Below are positions 1 through 64,000 of a stretch of DNA of 64,000 nt, piece by piece. The notes under the pieces were generated by a model. It worked only from the letters and a program-made list of their open reading frames with translations. It ran no database searches and was not told the origin of the DNA. This DNA comes from Anaeropeptidivorans aminofermentans (GTDB lineage: Bacteria > Bacillota > Clostridia > Lachnospirales > UBA5962), in assembly GCF_940670685.1 (NCBI RefSeq), contig NZ_OW711693.1, forward strand, positions 1,116,001 through 1,180,000, read 5' to 3'. The stretch's first letter is position 1. Every line of letters begins with the position of its first letter. The position numbers and the translations under genes are program-made.

Positions 1-1
1 A

Positions 2-637
2 GGGCCTTCCGGCTGCGGAAAGAGCACCGTTTCAAGACTTATTGCCAGGTTCTGGGATGTGGATAAGGGGTGTGTTAAAATCGGAGGAATAGACGTTAAA
101 ACCCTTGACCCCGAGCATTTAATGAGCTATATGTCCTTTGTTTTTCAAGATGTTGTTCTGTTTAATGACACGATTTATAACAATATCCGTATAGGCAATT
201 TAAACGCCGCCGAAGAAGAGGTTATGGAAGCCGCGAAGGCCGCATGCTGTGACGATTTTGTAAATCTCCTTCCAGAAGGGTATAATACGATGCTCGGAGA
301 AAACGGAAGCACCCTTTCAGGGGGAGAGCGCCAGAGAATCTCTATAGCAAGGGCCCTTTTAAAGAATGCCCCTATTGTGCTTCTTGATGAGGCTACAGCC
401 TCTTTGGACCCTGAAAATGAAGAATATATCCAGCAGGCTATTTCAAAGCTGATATACGGCAAAACCGTTATTGTAATAGCCCATCGCTTAAGAACCATAG
501 TGGGGGCTGATAAAATAATCGTCCTTCAAGAGGGCAGACTTGAAGAACAAGGTACCCATGAGGAGCTTATAGCTAAAAAAGGCCTTTATGAAAAACTTTA
601 TCATATCCAGCAGGAAAGCTTAGGCTGGAGCGTATAA
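2..637 (+). CDS. ABC exporter ATP-binding domain, C-terminal part (truncated by window edge)
   Basis: The frame is open from base 2, so the gene starts upstream of the window. The visible part is a complete ATP-binding domain of the exporter (MsbA/MDR-like) class. It has Walker A GPSGCGKST at once, then a Q-loop (FVFQDVVLFNDTI), the ABC signature LSGGERQRISIARAL, Walker B IVLLDEATASLD and the switch region IAHRLRTI. The domain would hydrolyse ATP to drive export by membrane segments that lie outside the window, so the substrate cannot be inferred. An intrinsic terminator follows about 14 bases after the stop, so this is the last gene of its operon. Confidence 0.93.
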   Translation, partial: GPSGCGKSTVSRLIARFWDVDKGCVKIGGIDVKTLDPEHLMSYMSFVFQDVVLFNDTIYNNIRIGNLNAAEEEVMEAAKAACCDDFVNLLPEGYNTMLGENGSTLSGGERQRISIARALLKNAPIVLLDEATASLDPENEEYIQQAISKLIYGKTVIVIAHRLRTIVGADKIIVLQEGRLEEQGTHEELIAKKGLYEKLYHIQQESLGWSV

Positions 638-650
638 AATATTATAAGCA

Positions 651-676
651 AAACCCCTGTGAATACAGGGGTTTTT
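651..676 (+). terminator. Intrinsic terminator of the ABC exporter gene
   Basis: A perfect 10-bp stem (AAACCCCTGT / ACAGGGGTTT) with a GAAT loop and a T-run begins 14 bases after the stop codon. Confidence 0.85.
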
Positions 677-736
677 AAGTATACTTATAATAAATATCTT
701 AAGTTTTTGGCAATTTGTAAGCCTGTAACCCCTTTT

Positions 737-838
737 TAAGTGAGCGTTTTCTTATGGTTATCAAACTTATTTTTGTTTGGTAACCATAAGCCTGCTGAGA
801 ATAGGCTTTTGCTGCTTCTTCATAATAAATTTACTATA
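737..838. repeat. Family B repeat, right-end module
   Basis: It contains the stem CTTATGGTTA...TAACCATAAG with a loop ending in TTTTTGTTTGG, then GGCTTTTGCTGCTTCTT and the end AAATTTACTATA. The same order of modules (GTTATCAA..TTTTTTGTTTGGTAA, then TTTTTGTTACT or TTGTTGCTTC, then a TIR-like end) recurs near 26.72-26.80 kb and 29.07-29.17 kb. A second AGTAAA-type end (ACAGTAAACTCG) abuts it. The rest of the 638-1163 gap shows no convincing gene apart from the possible remnant at 960-1100. Confidence 0.6.
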
Positions 839-959
839 CAGTAAACTCGTTTAAGTGGAATTTACCGCTTAAATGACCAACTGTAGCAAAGCCTTAAGTC
901 TGATAATGAAGGTTTTATTAAAAGGAAAATTAAGGCTTGATATTCTATAGGGCTTATGA

Positions 960-1100
960 TTAAATAAGGTTGTGTTCACGCAAATCTAAACAAGCATCTA
1001 AAAGAGCATTATTACGCACAGGGTCAGTATCTCCTAATGTATATACTACTTTTCCTACGCTGTATGAATAAGTAGTTTGTCGGCTAAATACCACCTCTTT
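960..1100 (-). pseudogene. Possible remnant of an unknown gene
   Basis: The minus frame ending at 960 reads a protein-like tail, VVYTLGDTDPVRNNAL followed by LDACLDLREHNLI, before TAA. It has no clear ribosome binding site and no upstream continuation, and overlaps the leader of the epimerase gene. The family was not recognised. It could be a chance frame. Confidence 0.22.
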
Positions 1101-1163
1101 TATCTGTATGCTTATATAGTGGGAACACGTGTTAAGGAAATTCAGCTTGCAGGGAGGCAGCAA

Positions 1164-2330
1164 ATGAAGAAAGTAAAAGTGCTCAGTGTCTTTGGAACAC
1201 GTCCTGAGGCCATAAAAATGGCTCCTTTAATAAAAGAAATAGAAAAAGATGAAAGCCTTGAAAGCCTTGTTTGCGTAACGGCCCAGCATAGGGACATGCT
1301 TGACCAGGTGATGGATATATTTGATTTAAAGGCCAACGTGGACCTTGATATCATGCAGAAGAGCCAAACCCTTACGGATATAACCACAAGGGCGTTAATC
1401 GGCCTTGAAGGGGCATTTAAAGCGCTTAAACCGGACCTTGTTCTTGTGCATGGGGACACTACCACGACCTTTGCGGCAGGGCTTGCGGCCTTTTATTCTA
1501 AGATAGCTGTAGGGCATGTAGAAGCAGGCCTTAGAACATACGATAAATATCAGCCCTTTCCTGAGGAAATGAACAGAAAGCTTACAACCGCCTTAGCGGA
1601 TTTATATTTTGCTCCTACGCCTTATTCAAGGAATAATCTTTTAAAGGAGAATATCCCTGAAAAAAATATTTTTGTTACGGGAAATACGGCAATCGACTGT
1701 TTAAGCCTTACGATTTCAGATGAGTATGAATTTATGGAGAAATCCTTAAATCACATTAACTTTGAAGGAAAGCGCATCATCACCATGACCGCCCACAGGA
1801 GAGAAAATATTGGTGAACCCCTCGAGGCTATATGCAAAGCCGTAAAAAGGATTGTTGAAGATAATGAGGATATTGAAGTTATATATCCTGTCCATTCAAA
1901 CCCTGCTGTAAGAGAAACAGCGGAAAGAATTCTTGATGGAAATAAAAGAATACATCTTCTGAATCCCCTTGATATAAAGGATATGCATAACTTAATGAAT
2001 AAATCTTATTTTGTTATGACAGATTCCGGCGGCCTTCAAGAAGAGGTTCCGTCAATGGGTAAACCTGTTCTTGTTCTCAGAAATGTTACGGAAAGACCGG
2101 AAGGGGTTGAAGCAGGAACCCTTAAAATTGCCGGTGTTGAAGAAGATAAAATATATGAAATGGCTTCAACCCTTCTCCATGATGAAAAAATATATTCGGA
2201 AATGGCAATTGCTAAAAACCCCTTTGGCGACGGTTTTGCTTCAAGACGTATTGTAGAAGCGATAAAGTATCATTTTGGCATTATAAATGAAAGACCTTTG
2301 GATTATACAGTAAATCAACTTGAAAATTAA
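1164..2330 (+). CDS. wecB: UDP-N-acetylglucosamine 2-epimerase (non-hydrolysing)
   Basis: The 388-residue product interconverts UDP-GlcNAc and UDP-ManNAc in the cytoplasm, providing ManNAc for wall teichoic acid or other envelope polysaccharides. Family motifs are GTRPEAIK at the N-terminus, HGDTTTT and GHVEAGLRT, AHRREN mid-protein, and DSGGLQEE plus TERPEG near the C-terminus, spanning the usual WecB/MnaA length. The ATG at 1164 is chosen because AGGGAGG lies 7 bases before it; the longer open frame from 1077 lacks a ribosome site and family similarity. A TagA/WecG-type glycosyltransferase, a possible downstream user of UDP-ManNAc, is encoded at 36.4 kb. The gene stands alone and is followed by a terminator. 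Confidence 0.96.
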   Translation: MKKVKVLSVFGTRPEAIKMAPLIKEIEKDESLESLVCVTAQHRDMLDQVMDIFDLKANVDLDIMQKSQTLTDITTRALIGLEGAFKALKPDLVLVHGDTTTTFAAGLAAFYSKIAVGHVEAGLRTYDKYQPFPEEMNRKLTTALADLYFAPTPYSRNNLLKENIPEKNIFVTGNTAIDCLSLTISDEYEFMEKSLNHINFEGKRIITMTAHRRENIGEPLEAICKAVKRIVEDNEDIEVIYPVHSNPAVRETAERILDGNKRIHLLNPLDIKDMHNLMNKSYFVMTDSGGLQEEVPSMGKPVLVLRNVTERPEGVEAGTLKIAGVEEDKIYEMASTLLHDEKIYSEMAIAKNPFGDGFASRRIVEAIKYHFGIINERPLDYTVNQLEN

Positions 2331-2989
2331 GATATAGAAGCGAATTTGAAAATGATATAAGAGTTAGATGAAAAAGAACTGATGCAAAATAAATTTTGCA
2401 TCAGCTCTTTTTTTTTCATTGTGAAAAGGTATGCATCTGGAGAACAAGGGAACTGTGCTTACAGTAAATTTCTTATTAAATTAAAGAAGGAATAAACCCT
2501 GATTCTCTAAAGAAAATATAGATTTATGTACATTAATCTTGAACAGGTACTCTCTAAGCTCACAGGGCATATTTGAACCCTATCTGCCCTGTTTTCTAAG
2601 TAAAGTATCTTTTGTATTACTTAAAAACACGGATTTTCTTTGGAGTGCCTTTATACTGCAATAGATAATGAAGCTTTCAATATAAATCAAATAAAGGAAA
2701 TTTTATAAAATACGAATTATTATATTTTTCTAAATCGCGTTTTTGCGCCCTTATGAATATACGGTTTTGTTCCTATTTGACATTATCTCTTAAAGATACC
2801 CTGTAAATTTAAGGGTGAGATTCAAATTTGTAAAACAAAGTCAAATTTTATTGGGAAAGTGTGCATGATAAAATTAAAATGGAAATATTTTAAAATTAAT
2901 TTTATAGACAGGCAACATTTATTTGCCTATTCATAAAATGTACTATGAAACAGAGCCTTAAAGGCTTAAATATTAAGGAGGCTAATATT
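2331..2989. other. Long AT-rich intergenic region
   Basis: After the wecB terminator there is a reversed family B end at 2456-2505 (ACAGTAAATTTCTTATT, then GAAGGAATAAACCC and ATTCTC), similar to the one at 7276-7325. The remainder is AT-rich with no supported gene. It includes the unmapped promoter of the small gene at 2990. Confidence 0.5.
2375..2418 (+). terminator. Intrinsic terminator of wecB
   Basis: A long stem (CTGATGCAAAAT / ATTTTGCATCAG) is followed by nine T. Confidence 0.9.
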
Positions 2990-3130
2990 ATGGTACATGG
3001 ATATAATTGTGGAAACAGTGGCGGCTCAGACAATATGATGAACTTTTTATTAATGATGATGCTTTTTCCAGATCTTTTCCAAGGAAATAACATGCTTTTA
3101 ATGCTCATGTTAATGGGCGGAATGTTCTAA
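2990..3130 (+). CDS. 46-residue Met-rich hydrophobic protein
   Basis: The start at 2990 is fixed by AAGGAGG eight bases upstream; the longer frame from 2945 has no such site. The protein has a short polar Gly/Asn/Ser head with one Cys (HGYNCGNSGGSDN), then two hydrophobic stretches very rich in Met and Leu (FLLMMMLFP and MLLMLMLMGGMF) separated by DLFQGNN. A strong terminator follows at once, so it is a one-gene unit. The family was not recognised. Small Gly-headed hydrophobic proteins occur among sporulation-specific proteins of Firmicutes, but that role here is only a suggestion. Confidence 0.7.
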   Translation: MVHGYNCGNSGGSDNMMNFLLMMMLFPDLFQGNNMLLMLMLMGGMF

Positions 3131-3141
3131 CAAAGCTTAAG

Positions 3142-3173
3142 ATATCGGCAAGGCAATGCTTTGCCGATTTTTA
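3142..3173 (+). terminator. Intrinsic terminator of the small Met-rich gene
   Basis: The stem ATCGGCAAGGC / GCTTTGCCGAT (one wobble pair) has loop AAT and a following T-run. Confidence 0.88.
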
Positions 3174-3556
3174 TTAAAATAAGAAAGGAGTGATGCTTTT
3201 TAATATTCAGACGATATCTGTATACTTAACAAATAGGATTTTGTGAGGATACAGATTTTTGATAATTGCCGTATGATCTTTACAAAGGCGCTTTATATCA
3301 TTCATCTTGAATAAGGAAGAAGGTGGATATTAATAAGACTTACTTTCGATTTTTCGTATATTAAAGGGTAGGGTAAGTATAATTGACGTATTTTGTAGCA
3401 AATTACACAACGAAAGTGGGGTTTGATTTACAGAATATTAACAAAGTATCAATAAAATATTAATAACTTTAGGGTACTATATAATTAGTGCTAAGTTAAG
3501 ATAAAATTTACTTAAGAAATATTGATATTTTGTTTTGATATACGAAGGGAGAAAAT
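3174..3556. other. AT-rich spacer upstream of the coiled-coil gene
   Basis: No gene is supported here. An AAGAAAGGAGTGATG near 3181-3195 looks like a ribosome site and start, but the frame closes quickly. Confidence 0.4.
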
Positions 3557-4105
3557 ATGATTAGAATCGTTGGAGGTCTTTTGGTTTTGTCTATGCTATC
3601 AGGAATAGAAAGACACGATGTGAATCTTATAGCATATGAATTATATAAATCAAAGACAGCAATCTTTGATAATCTTGAGAGAGATTATGATGTCGTTGAT
3701 AAAGCATATACGGAAAAGGATATAGAATCTATAATGTCAGATATGGATCATAACAAGAGGTATATTTCGGAACTTATAGATAAGAAAAAGAACAGTTTGG
3801 CTCGCATTGAAAATATACTTAAAGAAAAAGCAGATAACAAAATTTATTTAACGAAAGGCCAGATCGATAAGTTTAATGAATTTTCCAAGCTTTGCGAAGA
3901 AGAAAGGGGAAATGTGCAGAACTCTTTAGAGCTTATAACAAATATTGAGCTTAATGATATTCAAAAGCACATGCTACATAAGGACATAGATTACGATTAT
4001 ATTTACCGTGAACTCTATAATATAGTAAAAGGCCAAAACGATATAATAGAATACCTTAATAAAATAATCAGAGAAGCAGATAACACAATAGAAATATTAT
4101 GCTGA
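3557..4105 (+). CDS. Coiled-coil protein of unknown function (182 aa)
   Basis: An AAGGGAG ribosome site precedes the ATG. The product starts with a short hydrophobic stretch (MIRIVGGLLVLSMLSGI), which may be a weak membrane anchor or signal. It continues as a charged, heptad-like helical protein rich in Glu, Lys, Asp and Ile, with a single Cys as the last residue. No catalytic motif or known family was recognised. It is monocistronic: a 380-base AT-rich spacer precedes it and a terminator follows. Confidence 0.8.
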   Translation: MIRIVGGLLVLSMLSGIERHDVNLIAYELYKSKTAIFDNLERDYDVVDKAYTEKDIESIMSDMDHNKRYISELIDKKKNSLARIENILKEKADNKIYLTKGQIDKFNEFSKLCEEERGNVQNSLELITNIELNDIQKHMLHKDIDYDYIYRELYNIVKGQNDIIEYLNKIIREADNTIEILC

Positions 4106-4130
4106 TAATCAAAAATAGTTAAAAATTATA

Positions 4131-4162
4131 AGACCATCCTGAAAATTTCAGGATGGTCTTTG
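4131..4162 (+). terminator. Intrinsic terminator
   Basis: AGACCATCCTGAAA / TTTCAGGATGGTCT forms a perfect stem just after the coiled-coil gene. Confidence 0.85.
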
Positions 4163-4279
4163 ATGTAATAGTGAGACAGCCCATTGCAGTCTTTATATAA
4201 AGCATATATGAGCGAATTAGGTATAATAATCCTAAACGTAAGTTCTGCGAATACATTTCTTTTAGTGAAATATATTCGT

Positions 4280-4310
4280 GAAGAAAATTAAGCATAGCTT
4301 AATTTTCTTC
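4280..4310 (-). terminator. Perfect hairpin downstream of the coat-like gene
   Basis: A 14-bp perfect stem (GAAGAAAATTAAGC / GCTTAATTTTCTTC) with loop ATA lies 48 bases past the stop of the minus-strand coat-like gene. It lacks a long U-tract, so terminator is the likely but not certain role. Confidence 0.5.
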
Positions 4311-4357
4311 ATACGATAGCATGAGGGTTTAATAAGCTAAATGCTGCTAAATATTTT

Positions 4358-4828
4358 TTATACAGAAGTACGTGCGAAGCAAACAATCTGGCAGATAGGT
4401 ATTTCACATACGCTGCCCATCCAGTTGTTATTGCAGCCGCAATCTCTTGTATTGGATCCTTTGCAGCATCCGCATCCGCAGCCGCAGTCACAGCTGCTTC
4501 CGCTTCCGCCCCAGTTATTCCAGCTGTTACTCCAGTTATTCCAGCCGCTGTTCCAGTTGTTCCAGCCGCTGTTCCAATTATTCCAGCCGCTTCCTGAGGA
4601 ACAGCCGCCGCCTCTGCCGCGTCCCCAGCCATCGAATCCACTGCAGCTTGAACCTATTGGACAAGCTGGAGGTGCACCTACAGATACGATAAGTTTTATG
4701 CAGCCGCAATCTACGCTTGCTAAAACGCCGGTAAAGCCATCGCCTGAAAGACCTCCGCTTGATGTAAATACAGTAATTGTCTGCCCTATACATGCTTTGA
4801 GACTGTTAACTAAACAAGAATTAGACAT
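4358..4828 (-). CDS. Spore-coat-like protein with Trp/Asn repeats and Cys-rich tail
   Basis: The 156-residue product has three parts. Residues 1-55 form an ordered domain (ACIGQTITVFTSSGGLSG, then GFTGVLASVDCGCIKLIVS) like the small beta-barrel head of some clostridial coat proteins. Residues 65-110 are a Gly/Ser/Trp/Asn-rich run with tandem NNWNSGW units. The tail is Cys-rich (CDCGCGCGCC). An AAGGAG site lies eight bases before the ATG. Such composition is typical of cross-linked spore surface proteins, but assignment to coat or exosporium is inference. The antisense frames over this low-complexity stretch are shadows. Confidence 0.78.
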   Translation of the reverse strand: MSNSCLVNSLKACIGQTITVFTSSGGLSGDGFTGVLASVDCGCIKLIVSVGAPPACPIGSSCSGFDGWGRGRGGGCSSGSGWNNWNSGWNNWNSGWNNWSNSWNNWGGSGSSCDCGCGCGCCKGSNTRDCGCNNNWMGSVCEIPICQIVCFARTSV

Positions 4829-4913
4829 GTTGGCACTCCTTTCGATAAGAATTAGATTATATATAGCTTAGGTTTTCTTATCTTAAGTAATAATCAATAC
4901 TGCTGTGATAATT

Positions 4914-5030
4914 ACCCTTAACAAGCCTTTGAAAAGCTTGTTAAATATAGGGTTAGTGCTCACTTGAAAAAGATTTGCAAGCCTTTATTTTTTAGCTTAC
5001 GCTTGCATCTTTTTCAAGTTCGCTTAGTAT
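4914..5030. repeat. Family D double-hairpin repeat, copy 1
   Basis: Two adjacent hairpins are present. The first is ACCCTTAACAAGC...GCTTGTTA..AGGGT. The second is CTTGAAAAAGAT..GCAAGC...GCTTGCATCTTTTTCAAG. Both are followed by TTCGCTTAGTATA. A diverged copy with compensating arm changes lies at 17526-17628. The rest of the gap between 4829 and 5217 has no supported gene. Confidence 0.6.
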
Positions 5031-5216
5031 AAATAGTAAAGCCTGGAGGATAATTTGAAAAAGTAATAACAGACAGTATTAGTACATACTATGAAATGTA
5101 GGACACACTTGCTACTAAAAACTATTAAATTAAGCAAGAATTTTCTCGTCAGTAAATAATGTCCGAGGTGGTTTAAATACTTATTTTAAAGCTTGCGGAT
5201 AGGCCTTGATTCAAAT

Positions 5217-5244
5217 AAAAAGGAGCCGGTTAACCGGCTCCTTT
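5217..5244 (-). terminator. Intrinsic terminator of the second binding-lipoprotein gene
   Basis: AAAAGGAGCCGGTT / AACCGGCTCCTTTT is a perfect palindromic stem about 20 bases past the minus-strand stop at 5265. Confidence 0.9.
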
Positions 5245-5264
5245 TACCATTTAATTTAATCTAT

Positions 5265-6872
5265 TTATTCTGCCCAGAAAACTCTATTAAAATAAAGTGT
5301 TCCTGAGGGGCTTACTTCAACGCCGCCTAAATTTGCATTATAGGCCCTTTTTACGGTGTTTTGGTAAAGGGGTATCTGAGGCGTATTTGCGTTGAGAAGG
5401 GCATTGATTTGTTTTAAATAGCCTTCTCTTTCGGTTTCATCGATAGTTGAAGAAGCCTTGTCAATTAAGGCATCGACTTCAGGCAGATTTGTTCTTGAAC
5501 GGTTGGAAGCGTTTATGGATTTTGAATGGAAAACGCCTTCAAGATATGCCAATATGGTGCTTGAAGTATAGTTTCCTATGGCGGCTTCATAGTTTCCTCT
5601 GGATGTTTCGTCAAGATATGTTGCTAAATCCATACGCTCTATATTCATGGTTATGCCAAGCTCCAATAAATTTGCCTGTATTACTTCTGCGCATCTTGCT
5701 TTCTGATCGTTTGAGCATATAACTGAAAAACTTACGGTAGCAGGGTCGATACCTGATTCGCTTAAATACTGTTTTGCCTTTTCAAGGTCATAGCTATTTA
5801 AGTTTTCATCTGTTTCCCCCATAAATCCTATCGGCGTTTGATTATATACGGGGTCTGCGAGATTATCAAGAGCCGCTGCCACAAGGGCCTCTTTATCAAT
5901 GGCACAGTCTAAAGCCTTTCTGAAAAGCTCATTGTTAAAGGGGGCCTTATCATTATTAATCATCATATAGTTGTGTTCTGTTCCGGGAGCCATCAGTACA
6001 GTTATTTCAGGGAGAGATTCAAGGCGGGGAATATCGGTTGTGGCAACTTCAATAATAAAATCGGCGTCGCCTGTTTCAAGAGCAATTGTTCTTGATGCTC
6101 CTTCGGGAATAACTTTCCAAGTCATATTTTGGATATGAGCTTTATTTTCCGTATCAAAATAATCATCGAAGGCTTCAAAGGTAAGTTTATCGCCGAATAC
6201 CCATTCTTTAAATTTATAAGGTCCTGTACCAACGGGATTTGCATTAAAATCGTTTCCTGAATCTATGAGTGCTTTAGGGTAAATATAATTTCCATGATGT
6301 GCAAGGTCGTAAAGCAAGGTTGCGGAAGGCTTGGCAGTATAAAGTTTAAGGTTATACTTATCTATCACTTCAACCTTTATTACTGTTTTTGTATATTGGG
6401 CTACCTGAGGAGCTTCTCTTGAAAGGTCTAAAGAGGCCTTTACGTCATCAGCAGTTAATTCCGTACCATCGTGGAATTTAACCCCTTCTTTAAGCTTAAC
6501 ATTCCAAATATTAGGGTCGTTGGGGTCATTTTCAATGGTCTCGGCTAAATCAGGTTCCGTTTGAAGGTCCATTCTTGCTTTCATAAGGCCGTTATGGGTT
6601 AGCAGGTTCATATAGCTTCCGGCGGTTGCATTATGGCCTTCTACGGTTAAAGACGGAGTTTCATTTTCAGTGGCGATAACAATGGAATCTCTTGATGGAG
6701 AAGTTGCCGGGGGCTTTTCATTTGCTGAAGCACTGCCTGTTTCAGAAGGCTTAGCGTCAGACGATGGGGCAGGGTCGGCGGTTTTTTCCCCTTGGCTGCA
6801 GCCATAAAAAGAGCCGGATACCATAAGAGCAGCTAACAGTAAAGCTAAAACCTTGATTTTACCTCTTTTCAT
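5265..6872 (-). CDS. Family 5 substrate-binding lipoprotein of peptide/nickel-class ABC importer (copy B)
   Basis: The 535-residue SBP_bac_5 protein would be anchored outside the membrane and deliver substrate to the importer encoded upstream. It has a signal peptide with Cys at about residue 25 (FYGC, an atypical lipobox) and a Ser/Pro/Ala/Glu-rich linker. The mature domain includes the family stretch LKEGVKFHDGTELTADDVKASL and NPVGTGPYKFKEW. It is very similar over its whole length to the product of 11757-13373, so one arose by duplication of the other. It is last in the minus-strand cluster, separated from the ATPase gene by about 620 bases. Substrate (peptide, nickel chelate or other) cannot be told from sequence. 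Confidence 0.93.
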   Translation of the reverse strand: MKRGKIKVLALLLAALMVSGSFYGCSQGEKTADPAPSSDAKPSETGSASANEKPPATSPSRDSIVIATENETPSLTVEGHNATAGSYMNLLTHNGLMKARMDLQTEPDLAETIENDPNDPNIWNVKLKEGVKFHDGTELTADDVKASLDLSREAPQVAQYTKTVIKVEVIDKYNLKLYTAKPSATLLYDLAHHGNYIYPKALIDSGNDFNANPVGTGPYKFKEWVFGDKLTFEAFDDYFDTENKAHIQNMTWKVIPEGASRTIALETGDADFIIEVATTDIPRLESLPEITVLMAPGTEHNYMMINNDKAPFNNELFRKALDCAIDKEALVAAALDNLADPVYNQTPIGFMGETDENLNSYDLEKAKQYLSESGIDPATVSFSVICSNDQKARCAEVIQANLLELGITMNIERMDLATYLDETSRGNYEAAIGNYTSSTILAYLEGVFHSKSINASNRSRTNLPEVDALIDKASSTIDETEREGYLKQINALLNANTPQIPLYQNTVKRAYNANLGGVEVSPSGTLYFNRVFWAE

Positions 6873-7344
6873 AAATTCACTCCTTAGATTAAATTGCTTC
6901 CCTTGATGAAAGAAGAAGGGAATGCTGATTGCCGGTTGTAGAGATATAGTAGAGAACTTAATAAATAAATAGTTGAAATATAGGACATTAAAAAGGTTTA
7001 TAATCTATATTCCCCAATGTTTATTTTTAAGCAGCTTACTATTAGAGCAATCTAAGATAATCAAATTATACAGGAAAGTTAAAATGCAATCAATAGAGTT
7101 TTATGACAAAAGGCAGCAATTTTCATCTAAAAAAGACTCAATCAATAAATATATTAGGCTAAATGACCATAAATAGAGAGCTTATATAAATAATTTTAAA
7201 ATAATTTTGTTGAATTTGCTAATGGAGAGATTTATATGAACTTCAAAAACACGAAGGTAGCTTACATCTTTTTTCACTGTAGTAAATTTCTTATAAAGAA
7301 GGAGTAAACACCTAAATTCTCAGCTGATTTTCGGCATAAAAAAA
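6873..7344. other. Leader and spacer upstream of binding-protein gene B
   Basis: On the minus strand this is the promoter region of the gene at 5265-6872. TTCCCTT...AAGGGAA (about 6898-6922) can form a 5' leader hairpin near the start codon. A reversed family B end lies at 7276-7325 (GTAGTAAATTTCTTATAAAG, then GGAGTAAACACC and ATTCTC). A 67-codon plus-strand frame at 6973 has no ribosome site or protein-like composition. Confidence 0.45.
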
Positions 7345-7378
7345 GTTATTTTCATATACAGCAGTATATAAAAATAAC
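7345..7378 (-). terminator. Hairpin downstream of the importer ATPase operon
   Basis: GTTATTTT.ATATAC / GTATAT.AAAATAAC forms a stem; on the minus strand the sequence continues into a T-run. Together with the hairpin at 7404-7437 it separates the permease/ATPase operon from binding-protein gene B. Confidence 0.6.
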
Positions 7379-7403
7379 ATTAATTGAGATAATGGCCCTA
7401 TTA

Positions 7404-7437
7404 TCATCTTAAGGAGGATTGCTCTTCCTTAAGATGA
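7404..7437 (-). terminator. Second hairpin after the importer operon
   Basis: A perfect 12-bp stem (TCATCTTAAGGA / TCCTTAAGATGA) lies 54 bases beyond the stop of the last ATPase gene. It has no clear U-tract. Confidence 0.5.
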
Positions 7438-7490
7438 ATGAAAACTAAGATATATTTTATCTTTATATGAACAATAAGGCCAATTAATAA

Positions 7491-8453
7491 CTATTTATCT
7501 GTTAAGAAGCAAGCCACAAAGTGGTTAGGCGCAATTTCCTTAAGAGGAGGCTCCTGGCTTCTGCAAATATCCATTGCGTAGTTGCAGCGGTTTGCAAAGC
7601 GGCAGATTGGCTTTGGCTCTATAGGAGATGTAATTTCGCCTTTCAGTATGATTCGGTTGCTCTTATGACGAATATCGGGTACCGGTATAGCTGAAAGAAG
7701 AGCCTGAGTGTATGGATGCGTAGGATTCGCAAATAACGCTTCAGAAGGTGCCTTCTCTATAAGCTTACCAAGATACATAACAGCAATATCATCTGAGAAA
7801 TGATTTACAACGGAAAGGTCATGGGTAATAAACATATATGTAAGCCCCATTTTTTCCTGAAGGTCTTTCATAAGGTTCAGTATCTGTGCCTGAATAGAAA
7901 CGTCAAGAGCGGATACAGGCTCATCGCAAACGATGAATTTAGGGTTTAAAGCAAGGGCTCTGGCGATACCGATACGCTGGCGCCTTCCGCCGTCAAGCTC
8001 ATGAGGATAGGAATTTACAAGTCTCTCTGCAAGACCAACGATTTCCATAATCTCTAAAACCTTTTCAAGTCTCTTTGTCTTATCAGGTTCGATATTGTTA
8101 AGCTTAAGAGGCTCGGCGATTGTCTGGCTTACTGTCTTTCTTGGGTTTAAAGATGAGAATGGGTCCTGGAAAATGATTTGCATATCTTTACGTTTAAGAC
8201 GCATTTTCTCATCGTTATAGTTTAATATATTTTCTCCCTCAAAAAGAACCTCGCCGCCTGTAGGCTCAAGTAAACGAAGGATAGCTCGTCCCGTTGTAGA
8301 TTTTCCGCAGCCGGATTCTCCAACGACGCCGAGGGTCCTTCCTTTTTCGATTGTAAAGGTAACATCATCTACAGCGTGAAGCATACCTCTTTTAGTCTTG
8401 AAATATTTCTTGAGGTTTTTTACCTCAAGTAATTTTTTGTTTGCTTCGCTCAT
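7491..8453 (-). CDS. Peptide/nickel-class ABC importer ATPase (OppF/DppF type)
   Basis: The 320-residue cytoplasmic ATPase pairs with the product of 8450-9469 to power the importer. It has Walker [10 protein letters not shown], Walker [13 protein letters not shown], and the C-terminal oligopeptide/dipeptide signature region ([16 protein letters not shown]). The Cys residues there fit the iron-sulfur or metal site described for this subfamily. The ABC signature reads [15 protein letters not shown] instead of LSGGQ. Its ATG overlaps the stop of the preceding ATPase gene (ATGA), so translation is probably coupled. Confidence 0.94.
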
Positions 8454-9469
8454 CTGTTAATCACCTTACCCTCTTTAATGTTATTTTCGTTATAAAGATG
8501 ACAGGCTACGTAATGTACATCGTTGCGGAATATCTTGCCGGGCATCTCTTTTGAACAAATATCCATTGCGTAATCGCACCTCGGATGGAATGGACATCCT
8601 GAGGGCAGGTTACTTGGGTCAGGCATAAGGCCTTTGATTGGCTTCAGTTTAGCTTTTCTGTCTTCAAGGTTTGGAAGAGAGTTAAACAAACCTTCTGTAT
8701 AAGGATGCTTTGTATTTTCAAAAATATCTTCAAGTGATCCATGCTCAACAATACGTCCTGCATAAATAACAGAAACTGCGTCGCAGATTTCAGCTACAAT
8801 ACCCAAGTCGTGGGTAATCATTAACATGGAGGTATGATATTTTTCTCTAAGATTTTTCATCATCTCAAGAACCTGTGCCTGAATCGTAACGTCAAGAGCC
8901 GTTGTAGGCTCATCGGCAATCAGAACCTGAGGGCTGCAGGCGAGGGCTATAGCTATAACAACGCGCTGCTTCATGCCGCCGGAGAACTGGTGAGGATATT
9001 CGCTTCCGCGTTCTGCGGGGATACCAACGAGTTCAAGCATTTCTCTTGCTTTTTTAAGAGATTCTTCATTGCTTACCTTTTCGTGGTGGGCGATAACCTC
9101 TGCAATCTGTTCCTCAACTCTTAAAATAGGATTCAAAGAGGTCATAGGATCCTGGAAAATCATGGATACTACATTACCTCTGATGGATTCCATTTCTTTT
9201 TCAGTTTTATCAAATATATTCTCTCCATTAAGCTTAATGGTTCCGTCCACAATAACCCCAGGAGGGTTTGGAACAAGACGGAGAACAGATAGACCGGCAG
9301 TAGTTTTACCGGCGCCGGTCTCACCAACAAGCCCGAGAGTTTTACCTTTTTCAATGTTGAGATCGAAACTATTAAGGGCATGCACGATGCCGTCATCGGT
9401 TCTATACTCAACAACAAGGTTATTTATTTCTAAAGCCATTTCTTTCTTATTTTTAGAAATATCACTCAT
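8450..9469 (-). CDS. Peptide/nickel-class ABC importer ATPase (OppD/DppD type)
   Basis: The 339-residue first ATPase of the importer has Walker [10 protein letters not shown], signature [15 protein letters not shown], Walker [13 protein letters not shown], and the C-terminal oligopeptide-binding tail with [20 protein letters not shown] precedes the ATG. It follows the OppC-type permease gene by about 75 bases and overlaps the next ATPase gene by four bases, so these are one operon. Confidence 0.95.
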
Positions 9470-9545
9470 TTTTATGCTCCTATCTAACCTTGGATAAATT
9501 TTGTATCAATCCAGGTGCTTTATTTTAACAAAGGTAGTTTAAGAC

Positions 9546-10439
9546 CTATTTGAGTCTTGGGTCTAATGCGTCTCTCAGACCGTCGCCTAAAAGGTTCAGA
9601 GAGAGGATTGTCAGCATTATTGCAAGACCAGGGAATAATGTCATATAACTTTGGTCACGGATATAAGTTCTGCCGCTTGAAAGCATAGCGCCCCACTCAG
9701 GCATAGGAGGCTGAATACCAAGGCCTAAGAAACTTAATCCGGCAATTGTTAAAATAACCGAAGCAACATTTAAAGTTGTCTGAACGATTACAGGAGCCAT
9801 ACTGTTTGGCAGAACGTGGCTGAATATAATAGTTCTTGTTTTTGCGCCTATTGCTTTAGCAGCTTCAACAAACTCAACATCCCTTACGGTAAGAACAGGT
9901 CCTCTTACAACTCTCGCAAAGTTCGGGATATATGAAACTGAAAGGGCTATAATAAGGTTAAAGATACTGGGTCCCAAGGCTGCAACTATGGTAATTGCAA
10001 GAAGGGTTCCAGGGATAGCAAGCAAAATATCCATAAACCTCATGATAACGTTATCCAGAGTACCTCCGTAATATCCTGAAATAGCGCCTAAGAAACCGCC
10101 TACTAAAAGAGATACGGAAACTGCGGCAAATCCAATGAAAAGAGACATTCTTGAGCCGTATACAACCCTTGCCATTATATCTCTACCCATTTCATCTGTT
10201 CCAAAAGGATGCGCAGCATTGGGAGGCATAAGTCTAGTAGGTATGTTCTGCTTTATAACCTGTGTATCATAATCATAAAGCACAGGAGCAAGAAGTGCCA
10301 TTAATATAAGAAGCAGAAATACTATAAGTCCTAAAATTGCAGTTTTATTTTTTTTGAGTCTGTGCCAAATTTCACCCATTTGGCTTTTTTTCTTGTATTT
10401 CTTTTCAATTACATCCACTTTTTTAGTGTTATCGCTCAT
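9546..10439 (-). CDS. Peptide/nickel-class ABC importer permease (OppC/DppC type)
   Basis: The 297-residue membrane permease has a lysine-rich N-terminal tail, then a first membrane helix (AILGLIVFLLLILMALLAP). The DppC-type region NAAHPFGTDEMGRDIMARVV follows, then five further helices. The EAA loop that docks the ATPases is near EFVEAAKAIGAKTRTIIFSHVLPN. AAAGGAGG lies seven bases before the ATG. It is 18 bases downstream of the partner permease gene. Confidence 0.95.
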   Translation of the reverse strand: MSDNTKKVDVIEKKYKKKSQMGEIWHRLKKNKTAILGLIVFLLLILMALLAPVLYDYDTQVIKQNIPTRLMPPNAAHPFGTDEMGRDIMARVVYGSRMSLFIGFAAVSVSLLVGGFLGAISGYYGGTLDNVIMRFMDILLAIPGTLLAITIVAALGPSIFNLIIALSVSYIPNFARVVRGPVLTVRDVEFVEAAKAIGAKTRTIIFSHVLPNSMAPVIVQTTLNVASVILTIAGLSFLGLGIQPPMPEWGAMLSSGRTYIRDQSYMTLFPGLAIMLTILSLNLLGDGLRDALDPRLK

Positions 10440-10457
10440 TATAAAGCTCCTCCTTTT

Positions 10458-11384
10458 CTAAGAATATTGTGACCTGATACGTGGATCGATAAATCCGTAA
10501 AGCAGGTCGACTATAAGATTTATTATAGAGAAGCTCAATGTAAAGAGGATAATGCAGCCTAAAACGATCGGTGTATCTCTAGCATTTATACTCTGTATCA
10601 TAAGCCTGCCAATTCCTGGCCAAGCAAAAACAGATTCTGTAAGAACGGAACCGCTTAACATACCGCCCATCTGAAGACCTATCATTGTAACGGTAGGTAT
10701 CATGGCGTTTTTAAGCGCATGTTTACGTATAACAACCATGTTTGAAAGGCCTTTTGACCTTGCTGTTCTTATGTAGTCCTGCCTGATAACTTCAAGCATG
10801 GAAGAACGGGTAGTACGTGCAATTGTAGCCATATGCATAAATCCGAGGGCTATGGATGGAAGAACGAGAGACTTCCAGCCTTGGGCACCTGCGGCAGGGA
10901 ACCAGCCTAATTTTAAGGAGAAGAGTAAGATCAAAAGCAAACCAACCCAGAAAATAGGCATGGAAACGCCGATAAGGGCAATTACCATACTGATGCCGTC
11001 GAATAAAGTGTTCTGTTTAATCGCAGCAAATATACCAAGTGGTATAGCAAGAACGATGGTTATAAGGCTCGCTGTAATAGCAAGCTTAATTGTATTTGGG
11101 AATCTGGCACTAACCTCCTGAATAACAGGAACGCCATTTTTATATCCATTTCCCATGTCAAACTGAGCAAGCTTAAGCATGTATCTGCCGTATTGAACGA
11201 AAACAGGGTCATTTAAGCCCATTTCTTCACGAAGCTGCTCTATAGCTTCAGGGGTAGCCTGGTCACCGAGGATTGTTTTCGCAGGGTCGCCAGGAGCTAA
11301 GTTTAATATCAGATAAACTATCATGGTAACGCCGATAATAACCGGAATAAGTGTTAGCAATCTTTTAAGAATATATTTCCACAT
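10458..11384 (-). CDS. Peptide/nickel-class ABC importer permease (OppB/DppB type)
   Basis: The 308-residue permease starts with the family N-terminus MWKYILKRLLTLIPVIIGV and has LAPGDPAKTILGDQATPE in the outer loop. The EAA loop is near YIRTARSKGLSNMVVIRKHALKN. It is first in the permease-ATPase block and lies about 370 bases after binding-protein gene A, with an intervening terminator-like hairpin. The order binding protein, B, C, D, F is the common one for these systems. Confidence 0.95.
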   Translation of the reverse strand: MWKYILKRLLTLIPVIIGVTMIVYLILNLAPGDPAKTILGDQATPEAIEQLREEMGLNDPVFVQYGRYMLKLAQFDMGNGYKNGVPVIQEVSARFPNTIKLAITASLITIVLAIPLGIFAAIKQNTLFDGISMVIALIGVSMPIFWVGLLLILLFSLKLGWFPAAGAQGWKSLVLPSIALGFMHMATIARTTRSSMLEVIRQDYIRTARSKGLSNMVVIRKHALKNAMIPTVTMIGLQMGGMLSGSVLTESVFAWPGIGRLMIQSINARDTPIVLGCIILFTLSFSIINLIVDLLYGFIDPRIRSQYS

Positions 11385-11680
11385 GTTTCCTCCTTCATTA
11401 CCTTTTGCAGGTAATAAGTAAAAAGATTATTGGCTGATAACGGATGTATTAAAGCTTAAAACGCTAGCATATTTTGCCGTAAAAAACATTTCTTTGCATA
11501 AGCGCCGAATTTCATTTTTCCGGTAAAATACCCATAGATTTTAAGACTTAATCCACTGTCACTATAATGCTAAAAATTACTTTTAAAATCAGAGCTTTAA
11601 AACATAAGGCATTAATGGATAAAACTGTTAATAAATATAAAAGCAAACTGCATAAAAATACTTTATTATAAAATCTCAAA
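11385..11680. other. Spacer between binding-protein gene A and the permease operon
   Basis: No gene is seen. Any promoter for the permease/ATPase operon alone must lie here on the minus strand, but no convincing one was picked out. Confidence 0.4.
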
Positions 11681-11683
11681 AAA

Positions 11684-11745
11684 TTAAGCCACTTCCTGCC
11701 CAGATCAAAAGAACTGGGCAGGCAAAATGAATATAGTGGCTTTTT
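11684..11745 (-). terminator. Two-tier hairpin after binding-protein gene A (possible partial terminator)
   Basis: An outer stem (AAGCCACT / AGTGGCTT) encloses an inner CCTGCCCAG / CTGGGCAGG hairpin. On the minus strand it is followed by TTAATTTTTT. Its position between the lipoprotein gene and the permease genes fits a leaky terminator giving excess binding protein over permease, as known for several importer operons. Confidence 0.8.
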
Positions 11746-11756
11746 AAAACATAAAA

Positions 11757-13373
11757 TTATTCAGTCCAGAAAACTTTGTTGAAGAACAATGTACCGGAAG
11801 CGCTAACTTCTACGCCGCCAAGTTTCGCATTGTATGCTCTCTTAACTGTATCCTGGTAAACAGGAATCTGAGGAGTATTATCATTAAGTAATGAAGTAAC
11901 TTCTTCAAGATATCCTATTCTTTCTGCCTCATCTATTGTTGCGGAAGCCTTATCGATTAAAGCGTCAACCTCAGGAATGTTTGTACGTGTTTTGTTAGAT
12001 GCATTGATTGATTTTGAGTGGAAAACACCGTTTAAATAAGCAAGCAATGTACTTGAAGTGTATCTGCCGATAGATGCATCATAATCGCCTTTTGCAGTAA
12101 CGTCAAGGTAAGTAGCAAGGTCCATACGTTCAATATCCATCTTAATTCCGATTTCAAGAAGGTTAGCCTGGATAATTTCCGCACAACGAGCTTTCTGGTC
12201 GTTTGAACAGATTACTGAGAAGGATACGCTTGCAGGATCAATACCTGATTCTGCTAAGTATTGTTTTGCTTTTTCAACATCATAAGAATTAATGTTTTCT
12301 TCAGATGTTCCTTTGAAGCCCATAGGAACCTGAGTGTAAACTGGATCAGCAAGACCGTCTAAAGCACCCATAACAACGGATTCTTTATCAATAGCGCTGT
12401 CAAGAGCTTTTCTGAAAAGCTGGTTGTCGAAAGGAGCTCTTTCATTGTTGATCATAAGGAAGTTATGAGAAGTTCCTGGAACCATTAATACTGTGATGTC
12501 AGGGTTTGCTTCAAGTCTCGGAAGGTCTGTTGTAGCAACTTCAACTACGAAGTCAGCGTCGCCGGTTTCAAGAGCGATAGATCTTGAAGAACCTTCAGGA
12601 ATTACTTGCCATGTCATATTCTTGATAGCAGCTTTTTCGTCCTGGTTGAAATATTCATCGAAAGCTTCGAATACAAGCTTGTCGCCGAATACCCATTCCT
12701 TAAACTTGTAAGGACCAGTTCCGATAGGATTAGCGTTGAAATCGTTACCGGAGTCGATTAAAGCCTTTGGATAGATGTAGTTACCGTGGTGAGTAAGGTC
12801 TGAAAGAAGCGTAGCTGATGGTGTAGCAGTATGAAGATCGATGTTATAGTCGTCAACTATGGTAACTTCTGTAACTGTCTTTGTGTACTGAGCAACCTGT
12901 GGAGCTACACGAGCCTGGTCAAGAGAAGCTTTAACGTCTTCAGCTTTCATTTCGGTGCCGTCATGGAATTTAACGCCTTCTCTTAATTTAACGTGCCATA
13001 TAAGCGGATCGTTTGCATCGGCTTCGATGGATTCAGCTAAATCAAGTTCTGGTTCAAGGTCCATGCCTGTCTTCATCAAACCGTTATGTGTAAGACGGTT
13101 CATGTAATCGCCTGCAACTGCGTTGTGTCCTTCAACTGTTAAAGAAGGAGTTTCGTTTTCAGTAGCGATTATGATGGAATCTTTTGCAGGAGCTGCTGCT
13201 GGAGTCTTGCTTTCTTCCGGTTTGCTGCTTTCAGCTGCTGGAGCGCCGCTTTCTGCAGGCTTTTGGCTCTCGGCAGGAGTTTCAGCAGCTTTGCTACCAC
13301 ATCCTGCTAAGGAGCCAACTACAAGAGCTCCCGCTAAAGCTAAAGCAAAAATATTGATTTTACTTTTCTTCAT
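11757..13373 (-). CDS. Family 5 substrate-binding lipoprotein of peptide/nickel-class ABC importer (copy A)
   Basis: The 538-residue protein has signal peptide and lipobox LAGC (Cys about residue 25), then a long Ala/Pro/Glu/Ser linker to about residue 65, then an SBP_bac_5 domain (LREGVKFHDGTEMKAEDVKASL, NPIGTGPYKFKEW). It is the first gene of the importer cluster and should feed substrate to the permease encoded next. It is closely similar to copy B at 5265-6872 throughout, including the pattern around IVIATENETPSLTVEGHNA. Copy A has the canonical lipobox. A sigma-A type promoter and a leader hairpin lie upstream. Confidence 0.94.
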   Translation of the reverse strand: MKKSKINIFALALAGALVVGSLAGCGSKAAETPAESQKPAESGAPAAESSKPEESKTPAAAPAKDSIIIATENETPSLTVEGHNAVAGDYMNRLTHNGLMKTGMDLEPELDLAESIEADANDPLIWHVKLREGVKFHDGTEMKAEDVKASLDQARVAPQVAQYTKTVTEVTIVDDYNIDLHTATPSATLLSDLTHHGNYIYPKALIDSGNDFNANPIGTGPYKFKEWVFGDKLVFEAFDEYFNQDEKAAIKNMTWQVIPEGSSRSIALETGDADFVVEVATTDLPRLEANPDITVLMVPGTSHNFLMINNERAPFDNQLFRKALDSAIDKESVVMGALDGLADPVYTQVPMGFKGTSEENINSYDVEKAKQYLAESGIDPASVSFSVICSNDQKARCAEIIQANLLEIGIKMDIERMDLATYLDVTAKGDYDASIGRYTSSTLLAYLNGVFHSKSINASNKTRTNIPEVDALIDKASATIDEAERIGYLEEVTSLLNDNTPQIPVYQDTVKRAYNAKLGGVEVSASGTLFFNKVFWTE

Positions 13374-13403
13374 AAATTCACCTCGTATGATTATTTATTT
13401 TTA

Positions 13404-13428
13404 CCGGTTTTTTAAAAACCGTGGTAAA
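13404..13428 (-). promoter_or_regulatory. Leader hairpin or operator before binding-protein gene A
   Basis: TTACCGGTTTTT / AAAAACCgtGGTAA is an almost perfect inverted repeat lying about 30-55 bases before the start codon and inside the predicted transcript. It could be an operator, an mRNA-stabilising hairpin or an attenuator. The sequence alone does not decide. Confidence 0.4.
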
Positions 13429-13490
13429 ACATGTAAAAACTTACATCTTGGACCTGTTCGTCAACATATTGGGTATTTTAAATATATTGA

Positions 13491-13519
13491 ATTATACTCT
13501 AATACCACAAATAAATCAA
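13491..13519 (-). promoter_or_regulatory. Sigma-A type promoter of binding-protein gene A
   Basis: On the minus strand TTGATT, a 17-base spacer, then TATAAT. The start point would be near 13484, giving a leader of about 110 bases. Confidence 0.65.
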
Positions 13520-13705
13520 CAAAAGATGCGGAATTTAATATTAATGTGCATTATCAATAAAAATGCATTTCAGTATACTTTTACAATTCCACTAAAGGGA
13601 TACCTGGGAAAGGGGCATAAATATACAATATATATAAATATATAATAAAATCAAAAAATGGAAATTATTAAATTTTAGTTACAAAAATTTGGTGAAAATG
13701 TATTT

Positions 13706-15352
13706 TTACTTTTTTTTGGCAATCTCCAAATTAACTTTCTTATTCTTAATTCTTGTACTTTTCATACGCTTTATCGTATCGTGCGCTTCCTTTTTGGGGA
13801 TGTCAACAAAGGTGAAATCATTGTATATATCTACATTACCTATGGATTTTCCTGAAAGGCCGCCTTCATTTGCCAAGGCTCCGACGATGTCTTTAGCCCT
13901 TACACCGTCTGATTTTCCTATGTTTATGAAAATTCTTACCATGTTTTTATCCGTAAGCTTCTTACCGGATTTATCGGTTTTTTGTTTTGGGCTCTTAAAC
14001 CTCTCGCTTTCCTTTTCATAGGAATACTCAACATCAAAATCCGAATATTCTTCCTTTACTTCTTCAAAAAGACTCATTTTTAAAAGGGCTGACGCTAAAT
14101 CCATTGCAGTGATATCATTTTCCGATATAATTGTTTCGGCCAAATTGATATATTTTGTAAGCTGGCCTTTATAAAGTGTATTTTTTATCTCTTCAATAAA
14201 TGCATTATGTTTTACCTGCTCAATATCGCCTGAAGAGGGAAGTTTTTCTCTTGAAATTTTAGCGTTTGTATGGCGCATGATGTCTTTAAGCTTATATATT
14301 TCCTTGCCTACGACAAAGGTAAAGGCTTTACCGGATTTTCCGGCTCTTCCTGTTCGTCCTATTCTGTGAATGTAATATTCTTCGTCCTGGGGAAGATCGT
14401 AATTGAAAACGATATCAATATCATCAACGTCTATTCCTCTTGCGGCAACGTCTGTAGCAACAAGAATTTCAAGGGTTCTGTTCCTGAATTTCTTCATTAC
14501 AATATCTCTTTGCTGCTGCTTTAAATCTCCGTGCAGGGCTTCAGCCAAATATCCACGGCCCTGAAGAATGCCTACAATCTCGTCAACCTTCTTTTTTGTA
14601 TTGCAGAAAACAAGTGCAAGTTCAGGATTATTAAGGTCATAGACTCTGCAAAGGGCTTCCATTTTGTTATGCTCTCTTACTTCAAAATAACCTTGATATA
14701 TGGAAGGAACTGTAAGCTCCTTGGGGGCGATGCTTATTTTTACGGCATCCTTTTGATATTCTCCCGTAAGCTCTAAGATGCCTTTTGGCATGGTGGCTGA
14801 AAATAATACAGTCTGGCGGTTAGAGTCTATTTTATCTAAAATAGTTTCTATATCTTCTCTGAAGCCCATATCGAGCATTTCATCAGCTTCATCAAGAATA
14901 ACAATTTTAACGTTATCCATTTTAAGGGTATGCCTTCTCATATGGTCCATAACGCGCCCAGGGGTTCCTATGACGATTTGAGCGCCTTTTTTAAGGGCAG
15001 TAATCTGCCTGTCTATAGGCTGGCCGCCGTATATAGGAAGAACTCGTACATTATCTTTATATTTAAGAAGCTTCCTTATTTCTTCGCTTACCTGTATAGC
15101 AAGCTCACGAGTAGGGCAGAGTACTAAAGATTGCAGCCTTCTGTCATCAGGGTCTGTTAATTCTACACAGGGAATTCCGAAAGCTGCGGTTTTGCCCGTA
15201 CCTGTCTGAGATTGGCCTAAAACGTCTCGGCCTTTCATAATAAGGTCGATGGATTGGCTTTGAATAGGGGTTGCTTCTTCATAGCCTAAATCCTCAATGG
15301 CTTTTAAAACGGATAAAGACAGGTTCATTTCTTGAAATTTTTTTGTGTTCAT
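13706..15352 (-). CDS. DEAD-box ATP-dependent RNA helicase with DbpA-type RNA-binding domain
   Basis: The 548-residue cytoplasmic RNA helicase is of the CshA/DeaD/DbpA group, acting in RNA turnover, ribosome assembly or cold growth. In order: Q motif (GYEEATPIQSQSI), motif I SQTGTGKT, PTRELA, DEAD, SAT, ARGIDV and HRIGRTGR. After residue 470 comes a DbpA-like RRM (VRIFINIGKSDGVRAKDIVG). The ATG at 15352 is preferred because it matches the family start and AAAGGA lies upstream, though 12 bases away. A TTG seven codons earlier also opens the frame. No clear terminator follows. Confidence 0.93.
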   Translation of the reverse strand: MNTKKFQEMNLSLSVLKAIEDLGYEEATPIQSQSIDLIMKGRDVLGQSQTGTGKTAAFGIPCVELTDPDDRRLQSLVLCPTRELAIQVSEEIRKLLKYKDNVRVLPIYGGQPIDRQITALKKGAQIVIGTPGRVMDHMRRHTLKMDNVKIVILDEADEMLDMGFREDIETILDKIDSNRQTVLFSATMPKGILELTGEYQKDAVKISIAPKELTVPSIYQGYFEVREHNKMEALCRVYDLNNPELALVFCNTKKKVDEIVGILQGRGYLAEALHGDLKQQQRDIVMKKFRNRTLEILVATDVAARGIDVDDIDIVFNYDLPQDEEYYIHRIGRTGRAGKSGKAFTFVVGKEIYKLKDIMRHTNAKISREKLPSSGDIEQVKHNAFIEEIKNTLYKGQLTKYINLAETIISENDITAMDLASALLKMSLFEEVKEEYSDFDVEYSYEKESERFKSPKQKTDKSGKKLTDKNMVRIFINIGKSDGVRAKDIVGALANEGGLSGKSIGNVDIYNDFTFVDIPKKEAHDTIKRMKSTRIKNKKVNLEIAKKK

Positions 15353-15986
15353 CAAATAGTTTGTTCCTTTCAAATTTAAAATAATAAATAATAAAAATAG
15401 TTTGCCTGATTTTCTTCTTTATTATATATAAGTTGTATATCAAATAGTAGGAAAAAGATAGAGAAAATTTATTCAGCATCTAAATATAGTTTAAACCTGC
15501 TCTACAATATTTTAAACCTACCGGTCATATATTAATAATTAATGAAAGTATTGGCTAAGCTATTGAAATAAAGTGTGGGATTTTGTATTATTAGAAGTCG
15601 ATCCGGCTGGTTTGGAATAATTCACCTGTTAGAATCGGGCCAACCGGAATAGGACCCGCAGGTAATGATCATGCTTAATATATGCATATATATTTAGCAT
15701 CTTAAATAAAAATAATTATAAAACATAATTATAGTGGCAGTAGAGTAAAAAATCAAGTTAATTATATATTTGCTTTAATTTAACAAAATAAAGGCTTATT
15801 TTATTTTTTATAAATAGCAGTCTATTTCTATAAAAGCACGTATTTACATATCAGGACGGTTTAAATTTACAGAAAATAAAATAACTGGAAAAAATCAAAT
15901 CAACTAATAAAATTTTAAGCAATAAAGCATTTAAAAATCGGAGCTAAATATTTTAAAATACAAAATTTAATAGGGAGAGTGAATAT
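15353..15986. other. AT-rich divergent spacer between the helicase gene and uppP
   Basis: It separates two divergent genes and should hold both promoters. At 15600-15650 an island of higher GC can pair CCGGCTGG with CCAACCGG. On the minus strand the same island reads a short collagen-like phrase (AGPIPVGPILTGEL) with no start codon. No gene is supported. Confidence 0.4.
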
Positions 15987-16778
15987 ATGACAGTAATACA
16001 AGGAATTATTTTGGGTATTATTCAGGGGCTTTCAGAATTTTTGCCAATATCCAGCTCAGGACACCTTTTGCTTACTCAGAATATTTTCGGAATTGAAGGA
16101 GAGCTCATGGCTTTTGATATTTTCCTTCATTTGGGAACCCTTATTCCGGTTCTTGTAGTTTTTAGAGACGATATTATCAGCCTCATTAAAAATCCGTTCC
16201 AGAAGATGACTTTTCTTCTTATTATTGCCACATTGCCTGCGGTTGCGGTTACCATTTTTTTTGGCGATTTTATAGATATGCTTTTTGCGGGGGGGCCGTA
16301 TCTTGCTATAGGCTTCATTATAACAGGGATTCTTCTTACCATTTCAGATAAGAAAAAGGACGGCAGAAAATCAGAAAAAGACATTACATATTCTGATGCA
16401 CTTATTGTAGGCTGTGTACAGGCCATTGCAATAATGCCCGGAATATCCCGTTCAGGAAGCACTATCACAGGGTCTATTTTCCGTGGGTTCGATAAGAAAA
16501 CGGCAGCTTCCTTCTCATTTTTAATGTCCATACCTGCTATTTTAGGAGCAACAGCCTTGCAAATACTGAAATTCTTCAAGGGTGAGCTAAATTTAGATAA
16601 TTTTTATGTGGTTCCGGCCATAGCAGGCTTTTTTGCGGCTATGATTTCAGGCTATATCGCCATACGGTTTATGCTTGAATTAATAAGGAAGAAAAAATTA
16701 AGATATTTTTCTGTTTATGTCTATATATTAGCTGCTTTGATTCTAATTGATACATTCTTTGTTCACTATATATTTTAA
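15987..16778 (+). CDS. uppP: Undecaprenyl-diphosphatase
   Basis: The 263-residue polytopic membrane enzyme of the BacA/UppP family dephosphorylates undecaprenyl pyrophosphate to recycle the lipid carrier for peptidoglycan and wall polymers; overexpression is known to give bacitracin resistance. Diagnostic motifs are the Glu- and Ser-rich EFLPISSSGHLLL near residue 20 and PGISRSGST near residue 150, with about eight membrane segments. AGGGAGAG precedes the ATG. It is a single-gene unit with its own terminator. Confidence 0.96.
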   Translation: MTVIQGIILGIIQGLSEFLPISSSGHLLLTQNIFGIEGELMAFDIFLHLGTLIPVLVVFRDDIISLIKNPFQKMTFLLIIATLPAVAVTIFFGDFIDMLFAGGPYLAIGFIITGILLTISDKKKDGRKSEKDITYSDALIVGCVQAIAIMPGISRSGSTITGSIFRGFDKKTAASFSFLMSIPAILGATALQILKFFKGELNLDNFYVVPAIAGFFAAMISGYIAIRFMLELIRKKKLRYFSVYVYILAALILIDTFFVHYIF

Positions 16779-16781
16779 TTA

Positions 16782-16818
16782 AAAAAGAGCTTTGACCTAA
16801 AAGGTCAAAGCTCTTTTC
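16782..16818 (+). terminator. Intrinsic terminator of uppP
   Basis: AAAAGAGCTTTGACCT / AGGTCAAAGCTCTTTT is a near-perfect stem immediately after the stop. Its symmetric A/T flanks would also stop transcripts of the converging small gene at 16974. Confidence 0.9.
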
Positions 16819-16973
16819 ATAGCAATAAACATGTAAGAGATAATACCGTGGAAAAATTTATGTTACTATATTTAACAGACAGCCCTTACAGTTAATTGCT
16901 ATATTAAGTATATATATAATTAAGGAGGTTTTATTTATTCTGAAAAATATAATATTACATTACGGGGCAGAGA

Positions 16974-17147
16974 TTAACGCCATGGACCGCAGTTCCAACC
17001 GAAACAGCCGGGTCTTCCGGGCCAAGGTCTGCCGGGTCTGCCGTGCCAGCCAGGCCAAGGCCTTCCATGCCAGCCGGGTCTTCCCGGCCTTATAAACACA
17101 GGTGGATTAAACCAATAGCCGCCGGGGCGTATAAAAATTGGCCACAT
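16974..17147 (-). CDS. 57-residue Pro/Gly/Trp/Arg-rich small protein, coat-like
   Basis: The start at 17147 follows AAAGGGG at a good distance; an in-frame ATG 18 bases earlier overlaps that ribosome site. The protein opens with MWPIFIRPGGYWFNPP and continues as tandem short units built from RPGWHGRPWPG-like words, ending GCFGWNCGPWR with two Cys. No enzyme motif exists. Low-complexity Trp/Pro/Gly proteins with Cys occur on spores and cell surfaces, and the composition parallels the gene at 4358-4828. The function is not established. Confidence 0.6.
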   Translation of the reverse strand: MWPIFIRPGGYWFNPPVFIRPGRPGWHGRPWPGWHGRPGRPWPGRPGCFGWNCGPWR

Positions 17148-17293
17148 ATACAATTCCCCTTTCATTAATAAGCTTAGTACAGTATATTAATTAATGAAGA
17201 AAAACGTGACAAGCTCATAGGAAAATATTTATTGAGATTAATAAAAGGGCTATACAGGTTGAAAATTTTTGATATTTGTTCAGGCGGCTTTTA

Positions 17294-17525
17294 TATAGTA
17301 AATTTCACAGAAGGATGTAATAAAAATCTATTTTTCATAAACGGCTTAAACATATAAAAGCCCTATGTTTAAGCCATTCATAGCCAACAAAGATTAAAAT
17401 ATTTTTGTTGGCTATAAGAGGGCGTTCGCCTGAAAACACTTTAACAGTTTCCCTGTAAGTGTTTCCAGGTTCACTAAGCATAAAACATACGATTTTTATT
17501 ACTGTTTAATTTGAAATTTACTATA
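17294..17525. repeat. Family A miniature inverted-repeat element, copy 1 (232 bp)
   Basis: It is bounded by perfect 14-bp terminal inverted repeats (TATAGTAAATTTCA / TGAAATTTACTATA), with TA or TATA a possible target duplication. Internally there are three stem-loops: GGCTTAAACAT / ATGTTTAAGCC, ATAGCCAACAAAGAT / ATTTTTGTTGGCTAT, and CCTGAAAACACTT / AAGTGTTTCCAGG. It has no coding capacity. A near-identical copy lies at 20702-20932. It sits between the small coat-like gene and the perR terminator. Confidence 0.85.
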
Positions 17526-17628
17526 GTTAACAAAGACGAATATTTGTTTGTTAACTATGAGGAGGCTCTTACTCGAAAAATTATTTTTAAGCCTACACTT
17601 ATGTAATTTTTCAAGTTCGTTTAATATA
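17526..17628. repeat. Family D double-hairpin repeat, copy 2
   Basis: It directly abuts family A copy 1. Hairpin one is GTTAACAAA...TTTGTTAAC. Hairpin two is CTCGAAAAATTA...TAATTTTTCAAG, followed by TTCGTTTAATATA. The second hairpin corresponds to that at 4963-5018, with the arms altered in a paired way. Confidence 0.55.
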
Positions 17629-17705
17629 GCTTAATTTTAAAAATCGAATAAAGTTTCTGTTGCAAGGCAAATCTGAATAATTAAAAAACTCTTTGCTCTA
17701 ATTAG

Positions 17706-17817
17706 AAAAAAGCTGCTACTTAGGCAATATAACTCAAAAGGTATTGAAAAGAAATTGTCTAGACTCAAATTTCTTTCAAATGCTTTTGGATTAATATTCC
17801 CTAGGCAGCAGCTTTAA
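17706..17817 (-). terminator. Long (about 110-nt) hairpin terminator of perR
   Basis: Outer arms of 22 bases (AAAGCTGCT plus an adjoining imperfect 13 bp) and inner arms of about 20 bases make an almost continuous stem. On the minus strand it ends GCAGCTTTTTTCTAAT, like an intrinsic terminator. It begins about 10 bases past the perR stop. The length is unusual, and it may be a mobile palindrome that took over the terminator role. Confidence 0.7.
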
Positions 17818-17827
17818 GCACATGGTT

Positions 17828-18244
17828 TTATTTATTAAGGCAGTCACTGCAGATACCGTAAAAATACATTTGCTCTCTTTTAATGAGAAAATTATTTTTT
17901 TCGTTTAAAGATTCAATAATAGGCCCCAATTCCTCTACGGATTGAAGATCAACAACAGTATGACATTTTTCACATATAAAATGAGGATGAAATTCGCATG
18001 TTGCATCATAACGGAAGCTGTCTTCGCCGACATTAAGTTCCTGAACGAGGCCCTTTTTCTTAAAGGTGTCAAGGGTTTTATAAACTGTGGCAAGGCTCAT
18101 AGCAGGGTGACTTTCTTCCAAGGATTTATAGATGGTTTCAACACTTGGATGTTCGTGGGTATTAAGAAGCATGTTATAAATGGCAAGTCTTTGGGGAGTG
18201 ACTTTCAGATGCTTCTCCTTCAGCTTTTCAGCAACATTAATCAT
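17828..18244 (-). CDS. perR: Fur-family peroxide-type repressor
   Basis: The 138-residue DNA-binding metalloregulator has a winged helix at residues 15-80 (VTPQRLAIYNML, LATVYKTLDTF) and a C-terminal dimerisation domain. The PerR-type metal site reads SFRYDATCEFHPHFICEKC, with the Asp of RYD, paired His and a later VVDL Asp. Two CxxC pairs (CEKC and CSDC) form the structural zinc site. The RYD Asp in place of the Fur pattern favours PerR. A palindrome overlaps its own promoter, suggesting autoregulation. It is monocistronic. Confidence 0.9.
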   Translation of the reverse strand: MINVAEKLKEKHLKVTPQRLAIYNMLLNTHEHPSVETIYKSLEESHPAMSLATVYKTLDTFKKKGLVQELNVGEDSFRYDATCEFHPHFICEKCHTVVDLQSVEELGPIIESLNEKNNFLIKREQMYFYGICSDCLNK

Positions 18245-18287
18245 ATTAACACTCCTATTCGATAACTCTGGTGAATACAGGATAACT

Positions 18288-18303
18288 ATTATTATATAAT
18301 AAT
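18288..18303. promoter_or_regulatory. Candidate PerR/Fur-type operator
   Basis: The perfect 16-bp palindrome ATTATTATATAATAAT covers the -10 region of the perR promoter. It resembles, but does not exactly match, the AT-rich 7-1-7 PerR box. Confidence 0.45.
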
Positions 18304-18324
18304 ATATTTCTTAGCAAAAGTCAA
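18296..18324 (-). promoter_or_regulatory. Sigma-A type promoter of perR
   Basis: Minus strand: TTGACT, 17-base spacer, TATTAT; leader of about 45 bases to the ATG at 18244. Confidence 0.65.
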
Positions 18325-18529
18325 TAAATACTTTAAATTTAAAAAAATTTGGCTGAATGAATTATACCTATATGTAAAACGATTAATTTTATAAAAATTA
18401 AACTTAACCATAAGGCAATTTTACCCTATAAATAATATGGCTATATAATAATTAAAATTGTATTCGCCGGTTACTTATGATAGCATATATACTGAAAAAA
18501 GTAAAAACTAAAAAAGATGGTGTATATTT

Positions 18530-19021
18530 ATGAATATCGTGCTTCTTGAGCCTGAAATACCCTTTAACACCGGAAATATAGGGCGTACCTGCGTTTCTTC
18601 CAATACAAAGCTTCACCTGATAAAGCCCCTTGGCTTCAGCGTAGACGATAAGCATTTGAAACGTTCCGGCCTTGATTACTGGCAGGACCTTAATGTAAGT
18701 TATTATGAAAATTTTGAAGATTTTCTTGAAAAAAACAATTATCCTAAAATTTATATGGCAACCACAAAAGCAAGGCATATCTATACGGAAGTACAGTATG
18801 AGTATGATTCATACATTATGTTTGGCAAGGAAAGCGCAGGAATCCCGGAGGAAATCCTTGTAAAATATCCCGATACATCCATAAGGATTCCCATGGACGA
18901 AAAATACAGATCCCTTAATCTTTCTACCTCTGTTGCCATCGTTTTATATGAAGCTTTAAGACAGCAGAATTTTAAATCTTTACTTTTTGAAGGCAATTTG
19001 CATAGGCTTAAATGGGATTAA
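18530..19021 (+). CDS. trmL: tRNA (cytidine/uridine(34)-2'-O)-methyltransferase
   Basis: The 163-residue SPOUT-class methyltransferase modifies the wobble nucleotide of leucine tRNAs, using S-adenosylmethionine. Motifs are EPEIPFNTGNIGRTC at the N-terminus, FGKESAGIPEEIL, and the knot region IPMDEKYRSLNLSTSVAIVLYEA. The length is that of the family. The ribosome site is weak (AAGATGG). It is convergent with the spoVB-like gene and shares the terminator region between them. Confidence 0.95.
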   Translation: MNIVLLEPEIPFNTGNIGRTCVSSNTKLHLIKPLGFSVDDKHLKRSGLDYWQDLNVSYYENFEDFLEKNNYPKIYMATTKARHIYTEVQYEYDSYIMFGKESAGIPEEILVKYPDTSIRIPMDEKYRSLNLSTSVAIVLYEALRQQNFKSLLFEGNLHRLKWD

Positions 19022-19027
19022 ATAGAT

Positions 19028-19061
19028 GAAAGCCGCAGGAGATATCGCCTGCGGCTTTTTG
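19028..19061 (+). terminator. Terminator between trmL and the spoVB-like gene
   Basis: GAAAGCCGCAGG / CCTGCGGCTTTTT stem with a T-run on the plus strand. The symmetric stem may also act on the minus strand. Confidence 0.85.
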
Positions 19062-19067
19062 TATAAT

Positions 19068-20594
19068 TTACCTTTTAAAAAGTATTTTCATATCATTTCT
19101 TGATATAGTGCCTATAGAAACTACTGCAATAATATATATGAGGCCTAAAATTAATGTGCCGGCTAGAAGACCCAAAACATCGCCAAGATAGAAGAAAAGA
19201 AGGTCCTTAAAAAGGTTTACCGTAAGGCATGCAGCCGTTATGGCAAGAGAAGGCTTTAAAAACCAATTGCCAAAATCTATGGACATATGGGATACTTTTC
19301 TTATTTTAAATATGCTTAAGGAACATACAACGCATAATGCTACAAAGGACCCCAGTATATAGCCTTTTATTCCTATAATGGGAACGGAGGTCCATACGAA
19401 AAATATGGATATGGCAGAAGACAATAGAGAGTTTTTAAATATAAAAACCTGTTCGCCGAAGCCGTTTAAGATTCCCGAAAAGGTGGTATTCATATAGGTA
19501 AAAGGACACATAATGCCAAGGTAAATGAGTATTTCAGCAATATCTTCATTATATATGATACTGCCCAGGTTTCCCGAATAAAGTATAAAAAAGCCGGCGG
19601 CACATATCCCTATGATATTTGTAAAAAGAAGCACTTTAGAAACTGTAAAATTAATTCTTTTCATATTGTTTACAGCCAATGCCTCGGAAATTGCCGGTAC
19701 CAAAGATATGGCAAGGGACACAAGGATTGCCGAGGGAAACATAATAAGAGGCATTGCCATTCCCGATATTTTTCCGAATTCTTCCATGGCTTGAGAGCCT
19801 GTTAAGCCGGAAAGCTGAAGCCTTTGCGGAAGCATCATATTTTCTATGCTTAAAAGCAAAGAGCCGCTTACCCTATTTAAAGTAAGAGGAAGAGACATGG
19901 AAAAAATAAGGATAAAAGAATCAAAGGTCGTATAGGAAGGTTTTTTATTAAAAGAATTTTTCGCTTTAAAATATTTATAGGAAAAGATAATCATTAAAAA
20001 TGAGAAAAATTCCCCGAGAAATATGCCGATAACGGCGGCGGCGCAGGCAAACTCAAGCCCCATGGGAATAAGCTTATGAGACAGGGCAAAAATCGCAGCC
20101 ATTCTCACGAGCTGTTCAAAAACTTGGCTTACGGCAGGAACGGTGGTTTCCTGCAAACCGTAGAAATATCCTCTGATACAGGAGCCGGCAGCCATAAAAG
20201 GAAAAGAAAGAGAGAGTATCTTCAGGGAAAGAATAAGCCTTTCGTCCTTTACAAAATTTGCTGCTGCAAATTCTGCGTTAAAGAAAAGAAGCACTGATAA
20301 TAAAAGGCCAAGGCCTGAGGTTATTACAAGAGACTGCTTTAAAATACGGCCCATATTTCCATATTCGCCTTTAGCCTGCTCAGCTGAAATAAGCTTAGAC
20401 AAGGTTGTCGTAAAGCCTGAACAGGATATGCTCCATGCCAGAGAGTATATGGGCATAATAAGCTGATAGAGACCCATTCCTTCTGCGCCGATTACATTTG
20501 ACATATATATTCTGTAAACAAACCCCAATATACGGTTGATTATTCCCGACGCCGTCAGTATGGCAGCCGATTTAATGATGCCTTTTTTAGCCAT
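19068..20594 (-). CDS. spoVB: SpoVB-like polysaccharide/lipid flippase (MOP superfamily)
   Basis: The 508-residue membrane protein has about 14 hydrophobic segments and the start KSAAILTASGIINRILGFVYRIYMSNVIGAEG typical of SpoVB/MurJ-related flippases. It would move lipid-linked wall precursors across the membrane; SpoVB acts in spore cortex synthesis. AAAGGGG lies seven bases before the ATG. Other YtgP/SpoVB-like paralogues exist in Firmicutes, so the exact orthology is not certain. Confidence 0.8.
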   Translation of the reverse strand: MAKKGIIKSAAILTASGIINRILGFVYRIYMSNVIGAEGMGLYQLIMPIYSLAWSISCSGFTTTLSKLISAEQAKGEYGNMGRILKQSLVITSGLGLLLSVLLFFNAEFAAANFVKDERLILSLKILSLSFPFMAAGSCIRGYFYGLQETTVPAVSQVFEQLVRMAAIFALSHKLIPMGLEFACAAAVIGIFLGEFFSFLMIIFSYKYFKAKNSFNKKPSYTTFDSFILIFSMSLPLTLNRVSGSLLLSIENMMLPQRLQLSGLTGSQAMEEFGKISGMAMPLIMFPSAILVSLAISLVPAISEALAVNNMKRINFTVSKVLLFTNIIGICAAGFFILYSGNLGSIIYNEDIAEILIYLGIMCPFTYMNTTFSGILNGFGEQVFIFKNSLLSSAISIFFVWTSVPIIGIKGYILGSFVALCVVCSLSIFKIRKVSHMSIDFGNWFLKPSLAITAACLTVNLFKDLLFFYLGDVLGLLAGTLILGLIYIIAVVSIGTISRNDMKILFKR

Positions 20595-20660
20595 AACAAA
20601 ACCCCTTTTGAAAAAAGTCCTATATGAGCTTATTCAAAGGGACAAAGCATTTAGAACAAA

Positions 20661-20690
20661 AAAATACTCCCATATCCATGGGAGTATTTT
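20661..20690 (-). terminator. Terminator of the PLMP-2TM gene
   Basis: AAATACTCCCAT / ATGGGAGTATTT with a following T-run on the minus strand. It lies about 255 bases past the gene's stop, because family A copy 2 occupies the space in between. Confidence 0.8.
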
Positions 20691-20701
20691 AAATATTCAA
20701 T

Positions 20702-20932
20702 TATAGTAAATTTCACTGAAGGATGTAATAAAAATCTATTTTTCATAAACGGATTAAACATATAAAAGCCCTATGTTTAATCTATTCATAGCCAACAAAG
20801 ATTAAAATATCTTTGTTGGCTATGAGGGGCGTTCGCCTGAAAACACTTTAACAGTTTCCCTATAAGTGTTTCCAGGTTCACTAAGTATAAAATATACGAT
20901 TTTTATTACTGTTTCATTTGAAATTTACTATA
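20702..20932. repeat. Family A miniature inverted-repeat element, copy 2 (231 bp)
   Basis: It has the same perfect 14-bp ends and three stem-loops as the copy at 17294-17525. The first hairpin reads GGATTAAACAT / ATGTTTAATCT, a paired C-G to A-T replacement relative to copy 1. The second hairpin is perfect here (ATAGCCAACAAAGAT / ATCTTTGTTGGCTAT). It is inserted 13 bases past the stop of the minus-strand gene at 20945. Confidence 0.87.
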
Positions 20933-20944
20933 GAACGGCGAATG

Positions 20945-21436
20945 CTACATTTTGCTTCTTCTCATATATTCCTTCTGCTTTTGAAATTCTTTTTCAACAG
21001 CACTGGGGTCACATTTATATTTATAGTCGAGAAAGTGGCTTATGAGGCCGATTCCCCAGGGAAGAGCTACAAATAAAAACCACATTTCACCGTCTGCAAA
21101 GGACATTATCATCAGCATAAGGTTTATGATAACATAAGCTACCAGGTGATTGATAAAAGCTCTTCGTGCTCTTACTATTTTTTGTGCTCTTTTATAAAGA
21201 GCTTCATCGGATAAAGTTGATGTATCTTCATAGGGCTCTGCAACCTCATAAGCCCTAGGGCCGTTCGTATTATTATCTTCCATAGGATTACGCTCCTTTT
21301 CCTCGTCAAATATGCAAATCGTGTTATAATCACTCCAAGCCGCCCTGCCTGATTTCACAAGCTGGCGGGCTCTTTTCAAATAAGTAGGGGCTAGGCTGTT
21401 GCCCAGCTTATCTACTACAAGGATCTCTTTATTCAT
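20945..21436 (-). CDS. PLMP/RRXRR-motif protein with C-terminal 2TM domain
   Basis: The 163-residue product has an unusual architecture. Residues 5-32 read ILVVDKLGNSLAPTYLKRAR and QLVKSGRAAW, matching the RRXRR (PLMP) motif known from the N-terminus of IscB/IsrB-type proteins and other HNH-associated proteins. A polar linker follows (residues 45-85). The C-terminal half contains a 2TM domain: RRAFINHLVAYVIINLMLMI, a second helix MWFLFVALPWGIGLISHFL, and a basic tail. No nuclease domain is present. The ATG follows an AGGAGGG site. Function is unknown; the membrane domain suggests a small anchored protein. Confidence 0.82.
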   Translation of the reverse strand: MNKEILVVDKLGNSLAPTYLKRARQLVKSGRAAWSDYNTICIFDEEKERNPMEDNNTNGPRAYEVAEPYEDTSTLSDEALYKRAQKIVRARRAFINHLVAYVIINLMLMIMSFADGEMWFLFVALPWGIGLISHFLDYKYKCDPSAVEKEFQKQKEYMRRSKM

Positions 21437-21639
21437 AAAGCCCTCCTCTTTAAATATCTGTTTTTTGTTATGGGTGGCGTCCCCATCGATATGCGCCGTT
21501 TTTTATTATGGGTGCCTCCCCGGCATACCGTGCAAATTAAAGCTTTATAAATATATAATATGAATATGTAGATTTACTTAAACAATAAAATAAACCCACT
21601 ATACAAGATTATTCGTATTTTAAAGGGAAAAGTCTGAAA

Positions 21640-22077
21640 TTATGCTTTATTTCTGAAATCCATTTTGAATATCTGATAGGGCAGGGCCAGAACGATTACA
21701 ATGCCTAAGGATATAACCCCTGCCGTGCGAACAGTATCAATGCCGTAGCTGGCTGCAAGGACAGAATTTCCGGTTAAAATATTATACATGGTGTAATATA
21801 TGGCAACCCCCGGGACAAGAGGGATGATTCCTGCAATAAGATATAAAGTAATGGGATTTTTCCTTTTGAAAGAAAAGAATCTGCTTGCGGTTGTGGCGGC
21901 AATTGAAGCCGAAAAGATGGGCATTACATTTGAAGATGCCCCGGGGCTTAAAAGTTCATAGATAAGCCACCCGATTGCGCCGCAGAGCCCGCAGCATATG
22001 AGCTCTTTTTTAGGAACACCGAATAATAATGAAAATGTAAGGCTTGCGACAAAAGTAAGCAATATTCTTAAGACCAT
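21640..22077 (-). CDS. ThrE-type exporter, small subunit (YjjB/ThrE_2-like)
   Basis: The 145-residue membrane protein has about four helices (MVLRILLTFVASLTFSLLFG first) and the ThrE_2 pattern IPLVPGVAIYYTMYNILTG. With the adjacent larger subunit it should form a proton-driven amino-acid or dicarboxylate exporter, as in YjjP/YjjB. The start at 22077 is chosen because the family N-terminus begins there. It overlaps the end of the upstream gene by ten bases, so expression is coupled. A longer frame to 22143 lies wholly inside that gene. Confidence 0.85.
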   Translation of the reverse strand: MVLRILLTFVASLTFSLLFGVPKKELICCGLCGAIGWLIYELLSPGASSNVMPIFSASIAATTASRFFSFKRKNPITLYLIAGIIPLVPGVAIYYTMYNILTGNSVLAASYGIDTVRTAGVISLGIVIVLALPYQIFKMDFRNKA

Positions 22078-22847
22078 AGGGAAAGCGCTCCAATCGCATA
22101 AAATATAATACCTAAGCCGATACCGACCCCTGTGGCAACGCATACGGCAACGAGCACAGCGTCAATCATGCGGGTGGTTCCGGAGATATATTCCCCGAAG
22201 ATAATATCCCTTACGGCATTTGTAAAGGCTACCCCGGGAACAAGAGGCATAATTGAGCCTATGATGGACATATCTGTACTATCTCCAAGGCCCATGTGAT
22301 TGATTATAACAGCTGCCATGCTTACGAAGGCGCCTCCCATAATGTTTGTAACAGGGCCTATGACACTGTGTTTTTCAAGAAATATTAAAAATACATAAAG
22401 CAAAAAGCCGGTAATAAAAGCATTTAGGGCATCGAAAAAGCTTCCGCCGAATATAAAAGCGAAACAGCCGCTGGAAATACCGGAAGCAAAGTATTTATAT
22501 AAATTCTTGTAAGAAGGCTTGTTGCTTATAAGATTAAGCTGTATAATAGCCGCGTCTATGCTGATTTGCTCCGATACGAGATTTCTCGAAAGATTATTTA
22601 TAAGGGCTACCTTCTCAAGATTTATGGTTCGGGTGTTTATCCTTCTTACCATGGTTATAATATTGCCGTTATCGTCTACAATAGAGCCGAATATGCCTGT
22701 AGGCGTTGCAAATACGTCATTTTCTTTAAATGCGTATATTTTTAAAAGCCTTATCATCGTATCTTCAACTCTCGTTGTTTCTGCGCCGTTTTGAAGCATA
22801 ACGGCTCCCGAGTCTATTACAAATTTCAATATTTTCTGTGAATCCAT
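22068..22847 (-). CDS. ThrE-type exporter, large subunit (YjjP/DUF1212-like)
   Basis: The 259-residue protein has a soluble N-terminal segment (residues 1-115) with the family words SGAVMLQNGAETTRVEDTM and TPTGIFGSIVDD. About five membrane helices follow, with IMPLVPGVAFTNAVRDI. In one-piece ThrE proteins this and the small subunit are fused; here they are split. It lies 18 bases after the phosphatase gene, suggesting a three-gene unit. Confidence 0.88.
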   Translation of the reverse strand: MDSQKILKFVIDSGAVMLQNGAETTRVEDTMIRLLKIYAFKENDVFATPTGIFGSIVDDNGNIITMVRRINTRTINLEKVALINNLSRNLVSEQISIDAAIIQLNLISNKPSYKNLYKYFASGISSGCFAFIFGGSFFDALNAFITGFLLYVFLIFLEKHSVIGPVTNIMGGAFVSMAAVIINHMGLGDSTDMSIIGSIMPLVPGVAFTNAVRDIIFGEYISGTTRMIDAVLVAVCVATGVGIGLGIIFYAIGALSLWS

Positions 22848-22865
22848 TAATAGAATGCTCCAATA

Positions 22866-23570
22866 CTATATGATCTTGTTTTTAAGGATTTCTATATTTT
22901 TTTCGCTTACGCCTTTTTCGCTAAGGAAGTTTTCCGCAGAACCGTATTCTTTTAATATTCTGTTGATAAAGGCTTCCATCCACTGGGATTTGCTGTGAGC
23001 AAAATGCAGGGGCATATCCGGATTGATTTCAAGCTCTTTTGCAAGGGCCTGCTTAAAATAAGTAAATGAAACCTCATAATCGGCAACGATGTCACAGCGG
23101 TCTATATCCGCAAGCATATATAAAAGGCAGGTAACGATTCCTGTTCTGTCTTTTCCTGCGGTACAGTGGTAGAGAATGGTGCCTTCGCTGTTATCTGCCA
23201 TGTAATTAAACAGGGTTCCGAAGTTAAGGCTATTATCCATGATATACATATATAAATCTCCCAAAGAAAAATCGTCGCTTATAAAGGGAGTATTATTTTC
23301 AAAAAGAGGAATTTCAATAAAGTTTACGTCTTTTACGTTTTTAAAGGAATTGGGCTCTCTTAGTGCTTCCGTATCCGTTCTGAGGTCAATAACGGTTTTA
23401 AGGCCGTAGGATTTTAAAAAGTCTATTTCAGTATCTAAGAGACCGCTCATACAGTCGCCTCTTAAAAACTCCTGAAATTTTGTTATTTTTCCGTCTTTTC
23501 TCATATAGCCCCCAAGCTCCCTGAGGTTTTTAGGGGTTTCCAGATTTATTCTTCTTACATTGCTTATCAT
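22866..23570 (-). CDS. Tyrosine-protein phosphatase (Y_phosphatase3 family)
   Basis: The 234-residue phosphatase carries the P-loop HCTAGKDRTGIV with nucleophilic Cys and Arg. The N-terminal family phrase is NLRELGGY (often NFRDLGGY), followed by FLRGDCMSGL. It may dephosphorylate phosphotyrosine or phosphoinositide-like substrates; the physiological target is unknown. AAGGTG precedes the ATG. It is first of the unit with the ThrE-type exporter genes. Confidence 0.9.
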   Translation of the reverse strand: MISNVRRINLETPKNLRELGGYMRKDGKITKFQEFLRGDCMSGLLDTEIDFLKSYGLKTVIDLRTDTEALREPNSFKNVKDVNFIEIPLFENNTPFISDDFSLGDLYMYIMDNSLNFGTLFNYMADNSEGTILYHCTAGKDRTGIVTCLLYMLADIDRCDIVADYEVSFTYFKQALAKELEINPDMPLHFAHSKSQWMEAFINRILKEYGSAENFLSEKGVSEKNIEILKNKII

Positions 23571-23797
23571 TCCATCACCTTCTCATCATTTTTTGTCTAA
23601 TGCTTATTATATATGAAAAGCATTGAAATTAAAAGACAATCTAAAACCCCTTATATGTAAAATAAAGTAGAGTTTTTTACAAAAAAGGATTATAATTAAC
23701 AAAGATATTCAGTTTTGATGAAATATAGAAACGAAAATAAAGAGGTTTTTCTTTTTTATTCGTTAAATATAAATTGACATAATACAGGGAGGATAAA

Positions 23798-25375
23798 GTG
23801 AAAAGATTATTAAATTTAGGAATTACCATAGTGGCTGTTGCTTTAAGTCTTTCCTTAAGCCCTTTAAAAGCCTATGCCAAGGCGCAGGATTACATAAGAG
23901 TAGGGCTTGAGTCTAGTTATAAACAGGTTCAAAGCCTGAAAATCGATAATACAGCTGTGTACATAAGCCTTTCCCGCGGAGGAAGCATAGTAAACCACGG
24001 GGAACTATATTCAAATTACGGTTTTTCATTAACGGTAGATAATCTCTATTATGCAGAAACGGATTATACATACGAAAGCTTCAATAAAGCTTTTGAACAG
24101 GCAGCGCTTATAGCAGGATTCAGCGGAAATGCCCTTTGTGCCTATAAAGACTCTTTATGGACTGTTTATATGGGAGGGTACCAAAGCGAGCAGGAGGCTT
24201 TAAGTGCCGTGAACTCAGGCCTTGCCAGAAAAGTAGTATACCCTTCGGGAAGCGGCGTAAGGCTTGAAGACGGAGACGGACCCATTGCTCTTTTTACAAA
24301 GGAAAACGGCTATGCTCTTTTAAGCACAGATAATACGGTTTTATTGGGAAATAAGGAATACAGAGGATATATAGAAGCAGGCAGATATACGGGAGGAGTT
24401 ATTACAGCGGTAAATGTTATTGACGTTGAGGACTACCTTCGGTCTGTTGTTCCTTCGGAGATGCCAAGCTCATGGCCAATTGAAGCGTTGAAAGCCCAAA
24501 CCGTCGCCGCCAGAAGCTACACCTATACGAGAATGGGTATCCATTCCGATTCGGGATATGATTTATGCGACGGAATTCATTGCCAAGTATATAACGGCTA
24601 TAAAAACGAGACGGAAAGCACAAACAGAGCCGTTGACGAAACAGCAGGCCTTGTGGCTCTGTATCAAGGAGAGGTCATAAACGCTACCTTCTTTTCATCA
24701 AGCGGCGGAGCTACAGATAATTCTGAAAATGTATGGGCAAATAAGCTGGGTTATTTAAGGGCCGTAGCAGACCCTTACGACACCACGGGAAAAATATGGT
24801 CAAGAACATTTACACTAAATGAAATAGATGAGCTTCTAAGAGTCAATAATATGAATATAGGAAATGCAAAGACAGTTGCCATAACCGAAGTAAGCCCTTT
24901 AGGCAGAGTTCAGAAGCTTACCATTACAGGAAGCCTTGGCTCAAAAACCCTTGAAAAAGAAGATGTAAGAAATTTCTTTTCAAAAGCCTCGGGAGGCGCT
25001 CTTGAAAGCAGATATTTTACTATAGGGGATATGCCGATACAGACAGGATATTCAAGCAGCCTTCATATAATAGGAAAAGATTCAAATTCAAATCTTCTGA
25101 AAAATGAAATTTATGTAATAGATTCAAAGGGCGATACTTCAAAAGCTTCCAGTGATTTATATATAGAAGGCATAAACGGCAAAGAGAAATTTACGGAAGG
25201 CGCTTATGCCTCTTCCAATACAACAGCATCTACAGGAACGAGCTTCACCATAAACGGCAGAGGCTGGGGCCATGGTGTAGGCCTAAGCCAGCACGGAGCA
25301 AAGGGTATGGCTGAATCAGGCTTCACCTTTGAGGAAATACTGAAGCATTTCTATACAGATATAGAGATAAGATAA
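23798..25375 (+). CDS. SpoIID/LytB domain protein, secreted
   Basis: The 525-residue product begins with GTG after AGGGAGGA and has a clear signal peptide (LLNLGITIVAVALSLSLSP, then AYA). Residues 60-150 resemble a SPOR-like module (ALIAGFSGNALCAYKDSLWTVYMGGYQS). The SpoIID domain starts near residue 205 with VIDVEDYLRSVVPSEMPSSW and PIEALKAQTVAARSYTYTR, including the catalytic-type Glu, and ends GRGWGHGVGLSQHGAKGMA. SpoIID-type enzymes are lytic transglycosylases acting on denuded glycan during engulfment or spore wall remodelling. The presence of a SPOR-like part suggests a LytB-like paralogue. queA follows 25 bases later. Confidence 0.9.
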   Translation: MKRLLNLGITIVAVALSLSLSPLKAYAKAQDYIRVGLESSYKQVQSLKIDNTAVYISLSRGGSIVNHGELYSNYGFSLTVDNLYYAETDYTYESFNKAFEQAALIAGFSGNALCAYKDSLWTVYMGGYQSEQEALSAVNSGLARKVVYPSGSGVRLEDGDGPIALFTKENGYALLSTDNTVLLGNKEYRGYIEAGRYTGGVITAVNVIDVEDYLRSVVPSEMPSSWPIEALKAQTVAARSYTYTRMGIHSDSGYDLCDGIHCQVYNGYKNETESTNRAVDETAGLVALYQGEVINATFFSSSGGATDNSENVWANKLGYLRAVADPYDTTGKIWSRTFTLNEIDELLRVNNMNIGNAKTVAITEVSPLGRVQKLTITGSLGSKTLEKEDVRNFFSKASGGALESRYFTIGDMPIQTGYSSSLHIIGKDSNSNLLKNEIYVIDSKGDTSKASSDLYIEGINGKEKFTEGAYASSNTTASTGTSFTINGRGWGHGVGLSQHGAKGMAESGFTFEEILKHFYTDIEIR

Positions 25376-25400
25376 ATTGCAGGCACATTAAGGAGAAAGA

Positions 25401-26423
25401 ATGAATAAATCAGATTTTTATTATGACCTTCCGGAAAGCCTCATAGCCCAAAGCCCTTTGGAAGACAGAACAGCCTCAAGGCTCATGGTTATGGACCGCT
25501 TTACGGGAAAAACAGAGCATAAATATTTCAGAGATATAATAGATTATTTGCATGAAGGTGACTGTTTAGTCCTTAACGATACAAAGGTAATTCCTGCAAG
25601 GCTTATCGGCCACAGGGAAGATACGGGAACACAGGTTGAGCTTTTGCTTTTGAAAAGGCTTTCTGATGATTTATGGGAATGCCTTTCCTATCCGGGGAAA
25701 AAAGCAAGGCCTGGCCACAGAATGGTTTTCGGCGAGGGTCTCTTAAAATGCGAAGTTGAATCCGTAACGGAAGACGGCAACAGAATCGTCCGGTTTTTAT
25801 ATGACGGCATTTTTGAAGAAATTCTTGATACCCTTGGGGAAATGCCCTTACCGCCTTACATTACGGAAAAGCTTCAGGATAAAAACAGATACCAGACCGT
25901 ATACGCAAAGCATGAAGGCTCCGCTGCTGCCCCTACAGCAGGGCTTCATTTTACCCAGGAGCTTCTTCAAAAAATTAAGGAAAAGGGAATTCATATTGCA
26001 AAGGTAACTTTACACGTAGGTCTTGGAACTTTTAGGCCCGTCAAGGTAGACGACATAGATCATCATAAAATGCATTCGGAATACTGCATTATAGAAAAGG
26101 ATCAGGCAGCGCTTATTAATAAAACAAAAGATGCAGGCAAAAGAGTCATTGCCGTAGGAACCACCAGCTGCCGGACCCTTGAATCCTTTGCCAAGGGCAA
26201 TCGGATTGATTATGGGCAAAAAAATACAGATATTTTCATCTTTCCGGGATATGAATTTAAAATAATCGATGCTTTAATAACGAATTTTCATCTTCCCGAA
26301 TCGACCCTTATTATGCTCATATCTGCTTTTTCCTCAAGAGAAGGGGTTTTATCGGCATATGAAGAAGCCGTTAAGGAAAAATACAGGTTTTTTAGCTTTG
26401 GGGATGCGATGTTTATTAAGTAA
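25401..26423 (+). CDS. queA: S-adenosylmethionine:tRNA ribosyltransferase-isomerase
   Basis: The 340-residue cytoplasmic enzyme transfers and isomerises the ribose of S-adenosylmethionine onto preQ1-tRNA to give epoxyqueuosine. Diagnostic stretches are the N-terminal [48 protein letters not shown] and the C-terminal [24 protein letters not shown] precedes the ATG. It probably shares a transcript with the SpoIID-like gene. tgt is not in the window. A family B repeat begins at its stop codon. Confidence 0.97.
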
Positions 26424-26804
26424 TATAGTAGATTTAAAGTGAAACAGTAACAAAGCCGTATATTACTTGAATTCATATGAAACAGCAGCATTGTCAATTT
26501 GCTTTTTTCTTATTTTATGTTCCCTAAAGCCAAATGCTTATAGAGGTATAAAAGCAAACTGACTATACAAGGGTTCCAAAATGCGTTTTAGATCAAATAT
26601 GATAAATCGCCTTTGTGAAACTGCCTTTATTTGATTTTATATATGAAAGCCCTGTGTCTGTTGCGGCATAAAGGCAATTTCACTATGTTTCCTGCGGAAA
26701 TCCGTGTTTTTATACTAAGTGAACGTTTTTATCGTTATCAACTTTTTTGTTTGGTAACGCTCAATCCGCAGTGAATCGGTTTTTGTTACTATATTGAAAT
26801 AGTA
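26424..26804. repeat. Composite family B repeat with two nested palindromes
   Basis: The outer element starts TATAGTAGATTTAAAGTGAAAC and continues through TTTCCTGCGGAAATCCGTG and GTGAATCGGTTTTTGTTACT, matching the uninterrupted element at 51023-51158. Nested within are a family B2 palindrome (26489-26567, TTGTCAATTTGCTTTT ... AAAAGCAAACTGACTATA) and a second palindrome (26615-26685, GTGAAACTGCCTTTAT ... ATAAAGGCAATTTCAC). It fills the whole space between queA and rarA. Confidence 0.75.
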
Positions 26805-26825
26805 CCTTATAAGGAAAGGAACAGT

Positions 26826-28157
26826 ATGGATTTATTTGATTACCAAAGACAGAAGCATTTAAAGAAGGAAGCCCCTCTTGCTGCCAGAATGCGTCCCAGA
26901 ACCTTGGAAGAATTCGTAGGCCAGGAGCATATTGTGGGGAAAAATACTCTTCTTTATAGGGCTATTAAAGCCGATAAGCTTCGAAGCATTATTTTCTATG
27001 GGCCCCCGGGAACGGGAAAAACCACCCTTGCAAAAATTATAGCTAATACCACAGAAAGCAATTTTACCCAGATAAATGCAACCACCGCAGGCATAAAGGA
27101 TATAAAAGAAAATATAGAAGAAGCTAAAAGTACCATTGCCTTAAGCGGAAAAAGGACGATTTTATTCGTAGACGAGATACACCGGTTTAATAAGACCCAG
27201 CAGGATACGCTTCTTCCCTATGTTGAGGACGGAACGGTTATTTTAATCGGAGCCACTACGGAAAATCCCTATTTTGAAGTCAATAAAGCGCTGATTTCCC
27301 GCTCTATTATTTTTCAGCTTAAGCATCTTTCAAAGGAAGATATCAAAAAGCTTTTGTCTGCCGCCATTCAGGATAAGGAAAGAGGCCTTGGAAATTATAA
27401 TATGCAGATTTCCGAGGAGGCCCTTGATTTTCTTTCAGACAGTGCAAACGGGGACGCGAGAACCGCTTTGAACGCCATAGAGCTTGCCGCCCTGACGACG
27501 GAAGCAGATGAAAACGGCGTAATCAATATCAGTATTTCAGATGCGGAAGAGTGCATTCAGAAAAGAGCCCTAAATTACGATAAAACAGGCGACAGCCATT
27601 ACGATACCATTTCCGCTTTTATAAAAAGCATGAGAGGTTCAGACCCGGATGCTGCCCTTTATTATCTTGCCAGAATGCTTTACGCAGGAGAAGACCCTAA
27701 ATTTATCGCAAGAAGAATCGTCATATGTGCTTCAGAAGACGTAGGAAATGCCGACCCCCACGCCCTTTTAGTCGCTGTGGCAGCGGCAGAAGCGGTTAAT
27801 TTTATAGGCCTTCCCGAAGGAAGGATTATTCTTTCTCAGGCGGTAACTTATGTAGCCTGTGCGCCTAAAAGCAATGCTGCCGTAATCAGTATATCAGAGG
27901 CAATGAAGGATGTTTCCCAGATACAGATATCCGGTATCCCCAACCATTTAAAAGATGCTCATTATAAAGGAGCCAAGGAATTCGGCCACGGCATCGATTA
28001 CAAATATGCCCATGACTATAAAGGAAATTACGTTCCCCAGCAGTACCTGCCAGACGAGCTCGCAGGGAGAATTTATTATAATCCAAGCGATAACGGTGTA
28101 GAAAAGAAAATAAAAGAATCTCTTATAAAATTGAGAGGAAGAGAGCGGAATGAATAA
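26826..28157 (+). CDS. rarA: Replication-associated recombination protein A (AAA+ ATPase)
   Basis: The 443-residue RarA/MgsA protein is a clamp-loader-like AAA+ ATPase acting at stalled replication forks. It shows the N-terminal RMRPRTLEEFVGQEHIVG, Walker [10 protein letters not shown] at residues 59-67, Walker B ILFVDEIHRF, sensor GATTENPYFEVN, and the C-terminal tetramerisation part with DAHYKGAKEFGHG and QQYLPDEL. AAGGAAAGG precedes the ATG. It overlaps truA by eight bases. Confidence 0.96.
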   Translation: MDLFDYQRQKHLKKEAPLAARMRPRTLEEFVGQEHIVGKNTLLYRAIKADKLRSIIFYGPPGTGKTTLAKIIANTTESNFTQINATTAGIKDIKENIEEAKSTIALSGKRTILFVDEIHRFNKTQQDTLLPYVEDGTVILIGATTENPYFEVNKALISRSIIFQLKHLSKEDIKKLLSAAIQDKERGLGNYNMQISEEALDFLSDSANGDARTALNAIELAALTTEADENGVINISISDAEECIQKRALNYDKTGDSHYDTISAFIKSMRGSDPDAALYYLARMLYAGEDPKFIARRIVICASEDVGNADPHALLVAVAAAEAVNFIGLPEGRIILSQAVTYVACAPKSNAAVISISEAMKDVSQIQISGIPNHLKDAHYKGAKEFGHGIDYKYAHDYKGNYVPQQYLPDELAGRIYYNPSDNGVEKKIKESLIKLRGRERNE

Positions 28158-28896
28158 TTATAAGCTTGTTTTAGCCTATGACGGAAGCCGGTATAACGGC
28201 TTTCAGGCCCAGAAGAATTCAGAGAACACCATTCAGCAGGCAATAGAATTAAGGCTTAATGAGATTTTTTCAAAGGATATAAAAATCGTTGCTTCTGGAA
28301 GAACAGATGCAGGGGTTCATGCGGAAAATCAGGTGATTAATTTTAAAATAGACGAAGAAATTGACTTAAGCAGTTTTCTTGCACTGATAAATAAAAAGCT
28401 TCCCGGGAGTATCAGCGTAAAGGAAATTAATAAAATGCCGGAGGATTTTCACGCAAGATTTGACGCTAAAAGTAAAATCTATGAATACCGCATCTTAAAC
28501 GCTCCATATCCCAATCCCTTTTTAAGAAAGTATGCTTACTTTTATCCCGAAACCCTTGATATAAAGGAAATGGAAAAGGCCTCAAGGCTTTTTACAGGTA
28601 TTCATGATTTTAGGGCATTTTCTTCCGGCTCCGGCAAAAAATCCACCACAAGAGAAATCTATTCCATAAAAATAGAAAGAGACAAAGATTTAGTTAAAAT
28701 CATATATCACGGAAACGGTTTTCTATATAATATGGTAAGAATCATTACGGGAACCCTTATTCAAATAAGCGAGAAAACCCTTTCGGAAGAGGATATTTTA
28801 AGGGCTTTTCAAAGAAATGAAAGAGGGATTGCAGGATTTACCGCTCCTCCTCAGGGATTATTTCTTCAAGAAGTGATTTATAGTAAAATGATTTAA
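28150..28896 (+). CDS. truA: tRNA pseudouridine(38-40) synthase
   Basis: The 248-residue enzyme isomerises uridines 38-40 in the tRNA anticodon arm. It has the catalytic motif SGRTDAGVHA near residue 51-60 and RNA-contact stretches NGFLYNMVRIITGT and APPQGLFLQEV. TruA proteins commonly end shortly after this GLxLxxVxY motif. Here the tail YSKMI and stop codon lie within the left end of the family B repeat (28879 onward), whose first 20 or so bases are almost identical to those at 63789. The C-terminal residues therefore seem to be supplied by the repeat. Start overlaps rarA, so translation is coupled. Confidence 0.95.
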   Translation: MNNYKLVLAYDGSRYNGFQAQKNSENTIQQAIELRLNEIFSKDIKIVASGRTDAGVHAENQVINFKIDEEIDLSSFLALINKKLPGSISVKEINKMPEDFHARFDAKSKIYEYRILNAPYPNPFLRKYAYFYPETLDIKEMEKASRLFTGIHDFRAFSSGSGKKSTTREIYSIKIERDKDLVKIIYHGNGFLYNMVRIITGTLIQISEKTLSEEDILRAFQRNERGIAGFTAPPQGLFLQEVIYSKMI

Positions 28897-29171
28897 TTAC
28901 AGTAACAACACCGTATATTCCTTGAATTCACATGAAATAGCGGCGCTATCTTAAGGATTTTCCACGAAAAAGTCATGAGTTTATGGCAAAATACACGAAA
29001 GTTTTGATTTTACAAATAAGCCCTAAGCGAATTTGGAAAAGGATACAGGCATAAGGCCGTAAATCTTTTTAAGTGGGGGTTTTCCTATTATTATCAAGCT
29101 TGTTTTTTGTTTGGTAAAGATGAATCCCTAGTGAATCGCTTTTTGTTACTACCTTGAAACAGTTTTACTTT
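28879..29171. repeat. Family B repeat overlapping the 3' end of truA
   Basis: It begins TATAGTAAAATGATTTAAT, nearly identical to the element at 63789, and continues with ACAGTAACAACACCGTATATTCC. It carries a family C-like segment in reverse (about 28945-29065) and ends with the TTATCAAGCTTG / TTTTTTGTTTGGTAA module and TTTTTGTTACTACC. It spans nearly all of the truA-amaP space. Confidence 0.7.
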
Positions 29172-29196
29172 ATTAAGCATTTTTAGGCGGTGTTTT

Positions 29197-29745
29197 ATGA
29201 ATCGATTAAGCAGAATCCTTCTTTTTATAGTCTCTCTTATAGGAATGCTTACTTCTTTTGCGGCATTTTTTATTCTTGTGCCTTTGGGAGAAATCACTGT
29301 ATTTCTAGGGGAGATATATGAAAAAGTTCCTGAATTGAATTATTATTTCGCAGGGTTTACGGCATTGATATTTATGGGGTTTCTATGTATCTTTGTCCTG
29401 GCATTTGCCTATCCTAGGAAAACAGGCTTTATTATATATAAAAAATCTACCGGTGAAATAAAAATATCAAAAAACGCTGTTAATTCCATGATTTTAAGCT
29501 CCTTTTCTCATTTAATCAATGCCGATAATATACGGCTTAAGGTAATATACAGAAAAAACACCATAAAACACATTAAAATAACCGTATACAATAGATTTCT
29601 CGAAAAAATACCTACGCTTTCAGGGGACATTCAGAACAGCGTGAAAGAAGCCGTAGAAAAGATAATGGAAATTCCTTCAGGAAATGTTGAAATATTAATA
29701 TCTCATAAGGAATTACGCCGAAGAAAAGAAAAACGGGTGGTTTAG
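29197..29745 (+). CDS. amaP: Alkaline shock response membrane anchor protein
   Basis: The 182-residue protein has two N-terminal membrane helices (LLFIVSLIGMLTSFAAFFIL and ALIFMGFLCIFVLAFAY), then a cytoplasmic domain. The latter has the family pattern KKSTGEIKISKNAVNSMI and a basic end. AmaP anchors Asp23 to the membrane in Staphylococcus. The neighbouring DUF2273 and Asp23 genes in this order support the call. A family B repeat lies just upstream of its start. Confidence 0.88.
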   Translation: MNRLSRILLFIVSLIGMLTSFAAFFILVPLGEITVFLGEIYEKVPELNYYFAGFTALIFMGFLCIFVLAFAYPRKTGFIIYKKSTGEIKISKNAVNSMILSSFSHLINADNIRLKVIYRKNTIKHIKITVYNRFLEKIPTLSGDIQNSVKEAVEKIMEIPSGNVEILISHKELRRRKEKRVV

Positions 29746-29757
29746 GGAGATGATGAT

Positions 29758-29973
29758 ATGGATTTTTTAAATTTGTTAAAGCCCTATGGAGGCAGAATAT
29801 TATGGTCGGGCGCAGGCCTTTTGACCGCCCTTCTTTTTTTGAACATAGGTTTTTTAAAAACCCTTGTGATACTAATATGCTTTGCCTTAGGCTATGTTAT
29901 AGGGCTTCAGGCAGACGGGAAGATAGATTTAAAGCCTAAAATAAAGACCATTTTTAATTGGCTTAAAAAATAA
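29758..29973 (+). CDS. DUF2273 small membrane protein
   Basis: The 71-residue protein has two hydrophobic segments (ILWSGAGLLTALLFLNIGFL and LVILICFALGYVIG). It starts 12 bases after amaP and 14 bases before the Asp23-family gene. This size, topology and position are those of DUF2273 proteins in asp23 operons. The function is unknown, but a partner in the membrane-bound Asp23 complex is likely. Confidence 0.87.
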   Translation: MDFLNLLKPYGGRILWSGAGLLTALLFLNIGFLKTLVILICFALGYVIGLQADGKIDLKPKIKTIFNWLKK

Positions 29974-29987
29974 CTAAGGAGGATTAT

Positions 29988-30404
29988 ATGGAAGAAGACG
30001 TACTGGAGAAAAAAAGTCCCTTGACGTATGAAGACAGGGTGATTCGGAAAATCGCAAGCATTGCCGCAAATAATATTGAAGGTATCATTGCCATGAGCGG
30101 AAGCCTGTTAAGCGGGATAACAGATAAAATAATGAATTCCGATTCAAGAGAAAAAGGCATCGCCGTTGAAGTAGGGCAGAAGCAGGTTGCCGTAGATTTA
30201 AAGGTAATATGCGAATATGGAGTAAGCATTCCCGAAGTTTATGAAAAGACAGTTTCCAAAATAACGGAGGATATAAAAACCATGACCGGTCTTGAGGTTG
30301 TAGAGATTAATATGCATGTTGACGATATCATGACAAAAGAAGAATATGAACGTCAGCTTAAGCAGAAGGACACAGGCGGTTCTGCTGGGCCGAGAGTTGA
30401 TTAA
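29988..30404 (+). CDS. Asp23/Gls24 family envelope stress protein
   Basis: The 138-residue protein has the family words YEDRVIRKIASIAANNIEGI and VAVDLKVICEYGVSIPEVYE, followed by a charged tail. Asp23 proteins form abundant membrane-associated assemblies linked to envelope stress. A strong AAGGAGG site precedes the ATG. It is third in the amaP-DUF2273-asp23 operon. Confidence 0.93.
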   Translation: MEEDVLEKKSPLTYEDRVIRKIASIAANNIEGIIAMSGSLLSGITDKIMNSDSREKGIAVEVGQKQVAVDLKVICEYGVSIPEVYEKTVSKITEDIKTMTGLEVVEINMHVDDIMTKEEYERQLKQKDTGGSAGPRVD

Positions 30405-30635
30405 TTATAGATTTTAGTAATTATGAAAGGGTACTAATTTAGAGAACAGGGGAGGTTTATTCAAGGATGCCCCGTGCGCTCAGATAGTGACGATTTGGAT
30501 TGCAAAGCAATCCGGATTTCATTTTTTACAGACAGAATATTATATATTTGCAGTTCAGCTTACGGAAAATAATGGTTTTTCCAATCTGTTTTCCTTGCTT
30601 TTCTGCAAAGTCAAAATTACAAGGAGTATGTCATA

Positions 30636-31517
30636 ATGAAGAAATTACATAAGGCTATTTTATACATTGTTCTTTCTGCCTTGAGCTTTGCCCTTATGAA
30701 TGTTTTTGTAAAGCTTTCCGGCGATTTTCCGTCATTTCAAAAGGTATTTATCAGAAGCTTGGTTGTTCTTTTTTTCTCAACTATAGTGCTTTTGAAAAAT
30801 AAAGAAAGACCCTTTCCCAAAAAGGAAAACGCCATGGATATGTTTTGGAGAAGCTTTGCAGGCTGTGTTTCAATGATTTGCAATTATTATGCAGTAGACC
30901 ATCTTATTTTGTCAGATGCCACAATGATTTCTAAAATAGCCCCATTTTGTACAATTATCTTTTCTTTTCTTATTCTGAAAGAGTCGGTAAAGGTTTATCA
31001 AATTATATGTATCTTAATCGGCTTTGCAGGTACAGCTTTTATAGTTAAGCCCGCCCTGAACAGCACCATTATACCTGCCTTCGTAGGGGTATTGGGAGCG
31101 GTTCTTGCAGGTGTCGCTTATACGTTTGTAAGAAAACTTGGCAATAAAGGGGAAGAAAACGGAACAATTGTATTTTCCTTTGCGCTGTTTTCCGCTCTTT
31201 TTAATATCCCTTTTCTTGTAACAGGATATGAGCATGTTGATTTATATAATCTTTTTATTCTTATAATAAGCGGATTTTTTGCTTTTCTTGGTCAGATGTT
31301 TGTTACGGGGGCATATAGCCTTGCGCCGGCAAGAGATATCAGCATATTTGACTTTTCACAGCTTATTTTTGCGGCCATTACAGGCTATTTTATATTTTCG
31401 GAAAAGCCGGATTTATATAGCTTTCTCGGGTATATGGTAATCCTGGGAACCTCTTTCTATCTTTTTAAAAAGAATAAAGCCGAAGCCCAAAAGGAACAAA
31501 CCGAACCGGCGGCGTAA
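30636..31517 (+). CDS. EamA/DMT family transporter
   Basis: The 293-residue protein has ten predicted membrane helices in two EamA repeats (first with SALSFALMNVFVKLSG, second starting near LGAVLAGVAYTFVRKLG). Such proteins export or exchange metabolites such as amino acids or nucleotides; the substrate cannot be deduced. AAGGAG precedes the ATG. The gene is isolated between repeat-rich spacers. Confidence 0.9.
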   Translation: MKKLHKAILYIVLSALSFALMNVFVKLSGDFPSFQKVFIRSLVVLFFSTIVLLKNKERPFPKKENAMDMFWRSFAGCVSMICNYYAVDHLILSDATMISKIAPFCTIIFSFLILKESVKVYQIICILIGFAGTAFIVKPALNSTIIPAFVGVLGAVLAGVAYTFVRKLGNKGEENGTIVFSFALFSALFNIPFLVTGYEHVDLYNLFILIISGFFAFLGQMFVTGAYSLAPARDISIFDFSQLIFAAITGYFIFSEKPDLYSFLGYMVILGTSFYLFKKNKAEAQKEQTEPAA

Positions 31518-31529
31518 AATAAAACAGTA

Positions 31530-31832
31530 AAGTTCTTAGGGCGTGAAGTCCAAACAAAAGTCTATTTTGTCATAAAAGCGTGACTTCATCATCGGAAATA
31601 CTCGAAATAGCCCTGCTATTTCTGCGTTTTTCTTCTCAGAATTTTTGCTTCGCAAAAATCACGCTGCGCGTGACCGGACTTCTTTCCGGTTCCATTCGAA
31701 TTCACATTTTTTTGCAAACAATACTTTTTCAGCTTTAAAGCTTAAAAATGTATTTCTGCTGTAAAATAATAAATAAACTTTTGTTTATTTATTATTCTTA
31801 GCGGTTTGACTATTTTCAGACACTGCCTAATT
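31530..31832. repeat. Family C hairpin-rich repeat, copy 1
   Basis: A run of hairpins includes ATTTTTGCTTCGCAAAAAT, CACGC/GCGTG, CCGG/CCGG and a perfect 14-bp stem at 31765-31796 (AATAATAAATAAAC / GTTTATTTATTATT). It then reads GCGGTTTGACTATTTTCAGA. The reverse complement of 38046-38290 matches it over most of its length, with paired changes in the 14-bp stem. It has no coding capacity. Confidence 0.65.
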
Positions 31833-32174
31833 TAAAATATAAAAAAGCTTATTAAAATAAAAATAGGCTTTTTTTATTTATGTATTTATTTTATTATAAC
31901 GCTCCACTTTACAACAGTATACCGATAAAGGCAATTTTGAGAGTATTATAAATTAGCTAAAAAATCTTAAGTCAGTTTACTGTAAATATTTAGAAAAACT
32001 TATTTATAGCAGAGTGGCGATTTGGATTCTAAGACAATTTCAATTTCATTCTTTGGTGATTCGGCTTTTGCCTTTCTTTATAAAAAATTCACTATAACTT
32101 TAAAATAAAAGCGTATTTTACAATTCAATAAGTTTTAGAAATATTAAAGTATAAATATACAGGATATTTTGTAT
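31833..32174. other. AT-rich spacer before the motAB promoter
   Basis: No gene is seen. It contains remnants that resemble repeat ends (ATAAAGGCAATTTTGAGA near 31928 and AAAATTCACTATAACTTT near 32086). Confidence 0.4.
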
Positions 32175-32201
32175 TAAACCTTTGTCATTTATTGCCGATA
32201 G
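32175..32201 (+). promoter_or_regulatory. Sigma-D (sigma-28) motility promoter of motAB
   Basis: TAAA, exactly 15 bases, then GCCGATAG matches the flagellar sigma-28 consensus (TAAA-N15-GCCGATAA) at all but the last base. It gives a leader of about 70 bases before motA. Confidence 0.85.
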
Positions 32202-32280
32202 ATATGTATATTGCGAAAAAAATAGCCATAAAAGCAGTCGAAGAAATGCTTTAGACTGTATACACTAGGAGGTTTTTTTA

Positions 32281-33114
32281 TTGTCGAAACATAAAAGTAC
32301 GGCATTTATCGGATTATTTTTAGGGATATCCTTAATTGTCGGCTCAATAATAGTTACGGGAGAGCCTGTTTTATTTTGGAATCTTCCTTCTGCCTTTATA
32401 ATTTTTGGCGGTACAATAGGCTCTACAATAGCTGCATTCCCGCCTCAAAGGCTAAAAACCATGGGTAAGGTCATTAAAAAAGCCTTTGCAAAAGAAGAAT
32501 ATGATTTAAAACAAGATATACTTACGCTTGTTAAGCTGTCTGAAATATCCCGAAGAAGCGGATTATTAGCCCTTGAAGATTATATCGATCAGATTACCAG
32601 TGATGAATTTTTGAAAAAAGGGTTGCGTAATATAGTTGACGGAGCAGATGAAGAGCAGCTTCGGAATTTACTGGAAGGTTCGACTTATTTTATGAAGCAA
32701 AGGCATCAAAAGGGAGCGGCAATGCTTGATATGATAGCTGCCACTGCGCCTGCTTTAGGGCTTCTTGGAACTTATGTAGGCCTTATCCCCATGCTTAATA
32801 ACTTAGACGACCCGACTTCACTGGGCCCTATGATGGCCTTAGAGCTTGTTTCATCTTTTTATGGAGCATTTATAGCTTATGTAATATTTTCACCTCTGGC
32901 AAAAAGACTTAAATTTATGAGCAGAGAAGAAGAATCCCGAAGGGAGCTTCTGGTAGAAGGCCTTGTATCAATCCAGCAGGGAAAGAACCCACGGTTATTA
33001 AAAGAGGAACTGGCTGCCTTTGCTAATATAGACCTTGACGCTGTTGTGAAAAAAGGTGCTAAAAGCAAGAAGGTACAATCCTTTAAAACAAAGGAGGCTA
33101 CGACTCAATCATGA
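32281..33114 (+). CDS. motA: Flagellar motor stator protein MotA
   Basis: The 277-residue membrane protein, with MotB, forms the proton or sodium channel that turns the flagellum. The start is TTG, fixed by AGGAGG nine bases upstream and family length. It has four membrane segments, the cytoplasmic loop with charged residues (LLALEDYIDQI), and the conserved stretch MIAATAPALGLLGTYVGLIP followed by GPMMALELVSSFYGAFIAYV. It overlaps motB by ATGA. No other flagellar genes are in the window. Confidence 0.95.
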   Translation: MSKHKSTAFIGLFLGISLIVGSIIVTGEPVLFWNLPSAFIIFGGTIGSTIAAFPPQRLKTMGKVIKKAFAKEEYDLKQDILTLVKLSEISRRSGLLALEDYIDQITSDEFLKKGLRNIVDGADEEQLRNLLEGSTYFMKQRHQKGAAMLDMIAATAPALGLLGTYVGLIPMLNNLDDPTSLGPMMALELVSSFYGAFIAYVIFSPLAKRLKFMSREEESRRELLVEGLVSIQQGKNPRLLKEELAAFANIDLDAVVKKGAKSKKVQSFKTKEATTQS

Positions 33115-33881
33115 GAAGCAGATTTAGCAGACCCCAGGATGACGGCGATGATGAAGATGAGGCTAATTGGCAGGATAGTTACAGTGATTTAATGACGGAT
33201 TTGCTTGCTATATTTGTTATTTTGTTTTCCTTTGCCATGATGAGTCAGGCTTTTGAAGCTTCCAAGGCTAAAGCGGCAAGCGCCCAGATGGCTTCCGTTG
33301 AATTAAGGCAGAATACTGTTCAGGAAAAAACCGCCAATATAAAAGAGATAGCGTCTAAAAACCGAGAAACCATAGGCATTTCCGCCGGTGGATTTAACAG
33401 TCTTTATGAATATATTAAAACTTATATAGAAGAAGAGGGCCTTTCAGAACAGTTAAGCGTTACAAAGATTGGAGAAAAGGAAATTCTTCTCAGAGTAGCG
33501 GCGTCGGCATTTTTTGATTCAGGAAAGGCTGATATCAGAGAAGATTCCGAGCATCTGCTTCATAAGATTTCCGATATACTTATGATGTATCAAGATTCTA
33601 TTGAAATGGTGCGCATAGAAGGCCATACGGATAATGTACCTATTAATACTTTGCAGTATAACAGCAATTGGGAGCTTTCTGCAGGAAGAGCCGTTAATGT
33701 TTTAAAATGGCTTCTTGAGGAATCAGATATAGAGGCGGCGAAAATATCTGCAATTGGCTATAGTGAATTCCACCCTGTTGCAGATAACAATACCTTGGAA
33801 GGACGGTCTAAAAACAGGCGGGTAGACTTTTTCATCGAGGCAATCAGCAATGTCGACGGATTAGACGAAGTAAAAGAATAG
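33111..33881 (+). CDS. motB: Flagellar motor stator protein MotB
   Basis: The 256-residue protein has an acidic N-terminus, then one membrane helix holding the ion-binding Asp (about residue 26) in SYSDLMTDLLAIFVILFSFA. After a linker comes an OmpA-like peptidoglycan-binding domain with FFDSGKADI, VRIEGHTDNVPI, NWELSAGRAVNVL and GRSKNRRVDFFI. It is translated from an ATG overlapping the motA stop, as usual for the stator pair. Confidence 0.96.
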   Translation: MRSRFSRPQDDGDDEDEANWQDSYSDLMTDLLAIFVILFSFAMMSQAFEASKAKAASAQMASVELRQNTVQEKTANIKEIASKNRETIGISAGGFNSLYEYIKTYIEEEGLSEQLSVTKIGEKEILLRVAASAFFDSGKADIREDSEHLLHKISDILMMYQDSIEMVRIEGHTDNVPINTLQYNSNWELSAGRAVNVLKWLLEESDIEAAKISAIGYSEFHPVADNNTLEGRSKNRRVDFFIEAISNVDGLDEVKE

Positions 33882-34030
33882 CCGTACACAGCTGATTTCA
33901 AATAAAAAGCAGCATTATCAAATGGAACAGGAAAAAGTTATGACTGGATTAAAATACCCTCCCTTTAGGGCCTTTTGAGCTTACGGTATTTTGCGGAGCA
34001 AATTTATGCCTTCTAAAGCCAAATACCTGC

Positions 34031-34180
34031 AGCGGAATAAAAGCAAATTAACTATATTACATAGCATTAATAAAGCCGTAAGTTAAAGCATACAGCCCTT
34101 TAGCCTGCGGCTTTGTGTTTTATGTGCTTACAGCATTTTGAAGGAGTTCTGTCACATAGTCAATTTGCTTTTATTCTGCT
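34031..34180. repeat. Inside-out pair of family B2 arms
   Basis: AGCGGAATAAAAGCAAATTA (34031-34050) and its near reverse complement AATTTGCTTTTATTCTGCT (34161-34180) flank about 110 bases. Elsewhere the two arms face the opposite way round, so this looks like two adjacent elements that have lost their outer halves, or a rearrangement. Confidence 0.5.
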
Positions 34181-34592
34181 ATCTAAAGTGAAAATAAATT
34201 TATGACATTATCTTTTTATATTAAATTAAACATAAGTTTAAAATGCCCTTTTACAGATAAACCCCAATATCAATATAAATTATAGAAAACAATGAATTTA
34301 TAAATGTAAATTTTAGAACTTATTAAATTTACGTTGTTTTTATGCATATTTTGCAAAAAATATAAAAAATAACGCAATTTTAGTAGAAAAATGAGCAAAG
34401 AGGCTTTGTAACTAAAATGTAATATATTAAAATCTTATTAAAAATGCTTTAAAACATATACATTTTGATATAAATTATGTATAATATTTAATTGAAAGAT
34501 TAATAATAATGGTAAGATATAACATTTCTTGATAAAAACATTAAAATAGATTATTGATTTTTTCTAAATAAAGGTAATGGGGTGCAGATATT
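34181..34592. other. AT-rich spacer before the TrpC-like gene
   Basis: There is no gene. A nested inverted repeat (AAACAA...GTAAATTT...AAATTTAC.TTGTTT) lies near 34288-34341. Confidence 0.35.
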
Positions 34593-35381
34593 TTGCTTAT
34601 TGAGGACATTGTTTATAATAAAAATATTACGTTTGAGCATGACAGCTATCTTTATGAGGTTGTTAAGCTTATTGAAAGAAGCAGAAATATTTCCGTTGCT
34701 TCCTTTGCAGGCGCCATGAGGTCGGGGGGCCTCAAGATTGTAGGCGAGTTAAGAGAAGTATCTCCGGAAACAAATATGTCAAATAAATATTTCGATGTTT
34801 ATGCCATGGCGGAGGATTTTGACAAATGCGCCGACGGCATTTCCGTCGTTACGGAAAGCCATCGATATAACGGCAAGGACTTATATATAAAGCAGGTGCG
34901 TGAAAAAACGAATCTTCCCGTTGTAAAAAGGGATATAATCATAAGCCCTATGGAAATTTTCTACGCAAAGACCTTGGGAGCAAGCGCCGTTACGCTTGTA
35001 AGCGCAATACTTGACGACGTAGAGCTTAGAGAATATATTAATATAATAAACGGCCTTAAGATGGATGCCATTGTAGAGGTTCAGACGAGAAGTGAGCTTA
35101 TAAGGGCCCTTAAGGCAGGGGCAAAGATTATCCTTATTAATACGCTGGATTATGAAAGCCTTAAATATAATCCCGATATCCTTTCGGAGCTTGTGCCTAT
35201 CATACCTAAAAATATCATATCCATTGCCGATTGTGTTGAATATGGGGATAAAGAGCTTAAGCTTATTGTGGAACTTAATATTAATGTGATATTTTTAACT
35301 ACAGATATTTTTAATGTTTCAGACAGGGTAAAAAGGGTAAATGAACTTAGGGACAAATACCTGAAAAGAATACCTGCGTAA
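34593..35381 (+). CDS. Indole-3-glycerol-phosphate-synthase-like TIM barrel, probably not a true TrpC
   Basis: The 262-residue product starts at TTG after GGGGTG. It follows the TrpC pattern: LKIVGELREVSPET (TrpC: AEIKKASPS), ISVVTESHRYNGKDLYIKQV, LPVVKRDIIISPMEIFYAKTLGA, DAIVEVQTRSELIRAL and ILINTLDYESL. The first Glu and the Asn of INxxD are kept. The two catalytic Lys positions carry Arg (GELREV for EIKKA; KRD for RKD), and the SESGI phosphate loop is replaced by IADCVEYG. There are no other trp genes nearby. It is likely a diverged paralogue with altered or lost activity. Confidence 0.75.
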   Translation: MLIEDIVYNKNITFEHDSYLYEVVKLIERSRNISVASFAGAMRSGGLKIVGELREVSPETNMSNKYFDVYAMAEDFDKCADGISVVTESHRYNGKDLYIKQVREKTNLPVVKRDIIISPMEIFYAKTLGASAVTLVSAILDDVELREYINIINGLKMDAIVEVQTRSELIRALKAGAKIILINTLDYESLKYNPDILSELVPIIPKNIISIADCVEYGDKELKLIVELNINVIFLTTDIFNVSDRVKRVNELRDKYLKRIPA

Positions 35382-35567
35382 CTGTTCAATTTAAACATAA
35401 ATAAGCTCTGTCCTTATTATAGGCGGAGCTTTATTTTATTGAAATTAGGCATGCGATTTGTTATACTGAGAAAGTTAATATTTCATGTGATTAGAAATTT
35501 AATTTGTTTAGAGATATAGGAATAAAGACGTATACAATTAAGCAAACTGTTGGCAGCAATGATTCTT

Positions 35568-35645
35568 ACAGTAAATTTAAACTTAAACAGTAGAAAAATC
35601 GCATATTGAAGGCTTTTGTTCCTTCTTCACAAGAAATTTACTATA
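35568..35645. repeat. Short family B element
   Basis: ACAGTAAATTTAAACTTAAAC ... GGCTTTTGTTCC ... GAAATTTACTATA: a 78-bp compact form with inverted AGTAAATTT ends. It lies in the spacer before the secreted protein gene. Confidence 0.6.
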
Positions 35646-35709
35646 TAAGTCTTTATAACTATAACTTAAAAAAATAAGATTGATATATTATTATAATTGG
35701 AGGTAAAAA

Positions 35710-36228
35710 ATGAAAAAAACAAAGGCAATAATAGCAGCAGGCATAATAGCCATGGGCGCTTTAAGCATAAACGTAATGGCCTTGGGCAATCAGGCAGGGA
35801 GTTCTTCAGACCCTGTTGTTACGAAATCTTATGTTGACAAAAAAATATCAGACGCTTTAGGAAAAGGCTCCTCAGGAGAACTAAGCGAATATCAGATGGA
35901 GTTTATTATAAGCGAAATCAAGCAGTCCCTTGCCGATGAACTGAATGGAACAGGCGCCATAGGAGATTCTTATGTTCCTGTCAATGTGGAAGCCGGCTTT
36001 ATATTAATTGGTGAAGAAGGCACTGAAATTATTTTAAGAAGCGGGCAGGCGGAAGGCTATACGGAAGGCGCAGAGGGAGTTGTTAACGCAACTACAGGAG
36101 AAGAAGTGACAAATGGAACTAAAATCAATAAAAACAATCTTTTGATTATTCCGAGAAGCGACGGAAGAGGCGTAAAATGCGCAACAAATTCATGGTTTAT
36201 TATAAAGGGCGGATACAGCATAAGATAA
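35710..36228 (+). CDS. Secreted conserved protein of unknown function
   Basis: TTGGAGG precedes the ATG. The 172-residue product has a signal peptide (AIIAAGIIAMGALSINVMA), then a Ser/Gly/Asp linker and a helical segment with VVTKSYVDKKISDAL. A C-terminal globular part contains FILIGEEGTEIILRSGQAEG and NNLLIIPRSDGRGVKC, ending FIIKGGYSI. I recall similar secreted proteins with PRxDGRG and GGY ends in other Clostridia, but no function. The nearest downstream gene is the TagA-like glycosyltransferase, about 150 bases away. Confidence 0.82.
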   Translation: MKKTKAIIAAGIIAMGALSINVMALGNQAGSSSDPVVTKSYVDKKISDALGKGSSGELSEYQMEFIISEIKQSLADELNGTGAIGDSYVPVNVEAGFILIGEEGTEIILRSGQAEGYTEGAEGVVNATTGEEVTNGTKINKNNLLIIPRSDGRGVKCATNSWFIIKGGYSIR

Positions 36229-36382
36229 ATTGCTTTAACTAAATTTGACGTGAGAAATTATTGAAAGGGATAAGAAGTATTTTTGACTTTTGTCTATTAG
36301 TTGATTATCAAATACATAACTCAAGTTTTTATACGGTGTCTTGTGAAAATACCGTAAATATGTACATGGGGTGTTTCTTGTA

Positions 36383-37126
36383 TTGAGGACGGAAATTTTA
36401 GGTATAGGGGTAGACTGTGTAACCAATGAAGAAGCATTGAAATTTGTTCTGGATACGATAAAAGAGAACAAAAGAGAAAATAAAATAATAGTGACCCCCA
36501 ATCCGGAAATGATTATAGGCGCAAAAAAGGATTCGGAATTTTCCAATGTGCTTAAATCTGCCGATTTGGTCATACCCGACGGAATAGGCGTCGTTATGGC
36601 GTCAAAGCTCAACAAGATTAAAATAAAGGAAAGAGTTCCCGGGTGCGACTTTACACTTTCCATCTTCGACAAAATTAAGTTCAGGGAAGGCACGGTATAT
36701 ATTTTAGGTGCAGGCCCGGGCGTAGCTAAAAAAGCGAAAGAAAATATGGAAAGAAAATATCCCGGTCTTAGAATAGTAGGCTATCACGACGGATTTTTTG
36801 ATGAGATTGAAGAAAAAAGTATTATTAAAGAAATTGAAAGCTTGAAACCTGATGTTCTTTTAGTCGGGCTTGGGTTCCCCAAACAGGAAAAATGGATTTA
36901 CAGAAATAAAGCACTGCCAGTAAACTTAAGCATTGCCATAGGCGGAAGCATTGACGTTATGGCAGGAACCGTAAAAAGGGCTCCGGAAATATTTCAAAAA
37001 CTTGGCCTGGAGTGGTTTTACAGGCTTATAAAGCAGCCCTCAAGATTTTTCAGAATGCTTGCCATACCTAGATTTATTGGGGCGGTAATATGTGAAAAAA
37101 TAAAATCACCGTTTAAAAGGCGTTAA
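36383..37126 (+). CDS. WecG/TagA/CpsF family glycosyltransferase
   Basis: The 247-residue membrane-associated enzyme is of the type that adds N-acetylmannosamine(uronic acid) to a lipid-linked GlcNAc. Motifs are TPNPEMIIGAKKD, ADLVIPDGIGVVMASK, RVPGCDF (the family Asp), VGLGFPKQEKWI and IGGSIDVMAGTVKRAP. The start is set at TTG 36383, because GGGGTG lies nine bases upstream and RTEILGIGVD is the family N-terminus; a GTG at 36371 in the same frame is the alternative. UDP-ManNAc for it could come from the epimerase at 1164-2330. It is 24 bases before the YitT gene. Confidence 0.92.
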   Translation: MRTEILGIGVDCVTNEEALKFVLDTIKENKRENKIIVTPNPEMIIGAKKDSEFSNVLKSADLVIPDGIGVVMASKLNKIKIKERVPGCDFTLSIFDKIKFREGTVYILGAGPGVAKKAKENMERKYPGLRIVGYHDGFFDEIEEKSIIKEIESLKPDVLLVGLGFPKQEKWIYRNKALPVNLSIAIGGSIDVMAGTVKRAPEIFQKLGLEWFYRLIKQPSRFFRMLAIPRFIGAVICEKIKSPFKRR

Positions 37127-37150
37127 AATAAACTTCCTAGGGGGAATACA

Positions 37151-38035
37151 ATGCTTCAGGAATATTTGAAGGAACATCGTGAAGGAATTAAGGAGTATTT
37201 ATATATTATTTTTGGAACCGCTCTTGTAGCTATCGGCGTAGTGGTATTTTTTGAACCGCATAATCTTGTTACAGGAGGCGTTACAGGTCTTGCCATCATA
37301 ATAGCTGATTTGGGAAGAACCATGTACGGCGTTACCATCCCTATTTGGCTTACCAACTTATTTTTTAACATTCCCTTGTTTTTAATGGCCCTCAGGACAA
37401 AGGGGAAAAAATTCTTAGCAAGAACTTTTATCACTACGATGCTTCTTACGACTTTTCTTTCCCTGGCAGAGTTTATACCTGTCATATCCGAAGAGTCCGA
37501 CCTTGTAATATCTACTTTATTTGGGGCGGTTTTTGTAGGGATAGGCATGGGCTTTGTTTTTAGGGCCCAGACGACTACCGGAGGAACAGACATTGCCGCA
37601 AGCGTTATCCATAAATATTTCAGACATATCAGTATAGCGAAAATACTTTTCTTTGTTGATGCGATAATAATAACCATCGGCTTTTTTGTATTTGGTATCA
37701 GAATTACCATGTACGGTATCATTGCTGTTTATATTACAAGCAGATTTACCGATACCGTTCTTGAAGGTTTCGATTTTGCGAAAGCTGCATTTATTATAAG
37801 CGATAAGCATGAAGAAATATCCATGAGAATAATGACCGATACGGAAAGAGGCGCCACAGCCATTCATGCCAAAGGTGTTTATACCCAAAAAGAAAAGGAC
37901 GTCATACTTGTTGTAATGAACAAAAAGGAAATAATAATGCTTAAAGAGCTTGTAACCTCCGTCGATCCGAGAGCGTTTTTAATAGTTACAGACGTAAGAG
38001 AGGTTCTTGGAGAAGGCTTCCAAAGGATTGTTTAA
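37151..38035 (+). CDS. YitT family membrane protein (DUF161-DUF2179)
   Basis: The 294-residue product has five to six membrane helices containing the family phrases EPHNLVTGGVTGLAII and FRAQTTTGGTDIAASVIHKY. A soluble C-terminal DUF2179 domain (TERGATAIHAKGVYT, VTDVREVLGEGF) follows. Function is unresolved; a transporter-like role is usually suggested. TAGGGGG precedes the ATG. Its presumed terminator lies about 330 bases downstream beyond a family C repeat. Confidence 0.92.
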   Translation: MLQEYLKEHREGIKEYLYIIFGTALVAIGVVVFFEPHNLVTGGVTGLAIIIADLGRTMYGVTIPIWLTNLFFNIPLFLMALRTKGKKFLARTFITTMLLTTFLSLAEFIPVISEESDLVISTLFGAVFVGIGMGFVFRAQTTTGGTDIAASVIHKYFRHISIAKILFFVDAIIITIGFFVFGIRITMYGIIAVYITSRFTDTVLEGFDFAKAAFIISDKHEEISMRIMTDTERGATAIHAKGVYTQKEKDVILVVMNKKEIIMLKELVTSVDPRAFLIVTDVREVLGEGFQRIV

Positions 38036-38045
38036 TTTGTATTGA

Positions 38046-38290
38046 GGAAACTGGGCAGCGTTTGAAAGTAAGCAAACCGACGGGAATATAAAATAAACTT
38101 TAGTTTATTTTATATTTTATATGAGAAATACAATTTTTGGCTTTAAAGCTGAAAAAGTATTACTTGCAATAAAGTGCTGATTCAAAGAGAAAAAATGCAG
38201 AATATTTTGAAGATTTTTGACAAAGTAGCTGTGCTTTATGGCAGGATAGACTAGGATTTTGATTTTTCAAACTTGCCCTAAAAATTCAGG
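38046..38290. repeat. Family C hairpin-rich repeat, copy 2 (inverted)
   Basis: In reverse complement this matches 31530-31832: a TAGGGCAAGTTTG...AAAATC head, then the ACTTTTTCAGCTTTAAAGC core. The perfect stem AATATAAAATAAAC / GTTTATTTTATATT and CGGTTTGCTTACTTTCAAAC follow. Two positions of the stem differ from copy 1, each with the matching change on the other arm. It separates the YitT gene from its terminator. Confidence 0.65.
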
Positions 38291-38366
38291 TGCAAGCCAT
38301 ATAAAAGATAGCCTGTAAATCTGTTTTATGGAGAATATTTTTAGAATGCTATAATTTTTATAAAGT

Positions 38367-38401
38367 AAAATACCCTTGTGAATTTTCACAGGGGTATTTT
38401 A
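38367..38401 (+). terminator. Probable displaced terminator of the YitT gene
   Basis: AAAATACCCTTGTGAA / CACAGGGGTATTTT stem with T-run, on the plus strand. Confidence 0.75.
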
Positions 38402-38770
38402 TTAATGATGAAAAGATGCAACCTTAGAGAATAGAGTGGACATAGGAAAGGACATATGGCGAACTTAGATAATGACAGTTTGAACTTTTCCTAATTCAAA
38501 TTTTATTAGCACTAACACTGAATTTATGATATGGATTTTTAATTTGAAATGAAGTATGGGCTACTGTAATAGTTCACCTGTAATACAAAAATATTTTACG
38601 GGATTGATTAAGATATTTGACACCCAATAGAGTTAAAAAGGGAAAAGAAAGTTCTTATAAATCAGATTTAAGTGAATTTGTAGTATATTTTCCCAAGATT
38701 AGCACGAAGAATTGGGCTGTTGAATTTAATATTCAGTAAATTTATAGCGAAAATTTAATTATATCCTTGT
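38402..38770. other. AT-rich spacer upstream of the chemoreceptor promoter
   Basis: No gene or clear structure is seen. Confidence 0.4.
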
Positions 38771-38776
38771 AAAACC

Positions 38777-38805
38777 TTGTTATCTTTTGGAAGTTAAAGT
38801 ATAAT
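38777..38805 (+). promoter_or_regulatory. Sigma-A type promoter of the first chemoreceptor
   Basis: TTGTTA, 17-base spacer, TATAAT. The start point would be near 38812, giving a 135-base leader. Confidence 0.7.
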
Positions 38806-38811
38806 TATGCC

Positions 38812-38947
38812 TAACGCGATAAAAGAATCGCATTGGTTCTGTATTACAGGGGACGGCAGGTTTATAAAGCAGCAGAAGGGATATGAAAATGCACTGCTGC
38901 CGTCAAATGATGACAGTCCAAGTAACCACCATAAAGGAGATTCCATA
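38812..38947 (+). ncRNA. Structured 5' leader of the chemoreceptor mRNA (candidate riboswitch, class not identified)
   Basis: A small hairpin GCGAT/ATCGC is at the 5' end. Then GGTT...AACC, GGAC...GTCC and an 8-bp GACGGCAG / CTGCCGTC stem can pair in a nested way, enclosing a 37-base purine-rich loop region. The leader ends at the AAAGGAG ribosome site of the MCP gene. It does not match the c-di-GMP-I or -II consensus as I know them. The in-frame ATG at 38807 precedes the predicted start point, so the leader is probably untranslated. Confidence 0.4.
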
Positions 38948-40930
38948 ATGAAGTCTATCCAAAAGAAAATCAGTATTTTCATCATTTCTCTCATTTTTCT
39001 TACATCCCTTATGATAGCGGCTCTCAGCCTATGGATTTTTTATCAGAATACAATCACACAGCTTGAAGAAGATACCCAAGCACTTGCCACAGCATACAGC
39101 TTAACCATTAAGCAGCAGATACAAGGGTTTAAAGAACAGCTGGAAGTTGCAGCTTCTTTAGAAGGCATTACAAGCGAGAATATCGATGAACGGAATGCCT
39201 TGCTTCAGCAGCTTGCAGAAACAACCGGATTTGAATATTTCGCCCTGGCAGATAGCTATGGTCAAACCACCAGAAACAGCGATATTTCCGAGCGTGAATA
39301 TTTTAAAAAGGCTTTAGAGGGTTCGACCTATATATCCAGCCCCCTTGTGAACAAAGTGGATGGCAGTGTGACCATTATGATGGCTACGCCCATTAGAAAC
39401 GGCGGGGAATATCAAGGGGTTTTATATGGCGGTATTCTTTATGACGTCTTCAGCCAAGTCATTAATGATATTCGAATCGGAAACGGCGGGTATGCCTTTG
39501 TTATCGATAGAACAGGTACAGTTGTTGCACACCCTGACAGCACTTTGGTTGCCGAAATGAAAAATTTCATCGAAATTGCCAAGGAAGACCATTCCTATAT
39601 CCCTCTGGCCGATGTGCTTAGCCAAATGATAAACGGTGAAAGCAATGTGGACTTTGCAGACTTTGGGGGAGAAGACAGGCTGTATGCCTTTACCCCTGTG
39701 GATACCCAAGAGGGTTGGGCGATTTCCGTCTCTGTGCCTATCACTCAAATTACAAGCGGTATTTATCACACCATATTTCTTTGTATAATTGCTGTGGCTA
39801 TATTGCTTGTTATTGGCATTATATCTGCATTGCAGTTTGCTCGTTCTATTACAAGGCCTATTATTGCAGTTACACAGCGTCTTGAGCTTCTGGCTGAGGG
39901 AGACCTGAACTCACAGATCCCTACTGTCAGAGGAAAAGACGAGATGGCTCGCCTATCAACGGCTCTGGGAGCGACGGTAACAGAATTAAATAGCTATATA
40001 GGAGATATTTCTTATGTTCTTTCTGCCATGGCAAATAATGATTTTACCGTAACCAGCGCTGTTACATATAAAGGAGAATTTATTCCCATTCAGAAAGCTC
40101 TTTATGAGATTTCCAATGCTTTAAAGCAAACGCTCTTAACCATCAGCTCTTCTACGGAGCAGGTGAGCCTTGGCGCCAAGCATGTAGCAAGCGGTGCTCA
40201 GGCGCTGGCAACAGGTGCGACCGAACAAGCGGCTTCTATTGAAGAATTAAACAGCCTGATTACAGAGATTGCCGGTCAGGCCAAGGATAATGCAGCAAAT
40301 GTAAAAATTGCTACAGAATATGTAGATAAGGCGGTTGAAGGCATCTACGCAGGCAACATGCATATGGAGCATCTTACCCAGGCCATGACAGAGATCGGCC
40401 AAGCGTCTAATAAGATTGTCAGCATCACCAAAGCTATTGAAGATGTTGCTTTCCAGACGAATATTCTTGCGCTTAACGCCACCATTGAAGCGGCCCGTGC
40501 AGGAAGCGCCGGCAAAGGCTTTGCCGTGGTTGCCGATGAAGTGCGCAGCCTTGCCGTTAAATCGGCGCAGGCCGCCAACCAAACTGCAAAACTCATTGGA
40601 AGCTCTGTAGAAACCATTGCCAAAGGCACTGAAATAACTGCACAAACAGCCAAGATTCTAAATGAAGCAGGGGAAAGCGCCGCTCAGATTACCGAGAGTT
40701 TTTCTAAAATTGAGCAAGCATCTTTCCAACAGACGGCAGGTATTGAGCAGATAAATATAGGGCTTTCCCAAATTTCCTCTGTTGTTCAGACAAATGCTGC
40801 CACAGCAGAAGAAAATTCCGCAACCAGTGAGGAGATGTCCGCTCAGGCTGTTACCTTAAACCAAGAACTTAGCAAGTTTAAGCTGGATACAGAGCCTAGG
40901 CAAAGCAATTCCTATACTGGACTCTACTAA
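38948..40930 (+). CDS. Methyl-accepting chemotaxis protein with dCache-like sensor
   Basis: The start at 38948 is fixed by AAAGGAG nine bases upstream; an upstream in-frame ATG would precede the predicted transcript start. The 660-residue protein has a first membrane helix ([19 protein letters not shown]), then an extracytoplasmic Cache-type sensor with [19 protein letters not shown] second helix ([19 protein letters not shown]), HAMP and a long cytoplasmic coiled coil follow, ending at the hairpin tip ([20 protein letters not shown]). No CheR-docking pentapeptide is visible at the C-terminus. It reports ligand binding to CheA/CheW; the ligand is unknown. Confidence 0.93.
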
Positions 40931-40955
40931 CAGAAACCTTAAAAAGGGTATATAG

Positions 40956-40991
40956 TAAAGAAACCCTTCGGTTCAACCGAAGGGTTTCTTT
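40956..40991. terminator. Strong bidirectional-type terminator
   Basis: AAAGAAACCCTTCGGTT / AACCGAAGGGTTTCTTT, perfect stem. It ends the MCP gene and could also end transcripts from the collagen-like genes. Confidence 0.9.
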
Positions 40992-41050
40992 ATACGATAA
41001 TATGAGGGTATACCTAAAAGGATATGCCTTCATAAAGGTAGTATCAGCTA

Positions 41051-41165
41051 TTAAGAAAAACCTTGGTAGATTGCCCATTTCCTAAGCTGCATTACAGCCA
41101 GAGAGGTACCAAGGAAAGCGGTTCCGCCTGTTGCACTATGGAGGCGAAAGCGGAACCGCAGAACA
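41051..41165 (-). pseudogene. Decayed C-terminal end of a collagen-like protein gene
   Basis: On the minus strand the frame reads RLHSATGGTAFLGTSLAVMQL, then RKWAIYQGFS and stop. SATGG with its DNA (TCCGCCTGTTGCACT on the plus strand) matches the 3' end of the intact gene next door ([12 protein letters not shown]). GTAFLGTSLxVxxL resembles the usual last strand of BclA-type C-terminal domains. No start, repeats or longer frame remain. An inverted GCGGTTCCGC / GCGGAACCGC lies across it. Confidence 0.5.
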
Positions 41166-41390
41166 ATTTATTTTATAATTGCCATTAAGAGCAGTTGTCA
41201 TATTATTTGTACTTAAGATTATATTTCAGACTTGCATTAATTCCTTAAGCGTGATAACAGCTCAGTTCTACTATGGGGAATGATTATCCTTTGGTTTATC
41301 TCGCTAAACAGACCACTATATGTCATTATTGCTTCGGGTCCAGTAAGCCCGATAAGTCCAATGGAGCCAGTTATTTAAAAAAATCAATGG
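41166..41390. other. Spacer downstream of the collagen-like genes
   Basis: No gene is supported. A 76-codon plus-strand frame at 41273 runs into the end of the collagen-like gene and has no ribosome site. Confidence 0.4.
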
Positions 41391-43634
<2,244 letters not shown>

Positions 43635-43658
43635 CTAACCATTCTTGAACATGGTATT

Positions 43659-45662
<2,004 letters not shown>

Positions 45663-45767
45663 CTAAAATCGTGTGTACAGACTATATATTCTATTTTAAT
45701 AAGTAATATTGATGTATCTAGATATTCTGATATAAATTGATATTTTAATATAGGGGAGCCTTGATAT

Positions 45768-45795
45768 ACTATATGAATCTTAATGATTATTAGTT
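45768..45795 (-). promoter_or_regulatory. Candidate sigma-K promoter of the collagen-like gene pair
   Basis: Minus strand: AC, 17 bases, CATATAGTA, fitting the mother-cell sigma-K pattern (AC-N16/17-CATANNNTA). The leader would be about 120 bases. The motif is short, so chance occurrence is possible. Confidence 0.45.
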
Positions 45796-46334
45796 CAAAA
45801 GGAGGAATTGAAATTAAAGTAAATGACTGAAACTTTACAGAGAAACCATTAACTTTTTTTGCAATGTTAATTTATATTTTTCTTGAAGAGTATTTTCAAT
45901 GGAGTCTACATAATCCCATATTATTTTGAATATAAAAAAGATAGGATTTAATAGTTCCATATGCTAATTTAACTTCTATAATGGTCTTCCCATAGTTCTG
46001 ATAAAATGGAAATATAAAATAAACAGAAGCTCAGTTCACGAGATTATAGTGCCTTAGGTCTTATATTAAAATAAGTGGGAGTGTGCTCTAAAGAATTTAT
46101 TAGAGCTCAGAAATATGTTATCTTTAGGAAGGGATGTATGTTTAAATCGTAAAAAGTGAATCTTAGGGTTTTACTTAGTTGTAATCTTCCAGCATTCTGA
46201 CAAAAAATAAAGGATTGAATATATCCTTTCATTATATTCAATCCTTTATCTTATATGATCTATTCCATTGGAAAAGGCAGCTTGAAATGTAAAAAAACAC
46301 TTGCTAGTAATAAAATGATAGTTATTTAATAAAT
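45796..46334. other. AT-rich spacer between metH and the collagen-like genes
   Basis: No gene is seen. A perfect 17-bp hairpin (ATAAAGGATTGAATATA and its complement, 46207-46249) stands alone and may be a terminator or repeat. Confidence 0.45.
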
Positions 46335-46384
46335 AAGCCATAGCTTTTAAGTCCGTTCGGTACGGACAGAAGCTATGGCTTTAA
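46335..46384 (-). terminator. Terminator of metH
   Basis: Two-tier stem AAGCCATAGCTT / AAGCTATGGCTT enclosing GTCCGT / ACGGAC, about 55 bases past the minus-strand stop. Confidence 0.75.
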
Positions 46385-46437
46385 AAATACACTTTATAAG
46401 TAAAACAAGGATAGGGTATTAAAATGAAGTTCTAAAA

Positions 46438-48819
46438 TTATTTTCCGAATATTTCTTTTGCTATGGGAATTGCACTTAAAGCATCTTTCGCATAGAAATC
46501 GGCATTTATCATTTTAGCATAGTCTTCGTTCAGTACGGCTCCGCCTACCATGATTTTGCACTGGGGCATTACTTCTTTAACTTTTTCTATGGTTTTTTCC
46601 ATATTTACTACGGTTGTTGTCATTAATGCACTTAATCCTACAAGCTTAATATCATTTTCAACGACACTTGAAACCACCGTTTCTATAGGAACGTCTTTGC
46701 CTAAATCTATAATTTCGTAGCCGTAGTTTTCAAGGATTGCCTTAACGATGTTTTTGCCGATGTCGTGGCTGTCGCCGAAAACTGTGGCAAGAACTATTTT
46801 GCCTTTAAGCTCTGTTTTCTTTCCCTGCTTATCCATATGCTCTTTTATGGCGTCAAAGGAGCGTTTTGCGCTTTCAGCGCTCATAATAAGCTGGGGAAGA
46901 AACATTTTTCCCGTTTCAAAATTAGAGCCTACATAATCAAGGGCAGTAACAATATGAGAATTTATGATGTCAAAAGGCTCCGTTGTTTCCAGAAGCTTCT
47001 TTGTTTCGATGTAGGCGATATCTTTAAGACCTTTCACTACGCATTCTTCTAAGGGGGAAAAAGATACCGATGCTTTCCTGCTTGTATTTTTAACAGTATC
47101 GGTTACAATCGCTTTATCGGAATAGCAGCTTATATATTCACGGCAGTTTTCGTCAAGGCCCGCAAATATTTTATAAGCTCTGTAGGTGCCCATCATAAGG
47201 TCGGAAAGAGGGTTTATAATACACAAATCAAGGCCTGCTTGAAGAGCCAATGCAAAAAAGGTAGAATTTACCGATTGCCTGTTGGGGATTCCGAAGGATA
47301 CGTTTGAAACTCCAAGGATGGTTTTTACATTTAATCCTTGTTTAATGTTTCTTAATGCAGTAAGGGTCTCTATAGCTTCTTTCTGCTGAGCGCTTACGGT
47401 TAAGGTAAGAGGGTCTATCACAATGTTTTTACGTTTAATCCCGTATTCTTCGGCGGTGTCTATTATTTTTTTAGCGACGTCATAGCGTGCTTCAGCAGTT
47501 TCAGGAATGCCGTTTTCATCGATTACGAGGCCTATCACCACACCGCCGTATTTTTTTACCAGAGGGAATATTTTTTCCATGGATTCTTTCTTCCCTGATA
47601 CGGAATTTATAAGGGGCTTGCCGTTATACACACGAAGGGCGGCTTCTATAACCTCGGGGGTTGAAGAGTCTATTTGTAAAGGAAGGTCGGATATTGCCTG
47701 AATAGCCTTTACAGAATCGACGATATATTCAACTTCATTTATTTCGGGAAGACCCATATTGACGTCGAGAATATGAGCGCCGGCCTCCTTCTGGTCAATA
47801 GCTTCTTGCAAAATCATATCCATATCTTTATTGATGAGGGCTTCTTTTAACTTTTTCTTACCGGTGGGGTTTATTCTTTCACCTATAATAAGGGGTTCTC
47901 TGCCAAGTAAAAGATGACGGCTTCCGCTGCTTATGAAGGTATATTCTTTTTCCGAAAGGGAAACGGGAGTGAGGAGCTTACATTTTTCAACGGTTTTTTG
48001 AATGTATTCAGGGGTGGTTCCGCAGCAGCCGCCTAATATGAGGGCGCCTTCCATACACATTCTTTTCATGCTTTCGGAGAATTCTTCCGCATCAAGGTCG
48101 TATACGGTTTTTCCGTTTACTGATTTGGGAAGGCCTGCGTTTGGCTGAATCATGACGGGAATAGAGCTGTATTTCAATATTTCCTTTACCATAGGCTCTA
48201 TTTGCTTCGGGCCAAGGCCGCAGTTTATGCCCAAAGCGTCTACACCTAAGCCTTCGAGAAGGGATACCATGGTTAAAACATCGCCCCCTGTAAGCGTCTT
48301 TTGATTTTCATCAAAGGTCATCGTACAGAATATAGGCAGGTTGGTATTTTCTTTTATTGCAAGAATAGCGGCCTTTGCTTCATAAGTATCGGAGAAGGTT
48401 TCAAGAATGACAAGGTCTGCACCGTATTTTTCGCCGAGAATGGCGGTTTCTTTAAAAATTTCATAGGCATCTGAAAATTCCAAATCCCCAAGGGGCTTTA
48501 GAAGCTTTCCGCTTGGGCCCATATCAAGAGCAATGTAAACTTCCTTTTTGCTTTTTAATACGGCAGCTTTTGCATTTATTATGGCCCGGGAAATGATTTG
48601 TTCCAGGTTTCCGAATTTATGGCTGTATGCGCCGAAGGTATTTGTGCTGATGATATCGGAACCGGCTTCTATATATTTTTCATGAATATCAGTGATGATC
48701 TGAGGGTTTGATATGTTTAATATTTCAGGGGGAACGGTAAAATTATGCTTTTGTATCATGGAACCCATGGCACCGTCAAAAAACAAAATTTCTTTTCCTA
48801 TTTTTCTTTGCAGACTCAT
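46438..48819 (-). CDS. metH: Cobalamin-dependent methionine synthase lacking the reactivation domain
   Basis: The 793-residue protein has three modules. Residues 1-285 are homocysteine methyltransferase (FFDGAMGSMIQ; zinc ligands in GINCGLGP and LGGCCGTTPE). Residues about 300-560 form the pterin/methyltetrahydrofolate barrel (IIGERINPTGKKK, GVSNVSFGIPNRQ). Residues 590-793 are the B12 cap and binding domain, with cobalt-ligand motif GDSHDIGKNIV. The AdoMet-dependent reactivation domain of E. coli MetH is absent, as in many Clostridia, where a separate protein is thought to do that job. No cobalamin or SAM riboswitch was recognised upstream. It is divergent from the gene at 49137. Confidence 0.94.
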   Translation of the reverse strand: MSLQRKIGKEILFFDGAMGSMIQKHNFTVPPEILNISNPQIITDIHEKYIEAGSDIISTNTFGAYSHKFGNLEQIISRAIINAKAAVLKSKKEVYIALDMGPSGKLLKPLGDLEFSDAYEIFKETAILGEKYGADLVILETFSDTYEAKAAILAIKENTNLPIFCTMTFDENQKTLTGGDVLTMVSLLEGLGVDALGINCGLGPKQIEPMVKEILKYSSIPVMIQPNAGLPKSVNGKTVYDLDAEEFSESMKRMCMEGALILGGCCGTTPEYIQKTVEKCKLLTPVSLSEKEYTFISSGSRHLLLGREPLIIGERINPTGKKKLKEALINKDMDMILQEAIDQKEAGAHILDVNMGLPEINEVEYIVDSVKAIQAISDLPLQIDSSTPEVIEAALRVYNGKPLINSVSGKKESMEKIFPLVKKYGGVVIGLVIDENGIPETAEARYDVAKKIIDTAEEYGIKRKNIVIDPLTLTVSAQQKEAIETLTALRNIKQGLNVKTILGVSNVSFGIPNRQSVNSTFFALALQAGLDLCIINPLSDLMMGTYRAYKIFAGLDENCREYISCYSDKAIVTDTVKNTSRKASVSFSPLEECVVKGLKDIAYIETKKLLETTEPFDIINSHIVTALDYVGSNFETGKMFLPQLIMSAESAKRSFDAIKEHMDKQGKKTELKGKIVLATVFGDSHDIGKNIVKAILENYGYEIIDLGKDVPIETVVSSVVENDIKLVGLSALMTTTVVNMEKTIEKVKEVMPQCKIMVGGAVLNEDYAKMINADFYAKDALSAIPIAKEIFGK

Positions 48820-48982
48820 ATATTAGCTCCTTAAACGATATTAAAAATCATTTTACAGCTTAATGTAAATAAATTCAATAGAAATTCAGAATCAATCTAT
48901 AAAAATGATTAATAAAGCACAATATAAAGCATATCCTGCTTTAATCGGCTCATAGGCTAAAAAGGGTCAAAGAGAATAGTAA

Positions 48983-49011
48983 TTGACGTTTTCTGCCTTA
49001 AGCTATATAAT
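48983..49011 (+). promoter_or_regulatory. Sigma-A type promoter of the small acidic gene
   Basis: TTGACG, 17 bases, TATAAT. The leader of about 120 bases can fold as TAAACAGC...GCAG/CTGC...GCTGTTTA (49059-49110). Confidence 0.75.
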
Positions 49012-49136
49012 TTATTACAGTAGAATTTTTATAAAATGATTTTAAGTTTGTAAACAGCTCTATAAAAGCAGGCATGCTGCGACTGTTTTTAAAGGCTGTT
49101 TATCACATATGATTATTAAAAATCGGGAGTGTATTA

Positions 49137-49550
49137 ATGGAGGATACAGTAATAGTAATTATGCTTAAAAATCCGGAAACGGGTTTTTTGGAAAGCGAAA
49201 TAGGAAGCTATAAAATAGCTGATGATGATGAGCTGATATATAATATTTTTGCAGTTGAAGAAAATGGTAGTGTAAAAACCCATATAAAGCTTACAATAGA
49301 TAAAGAAATAGAAGATTGGGAATACTCAGCCATATTCGACTATTACGATACAGAGATATTCGAAGCAATCGGCGTAAGCGCCCAGGAAGATGACAACGGT
49401 TATGACCCCATGTGGGAGATCGTGTTTGATTTTGATGATAATATTGCTGTAATGGAGGAAAGAATATCCAATATTCTTAAAATGCATAAATCGGAGCTTT
49501 CAGACGTTTATGCGGCCATAAAAGACTTGAAGGAAGAGTATACCGATTGA
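49137..49550 (+). CDS. Acidic conserved protein, DUF6762-like
   Basis: The 137-residue cytoplasmic protein is rich in Asp/Glu. It opens with VIVIMLKNPETGFLESEIGS and contains IEDWEYSAIFDYYDTE, with a helical C-terminus. I believe it resembles small clostridial DUF6762 proteins, but that is from memory of the pattern only. No catalytic residues are apparent. A CGGGAG site precedes the ATG. Confidence 0.8.
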   Translation: MEDTVIVIMLKNPETGFLESEIGSYKIADDDELIYNIFAVEENGSVKTHIKLTIDKEIEDWEYSAIFDYYDTEIFEAIGVSAQEDDNGYDPMWEIVFDFDDNIAVMEERISNILKMHKSELSDVYAAIKDLKEEYTD

Positions 49551-49709
49551 TTTTATTGAAATTCATAAAAGAAGAAACAGCTTGCCCTTTATTTTAATAT
49601 CTTATAGTAGGCTGAAAAGCTTTAAAGGGTTTCGTTGCCTGTTTTTCCTCCAACAGTTTTCTAAGCGAAAACATTACGGGTTGAACCTTTGCCGGATATT
49701 TCCGGTGAG

Positions 49710-49741
49710 ACTTTCGGAAAATCTTTTGATTTTCCGAAAGT
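49710..49741 (+). terminator. Hairpin downstream of the acidic gene
   Basis: ACTTTCGGAAAATC / GATTTTCCGAAAGT perfect 14-bp stem with TTTT loop. Confidence 0.6.
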
Positions 49742-49809
49742 TCTATAATAAGTCTTTCGGCCTTTGATGCTATACTTAATACCCTGTAAGCAATATCTCA
49801 TGCGCTGAT

Positions 49810-49832
49810 GCCTGTTTTGACAGGCTTTTTTT
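49810..49832 (+). terminator. Compact intrinsic terminator
   Basis: GCCTGT-TTTG-ACAGGC followed by seven T. The gene it serves is unclear; the nearest plus-strand stop is 260 bases upstream. Confidence 0.75.
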
Positions 49833-49866
49833 ATGCTTATTTTTATGAATAAAAGATGAAAATGAT

Positions 49867-49945
49867 ATATAGCAAATTTGCTTTTCTACCGCAGTAAGGA
49901 ACGGGCTCTAAGAAGGCATAAAATCAAGGAAAAGCAAATTTACAG
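49867..49945. repeat. Family B2 palindrome
   Basis: ATAGCAAATTTGCTTTTC ... GAAAAGCAAATTTAC, about 78 bp. The remaining bases up to 50168 contain no gene. Confidence 0.65.
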
Positions 49946-50168
49946 CGCTGCTGTTTTACTTTTATTCGAGTATAAGCTTAAGCCCATAAATAGTTTTAGG
50001 CTGCGCTTCCTTATGTTAATAAAAAGGCTTTTATCTTTATTAATCATATAAAAGAAGCATAAATTTTGGCATTCTTAAAGTTTATCCATTATATCCGAAT
50101 AAATAAGTATATTTAAGCAAGAATAAAAATAGAATATAGATTGGTTTATTGAATCTTAAGGAGCAGTT

Positions 50169-50972
50169 ATGAATAAAGAAAATAAGTTTAAGCTTCCAAG
50201 GGCTTTTGCTTTCATTGCAGTATTTATTTTTATGGCGGAAACGGCATATGGTAAAGACTTTAAAATCGAAGGATTAGAAACTGCATTATGGCTTCAAAAA
50301 GAGCCTTTTTGGGATATAGATTATATAAAAGAAGAAAAAGACAGTTCTCAGGAAGATAGAAGTTTTTATTTGACCCTTGTCAACAGAGAAAATGTTTTAG
50401 ATAAGTCTTTCGGACCTGAAAAAACCATGGTAATATCCGACTATATTAAGCACACAAAATCCCCTATAGTAATTGAAGAAGAAGCGGGGCAAAAGCTTAT
50501 TCTTATGTTTGATGCAATGAAAGAAGACGGATTTAAGAATATAGCCGTTGTAAGCGGATACAGAAGCTATGAATATCAGGAAGATCTCCATAAAAAGCAA
50601 GTAAAAAAACATAAAAAATATCCGAAGGACGAAGCTATCCGAAGGGCGTCAAAGATTGTTGCGCCTGCCGGCTGCAGCGAGCATCAGACAGGGCTTGCGG
50701 TAGATGTTTCAACAAGTGCCGTAGGGTACGAATTAAATGAAGCCTTTGAAGAAACTGAGGACTATAGATGGTTAAGGGAAAACTCTTATAAATTCGGCTA
50801 TATCGTTCGTTATACAAAGGAAAAAAGGCATATTACAGGGGTAATATATGAGCCGTGGCACCTTAGATACGTAGGAGAAGAAGCGGCAAAGGAAATCGTT
50901 GAAAAGAGCCTTTGCTTTGAGGAATACTGCGAGATGCTTAACGGCAAAGATTTAATACCGAATAATCAGTAA
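50169..50972 (+). CDS. D-alanyl-D-alanine carboxypeptidase, VanY family
   Basis: The 267-residue zinc peptidase trims terminal D-Ala from peptidoglycan stem peptides outside the membrane. It has an N-terminal signal or anchor (AFAFIAVFIFMAETAYG), then the family words VVSGYRSYEYQEDLHKKQV, CSEHQTGLAVDVST (His and Asp zinc ligands) and YEPWHLRYVG (catalytic Glu, zinc His). TAAGGAG precedes the ATG. It is a single-gene unit. It resembles the general housekeeping type; nothing nearby suggests vancomycin resistance genes. Confidence 0.94.
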   Translation: MNKENKFKLPRAFAFIAVFIFMAETAYGKDFKIEGLETALWLQKEPFWDIDYIKEEKDSSQEDRSFYLTLVNRENVLDKSFGPEKTMVISDYIKHTKSPIVIEEEAGQKLILMFDAMKEDGFKNIAVVSGYRSYEYQEDLHKKQVKKHKKYPKDEAIRRASKIVAPAGCSEHQTGLAVDVSTSAVGYELNEAFEETEDYRWLRENSYKFGYIVRYTKEKRHITGVIYEPWHLRYVGEEAAKEIVEKSLCFEEYCEMLNGKDLIPNNQ

Positions 50973-51012
50973 TCGGGCCTTATAAAAGAAAATTTAAGGT
51001 CCGGTTATTCTT
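50971..51012 (+). terminator. Terminator of the VanY-type gene
   Basis: TAATCGGGCCTT / AAGGTCCGGTTA stem (two wobble pairs) with a T-run. Confidence 0.75.
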
Positions 51013-51022
51013 TTTTGTACTG

Positions 51023-51158
51023 ATAGTAAATTTAAAGTGAAACAGGAACAAAACCGTATATTCACTTAGGCTTAAAAATATATCGTTTCCTGCGGAAATC
51101 CGTGTTTTGGGTCTGTAGTGAATAAGTTTTTGTTGCTTCTTTAGAAGAAATTTACTAT
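51023..51158. repeat. Uninterrupted family B element (136 bp)
   Basis: ATAGTAAATTTAAAGTGAAAC ... TTTCCTGCGGAAATCCGTG ... TTTTTGTTGCTTC ... AAATTTACTAT. It has inverted 11-bp ends and serves as the reference form for the composite copies. Confidence 0.75.
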
Positions 51159-51180
51159 TAAATCAGAATGAAGCAATGCT

Positions 51181-51258
51181 CTTGTTCATTTGCTTTTATT
51201 TTATTTTAGAACTACCGAAGATGGCTGTGCAGATTGGAATAAAAGCAAATGGACTATA
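51181..51258. repeat. Family B2 palindrome
   Basis: TGTTCATTTGCTTTTATT ... AATAAAAGCAAATGGACTATA. The changed base in one arm (CATTTG for AATTTG) is matched in the other (CAAATG). Confidence 0.7.
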
Positions 51259-51686
51259 TGTGAAGTAATAAATTCTTAAGGAAATAAGTTTAAACGCAAA
51301 TAAATTTATATTCATGTATAATTTAATTAATTTTAAGGTATTTATAAGCCTGATTGTTGTTATCTTATCTAAACATAATGGATTTAAGTATATAATTGAA
51401 TGAATAATTTATCATATCTTTGAGTTTTATAAGCCTTTAAAGAATACTTTGGGGCATGTTCCATAGGACTATATTCCTTGCATATTTAATTTTGATATTA
51501 TATAATTTATAAATGCCCTTATATTTTTATGGCTAGCATAAGGGCGTTTATTAATCTGGAAAGAACTTTTATTAGCCTTAAAGTCTAAGGTTTTTATTTT
51601 TTGGCAAATATTATTTAAGAAAATATGGAAACAATTGATTTATAAAGCTATGCTCAAATATTTTATGTGCATAAGGGGGTTATAAT
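51259..51686. other. AT-rich spacer upstream of ftsH
   Basis: No gene is seen. AAATGCCCTTAT / ATAAGGGCGTTT near 51513-51551 is an imperfect inverted repeat. Confidence 0.4.
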
Positions 51687-53792
51687 ATGGATAAAGACAA
51701 TAATCGAAACAAAAAGCCCGGAGGCTCTAAAAATAACGGTGATTTTAATATATTTAATTTACTTATTTTAGGTCTTGTGTTTACTGTTTTAGTAAACATG
51801 GGGGTTAATTCAATTTTTACAAAGAAAATGGAAGAAATAAGCTACGACAGCTTCGTTACTCTTGTGAAGGAAGACCTTATTAAATCCGTTCAGGTAAAAG
51901 ACGACAGATATTTAATAGAGCTTAAAGAAGATGTTAAGAAGGGTACCGTTGAGGGCATTATATATTCCGGCAGCAAGGACGTAGGAACATTTATCTCTAA
52001 CCTTATGCTTGAGCAGCTTGAAAAATCCGAAAGCGTTCAGAAAGCTTCGGAAGAAATCATCAATAGGGATATTGACCTTAGAATAGAGCTTATATCTAAT
52101 TTATCCGTAATACTTGCAAGAAGTGCCGCCATTTCGGATGAACCTATGGAGCCGAAGACATTTTATACAGGGGCTGTGTATTATCCGGAGATCATCGACC
52201 TGATGCTTTCAAAAAACGTGAATTTCAGAAGGCCTATCGCTGATACAAACCCTGTTATGACTTTTGTTGTAGATTGGGTTCTGCCCTTTGGCTTTATATA
52301 TTTTCTTTTCTATTTAGTAATGCGGAGCATGTCAAAGAGAATGGGCAGCGGCGGCAGCGGATTCATGAACATTGGAAAGTCAAGCGCCAAAATGTATAAT
52401 ATGGAAAAGAAAACGGGCATAACCTTTGACGATGTAGCAGGGCAGGAAGAGGCTAAAGAAAGCCTTACAGAAATAATAGACTTTCTTCACCATCCTGAAA
52501 AATACGCAGAAATCGGAGCCAAACAGCCTAAAGGTGCTTTACTTGTAGGCCCCCCGGGCACAGGTAAAACCCTTCTTGCGAAAGCTGTTGCAGGAGAAGC
52601 AAATGTTCCTTTTTTCTCGCTTACAGGCTCAGAATTCGTTGAAATGTATGTAGGCGTTGGCGCTTCAAGAGTAAGGGACCTTTTTAAAACAGCAAATCAA
52701 CATGCCCCCTGTATTATATTTATAGATGAGATTGATGCCATCGGGAAATCAAGAGATAACCAAATTGGCGGAAATGATGAAAGAGAACAGACCTTGAACC
52801 AGCTTTTATCAGAAATGGACGGGTTTGATACTTCGAAAGGTATTGTTATTCTTGCGGCCACCAACAGGCCTGAAATACTCGACAAGGCTCTTTTAAGGCC
52901 GGGCCGCTTTGACAGAAGAGTTATAGTAGAAAAGCCCGACCTTGCCGGAAGAGAAGCCATTCTTCTTGTTCACGCAAGAAAGGTTAAGCTTGACGAGGAT
53001 GTAAGCCTTAAGCAGATTGCTCTTGCCACAAGCGGAGCCGCCGGAGCGGATTTAGCCAATATGATAAATGAAGCTGCCCTTAGAGCAGTCCGTTTAGGCA
53101 GAAACAAAATTAAGCAGGAAGACCTTATGGAAGCCGTTGAAGTAGTAATAGCCGGAAAAGAAAAGAAGGACAGAATCCTTTCAATGAAGGAAAAAAGACT
53201 TGTTGCTTTTCATGAGGTAGGCCACGCTTTGGCCGCCGCCCTTCAAAAGAACACCCAGCCTGTTCAGAAAATAACCATCGTTCCAAGGACTATGGGCTCT
53301 TTGGGGTATGTTATGCAAATGCCTGAGGAAGAAAAGTTTCTTATGACAAAGGAAGAATTCCTTTCTGAAATAACTGTGCTTTTAGGCGGAAGAGCAGCAG
53401 AAGAAATAATGTTTAATACCTCCACCACAGGAGCCTCTAACGATATAGAAAGAGCCACTAAAATGGCAAGGAGCATGGTAGCTCAATACGGAATGAGTGA
53501 TACCTTCGGGGTTATGGGTCTTGAAAGTATTCAAAGCAGATACCTTGACGGAAGACCCGTTGCCACCTGTTCAAGCGAAACAGAAGCGGAGAGGGATAAA
53601 GAAATTAAGAAAATCCTTGATTCCTGCTATGAAAAGGCAGTTACCATTTTAAGAGAAAATAAAGAAGTTATTACTGCCATTGCTGAATTCCTTCTTAAAA
53701 AGGAAAGCATATCAGGAGAAGAATTTATGACTATTTTGAAAGAGCAAAAGCCTGATTTTGTTGAAAGAAAGCCGGAAGATAAAAAAGAATAA
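51687..53792 (+). CDS. ftsH: ATP-dependent zinc metalloprotease FtsH
   Basis: The 701-residue membrane AAA+ protease degrades misassembled membrane proteins and regulators. An N-terminal helix ([20 protein letters not shown]) precedes an extracytoplasmic segment of about 150 residues and a second helix ([19 protein letters not shown]). The AAA domain has Walker A GPPGTGKT, Walker [12 protein letters not shown] and the second region [18 protein letters not shown]. The peptidase zinc motif reads HEVGH (usually HEAGH), with the third ligand region SNDIERAT. An AAGGGGG site precedes the ATG. It is monocistronic. Confidence 0.97.
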
Positions 53793-53801
53793 GATTATGT
53801 T

Positions 53802-53829
53802 AAAAGCCTGATTGATTTCAGGCTTTTTT
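53802..53829 (+). terminator. Terminator of ftsH
   Basis: AAAAGCCTGA..TCAGGCTTTTTT right after the stop codon. Confidence 0.9.
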
Positions 53830-54086
53830 GTTGTTTATAAAAAACTACGGATTTATAGAATAGGGCAGATAGGTTTATAAGTACCTTTGAACTTACTATG
53901 CTGCTTAAAACAGCTTTTACCAAAGCATTTGCTTTAAAAATTTATTCCCTATAAGATGCGTTTACTGTCTTTTATGTTTATTAAGTTTCGTGAAGAAAAA
54001 TTCATAATAATCATATTTAAAAAATTAAAAGTTATAGAAATTTGTAACAAAATGTTTGCAAATGCTGTAGAAACAATAATAAATAT
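53830..54086. other. Spacer before the second chemoreceptor
   Basis: No gene is seen and there is no recognisable sigma-D element. Confidence 0.35.
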
Positions 54087-54114
54087 TTGAAATTTTAGGA
54101 AATATTGGTATAAT
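54087..54114 (+). promoter_or_regulatory. Sigma-A type promoter of the second chemoreceptor
   Basis: TTGAAA, 16 bases, TATAAT, about 38 bases before the start codon. The in-frame ATG at 54113 overlaps the -10 box, which supports the later start at 54152. Confidence 0.65.
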
Positions 54115-54151
54115 GAGTATTAGTTCAAAATTATTATTCTTAGGAGGAAGA

Positions 54152-56422
54152 ATGTTGAGAGGGTTACGAAATGTTAAAATTACTACGAAGCTTACACTTT
54201 TAGTATTTGGATTGCTTATTACATTCGGAGGCATCAATGTATTTAATCTTTTGAGCCTTAAACAAGTAGCAGCAGAAAGTATAAACTCACAGTCTAAAAT
54301 AATAAGCATGATGGATGTAAGCAATAATTGCAACAAATTCTTCTGGGATTTTACTACGGCTATCAGTAAGCTTAAGGATACGGGTCTGTCTGCCGGCGAA
54401 AAAGAGGAAGCGAAAGCCTTGGCAGATGAAAAAGGAGAAATTTTCTATGAGGCCCTGCAATCCTATAGACAAATGTTTATTGACGAGCCTGAAGCAAACG
54501 CCAAACAGCTTACTTTATACGATACGATGACAAAGGTTTATGCAGAAATAGTAGCCTATAAGGATGCTTTATATGAAGGCAATATAAATGACGCCGCTTT
54601 GGAAAGCAATAAGGACCAGCAGCAGATTATAGCTTCTGAAACCCTTACGACAATGCTTAATAACGGTGAATATTATGCTGCCATGAGACAGAGAACCATT
54701 GCAGATGCTGAAATAAGAACCGTTATAATTATAATATTAGGTTCTGTGCCTACGATTATCGGTATTATTATAGCATATATCATATCTAAGAATATTTCAT
54801 CTTCCATTAATGAGATTAAGACATCATCAAAGCTTATCGTTGCGGGAGATTTGGACACAAATATCGGAACCAATTATAAAGATGAAGTTGGAGAAATTTC
54901 AAGAGACTATCAGCAGGTAATAGACATTATCAATTCCCTTATTGCAGATATTGAAACCATGGAAATGGAACGCAACAGCGGGAATATTGATTATTTTATC
55001 AATCCTGAAAAATACAGCGGAGGCTATAAAAAACTTGCAAATTCCATATACAGCATCGTAAAGGCAACATCAAAAGATATAAATCTTCTGCTTGATGTTT
55101 TTAAAGAATTTTCCTCTGGAAATTTCGATGTCGATGTACCGAAGCTTCCAGGCAAGAAGGCCATCGTAAATGAACAGATAGATTCTATGAAAAATAATAT
55201 AAAAGGCGTTACAGGAGAAATTCTTTATTTAACTGAAAGCGCAAGAAACGGTGACCTTAAAGCAAGAACAAACGATTCGGCTTTCGGCGGAGATTGGAAG
55301 AAGATTCTTACTTCTCTTAATGTATTTGTTGATTCTTTGCTTGCGCCTATAACAGACAGTATTACAGTATTACATAGAATTGCAGAAGGTGATTTATCAA
55401 AGAGGATAGAAGGCGAGTACTTAGGGGACCATGCGGACATTAAAAACGTGGTTAATCGCATGGCTGAAAACCTCTATAAATATATAAGCGAAATCGGCAG
55501 GGTTCTTGATGCGGTTTCCAAAAAAGATTTGACAAAGTCCATAGAGATGGATTTTGTAGGAGATTTTTCAAGGATTAAAGTTTCTATTAATAATATCATT
55601 GATAACCTCAATAATACAATGTCGGAGATTCAGAGCCTTGCAAATCAGGTATCCGTAAATACGAGAGAAATTGCAACCTCCAGCGGCTCCCTTGCAGACG
55701 GTGCTCAGATACAGTCGGCAGATGTTAATGAAATCGGCATCAGGCTCGGGGAATTTACCCAGAAGGCCAAAAAGAACAGAGACGACTCTGAAACCTCATA
55801 TAATTTATCGGGAACAGTAAGAGATATGGTATATACAGGCAACCAAAAGATGGACGAAATGCTTTCTGCCATGGACGATATCAATGTTTCCTCAGAAAAC
55901 ATATCCCATATTATTGCCGTTATAGAAGGCATCGCCTTCCAGACAAATATGCTGGCTCTTAACGCTACCGTTGAGGCTGCAAGAGCAGGAGAATACGGAA
56001 AAGGCTTTGCGGTAGTTGCCGAAGAAGTAAGAAATCTTGCCAACAGAAGCAAAGCGGCTGCGGAAGAATCTAAAACCCTGATAGACGGCTCCGTTAGCAA
56101 GGTGAAGCTGGGTACGGAAATAGCTAAGGCCACAGGAGAAGCATTAGATGAAATTTCCGACAGGATTAAGGAGATTAATGAGCTTACTCAAGGCATAATG
56201 AGTTTATCCCATGCCCAGGCGGAGGACATAGATAAAATAAACGGAAGGCTCCAAGCGGTTTCAAATGTTACCCAGGAGACTTCTTCAACCCTTGAAGAGC
56301 AAGCGGCCTCCTCGGAGATTCTTTCGAATCTTACAGTTTCATTTGCAAAGCTTGTGGATGAGTTTAAGCTTAGTGATACTGCATCGAAAAATCCTCATGC
56401 AATAGACGAAATTAAATTATAA
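54152..56422 (+). CDS. Methyl-accepting chemotaxis protein with poly-HAMP array
   Basis: The start at 54152 follows AGGAGG by four bases. The 756-residue protein has TM1 ([20 protein letters not shown]), a four-helix-bundle-type sensor of about 150 residues, and TM2 ([20 protein letters not shown]). After a first HAMP come several further HAMP-like units, each with a GxL/F-D pattern: [34 protein letters not shown] and [10 protein letters not shown]. The signalling tip is [20 protein letters not shown]. Serial HAMP arrays are known in some receptors and kinases; here they occupy about 300 residues. The ligand is unknown. Confidence 0.93.
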
Positions 56423-56423
56423 A

Positions 56424-56461
56424 ATAAAAATAAAAGCCTTATTTATAAGGCTTTTATTTTT
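56424..56461 (+). terminator. Terminator of the poly-HAMP receptor gene
   Basis: AAATAAAAGCCTTA / TAAGGCTTTTATTT and T-run. Confidence 0.88.
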
Positions 56462-56514
56462 TATGCTTGCATAATACAGAATAAAATACTATAATAGCTA
56501 CCATAATATAGTTA

Positions 56515-56665
56515 TATATAAATAAAAGTAAAACAGTAGCATCGTAAATTTGCTTTTCCTTGATTTGATGTCTTTTTAGAGCCTATTTTTACAGCGGAAG
56601 AAAAGCAAATTTACTATACGGCTATAGTAAAATAGATTTTTGTTACTACCTTAAGCTATTTTACT
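56515..56665. repeat. Family B fragment with nested B2 palindrome
   Basis: A B2 unit at 56541-56618 (TCGTAAATTTGCTTTTC ... GAAAAGCAAATTTACTATA) follows an AGTAAAACAGTAGC remnant. It is followed by a mini-element CTATAGTAAAATAG ... TTTTTGTTACTACC ... CTATTTTACTATA. Confidence 0.65.
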
Positions 56666-56724
56666 ATATATCGTCTAGTATGAATATTTATGTTTTCTAA
56701 TATGAAAATGCGTTTGAGGAAAAA

Positions 56725-56917
56725 TAAGATTGTCCTAGTTTTCAGAGAGCAGGCGTTTGGTGTGAGCCCGCAGCAAAAGCAATCCGTCCAATTTCCAAGC
56801 ATACGGCAAACCCGTAAGGCAGGTACCTTTATCTACCGTTAGAGTGGCTGTTTTTTTACAGCAATTTGGGTGGCAACACGGAGCTTTTCGTCCCATGGGG
56901 ATAGAGCTCCTTTTTTA
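56725..56917 (+). promoter_or_regulatory. T-box leader controlling serS
   Basis: Stem I is closed by GATTG (56728) and CAATC (56780-56784) and contains the AGAGAG motif. The T-box core TTTGGGTGGCAACACGG is at 56866-56882. The TGGC bulge would pair with the GCCA end of uncharged serine tRNA (discriminator G), which fits the downstream gene. A candidate specifier is AGC (56772-56774); TCC (56787-56789) is the alternative. The terminator hairpin GGAGCT...AGCTCC with six T (56880-56917) competes with antitermination. Uncharged tRNA-Ser should raise serS expression. Confidence 0.88.
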
Positions 56918-56934
56918 TTACAAATTATTAAGGT

Positions 56935-57087
56935 ATTGCGGATTTACTTTTATACTCTGAGAACATATAGTTAATTTGCTTTTATACCAAAGTGAATATT
57001 TGGATTAAGGTAATTTAGAATAAGAGAAAAGCAAATTGGCAATGGTACCATTTCATGTTTAATCAAGCATAAAAGCAAATCCGCAGT
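56935..57087. repeat. Two nested B2 palindromes between the T-box and serS
   Basis: Outer arms ATTGCGGATTTACTTTTAT (56935) and ATAAAAGCAAATCCGCAGT (57069) enclose a second unit: TAGTTAATTTGCTTTTAT (56968) and GAAAAGCAAATTGGCA (57025). The pair lies in the serS 5' untranslated region, downstream of the T-box terminator. Confidence 0.75.
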
Positions 57088-57116
57088 AAAAAGCAAAATT
57101 AATAGGAGGTTTTTAT

Positions 57117-58394
57117 ATGATTGATATTCGATTATTAAGAAATGACCCTGAACTTGTGAAAGAGAATATAAGAAAAAAGTTTCAGGAGGATAAGCTTACT
57201 CTTGTAGACGAGGTAGTTGAGCTTGATAGGGAGTTCAGAAAGGCAAAAGGCCAGGTTGATGACCTACGCAATAAGAGAACAGTAAAAAGCAAGGAAATCG
57301 GCGGGCTTATGGCTAAAGGTCTTAAAGAAGATGCGGAAAAGGCAAAGGCCGAGGTAGTGGAATTTTCAGCAGAGCTTGAAAGGCTTGAAAATCTTTCAAA
57401 CGAACTTACCCAAAAAATAAAAGAGAAAATGGCCTTTATACCAAATATTATTGATCCAAGCGTTCCTATAGGAAAAGACGACAGTGAAAACGTGGAAACA
57501 GCCCGTTATGGAGAGGCTTCAAAGCCTGCCTTTGAAGTTCCTTATCATATTGATATTATGCAAAGGCTTAACGGTGTTGACCTTGACAGCGCCAGAAAGA
57601 CTACAGGAAGCGGCTTCTATTATTTAAAGGGCGATATTGCAAGGCTTCATTCCGCTATTCTCAGTTATGCAAGAGATTTTATGATAGACAAAGGGTTTAC
57701 CTATTATATACCGCCTTTTATGATAAGAAGCGAGGTTGTGGCAGGGGTTATGAGCTTTGCGGAAATGGAAAACATGATGTATAAAATAGAGGGGGAGGAC
57801 CTTTATCTTATAGGCACAAGCGAACATTCCATGATAGGTAAATTTATTGATGAAATATTGCCGGAAGAAGAGCTTCCCCAGGCCCTTACGTCTTATTCTC
57901 CCTGCTTTAGAAAAGAAGTAGGCGCTCACGGCATTGAAGAAAGAGGGGTTTACCGTATTCACCAGTTTGAAAAACAAGAAATGATCGTTGTATGCAAGCC
58001 GGAAGAAAGCAAGGAATGGTTCGATAAGCTTTATAATTATTCTATTGAATTTTTCCGCTCTCTTGATATTCCTGTTAGAACAATAGAATGCTGTTCAGGA
58101 GATTTAGCCGATCTTAAGGTAAAAAGCATAGACGTTGAGGCCTGGTCCCCAAGACAGGAGAAGTATTTTGAAGTAGGAAGCTGCTCAAATCTTGGAGACG
58201 CTCAGGCAAGAAGGCTTGGCCTTCGGGTAAAAGGGCAGAACGGCAATTACTTCCCTCATACGTTAAACAATACGGTTGTAGCCCCGCCGAGAATGCTGAT
58301 TTCCTTCCTTGAAAACAATCTAAATGAAGACGGAAGCGTAAGAATACCGAAGCCTTTAAGAGCCTATATGGGCGGAAAAGAAATTATTGCCTGA
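57117..58394 (+). CDS. serS: Seryl-tRNA synthetase
   Basis: The 425-residue class II synthetase has an N-terminal tRNA-binding coiled coil (residues about 30-105) that starts from MIDIRLLRNDPELVKENI. The catalytic domain has motif 2 (CFRKEVGAHGIEERGVYRIHQ) and motif 3 (NNTVVAPPRMLISFLEN). It charges tRNA-Ser. TAGGAGG precedes the ATG. Expression should be controlled by the T-box leader upstream. A terminator follows. Confidence 0.98.
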   Translation: MIDIRLLRNDPELVKENIRKKFQEDKLTLVDEVVELDREFRKAKGQVDDLRNKRTVKSKEIGGLMAKGLKEDAEKAKAEVVEFSAELERLENLSNELTQKIKEKMAFIPNIIDPSVPIGKDDSENVETARYGEASKPAFEVPYHIDIMQRLNGVDLDSARKTTGSGFYYLKGDIARLHSAILSYARDFMIDKGFTYYIPPFMIRSEVVAGVMSFAEMENMMYKIEGEDLYLIGTSEHSMIGKFIDEILPEEELPQALTSYSPCFRKEVGAHGIEERGVYRIHQFEKQEMIVVCKPEESKEWFDKLYNYSIEFFRSLDIPVRTIECCSGDLADLKVKSIDVEAWSPRQEKYFEVGSCSNLGDAQARRLGLRVKGQNGNYFPHTLNNTVVAPPRMLISFLENNLNEDGSVRIPKPLRAYMGGKEIIA

Positions 58395-58414
58395 CAAAAT
58401 TTAAAATATCTAAA

Positions 58415-58450
58415 AATAAAGGTATTTGAATTCATTCAAATACCTTTATT
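58415..58450 (+). terminator. Terminator of serS
   Basis: AATAAAGGTATTTGAAT / ATTCAAATACCTTTATT, perfect stem. Confidence 0.88.
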
Positions 58451-58596
58451 AGGCTTTCTGAAAGTGGCTTAAATGAAGGCTGTTTATTAAGATTAACATG
58501 CCGTAAGATTAAAATATTATAGATAAAGCCACGCATCTATGGTAATATAGTAACTGTATAAAATTAAACTTTTATGAAATTTGAAGGGGATATCGT

Positions 58597-59427
58597 ATGA
58601 AGGTCGGATTTTTAGGCCCAAAAGGGACTTTTACAGAAAAGGCATGTATTTGCTATAATAAAGATGCTGAAAGGATTGCCTATAACACATTCTTTGACGC
58701 TCTCTTAGGTGTAGAGGAAGGAGAATGCGACAGGTGCCTTGCCGCTGTAGAAAATTCTACGGAAGGCACAGTAAATACGACCTTGGATCCAATGATATTC
58801 GATAGGAATCTATTTATAGAAAAGCTTATTATTCTTCCCATAGAACAGAATATATTGATTAAAAAGGGCACAGACCCAAGTAAAATAAGAAAAATCGTAT
58901 CCCATCCCCAGGCTCTTGCCCAGTGCCGGATATTTACAAGGGATAATTTTAAAGATGCCTGCGAAGTGACCGTATCAAGCACCGCCGAAGCCGCAAGGCT
59001 TACCGCCGGAAGCGATGGGCATATAGCGGCTATTGCGTCCAGTCTTACGGCAGAAATATATGATTTGGATATTTTACATAAATCTGTTCAGGATAACAAT
59101 ACTAATAGAACATCATTTATAGCCGTAACGAAAGAGGATACTTCGGAGCCTAAAGAAGGCTGTATTACAACGATTGCCTTTTCAACTAAAAATGAACCGG
59201 GAGAGCTTTATAGGATACTGGATATATTTTCTCTTTGGGACATTAATATGACAAAGATTTTAAGCAGGCCTTGGCGGAATAAGCCGGGAGAATATATTTT
59301 TATCGCCGATATTGAGAATAATAATATCGAAGATATAAAAGACGCCCTTGTTATGGTAAAAAGAAAGACAAAGTTTTTTAAAATACTGGGCACTTATCCA
59401 ATAGAAGATTATACTGTAGGCTTGTAA
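58597..59427 (+). CDS. pheA: Prephenate dehydratase
   Basis: The 276-residue monofunctional enzyme converts prephenate to phenylpyruvate in phenylalanine synthesis. The catalytic part has VGFLGPKGTFTEKA, ENSTEGTVNTTLD and the TSF-type Thr (NRTSFIAV; TRF is usual). A C-terminal ACT domain has NEPGELYRILDIF and KILSRPWRNKPGEYIF (the ESRP feedback motif with Leu for Glu). Phenylalanine feedback control is likely, though the Leu substitution is notable. AAGGGGA precedes the ATG. No chorismate mutase is fused or adjacent. Confidence 0.95.
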   Translation: MKVGFLGPKGTFTEKACICYNKDAERIAYNTFFDALLGVEEGECDRCLAAVENSTEGTVNTTLDPMIFDRNLFIEKLIILPIEQNILIKKGTDPSKIRKIVSHPQALAQCRIFTRDNFKDACEVTVSSTAEAARLTAGSDGHIAAIASSLTAEIYDLDILHKSVQDNNTNRTSFIAVTKEDTSEPKEGCITTIAFSTKNEPGELYRILDIFSLWDINMTKILSRPWRNKPGEYIFIADIENNNIEDIKDALVMVKRKTKFFKILGTYPIEDYTVGL

Positions 59428-59463
59428 AGTGACTTATTAAAATATATATTAGAGGGTGAGAAT

Positions 59464-59778
59464 ATGTCGGGCTTTTCTGATGGCAAAGAATTGGATATTG
59501 CAAGGAATATAAAGCTTATTGAAGAGCTTAAAGGCTCTATTCTTACTGATATTGCAAATCTTTATGTACATATGGCGAAGGCTCATTCCCAAAGAGAGGA
59601 AATAGAAGACGATATTGCGGAAGTCATAATAAATACATATTTGCTTTCTTCAAGGCTTGGGCTTAATTGCAGTGATATTGAAGAGCTTGTGGTAAAAAAA
59701 CTTAAAATCCGTTTGCTTAAGGAGGGAGCTCTTGATTTTGACATCAAAGAGATATTAGATTATTTTGAGGGACAGTAA
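59464..59778 (+). CDS. MazG-like family protein
   Basis: The 104-residue all-helical protein starts after AGGGTG, 36 bases downstream of pheA. It has the pattern ARNIKLIEELKGSILTDIAN and IIINTYLLSSRLG-like text of small clostridial MazG-like proteins. These resemble nucleotide pyrophosphohydrolases but often lack the complete EExxE...ExxD metal site, and a full site is not evident here. It may be co-transcribed with pheA. Confidence 0.75.
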   Translation: MSGFSDGKELDIARNIKLIEELKGSILTDIANLYVHMAKAHSQREEIEDDIAEVIINTYLLSSRLGLNCSDIEELVVKKLKIRLLKEGALDFDIKEILDYFEGQ

Positions 59779-59788
59779 AAAAAGATTC

Positions 59789-59867
59789 CTTGTCGATTTG
59801 CGTTTACTTTATTTTATGATGTATAGAGATATTTTTGTACAGTCCGAATAAAAGCAAATTGACTATA
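59789..59867. repeat. Family B2 palindrome
   Basis: CTTGTCGATTTGCGTTTACT ... AATAAAAGCAAATTGACTATA, directly after the MazG-like gene and before gdpP. Confidence 0.65.
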
Positions 59868-59946
59868 ATTTCTTTTAATATAGTTTAAACCTTAAGCTTC
59901 ATTTTTAAAGTTATATGCCTTTTGTGAAGGCAGTGGGGGCAATTCA

Positions 59947-61854
59947 ATGAAAAAGAATATTAAAATAGCATTAATTATATTAAGCGTAGTATTGTTTGTA
60001 ATGGCTTATTTTATGCCTGAGCTTATATATGCAGGCATTATTCTGCTTCTTGTAATATCCATATATGATTCGGCAAAGGAACCATCTGCAGAAGTTTTGC
60101 AAAGCACTATGACTTTTGAAGATTTATCCGGTGAATTTGAAGAAGGCAATAAAGCGCCTTCAATCTTAATCAGTAATGACAGCTATTATGAAACAGAGTC
60201 TTTTAAAAGGCAGATACGAAAAGAGACCCATGACTCTGCAATAAACCTTCTTGATCCGAATAAAGCAAAACAGAAAATTGATTTTAACTATAAATCCTAT
60301 GATGTGTTTTGCTGGAATTTAACAAAGGAAATAAAATGCTTTTCTTTTTTTGAAGCAAAAGAGGCAGAGCCTCCTGAGGAGGCGTGCAGAATCGGCAATG
60401 TCTGCGTAAGCCTGATATTTATAGATAATTATTTCGATGTGATGGAAACCATAGAGGAATCGAGAAAGCCTCTTGTGATAGCGTTAATAGACAGAAAAAT
60501 AAATGCCTTTGTACAAAGTGTTGAAGGTGTCGTAAAGAAGTTTGAAAAAGATAGATATATATTTATATTTGACGGAAGCAAACTGGAAGCCATTAAACAG
60601 AAGAAATTTTATATATTAGACCAAATCAGGGAAATCGATATGGGCAATAAGGTTCCCATAACCCTCAGCATCGGCATCGGAATAAACGGCAGAAGCCTCC
60701 ACCACAATATGGAATATGCCAGAGCGGCAATTGACCTCGCCTTAGGCAGAGGAGGCGACCAGGCCCTTATAAAAGACGGAGAAAATTATCAGTTCTTCGG
60801 GGGAAAAGCAAGAGAAATAGAAATCAACAGCGGCGTAAGGGCCAGAGTAAAGGCCTACGCCATGACGGAGCTTATTAACGAATGCAGCGACGTTTTAATC
60901 ATGGGCCATAGAAATGCCGACCTTGACTGCCTTGGGGCAGGAGTAGGCATCTATCGGATTGTATCCGACCACGGTAAAAAAGCCCATATCGTTCTTAATG
61001 ATGTTTCCACGAGTATAAAGGGCATGTATGATAAGCTGATGGAAATATCCTGCTACAGGGAAGGCTGCTTCATTACGGGAGAAGAGGCTCTTGAAAAAAT
61101 CGGGTATAATACCTTGCTCGTCGTAGTAGACAGCCACAGGCCCAGTATTTTAGAATGCCCGGAGCTTATAGAGCGCTCCCATAAAACGGTGGTTATAGAC
61201 CACCACAGAAAAGGTGCGGAGTTTGTTAAAAATCCGGTTTTAACTTATCATGAGCCTTATGCTTCTTCCACCTGCGAGTTGATAACGGATATGCTCCGAT
61301 ACCTTAATTTAAAAATACAGCTTAGTGCTACGGAAGCCGATGCTCTTCTTGCAGGGATAACCGTAGATACTAAAAATTACGTTATAAAAACAGGCACGAA
61401 AACCTTTGAAGCCGCAGCCTATTTAAAACGAAGCGGTGCAGATACCATCAGAGTAAGAATGGTAATGCAAAACGATATGGAATCTTATAAGGCTAAGGCC
61501 ATGGCGGTTAATAACGCCAAAATATTCATGGAAAACATCGCTATTGCCGTATGCCCTGCTTATGTGGAAAACCCCGAGCTTACGACAGCCCAAATATCCG
61601 ATGATCTCCTGAATATAACAGGCATAGAAGCTTCCTTCGCCGTATATTTTGACCATGCAGGAGAAAAGGTCCATATCAGTGCCAGAAGCCTTGGCGGAAT
61701 CAATGTTCAGCGGATTATGGAGAAAATGGGCGGCGGCGGCCACCAGACGGCGGCAGGAACCCAGATTGTATCAGAGGACATGGAAGAAGTTATGGAAAGA
61801 CTGGAAGAAAGCATAGAAAGCTATTTAAATTCAAATAAAATCGAGAAAATATAG
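59947..61854 (+). CDS. gdpP: Cyclic-di-AMP phosphodiesterase GdpP
   Basis: The 635-residue membrane protein hydrolyses c-di-AMP. Two adjacent N-terminal helices span residues about 7-43, followed by a PAS-like part and a degenerate GGDEF domain (ITLSIGIGINGRSLHHNMEYAR). The DHH domain has MGHRNADLDCLGAG, VVVDSHRPS and VIDHHRKG. The DHHA1 domain ends with GGGGHQTAAGT. A GTGGGGG site precedes the ATG. The order gdpP-rplI-dnaB is conserved in Firmicutes and supports the call. Transcription probably continues into rplI, 17 bases on. Confidence 0.96.
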   Translation: MKKNIKIALIILSVVLFVMAYFMPELIYAGIILLLVISIYDSAKEPSAEVLQSTMTFEDLSGEFEEGNKAPSILISNDSYYETESFKRQIRKETHDSAINLLDPNKAKQKIDFNYKSYDVFCWNLTKEIKCFSFFEAKEAEPPEEACRIGNVCVSLIFIDNYFDVMETIEESRKPLVIALIDRKINAFVQSVEGVVKKFEKDRYIFIFDGSKLEAIKQKKFYILDQIREIDMGNKVPITLSIGIGINGRSLHHNMEYARAAIDLALGRGGDQALIKDGENYQFFGGKAREIEINSGVRARVKAYAMTELINECSDVLIMGHRNADLDCLGAGVGIYRIVSDHGKKAHIVLNDVSTSIKGMYDKLMEISCYREGCFITGEEALEKIGYNTLLVVVDSHRPSILECPELIERSHKTVVIDHHRKGAEFVKNPVLTYHEPYASSTCELITDMLRYLNLKIQLSATEADALLAGITVDTKNYVIKTGTKTFEAAAYLKRSGADTIRVRMVMQNDMESYKAKAMAVNNAKIFMENIAIAVCPAYVENPELTTAQISDDLLNITGIEASFAVYFDHAGEKVHISARSLGGINVQRIMEKMGGGGHQTAAGTQIVSEDMEEVMERLEESIESYLNSNKIEKI

Positions 61855-61871
61855 AAAGAGGGTAGTGATTC

Positions 61872-62321
61872 ATGAAGGTTATTTTACTTGAAGATATAAA
61901 AGGGGTAGGCAAAAAAGGAGAAATCCTCGAAGCAAGCGAAGGTTATGCAAGAAATTTCCTCCTTCCGAGAAAGCTTGCCATAGAAGCAAACAAACAAAAT
62001 GTTTTAGAACTTGAAGCAAAGAAAAAATCTGAGGAAAACAAAAGACAGGCAGAGCTTGATGCTGCCCGGGAAATGAAAGAAATCCTTGAAAACCTGTCTA
62101 TTGATTTATATGTAAAGGCCGGAGAAAGCGGAAAGCTTTTCGGTTCCGTTACAAATAAGGAAATAGCTCAGGCTCTTGAAGAACAGAAAAATATACAAAT
62201 AGACAGAAAGAAAATAAGCATCAGGAACATAAAATCCGTAGGAGAAGAAAAGGCGGATATTAAGCTTCATCCGAAAGTTTCGGCCCAGCTTAAATTAAAT
62301 ATTTTAGGTCTTAAGGATTGA
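61872..62321 (+). CDS. rplI: 50S ribosomal protein L9
   Basis: The 149-residue protein has the L9 N-terminal domain ([33 protein letters not shown]), the long connecting helix (residues 40-75) and the C-terminal domain ([21 protein letters not shown]). It binds 23S rRNA near the L1 stalk. It lies between gdpP and dnaB with short gaps on both sides. Confidence 0.98.
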
Positions 62322-62325
62322 TACT

Positions 62326-63678
62326 ATGTTTTCAGCTCAGCAGGATAATAAAGACAGTATATACGGCACGAGGATTCTGCCTAACGATATAGAGGCGGAA
62401 CAGGCTGTGCTCGGTTCTATGTTTTTCGGAAGCGACGCCGTAAGCACGGCTTATGAGTCTTTAAAGCCGGAAGATTTTTACCGTGGAGACAACAGGGCCA
62501 TATTTGAAGCCATGATTGAGCTTTTCATGAACAATATTCCCGTAGACCTTGTTACTCTGAAGGATAAGCTTGACGAAAAAGGTCTTACGGAGCAGGTTGG
62601 GGGAAAGCAATATCTTGTTGTGCTTGCAGGGGCTGTTTCCACCTCTGCCAATTTAAGCCATTATATAAAAATCATTGAAAAGAAATCCACCCTTAGAAAG
62701 CTGATACAGGCTTCCACTGATATTTCAAAGGATAGCTACGACGGCACTAAGGAACTTGAGGAAATAATTGAAAATGCTGAAAAAAGCATATTCAATATTG
62801 TTCAGAACAGAAACAGCGGCGATTTTTCTTCTATCAATGAAATACTTATAGATTCCGTCAGTAAAATTGAAGAGGTATATATTAATAAAGGCAATGTCTC
62901 AGGCATTGCCACAGGCTTTATTGACTTTGATAATAAAACGGCGGGGCTTCAGCCTTCCGACCTGGTACTGATAGCTGCAAGGCCCTCTATGGGAAAAACA
63001 GCCTTTGCCCTTAATATCGCCCAAAATGTTTCTGTGAGAAAGGGCTTAAGTACGGCTATTTTCAGCTTGGAAATGAGTAAAGCCCAGCTTGTTTCAAGAC
63101 TTTTATGCGCGGAAGCGATGATAGACAGCCATAAATTAAGAACAGGAGACCTTGCGCCGGAGGATTGGGAGAAGATTGCAGAAGCTATAGGACCTCTGGG
63201 AAGCGCTCCCATTTACATAGACGATACCCCGGGCATCAGCATATCGGAGCTTAGGGCGAAATGCCGAAGGCTCAAGATGGAAAAGGGCCTTGATTTAATC
63301 ATGATAGACTATCTTCAGTTAATGAGCGGCAGCAGAAAAAACGAATCAAGACAGCAGGAAATTTCAGAAATATCCCGAAGCCTTAAAGCCGTTGCAAGGG
63401 AAATGAATGCTCCTGTTATTGCTCTGAGCCAGCTAAGCCGTGCCTGTGAAACAAGAACCGACCACAGACCCATGCTTTCAGACTTGAGAGAATCGGGAGC
63501 CATAGAGCAGGATGCCGACCTTGTGGCCTTTATCTATAGAGATGAATATTACCACCCGGATACGGAAAAAAAGGGCCAGGCAGAAGTTATTATTTCAAAG
63601 CAGAGAAACGGTCCCACAGGAACTGTGGATTTACTCTATCTTGATAATTATACTAAATTTGTAAATATTCAAAGATAA
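62326..63678 (+). CDS. dnaB: Replicative DNA helicase DnaB
   Basis: The 450-residue hexameric helicase unwinds DNA at the replication fork. The N-terminal domain begins LPNDIEAEQAVLGSMFF. The RecA-like domain has Walker A RPSMGKTAFALNIA near residue 220, LEMSKAQLVSRLL, Walker B LDLIMIDYLQLM and the loop SQLSRACETRTDHRPMLSDL. It starts four bases after rplI ends, last in the gdpP-rplI-dnaB unit. Confidence 0.98.
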   Translation: MFSAQQDNKDSIYGTRILPNDIEAEQAVLGSMFFGSDAVSTAYESLKPEDFYRGDNRAIFEAMIELFMNNIPVDLVTLKDKLDEKGLTEQVGGKQYLVVLAGAVSTSANLSHYIKIIEKKSTLRKLIQASTDISKDSYDGTKELEEIIENAEKSIFNIVQNRNSGDFSSINEILIDSVSKIEEVYINKGNVSGIATGFIDFDNKTAGLQPSDLVLIAARPSMGKTAFALNIAQNVSVRKGLSTAIFSLEMSKAQLVSRLLCAEAMIDSHKLRTGDLAPEDWEKIAEAIGPLGSAPIYIDDTPGISISELRAKCRRLKMEKGLDLIMIDYLQLMSGSRKNESRQQEISEISRSLKAVAREMNAPVIALSQLSRACETRTDHRPMLSDLRESGAIEQDADLVAFIYRDEYYHPDTEKKGQAEVIISKQRNGPTGTVDLLYLDNYTKFVNIQR

Positions 63679-63697
63679 ATTTAAAAGCAATATTAAA

Positions 63698-63755
63698 TAT
63701 AAGCCAAGCGCCGGTAGAGGAATCCGAAAGGTATTATCGGGTCTTGGCTTAATTG
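63698..63755 (+). terminator. Terminator of the gdpP-rplI-dnaB unit
   Basis: AAGCCAAG ... CTTGGCTT with an internal 35-base arm, about 30 bases past dnaB. It has no long T-run. Confidence 0.55.
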
Positions 63756-63788
63756 ATTTATGGCAAAGATTTTGTTTTCAAGATATAG

Positions 63789-64000
63789 TATAGTAAAATA
63801 ATTTAATTACAGGAACAAAACCTTATCTTCACGCAGATTCAACAATGCGTTTTAGAAAAATACAATAATTCATATTTTGTGAAACTGCCTTTATTTGATT
63901 TTATATATTGAAAGCTTCCTTATCTATTACGGTATAAAGGCAATTTCATCATATTTTCAAATAAAATCCGTGCCTTTGGGTCTATAGTGAATCAGTTTTT
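63789..64000. repeat. Composite family B repeat (truncated by window edge)
   Basis: TATAGTAAAATAATTTAAT, ACAGGAACAAAACC, then AATGCGTTTTAGA. A nested palindrome (63879-63950, GTGAAACTGCCTTTAT ... ATAAAGGCAATTTCAT) follows, then AAATCCGTG and TAGTGAATCAGTTTTT. It has the same plan as 26424-26804 but without the B2 insertion. Confidence 0.7.

Follow-up and report, generated by a model that had tools for sequence, protein, structure and literature searches.

RUP and other bacterial MITEs carry terminal inverted repeats (TIRs), reach high copy numbers, are highly base-paired, and are likely mobilized in trans (PMC3049150). The BOX element of Streptococcus pneumoniae (boxA-B-C) has variable internal modules, lone modules elsewhere, and a strong fold (PMC3049150). 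In REPINs, changes on one hairpin arm that compensate for changes on the other are common, and a single-stranded DNA hairpin intermediate has been proposed (PMC3116915). Structured, modular MITEs are thus already known. Insertion at TA is typical of RUP and IS630, and PATE-type derivatives of IS200/IS605 elements carry subterminal hairpins and are inserted and excised precisely, without target duplication.

Here, we analyzed a 64,000-nucleotide stretch of the Anaeropeptidivorans aminofermentans genome (the window; contig NZ_OW711693.1, positions 1,116,001 to 1,180,000) and a family of repeats represented in it by two copies. Like RUP and bacterial TIR MITEs such as Nezha, these repeats are about 100 to 230 bp long, AT-rich, and noncoding, with TIRs and a target duplication; unlike RUP, they reside in a genome without a match to the IS630-type DDE_3 domain and contain a two-hairpin unit that is independently dispersed. 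As far as its description goes, BOX is similar in being modular and strongly folded and in having lone modules; in the present family, by contrast, copies have or lack one module at a single exact junction, and this module on its own reaches another bacterial family. With REP/REPIN sequences and their RAYT (Y1) proteins, the family shares intergenic hairpins and compensatory arm changes, but it has TIRs and a TA duplication in place of an inverted REP-type doublet, and no RAYT gene was identified. It also differs from PATE-type derivatives of IS200/IS605, in that the end anatomy of the two-hairpin unit is distinct and the Y1 elements in this genome do not match it. What is new is the modular two-hairpin unit, together with a test that compares pairing in source copies with pairing in resident ones.

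Two composite repeats and their genome-wide family

The initial annotation had described two noncoding repeats, each with three hairpins and with inverted ends that match perfectly over 14 bp. Alignment bears out both repeats, their ends, and the hairpins (Table 1), and neither copy contains an open reading frame (ORF) of at least 80 amino acids. The copies are approximately 95% identical in the alignment, and strong folds are predicted for both strands (−83.2 and −88.1 kcal/mol; z of about −12 relative to shuffled sequences). In hairpin 1, a C-to-A change on one arm is matched by G-to-T on the other, as originally reported, except that the 3′ arm of copy 2 ends in a G·T wobble (ATCT). Hairpin 1 belongs to the outer MITE and is retained in shorter copies (minis, described below). 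The TA duplication assigned to the ends of copy 1 is inferred from an empty site corresponding to the contig L082.

Table 1. Positions of the composite MITEs, their parts, and solo units in the window, with the subfamily ends
Feature	Position	Strand	Sequence or detail
Composite MITE copy 1 (subfamily A)	17294..17525	+	232 bp
TA target duplication at both ends, copy 1	17294-17295, 17524-17525		within 17294..17525
Left terminal inverted repeat, copy 1	17294..17307	+	TATAGTAAATTTCA
Right terminal inverted repeat, copy 1	17512..17525	+	TGAAATTTACTATA
Hairpin 1, copy 1	17343..17375	+	arms GGCTTAAACAT/ATGTTTAAGCC
Two-hairpin unit, copy 1	17380..17481	+	hairpin 2, 17380-17415; hairpin 3, ~17424-17474
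Solo two-hairpin unit adjoining copy 1	17523..17629	+	54 bits
Composite MITE copy 2 (subfamily A)	20702..20932	+	231 bp
Hairpin 1, copy 2	20751..20783	+	GGATTAAACAT/ATGTTTAATCT, compensated pair
Two-hairpin unit, copy 2	20788..20888	+
Second solo unit	4911..5032	+	50.6 bits; divergent sequence, same architecture, tail AAGTTCGCTTAGTATAA
Subfamily end sequences			A, TATAGTAAATTTCA; B, TATAGTAAAATAGCTT; C, TAAAGYAAAACAAGATT

Both copies belong to a MITE superfamily present in the complete genome of this organism (3,757,330 bp; 3.76 Mb). A BLAST search of the genome with copy 2, in which 40 candidates were scored, returned 21 or more relatives of full or nearly full length and a further subfamily at about 77 to 80% identity. 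The further copies sought after the initial annotation are plentiful: R1, a covariance model built on the core, found at least about 80 matches at an E value of <1e-7, a lower bound because 150 candidates were scored. Core matches of about 40 bits or less were excluded from the family because some of them overlap other hairpins. Subfamilies A, B, and C have different ends and retain end-to-end pairing; ends and hairpins covary.

The family is intergenic, with none of 93 copies lying on a predicted gene. Among the 68 copies classed as A, B, or BC, 13 occupy convergent and 5 divergent sites, and there is no orientation bias relative to the flanking genes (++, 21; −−, 19 for composites). A search for relatives in 39 genomes of the same family and order returned short, unrelated hairpins, and the family had no match among plasmids, phages, and viral contigs or, at or above the gathering score, in Rfam.

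Many other repeats in the window have ends related to ATAGTMAAWTT and different interiors (26425-26803, 28880-29163, 51023-51160, 56512-57067, 63809-63977, 2646-2785, 769-837, 34013-34180, and 49868-49973). Several of them are nested in one another, and the 107-bp repeat at 49867-49973 has approximately 38 relatives in the genome. On the minus strand, an ORF at 41391-43628 carries a repeat with a 9-nucleotide (nt) period across about 2 kb, and 20945-21436 encodes a 2TM-domain protein with a weak match, over 38 residues at the N terminus, to RRXRR (PF14239, below the cutoff), a motif found at the start of IscB/HNH proteins. Rfam has a single match in the window, a T-box leader on the plus strand (RF00230, 97.7 bits; 56704-56898).

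A two-hairpin unit within and outside the MITEs

Hairpins 2 and 3 together make up a distinct unit, about 102 bp long, which is also found on its own. Some 27 to 30 copies (at least 27), spread over several subfamilies, are minis of about 130 bp that lack both hairpins, and in several subfamilies the junction falls exactly between CCATTC and AAAATATACG (ATTC/AAAA). A tree built from the outer part of the element mixes 50 composites with 27 minis and implies 18 changes between the two states, compared with a mean of 22.6 after shuffling; the mixture may stem from gene conversion among copies. In a related MITE family whose interior differs, the unit likewise follows the same ATTC.

A model of the unit (R2) gave 114 matches in the same genome. 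These include solo units that are divergent in sequence and the same in architecture. In the window, copy 1 sits in the leading TA of a solo unit (17523 onwards). Neither the separate unit nor this nesting appears in the initial annotation. Solos share no target word, and some are located just upstream of genes. A genome from another family of the same order contains two full units with the same tail (CAAGTTCGCTYAGTATAAAT), and the unpaired tail CAAGTTCGCTTAGTATAA is conserved across the two bacterial families.

A 14-nt loss from the 5′ arm of hairpin 3 (between CCT and AGCTTCACTG) recurs in L090, L095, L097, L100, and L106 (~1501-1630) and is common to many B and C copies that are otherwise intact. 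Hairpin-2-like cores (ATAGCCAACAAA...TTTGTTGGCTAT) repeat alone in L031 (968-1003), L033, L034, and L036 (~1501-1536) of another bacterial family (G030); the flanks of these cores differ yet are complementary, as if the cores had been set inside existing hairpins.

The precise absence of the unit from many copies could be explained if it were an IS200/IS605-like (HUH, Y1) derivative that inserted into the MITE and was then precisely excised. This explanation is consistent with a hairpin at each end of the unit, with a junction that has neither TIR nor duplication, and with the 26 matches to Y1 transposase (PF01797) in the genome. However, the Y1 elements that we inspected, all IS200-type copies or remnants, have ends unlike hairpin 2 or 3, the solos have no target word in common, and hairpin 2 starts at the very end of the unit, with no room for a guide sequence. 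We consider such an origin unlikely, and the inspected IS200-type elements, whose ends differ, were rejected as the source of the two hairpins. It is conceivable, though doubtful, that the two-hairpin unit represents a kind of mobile DNA module not described before. Such a module would be recognized in folded form, through its conserved TC/TC internal loop, the tandem G·A on the other strand, and the conserved tail; it would enter and leave MITEs precisely at ATTC/AAAA without duplication, and it would spread by itself and also carried within TA-inserting MITEs.

The genome contains more than 20 IS200-type elements (e.g., L143 to L162, L226, and L227), which fall into several near-identical groups, and several of those examined lie directly after terminator-like T runs.

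Insertion at TA and the search for a mobilizer

A pattern search with hairpin 2 led to a single contig, L082, from the MAG UBA11329. Its flanks, beside an argininosuccinate synthase-like gene, are 98 to 99.8% identical to the present genome, and L082 was therefore taken to be from the same species. L082 carries a B-type copy where the present genome is empty and has a single TA; the family therefore inserts at TA and is polymorphic. This is the one clean empty site. A search of the same-species MAG with concatenated flanks provided few usable sites because that assembly collapses repeats to NN, and the site of another copy, L050, is also filled there. Two loci in which a mini lies within a two-hairpin unit (L085 and L086) are compatible with TA duplication. 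The many copies, TIRs, TA duplication, same-species empty site, and lack of coding capacity agree with the MITE-like character that the initial annotation had assigned.

Mobility in trans, as was also proposed there, is plausible, with no matching transposase among the two families searched genome-wide (PF13358 and PF01797). The TA target fits a MITE derived from IS630/Tc1-mariner elements, but the corresponding DDE_3 transposase (PF13358) is absent from the genome, and the inspected Y1 elements have ends that differ from those of the family. Of the ORFs lying between distant TIR pairs, two located beyond the window were searched against Pfam; both are host genes (SBP_bac_3 and YunB), and neither is a transposase.

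Base pairing in spreading and resident copies

We examined covariation in alignments fitted to the structure, which favors structure, with tests that rest on FastTree, parsimony, and homemade E values. Within subfamily A (18 copies), covariation is nearly undetectable: a structure-only test identified only the C-A/G-T pair of hairpin 1 (E of ~0.03), and an all-pairs test identified no significant pair. L050 carries a one-sided intermediate of this change (GGATT/AAGCC) and groups on the tree as sister to L001 (copy 2) and L008, both of which have the compensated pair; the change therefore represents one stepwise compensatory event, not many. Across diverse copies, pairing is retained at a level far exceeding the phylogenetic null. 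Of 46 pairs in 63 core copies, 5 pass, mostly through the A/B split, and the Watson-Crick fraction is 0.876, compared with 0.57 ± 0.03 under the tree null. In 48 diverse units, changes on both sides are seen at 27 of 34 pairs, and 10 of the 34 reach an E value of ≤0.05; the covariation score is 0.370, versus 0.161 for shuffled and at most 0.087 for slid partners.

Recent and older branches were then compared. On internal branches of the core tree, 54 pair breaks were observed versus 105 expected, and 20 same-branch compensations versus 3.0 expected; on short terminal branches, breaks occurred as often as at random (88 versus 89), and compensations numbered 1 versus 0.7. The diverse units agree, with 56 breaks versus 119 on internal branches, 43 versus 48 on short terminal branches, and 1 same-branch compensation versus 0.3 on the latter; restoring changes on short unit branches show a weak excess (10 versus 3.3). 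Simpler counts of recent versus older branches gave odds ratios of 4.0 and 2.5. The proposal that pairing is selected is thus supported across the wider family in lineages still spreading, but not for recently landed copies, which lose pairs at the neutral rate.

A mutational process, and not selection, might also keep the pairing: template switching could correct quasipalindromes, or copies could undergo gene conversion with one another. Templated correction is known to act on perfect palindromes, gene conversion would give the intermingling of minis and composites on the outer tree, and the slight surplus of restoring changes noted above for the short unit branches leaves some room for such a process. 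A process that acts on resident copies should, however, appear on recent tips, and the short terminal branches have no excess of compensations in either the core or the unit. Because of this, and given the one-sided intermediate L050, we find a purely mutational origin rather improbable.

Among new mismatches, G·U and A·C are equally frequent (147 versus 144; P = 0.9), whereas four tRNAs in the same loci, a very small sample, gave 7 to 0. Since selection on a single RNA strand should tolerate G·U, this equality favors DNA. The opposing view is that the hairpins function at the RNA level, serving as small RNAs or as cis-regulatory or stability elements, and that the host selects their pairing. 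The very stable predicted RNA folds, the tail conserved in two bacterial families, and the position of some solos just upstream of genes are in keeping with this view, as is the proposal that BOX and RUP affect cotranscribed genes (PMC3049150). The mismatch counts argue against it, as do the neutral rate at which recent tips break pairs and the lack of both orientation bias and an Rfam match. A role in RNA therefore seems unlikely, and of the two substrates named in the initial annotation, RNA or single-stranded DNA, it is DNA that is favored.

Together, the branch and mismatch comparisons show that resident copies are free of pairing selection and propagating lineages are under it, with no strand signature. 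That pairing is kept in spreading lineages and decays after landing suggests that folded DNA matters for moving and not for the host, and it makes pairing of DNA during transposition a better explanation than an RNA function in the host. The interpretation that we prefer, with a probability of roughly 0.6, is that these repeats are nonautonomous, TA-inserting MITEs with an internal two-hairpin unit, that their hairpins form in DNA for mobilization in trans, and that residents decay. The outer ends (TIR, inner stem, and hairpin 1) would carry the unit made up of hairpins 2 and 3, which also exists solo. Hairpins would have to form in DNA, as a single-stranded hairpin or a cruciform, for a putative trans-acting transposase to mobilize a copy, such that only foldable copies would become sources; resident copies would do nothing for the host and would then decay. 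A precise DNA process probably adds or removes the unit itself.

Covariation is usually taken as proof of a functional RNA; here, it can mark DNA folding that is needed for spread. Comparing internal with recent terminal branches, and G·U with A·C mismatches, separates the two cases and is applicable to other structured repeats.

What the first reader, a model, noticed from the sequence alone, without database searches (positions are those of the whole stretch)
20945..21436. PLMP/RRXRR motif fused to a two-helix membrane domain
The N-terminal 28 residues match the RRXRR/PLMP signature of IscB/IsrB-type RNA-guided nuclease ancestors, but the rest is a 2TM domain with no HNH or RuvC. Either the PLMP module has a general role (RNA or protein binding) or this is a domesticated fragment. 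A membrane-bound PLMP protein has not, to my knowledge, been characterised.
Basis: partly seen in the sequence, partly recalled or inferred. Interest (0 to 1): 0.6.

Follow-up and report, generated by a model that had tools for sequence, protein, structure and literature searches.

The report
Protein module with its own RNA
A small domain known from the IscB/IsrB ancestors of Cas9 turns up without any nuclease at the front of a large, undescribed family of Clostridia proteins, and nearly every gene carrying it starts its message with the same structured RNA element, so the domain probably binds its own mRNA.

Summary
Profile comparison and the AlphaFold model both place the module with the PLMP domains of IscB/IsrB. 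It belongs to an undescribed Clostridia family in which this module sits at the N-terminus of several unrelated C-terminal parts. The window gene has two tandem copies (21454-21530, -). Of those 120 matches, 118 have a PLMP-module ORF 16-160 nt downstream on the same strand, one ends at a contig edge, and one precedes a gene that has lost the module. The outer stem covaries strongly, the element sits just after a -10 box, and a second copy often spans the start codon. I infer that the module binds its own leader RNA and controls translation. In solved IsrB, PLMP contacts terminal wRNA hairpins that include the isrB Shine-Dalgarno. Binding and regulation are not shown. Confidence about 0.55; interest 0.8.

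The parts
20945..21436 (-). PLMP-2TM protein, 163 aa, ATG start
   Evidence: ORF list; family hits
21311..21436 (-). PLMP-like module, residues 1-42 (predicted strand-strand-helix-strand-strand)
   Evidence: PF14239 residues 5-42 E 3e-4; hhalign with IscB PLMP prob 96.3; AlphaFold block pLDDT 88-96 for residues 1-40; Foldseek/VIA top matches IscB/IsrB
20963..21193 (-). 2TM membrane domain, residues 82-158
   Evidence: PF13239 E 6.6e-15; helices 77-115, 120-141, 144-162 in the model
21487..21530 (-). leader RNA element, copy 1: outer stem P0 (CGGUAUGC/GCAUAUCG), P1 hairpin GGG-GAGGCA-CCC, A-rich tail AUAAUAAAAAAC
   Evidence: R1 match in own genome E 1.8e-8 at 21483-21531; fold; pattern
21454..21492 (-). 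leader RNA element, copy 2: P1 AUGGG/CCCAU, tail AUAACAAAAAAC, possible P0 AUAUC/GAUAU that would use bases of copy 1's P0 3' arm
   Evidence: sequence; pattern hit 21460-21476; fold of the 111-nt leader forms P1 but not this P0
21441..21447 (-). Shine-Dalgarno AGGAGGG, 6 nt downstream of copy 2, before ATG 21434-21436
   Evidence: sequence

Best explanation
The gene belongs to a family whose N-terminal PLMP module is an RNA-recognition unit for a small structured element (1-3 copies) in the 5' leader of its own mRNA. Element 1 is at or near the 5' end of the transcript. In soluble-type members element 2 usually spans the Shine-Dalgarno/start codon; in the window and most membrane-type members the element or elements lie just upstream of the Shine-Dalgarno. 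Most likely the nascent or finished protein binds these elements and limits ribosome loading on its own and its paralogs' messages. In membrane-anchored members this may also hold the mRNA at the membrane. Shown by computation: module identity, RNA-gene linkage, RNA structure, position. Inferred: binding, and the translational effect. Not known: what the C-terminal parts do.
For: Linkage: 118 of 120 exact element matches in species genomes have a PLMP ORF 16-160 nt downstream on the same strand; one of the other two is at a contig end, and the other is a gene that kept both elements and lost the module. In 57 relatives 9 of 10 pattern hits are in front of PLMP genes. Structure: outer stem, 125 site-1 flanks, mean 3.67 bp against 2.19 +/- 0.084 for permuted partners; site 2, 69 flanks, 3.84 against 2.74 +/- 0.113; covariation 0.309 against 0.09-0.14 slid, 0.235 against 0.056-0.088. 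Position: -10-like hexamer 11-20 nt before the G-run in 79 of 111 loci; two or more copies in 104 of 118 loci; 87 copies span the start region in frame. Precedent: in solved IsrB the PLMP domain contacts tandem terminal hairpins of the wRNA, one holding the isrB Shine-Dalgarno, and the authors suggest expression control (PMC9581776, passages); in IscB the terminal hairpins are recognised by PLMP (PMC9640706, passages). One RNA, many payloads: G116 carries six modules with membrane, soluble and beta-sandwich-type C-termini.
Against: No binding or expression data exist here. IscB's PLMP contacts are described as mainly sequence-independent, whereas this element has a near-invariant core. The R1 model gave no convincing match in 18 IscB/IsrB loci (one 16-bit match about 800 nt upstream in L125), so homology to the wRNA terminal hairpins is not shown. 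16 of 103 module ORFs in the order set have no element by regex; some are cut contigs or variants, but L013 and L117 look truly bare. In the window, copy 2 does not form its outer stem in the predicted fold.
Confidence: 0.55

Rival explanations
1. The RNA-PLMP complex itself is the working product: the protein carries, localises or packages its own mRNA or a processed leader RNA, an RNP like wRNA-IscB without a nuclease, and translation control is secondary.
For: Same RNA with membrane, coiled-coil and beta-sandwich C-termini; wRNA precedent of an RNA encoded just upstream of the ORF and bound by the protein.
Against: Elements lie on the ribosome-binding region and often overlap the start codon, which suits translation control; no guide-like variable segment was seen.
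Confidence: 0.18
2. A riboswitch or a leader read by another factor that happens to serve this gene family; the PLMP module does something else.
For: Compact conserved core, outer stem and optional inserted hairpin resemble small regulatory leaders; leader position.
Against: A ligand switch normally sits before non-homologous genes of one pathway; here 118 of 120 matches share one N-terminal module while the C-termini differ. No Rfam match.
Confidence: 0.12
3. A 5'-terminal mRNA-stabilising or translation-enhancing structure with no protein partner.
For: Element lies just after the -10 box, and the outer stem could seal the 5' end.
Against: Does not explain the second copy at the start codon, the near-invariant unpaired core, or its restriction to PLMP genes.
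Confidence: 0.08
4. A DNA element: an operator, or the end of a mobile element that carries the gene.
For: Fixed place near the promoter; sporadic, multi-copy distribution.
Against: Stem arms vary in sequence but keep pairing, hairpins of different length are inserted, always gene-sense and 5'; no conserved neighbours; no plasmid match and no exact match in viral contigs.
Confidence: 0.05

Closest known systems
IscB / IsrB PLMP domain and the terminal hairpins of the wRNA (OMEGA systems)
   Same: Homologous small N-terminal domain; structured RNA directly upstream of the ORF; in IsrB the PLMP contacts tandem terminal hairpins including the Shine-Dalgarno (PMC9581776 passages).
   Different: No RuvC, bridge helix or HNH; no wRNA/HEARO match in Rfam searches; the RNA is roughly 50-70 nt per copy, with no guide recognised; no convincing R1 match at IscB/IsrB loci.
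Translation initiation factor IF3, N-terminal domain, and infC autoregulation
   Same: The IsrB authors report that the PLMP fold resembles IF3-N; here the module-to-IF3-N profile match is weak (prob 41, E 2.8e-4) and the structural match is weak (1tif Z 3.6, rmsd 8.7). infC uses a non-canonical start codon and IF3 autoregulates translation (PMC5472188 passages); 8 of 87 site-2 genes here have only AUA/AUC in frame.
   Different: No IF3 C-terminal domain; dedicated RNA elements; most members have ATG or GTG.
2TM domain family PF13239
   Same: C-terminal part of the window protein.
   Different: Also seen without a PLMP module (matches covering only the membrane part in L002, L009, L012); one of several payloads here.
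Autogenously regulated leaders (ribosomal proteins, thrS, type III toxin-antitoxin repeats; recalled, from no call)
   Same: RNA in the own leader, sometimes tandem.
   Different: Unrelated proteins and RNAs; named from memory as analogies only.

Membership tests
RRXRR PF14239 | score at or above Pfam's gathering cut-off (25 bits) | tested here: not met
   21.2 bits, E 3e-4, only profile positions 1-38 of 174
PLMP domain (IscB/IsrB type) | sequence-profile homology | tested here: met
   hhalign prob 96.3, E 1.9e-9, 44 columns; 35 of 56 modules hit RRXRR at E<=0.1
PLMP domain (IscB/IsrB type) | beta-sheet plus helix fold | tested here: met
   AlphaFold model; nine best Foldseek hits are IscB/IsrB, rmsd 0.6-2.5 over 41-47 columns, E 0.04-0.42; VIA Z 7.1 for HfmIscB, rmsd 1.3, 43 residues
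IscB / IsrB / IshB nucleases | RuvC and/or HNH domain | tested here: not met
   none in Pfam or NCBIfam scans of the window protein
OMEGA wRNA / HEARO | match to the RNA family | tested here: not met
   no HEARO hit in the window at gathering, in eight related loci at E<=5, or in the leader at E<=10
OMEGA wRNA / HEARO | guide segment directing DNA cleavage | not testable with these tools
   no guide-like segment recognised; function needs an assay
IF3_N PF05198 | profile or fold membership | tested here: inconclusive
   1 of 56 modules at E 0.036; hhalign prob 41; VIA Z 3.6
2TM PF13239 | score above the cut-off | tested here: met
   55.4 bits against 24.8
Any known Rfam leader or riboswitch | match to a curated model | tested here: not met
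   no relevant match; only families in Rfam 15 were tested
Autogenous translational regulator | protein binds its own leader and represses | not testable with these tools
   needs binding and reporter assays

The most novel reading that the evidence does not exclude
PLMP plus its leader element is a free-standing RNA-protein recognition cassette that cells attach to many proteins. The PLMP/terminal-hairpin part of OMEGA systems (wRNA with IsrB/IscB, and so the line to Cas9) is a version of this cassette, perhaps its origin: a translation-control leader bound by an IF3-N-like module that was later joined to RuvC and grew into a guide RNA.
Probability: 0.15. Interest if true: 0.95.

Novelty: new variant of a known kind. 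Interest (0 to 1): 0.8.

Why it matters
It gives the PLMP domain, so far known from OMEGA nucleases, a nuclease-free family with a defined candidate RNA ligand of about 50 nt. That makes its function directly testable with small reagents, offers a handle on how wRNA-protein recognition arose, and adds a new structured RNA and many unannotated protein families of gut and rumen Clostridia, including Ruminococcus albus and Intestinibacillus.

Tried and rejected
H-type pseudoknot between the P1 loop and the sequence after the A-run: suggested by eye, not supported by permutation (simple class 2.23 against 2.15, hairpin class 2.0 against 1.98, start-overlapping class 2.67 against 2.40 with sd 0.166). 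In that first set (15 copies) the outer stem of start-overlapping copies was not significant (2.8 against 2.4, sd 0.23); in the larger set (69) it was. A preQ1-I-like riboswitch: considered from memory, no Rfam match. Frameshift heptamer A_AAA_AAC: noted by eye, rejected as a general role because the window copies are untranslated and the frame differs between loci. A conserved upstream peptide: rejected because hairpin-insert variants break it.

Mobile-element idea: no conserved neighbour among 120 loci, no exact match in viral contigs, no plasmid match for one soluble member. Two unannotated 'Bacteriophage sp.' fecal records (L283, L284) do carry module and elements, so carriage by a phage or mislabelled host DNA is open. 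Payload scans gave nothing convincing in Pfam, NCBIfam, PHROGs or PADLOC apart from 2TM and coiled-coil-type hits; an AlphaFold model of one soluble type (L171) shows PLMP, a jelly-roll-like sandwich and long helices (carbohydrate-binding modules, Eph and meprin folds, Z up to 9.4), not followed further. The direction of evolution could not be judged: a 45-residue domain is too short for a tree, and none was built. L266 and L267 (R1 matches at E about 4e-4 in genomes without the module) were fetched but their genes were not read.

Caveats on counts. R1 was built from 25 elements of the same genomes it was later run on, so many of its 45 matches at E<=1e-4 are matches by construction. In one search nine regex matches judged spurious and those with short flanks were dropped (111 to 100); six were dropped; one search removed flanks with the same last 8 bases. 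One wrong IF3 row (L278) was dropped between A7 and A8. The -10 signal is weaker in the order set (33 of 84 in the best bin against 4-24 in the others). In an even sample of 299 genomes of the phylum only 3 matched the module profile: the window's own genome, one with the element (L280), and one IscB. E-values of R1 are rough.

Full report
Observation. The 163-aa ORF exists exactly as described. Residues 82-158 are a 2TM domain (PF13239, E 6.6e-15) and residues 5-42 match the first 38 positions of RRXRR (PF14239, E 3e-4, below Pfam's own cut-off); no RuvC or HNH was reported. The NCBIfam IscB model also matches only over its first 38 positions.

Is the module real? A search of 57 relatives found matches in 14, several covering module and membrane part. 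A 16-row module alignment then found matches in 55 of 392 genomes of the order, in ORFs mostly of 154-595 aa, with up to six modules per genome. Fifty-six diverse modules compared with seven IscB PLMP domains gave hhalign probability 96.3%, E 1.9e-9. AlphaFold predicts strand-strand-helix-strand-strand for residues 4-42, with block pLDDT 88-96 over residues 1-40. The nine best Foldseek matches in the PDB are all IscB/IsrB (probability 0.97-1.00, rmsd 0.6-2.5; E 0.04-0.42, weak because the domain is short), and VIA-align gives Z 7.1 for HfmIscB over 43 residues, rmsd 1.3. So the module is a PLMP domain in homology and fold, although the literal P-L-M-P residues are mostly not kept.

What it is joined to. 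103 module ORFs were read from the order set and 118 from named genomes. Of 208 non-redundant proteins, 70 have at least one predicted membrane segment and 138 none; the C-terminal parts fall into eight single-linkage clusters. Seven representatives gave no confident Pfam or NCBIfam assignment. One soluble type is predicted as PLMP, a jelly-roll-like sandwich and long helices.

The RNA. Reading upstream sequence showed a shared motif, consensus GGGGANGGCACCCATNAYAAAAAACAGC, in front of these genes. It has a 3-5-bp P1 hairpin (GGG/CCC; by eye also GAG/CTC, GAGG/CCTC and GGAG/CTCC), a conserved GGCA in the loop, an A-rich tail, and an outer stem P0. In many membrane-type genes another hairpin is inserted before the A-run. 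P0 arms vary freely in sequence but stay complementary: 125 site-1 flanks average 3.67 contiguous Watson-Crick pairs against 2.19 +/- 0.084 when 3' flanks are permuted among loci (500 permutations, maximum 2.49); 69 start-codon copies average 3.84 against 2.74 +/- 0.113 (maximum 3.12). On a 25-row alignment the covariation score is 0.309 against 0.09-0.14 for slid partners, with 0 of 500 shuffles as high; on 109 model-aligned matches 0.235 against 0.056-0.088 (that alignment leans towards its structure). Nothing relevant in Rfam 15 matches it.

Linkage. In 57 relatives the pattern (up to 3 mismatches) matched 10 times: 9 lie in front of PLMP genes, and one three-mismatch match lies in a genome without a module match. 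The records named in the 80 listed rows are Clostridia, apart from one labelled only 'uncultured bacterium'. The covariance model gave 45 matches at E<=1e-4 in 392 genomes, none in a genome without the module; 43 lie at known module genes, one at a contig break just before such a gene, one before a decayed remnant (many of the 45 helped build the model). Conversely, 87 of 103 module ORFs in the order set have an element by regex; five more (L051, L057, L099, L107, L120) have model matches at E 1e-5 to 0.1.

Position. A -10-like hexamer starts 11-20 nt before the G-run in 79 of 111 named loci, against 3-29 in the other 10-nt bins, so element 1 should lie near the 5' end of the mRNA. Of 118 loci, 100 have two copies, 14 one and 4 three, usually 40-80 nt apart. 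In 87 cases the last copy lies across the start region in frame; its AUN is ATG in 36, ATC in 33, ATA in 17, ATT in 1, and in 8 genes no ATG, GTG or TTG is in frame upstream at all. Modules of the RAxGL type with soluble C-termini usually have both an upstream and a start-codon copy; RAxQL modules with membrane parts have upstream copies only, often with the inserted hairpin. The window gene is of the second type, with two upstream copies, the nearer one ending about 6 nt before the Shine-Dalgarno.

How it most likely works. In the IsrB structure the PLMP domain (reported to resemble IF3-N) contacts tandem hairpins SL7/SL8 at the 3' end of the wRNA, SL7 holds the Shine-Dalgarno of isrB, and the authors suggest a role in isrB expression (PMC9581776, passages); in IscB the terminal hairpins are recognised by PLMP, mainly without sequence specificity (PMC9640706, passages). 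The family here looks like that interface standing alone: module, own leader element, often in tandem, at the ribosome-binding region. The simplest reading is autogenous translational control, with cross-talk between paralogs in one genome. The IF3 parallel (autoregulation through a non-canonical start codon; PMC5472188, passages) is suggestive only: the profile match of module to IF3-N is weak (probability 41).

Prior description. Searches of the held PMC library for 'PLMP domain' with IscB, RRXRR, PLMP with wRNA or Shine-Dalgarno, PLMP alone from 2015 (30 of 77 listed) and IsrB/IscB/domesticated/PLMP showed, in the search listings, no nuclease-free PLMP family or such an RNA. Subscription papers and preprints were not searched.

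What remains open: direct binding, effect on expression, the role of the C-terminal parts, and whether the element and the wRNA terminal hairpins share ancestry (the one weak R1 match at 18 IscB/IsrB loci, 16.2 bits about 800 nt upstream in L125 is not evidence).

Noticed in passing
window 56704-56898 (+): T-box leader (RF00230), 97.7 bits, the only Rfam match in the window at gathering score.
   Followed up: no
window 20787-20802 and 20809-20824: 16-bp inverted repeat (by eye) between the PLMP gene and the flippase-like gene 19068-20594 (-); looks like a transcription end but lacks a clear T-run.
   Followed up: no
window 21640-22847 (-): Two genes upstream that look like a split threonine/serine exporter pair (by eye); no such neighbour was conserved in other loci.
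   Followed up: partly
L263 3706 (+): Gene with both RNA elements and the first coding residues kept but the PLMP module replaced by a lipoprotein signal: a natural module-loss case.
   Followed up: partly
L265 about 1008-1056 (+): Element followed by only the C-terminal tail of a membrane-type member: a decayed gene that still has its leader.
   Followed up: partly
L283, L284: Two unannotated fecal 'Bacteriophage sp.' records carry the module with both elements: phage carriage or mislabelled host DNA.
   Followed up: partly
L008 1236-1387 (+): Sub-threshold Clostridiales-1 RNA (41.8 bits, cut-off 48) just upstream of the PLMP leader element.
   Followed up: no
window 21487-21494 (-): The outer-stem arms of the two tandem copies share bases (GCAUAUCG serves copy 1, AUAUC would serve copy 2), so the two stems exclude each other in this gene.
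   Followed up: partly
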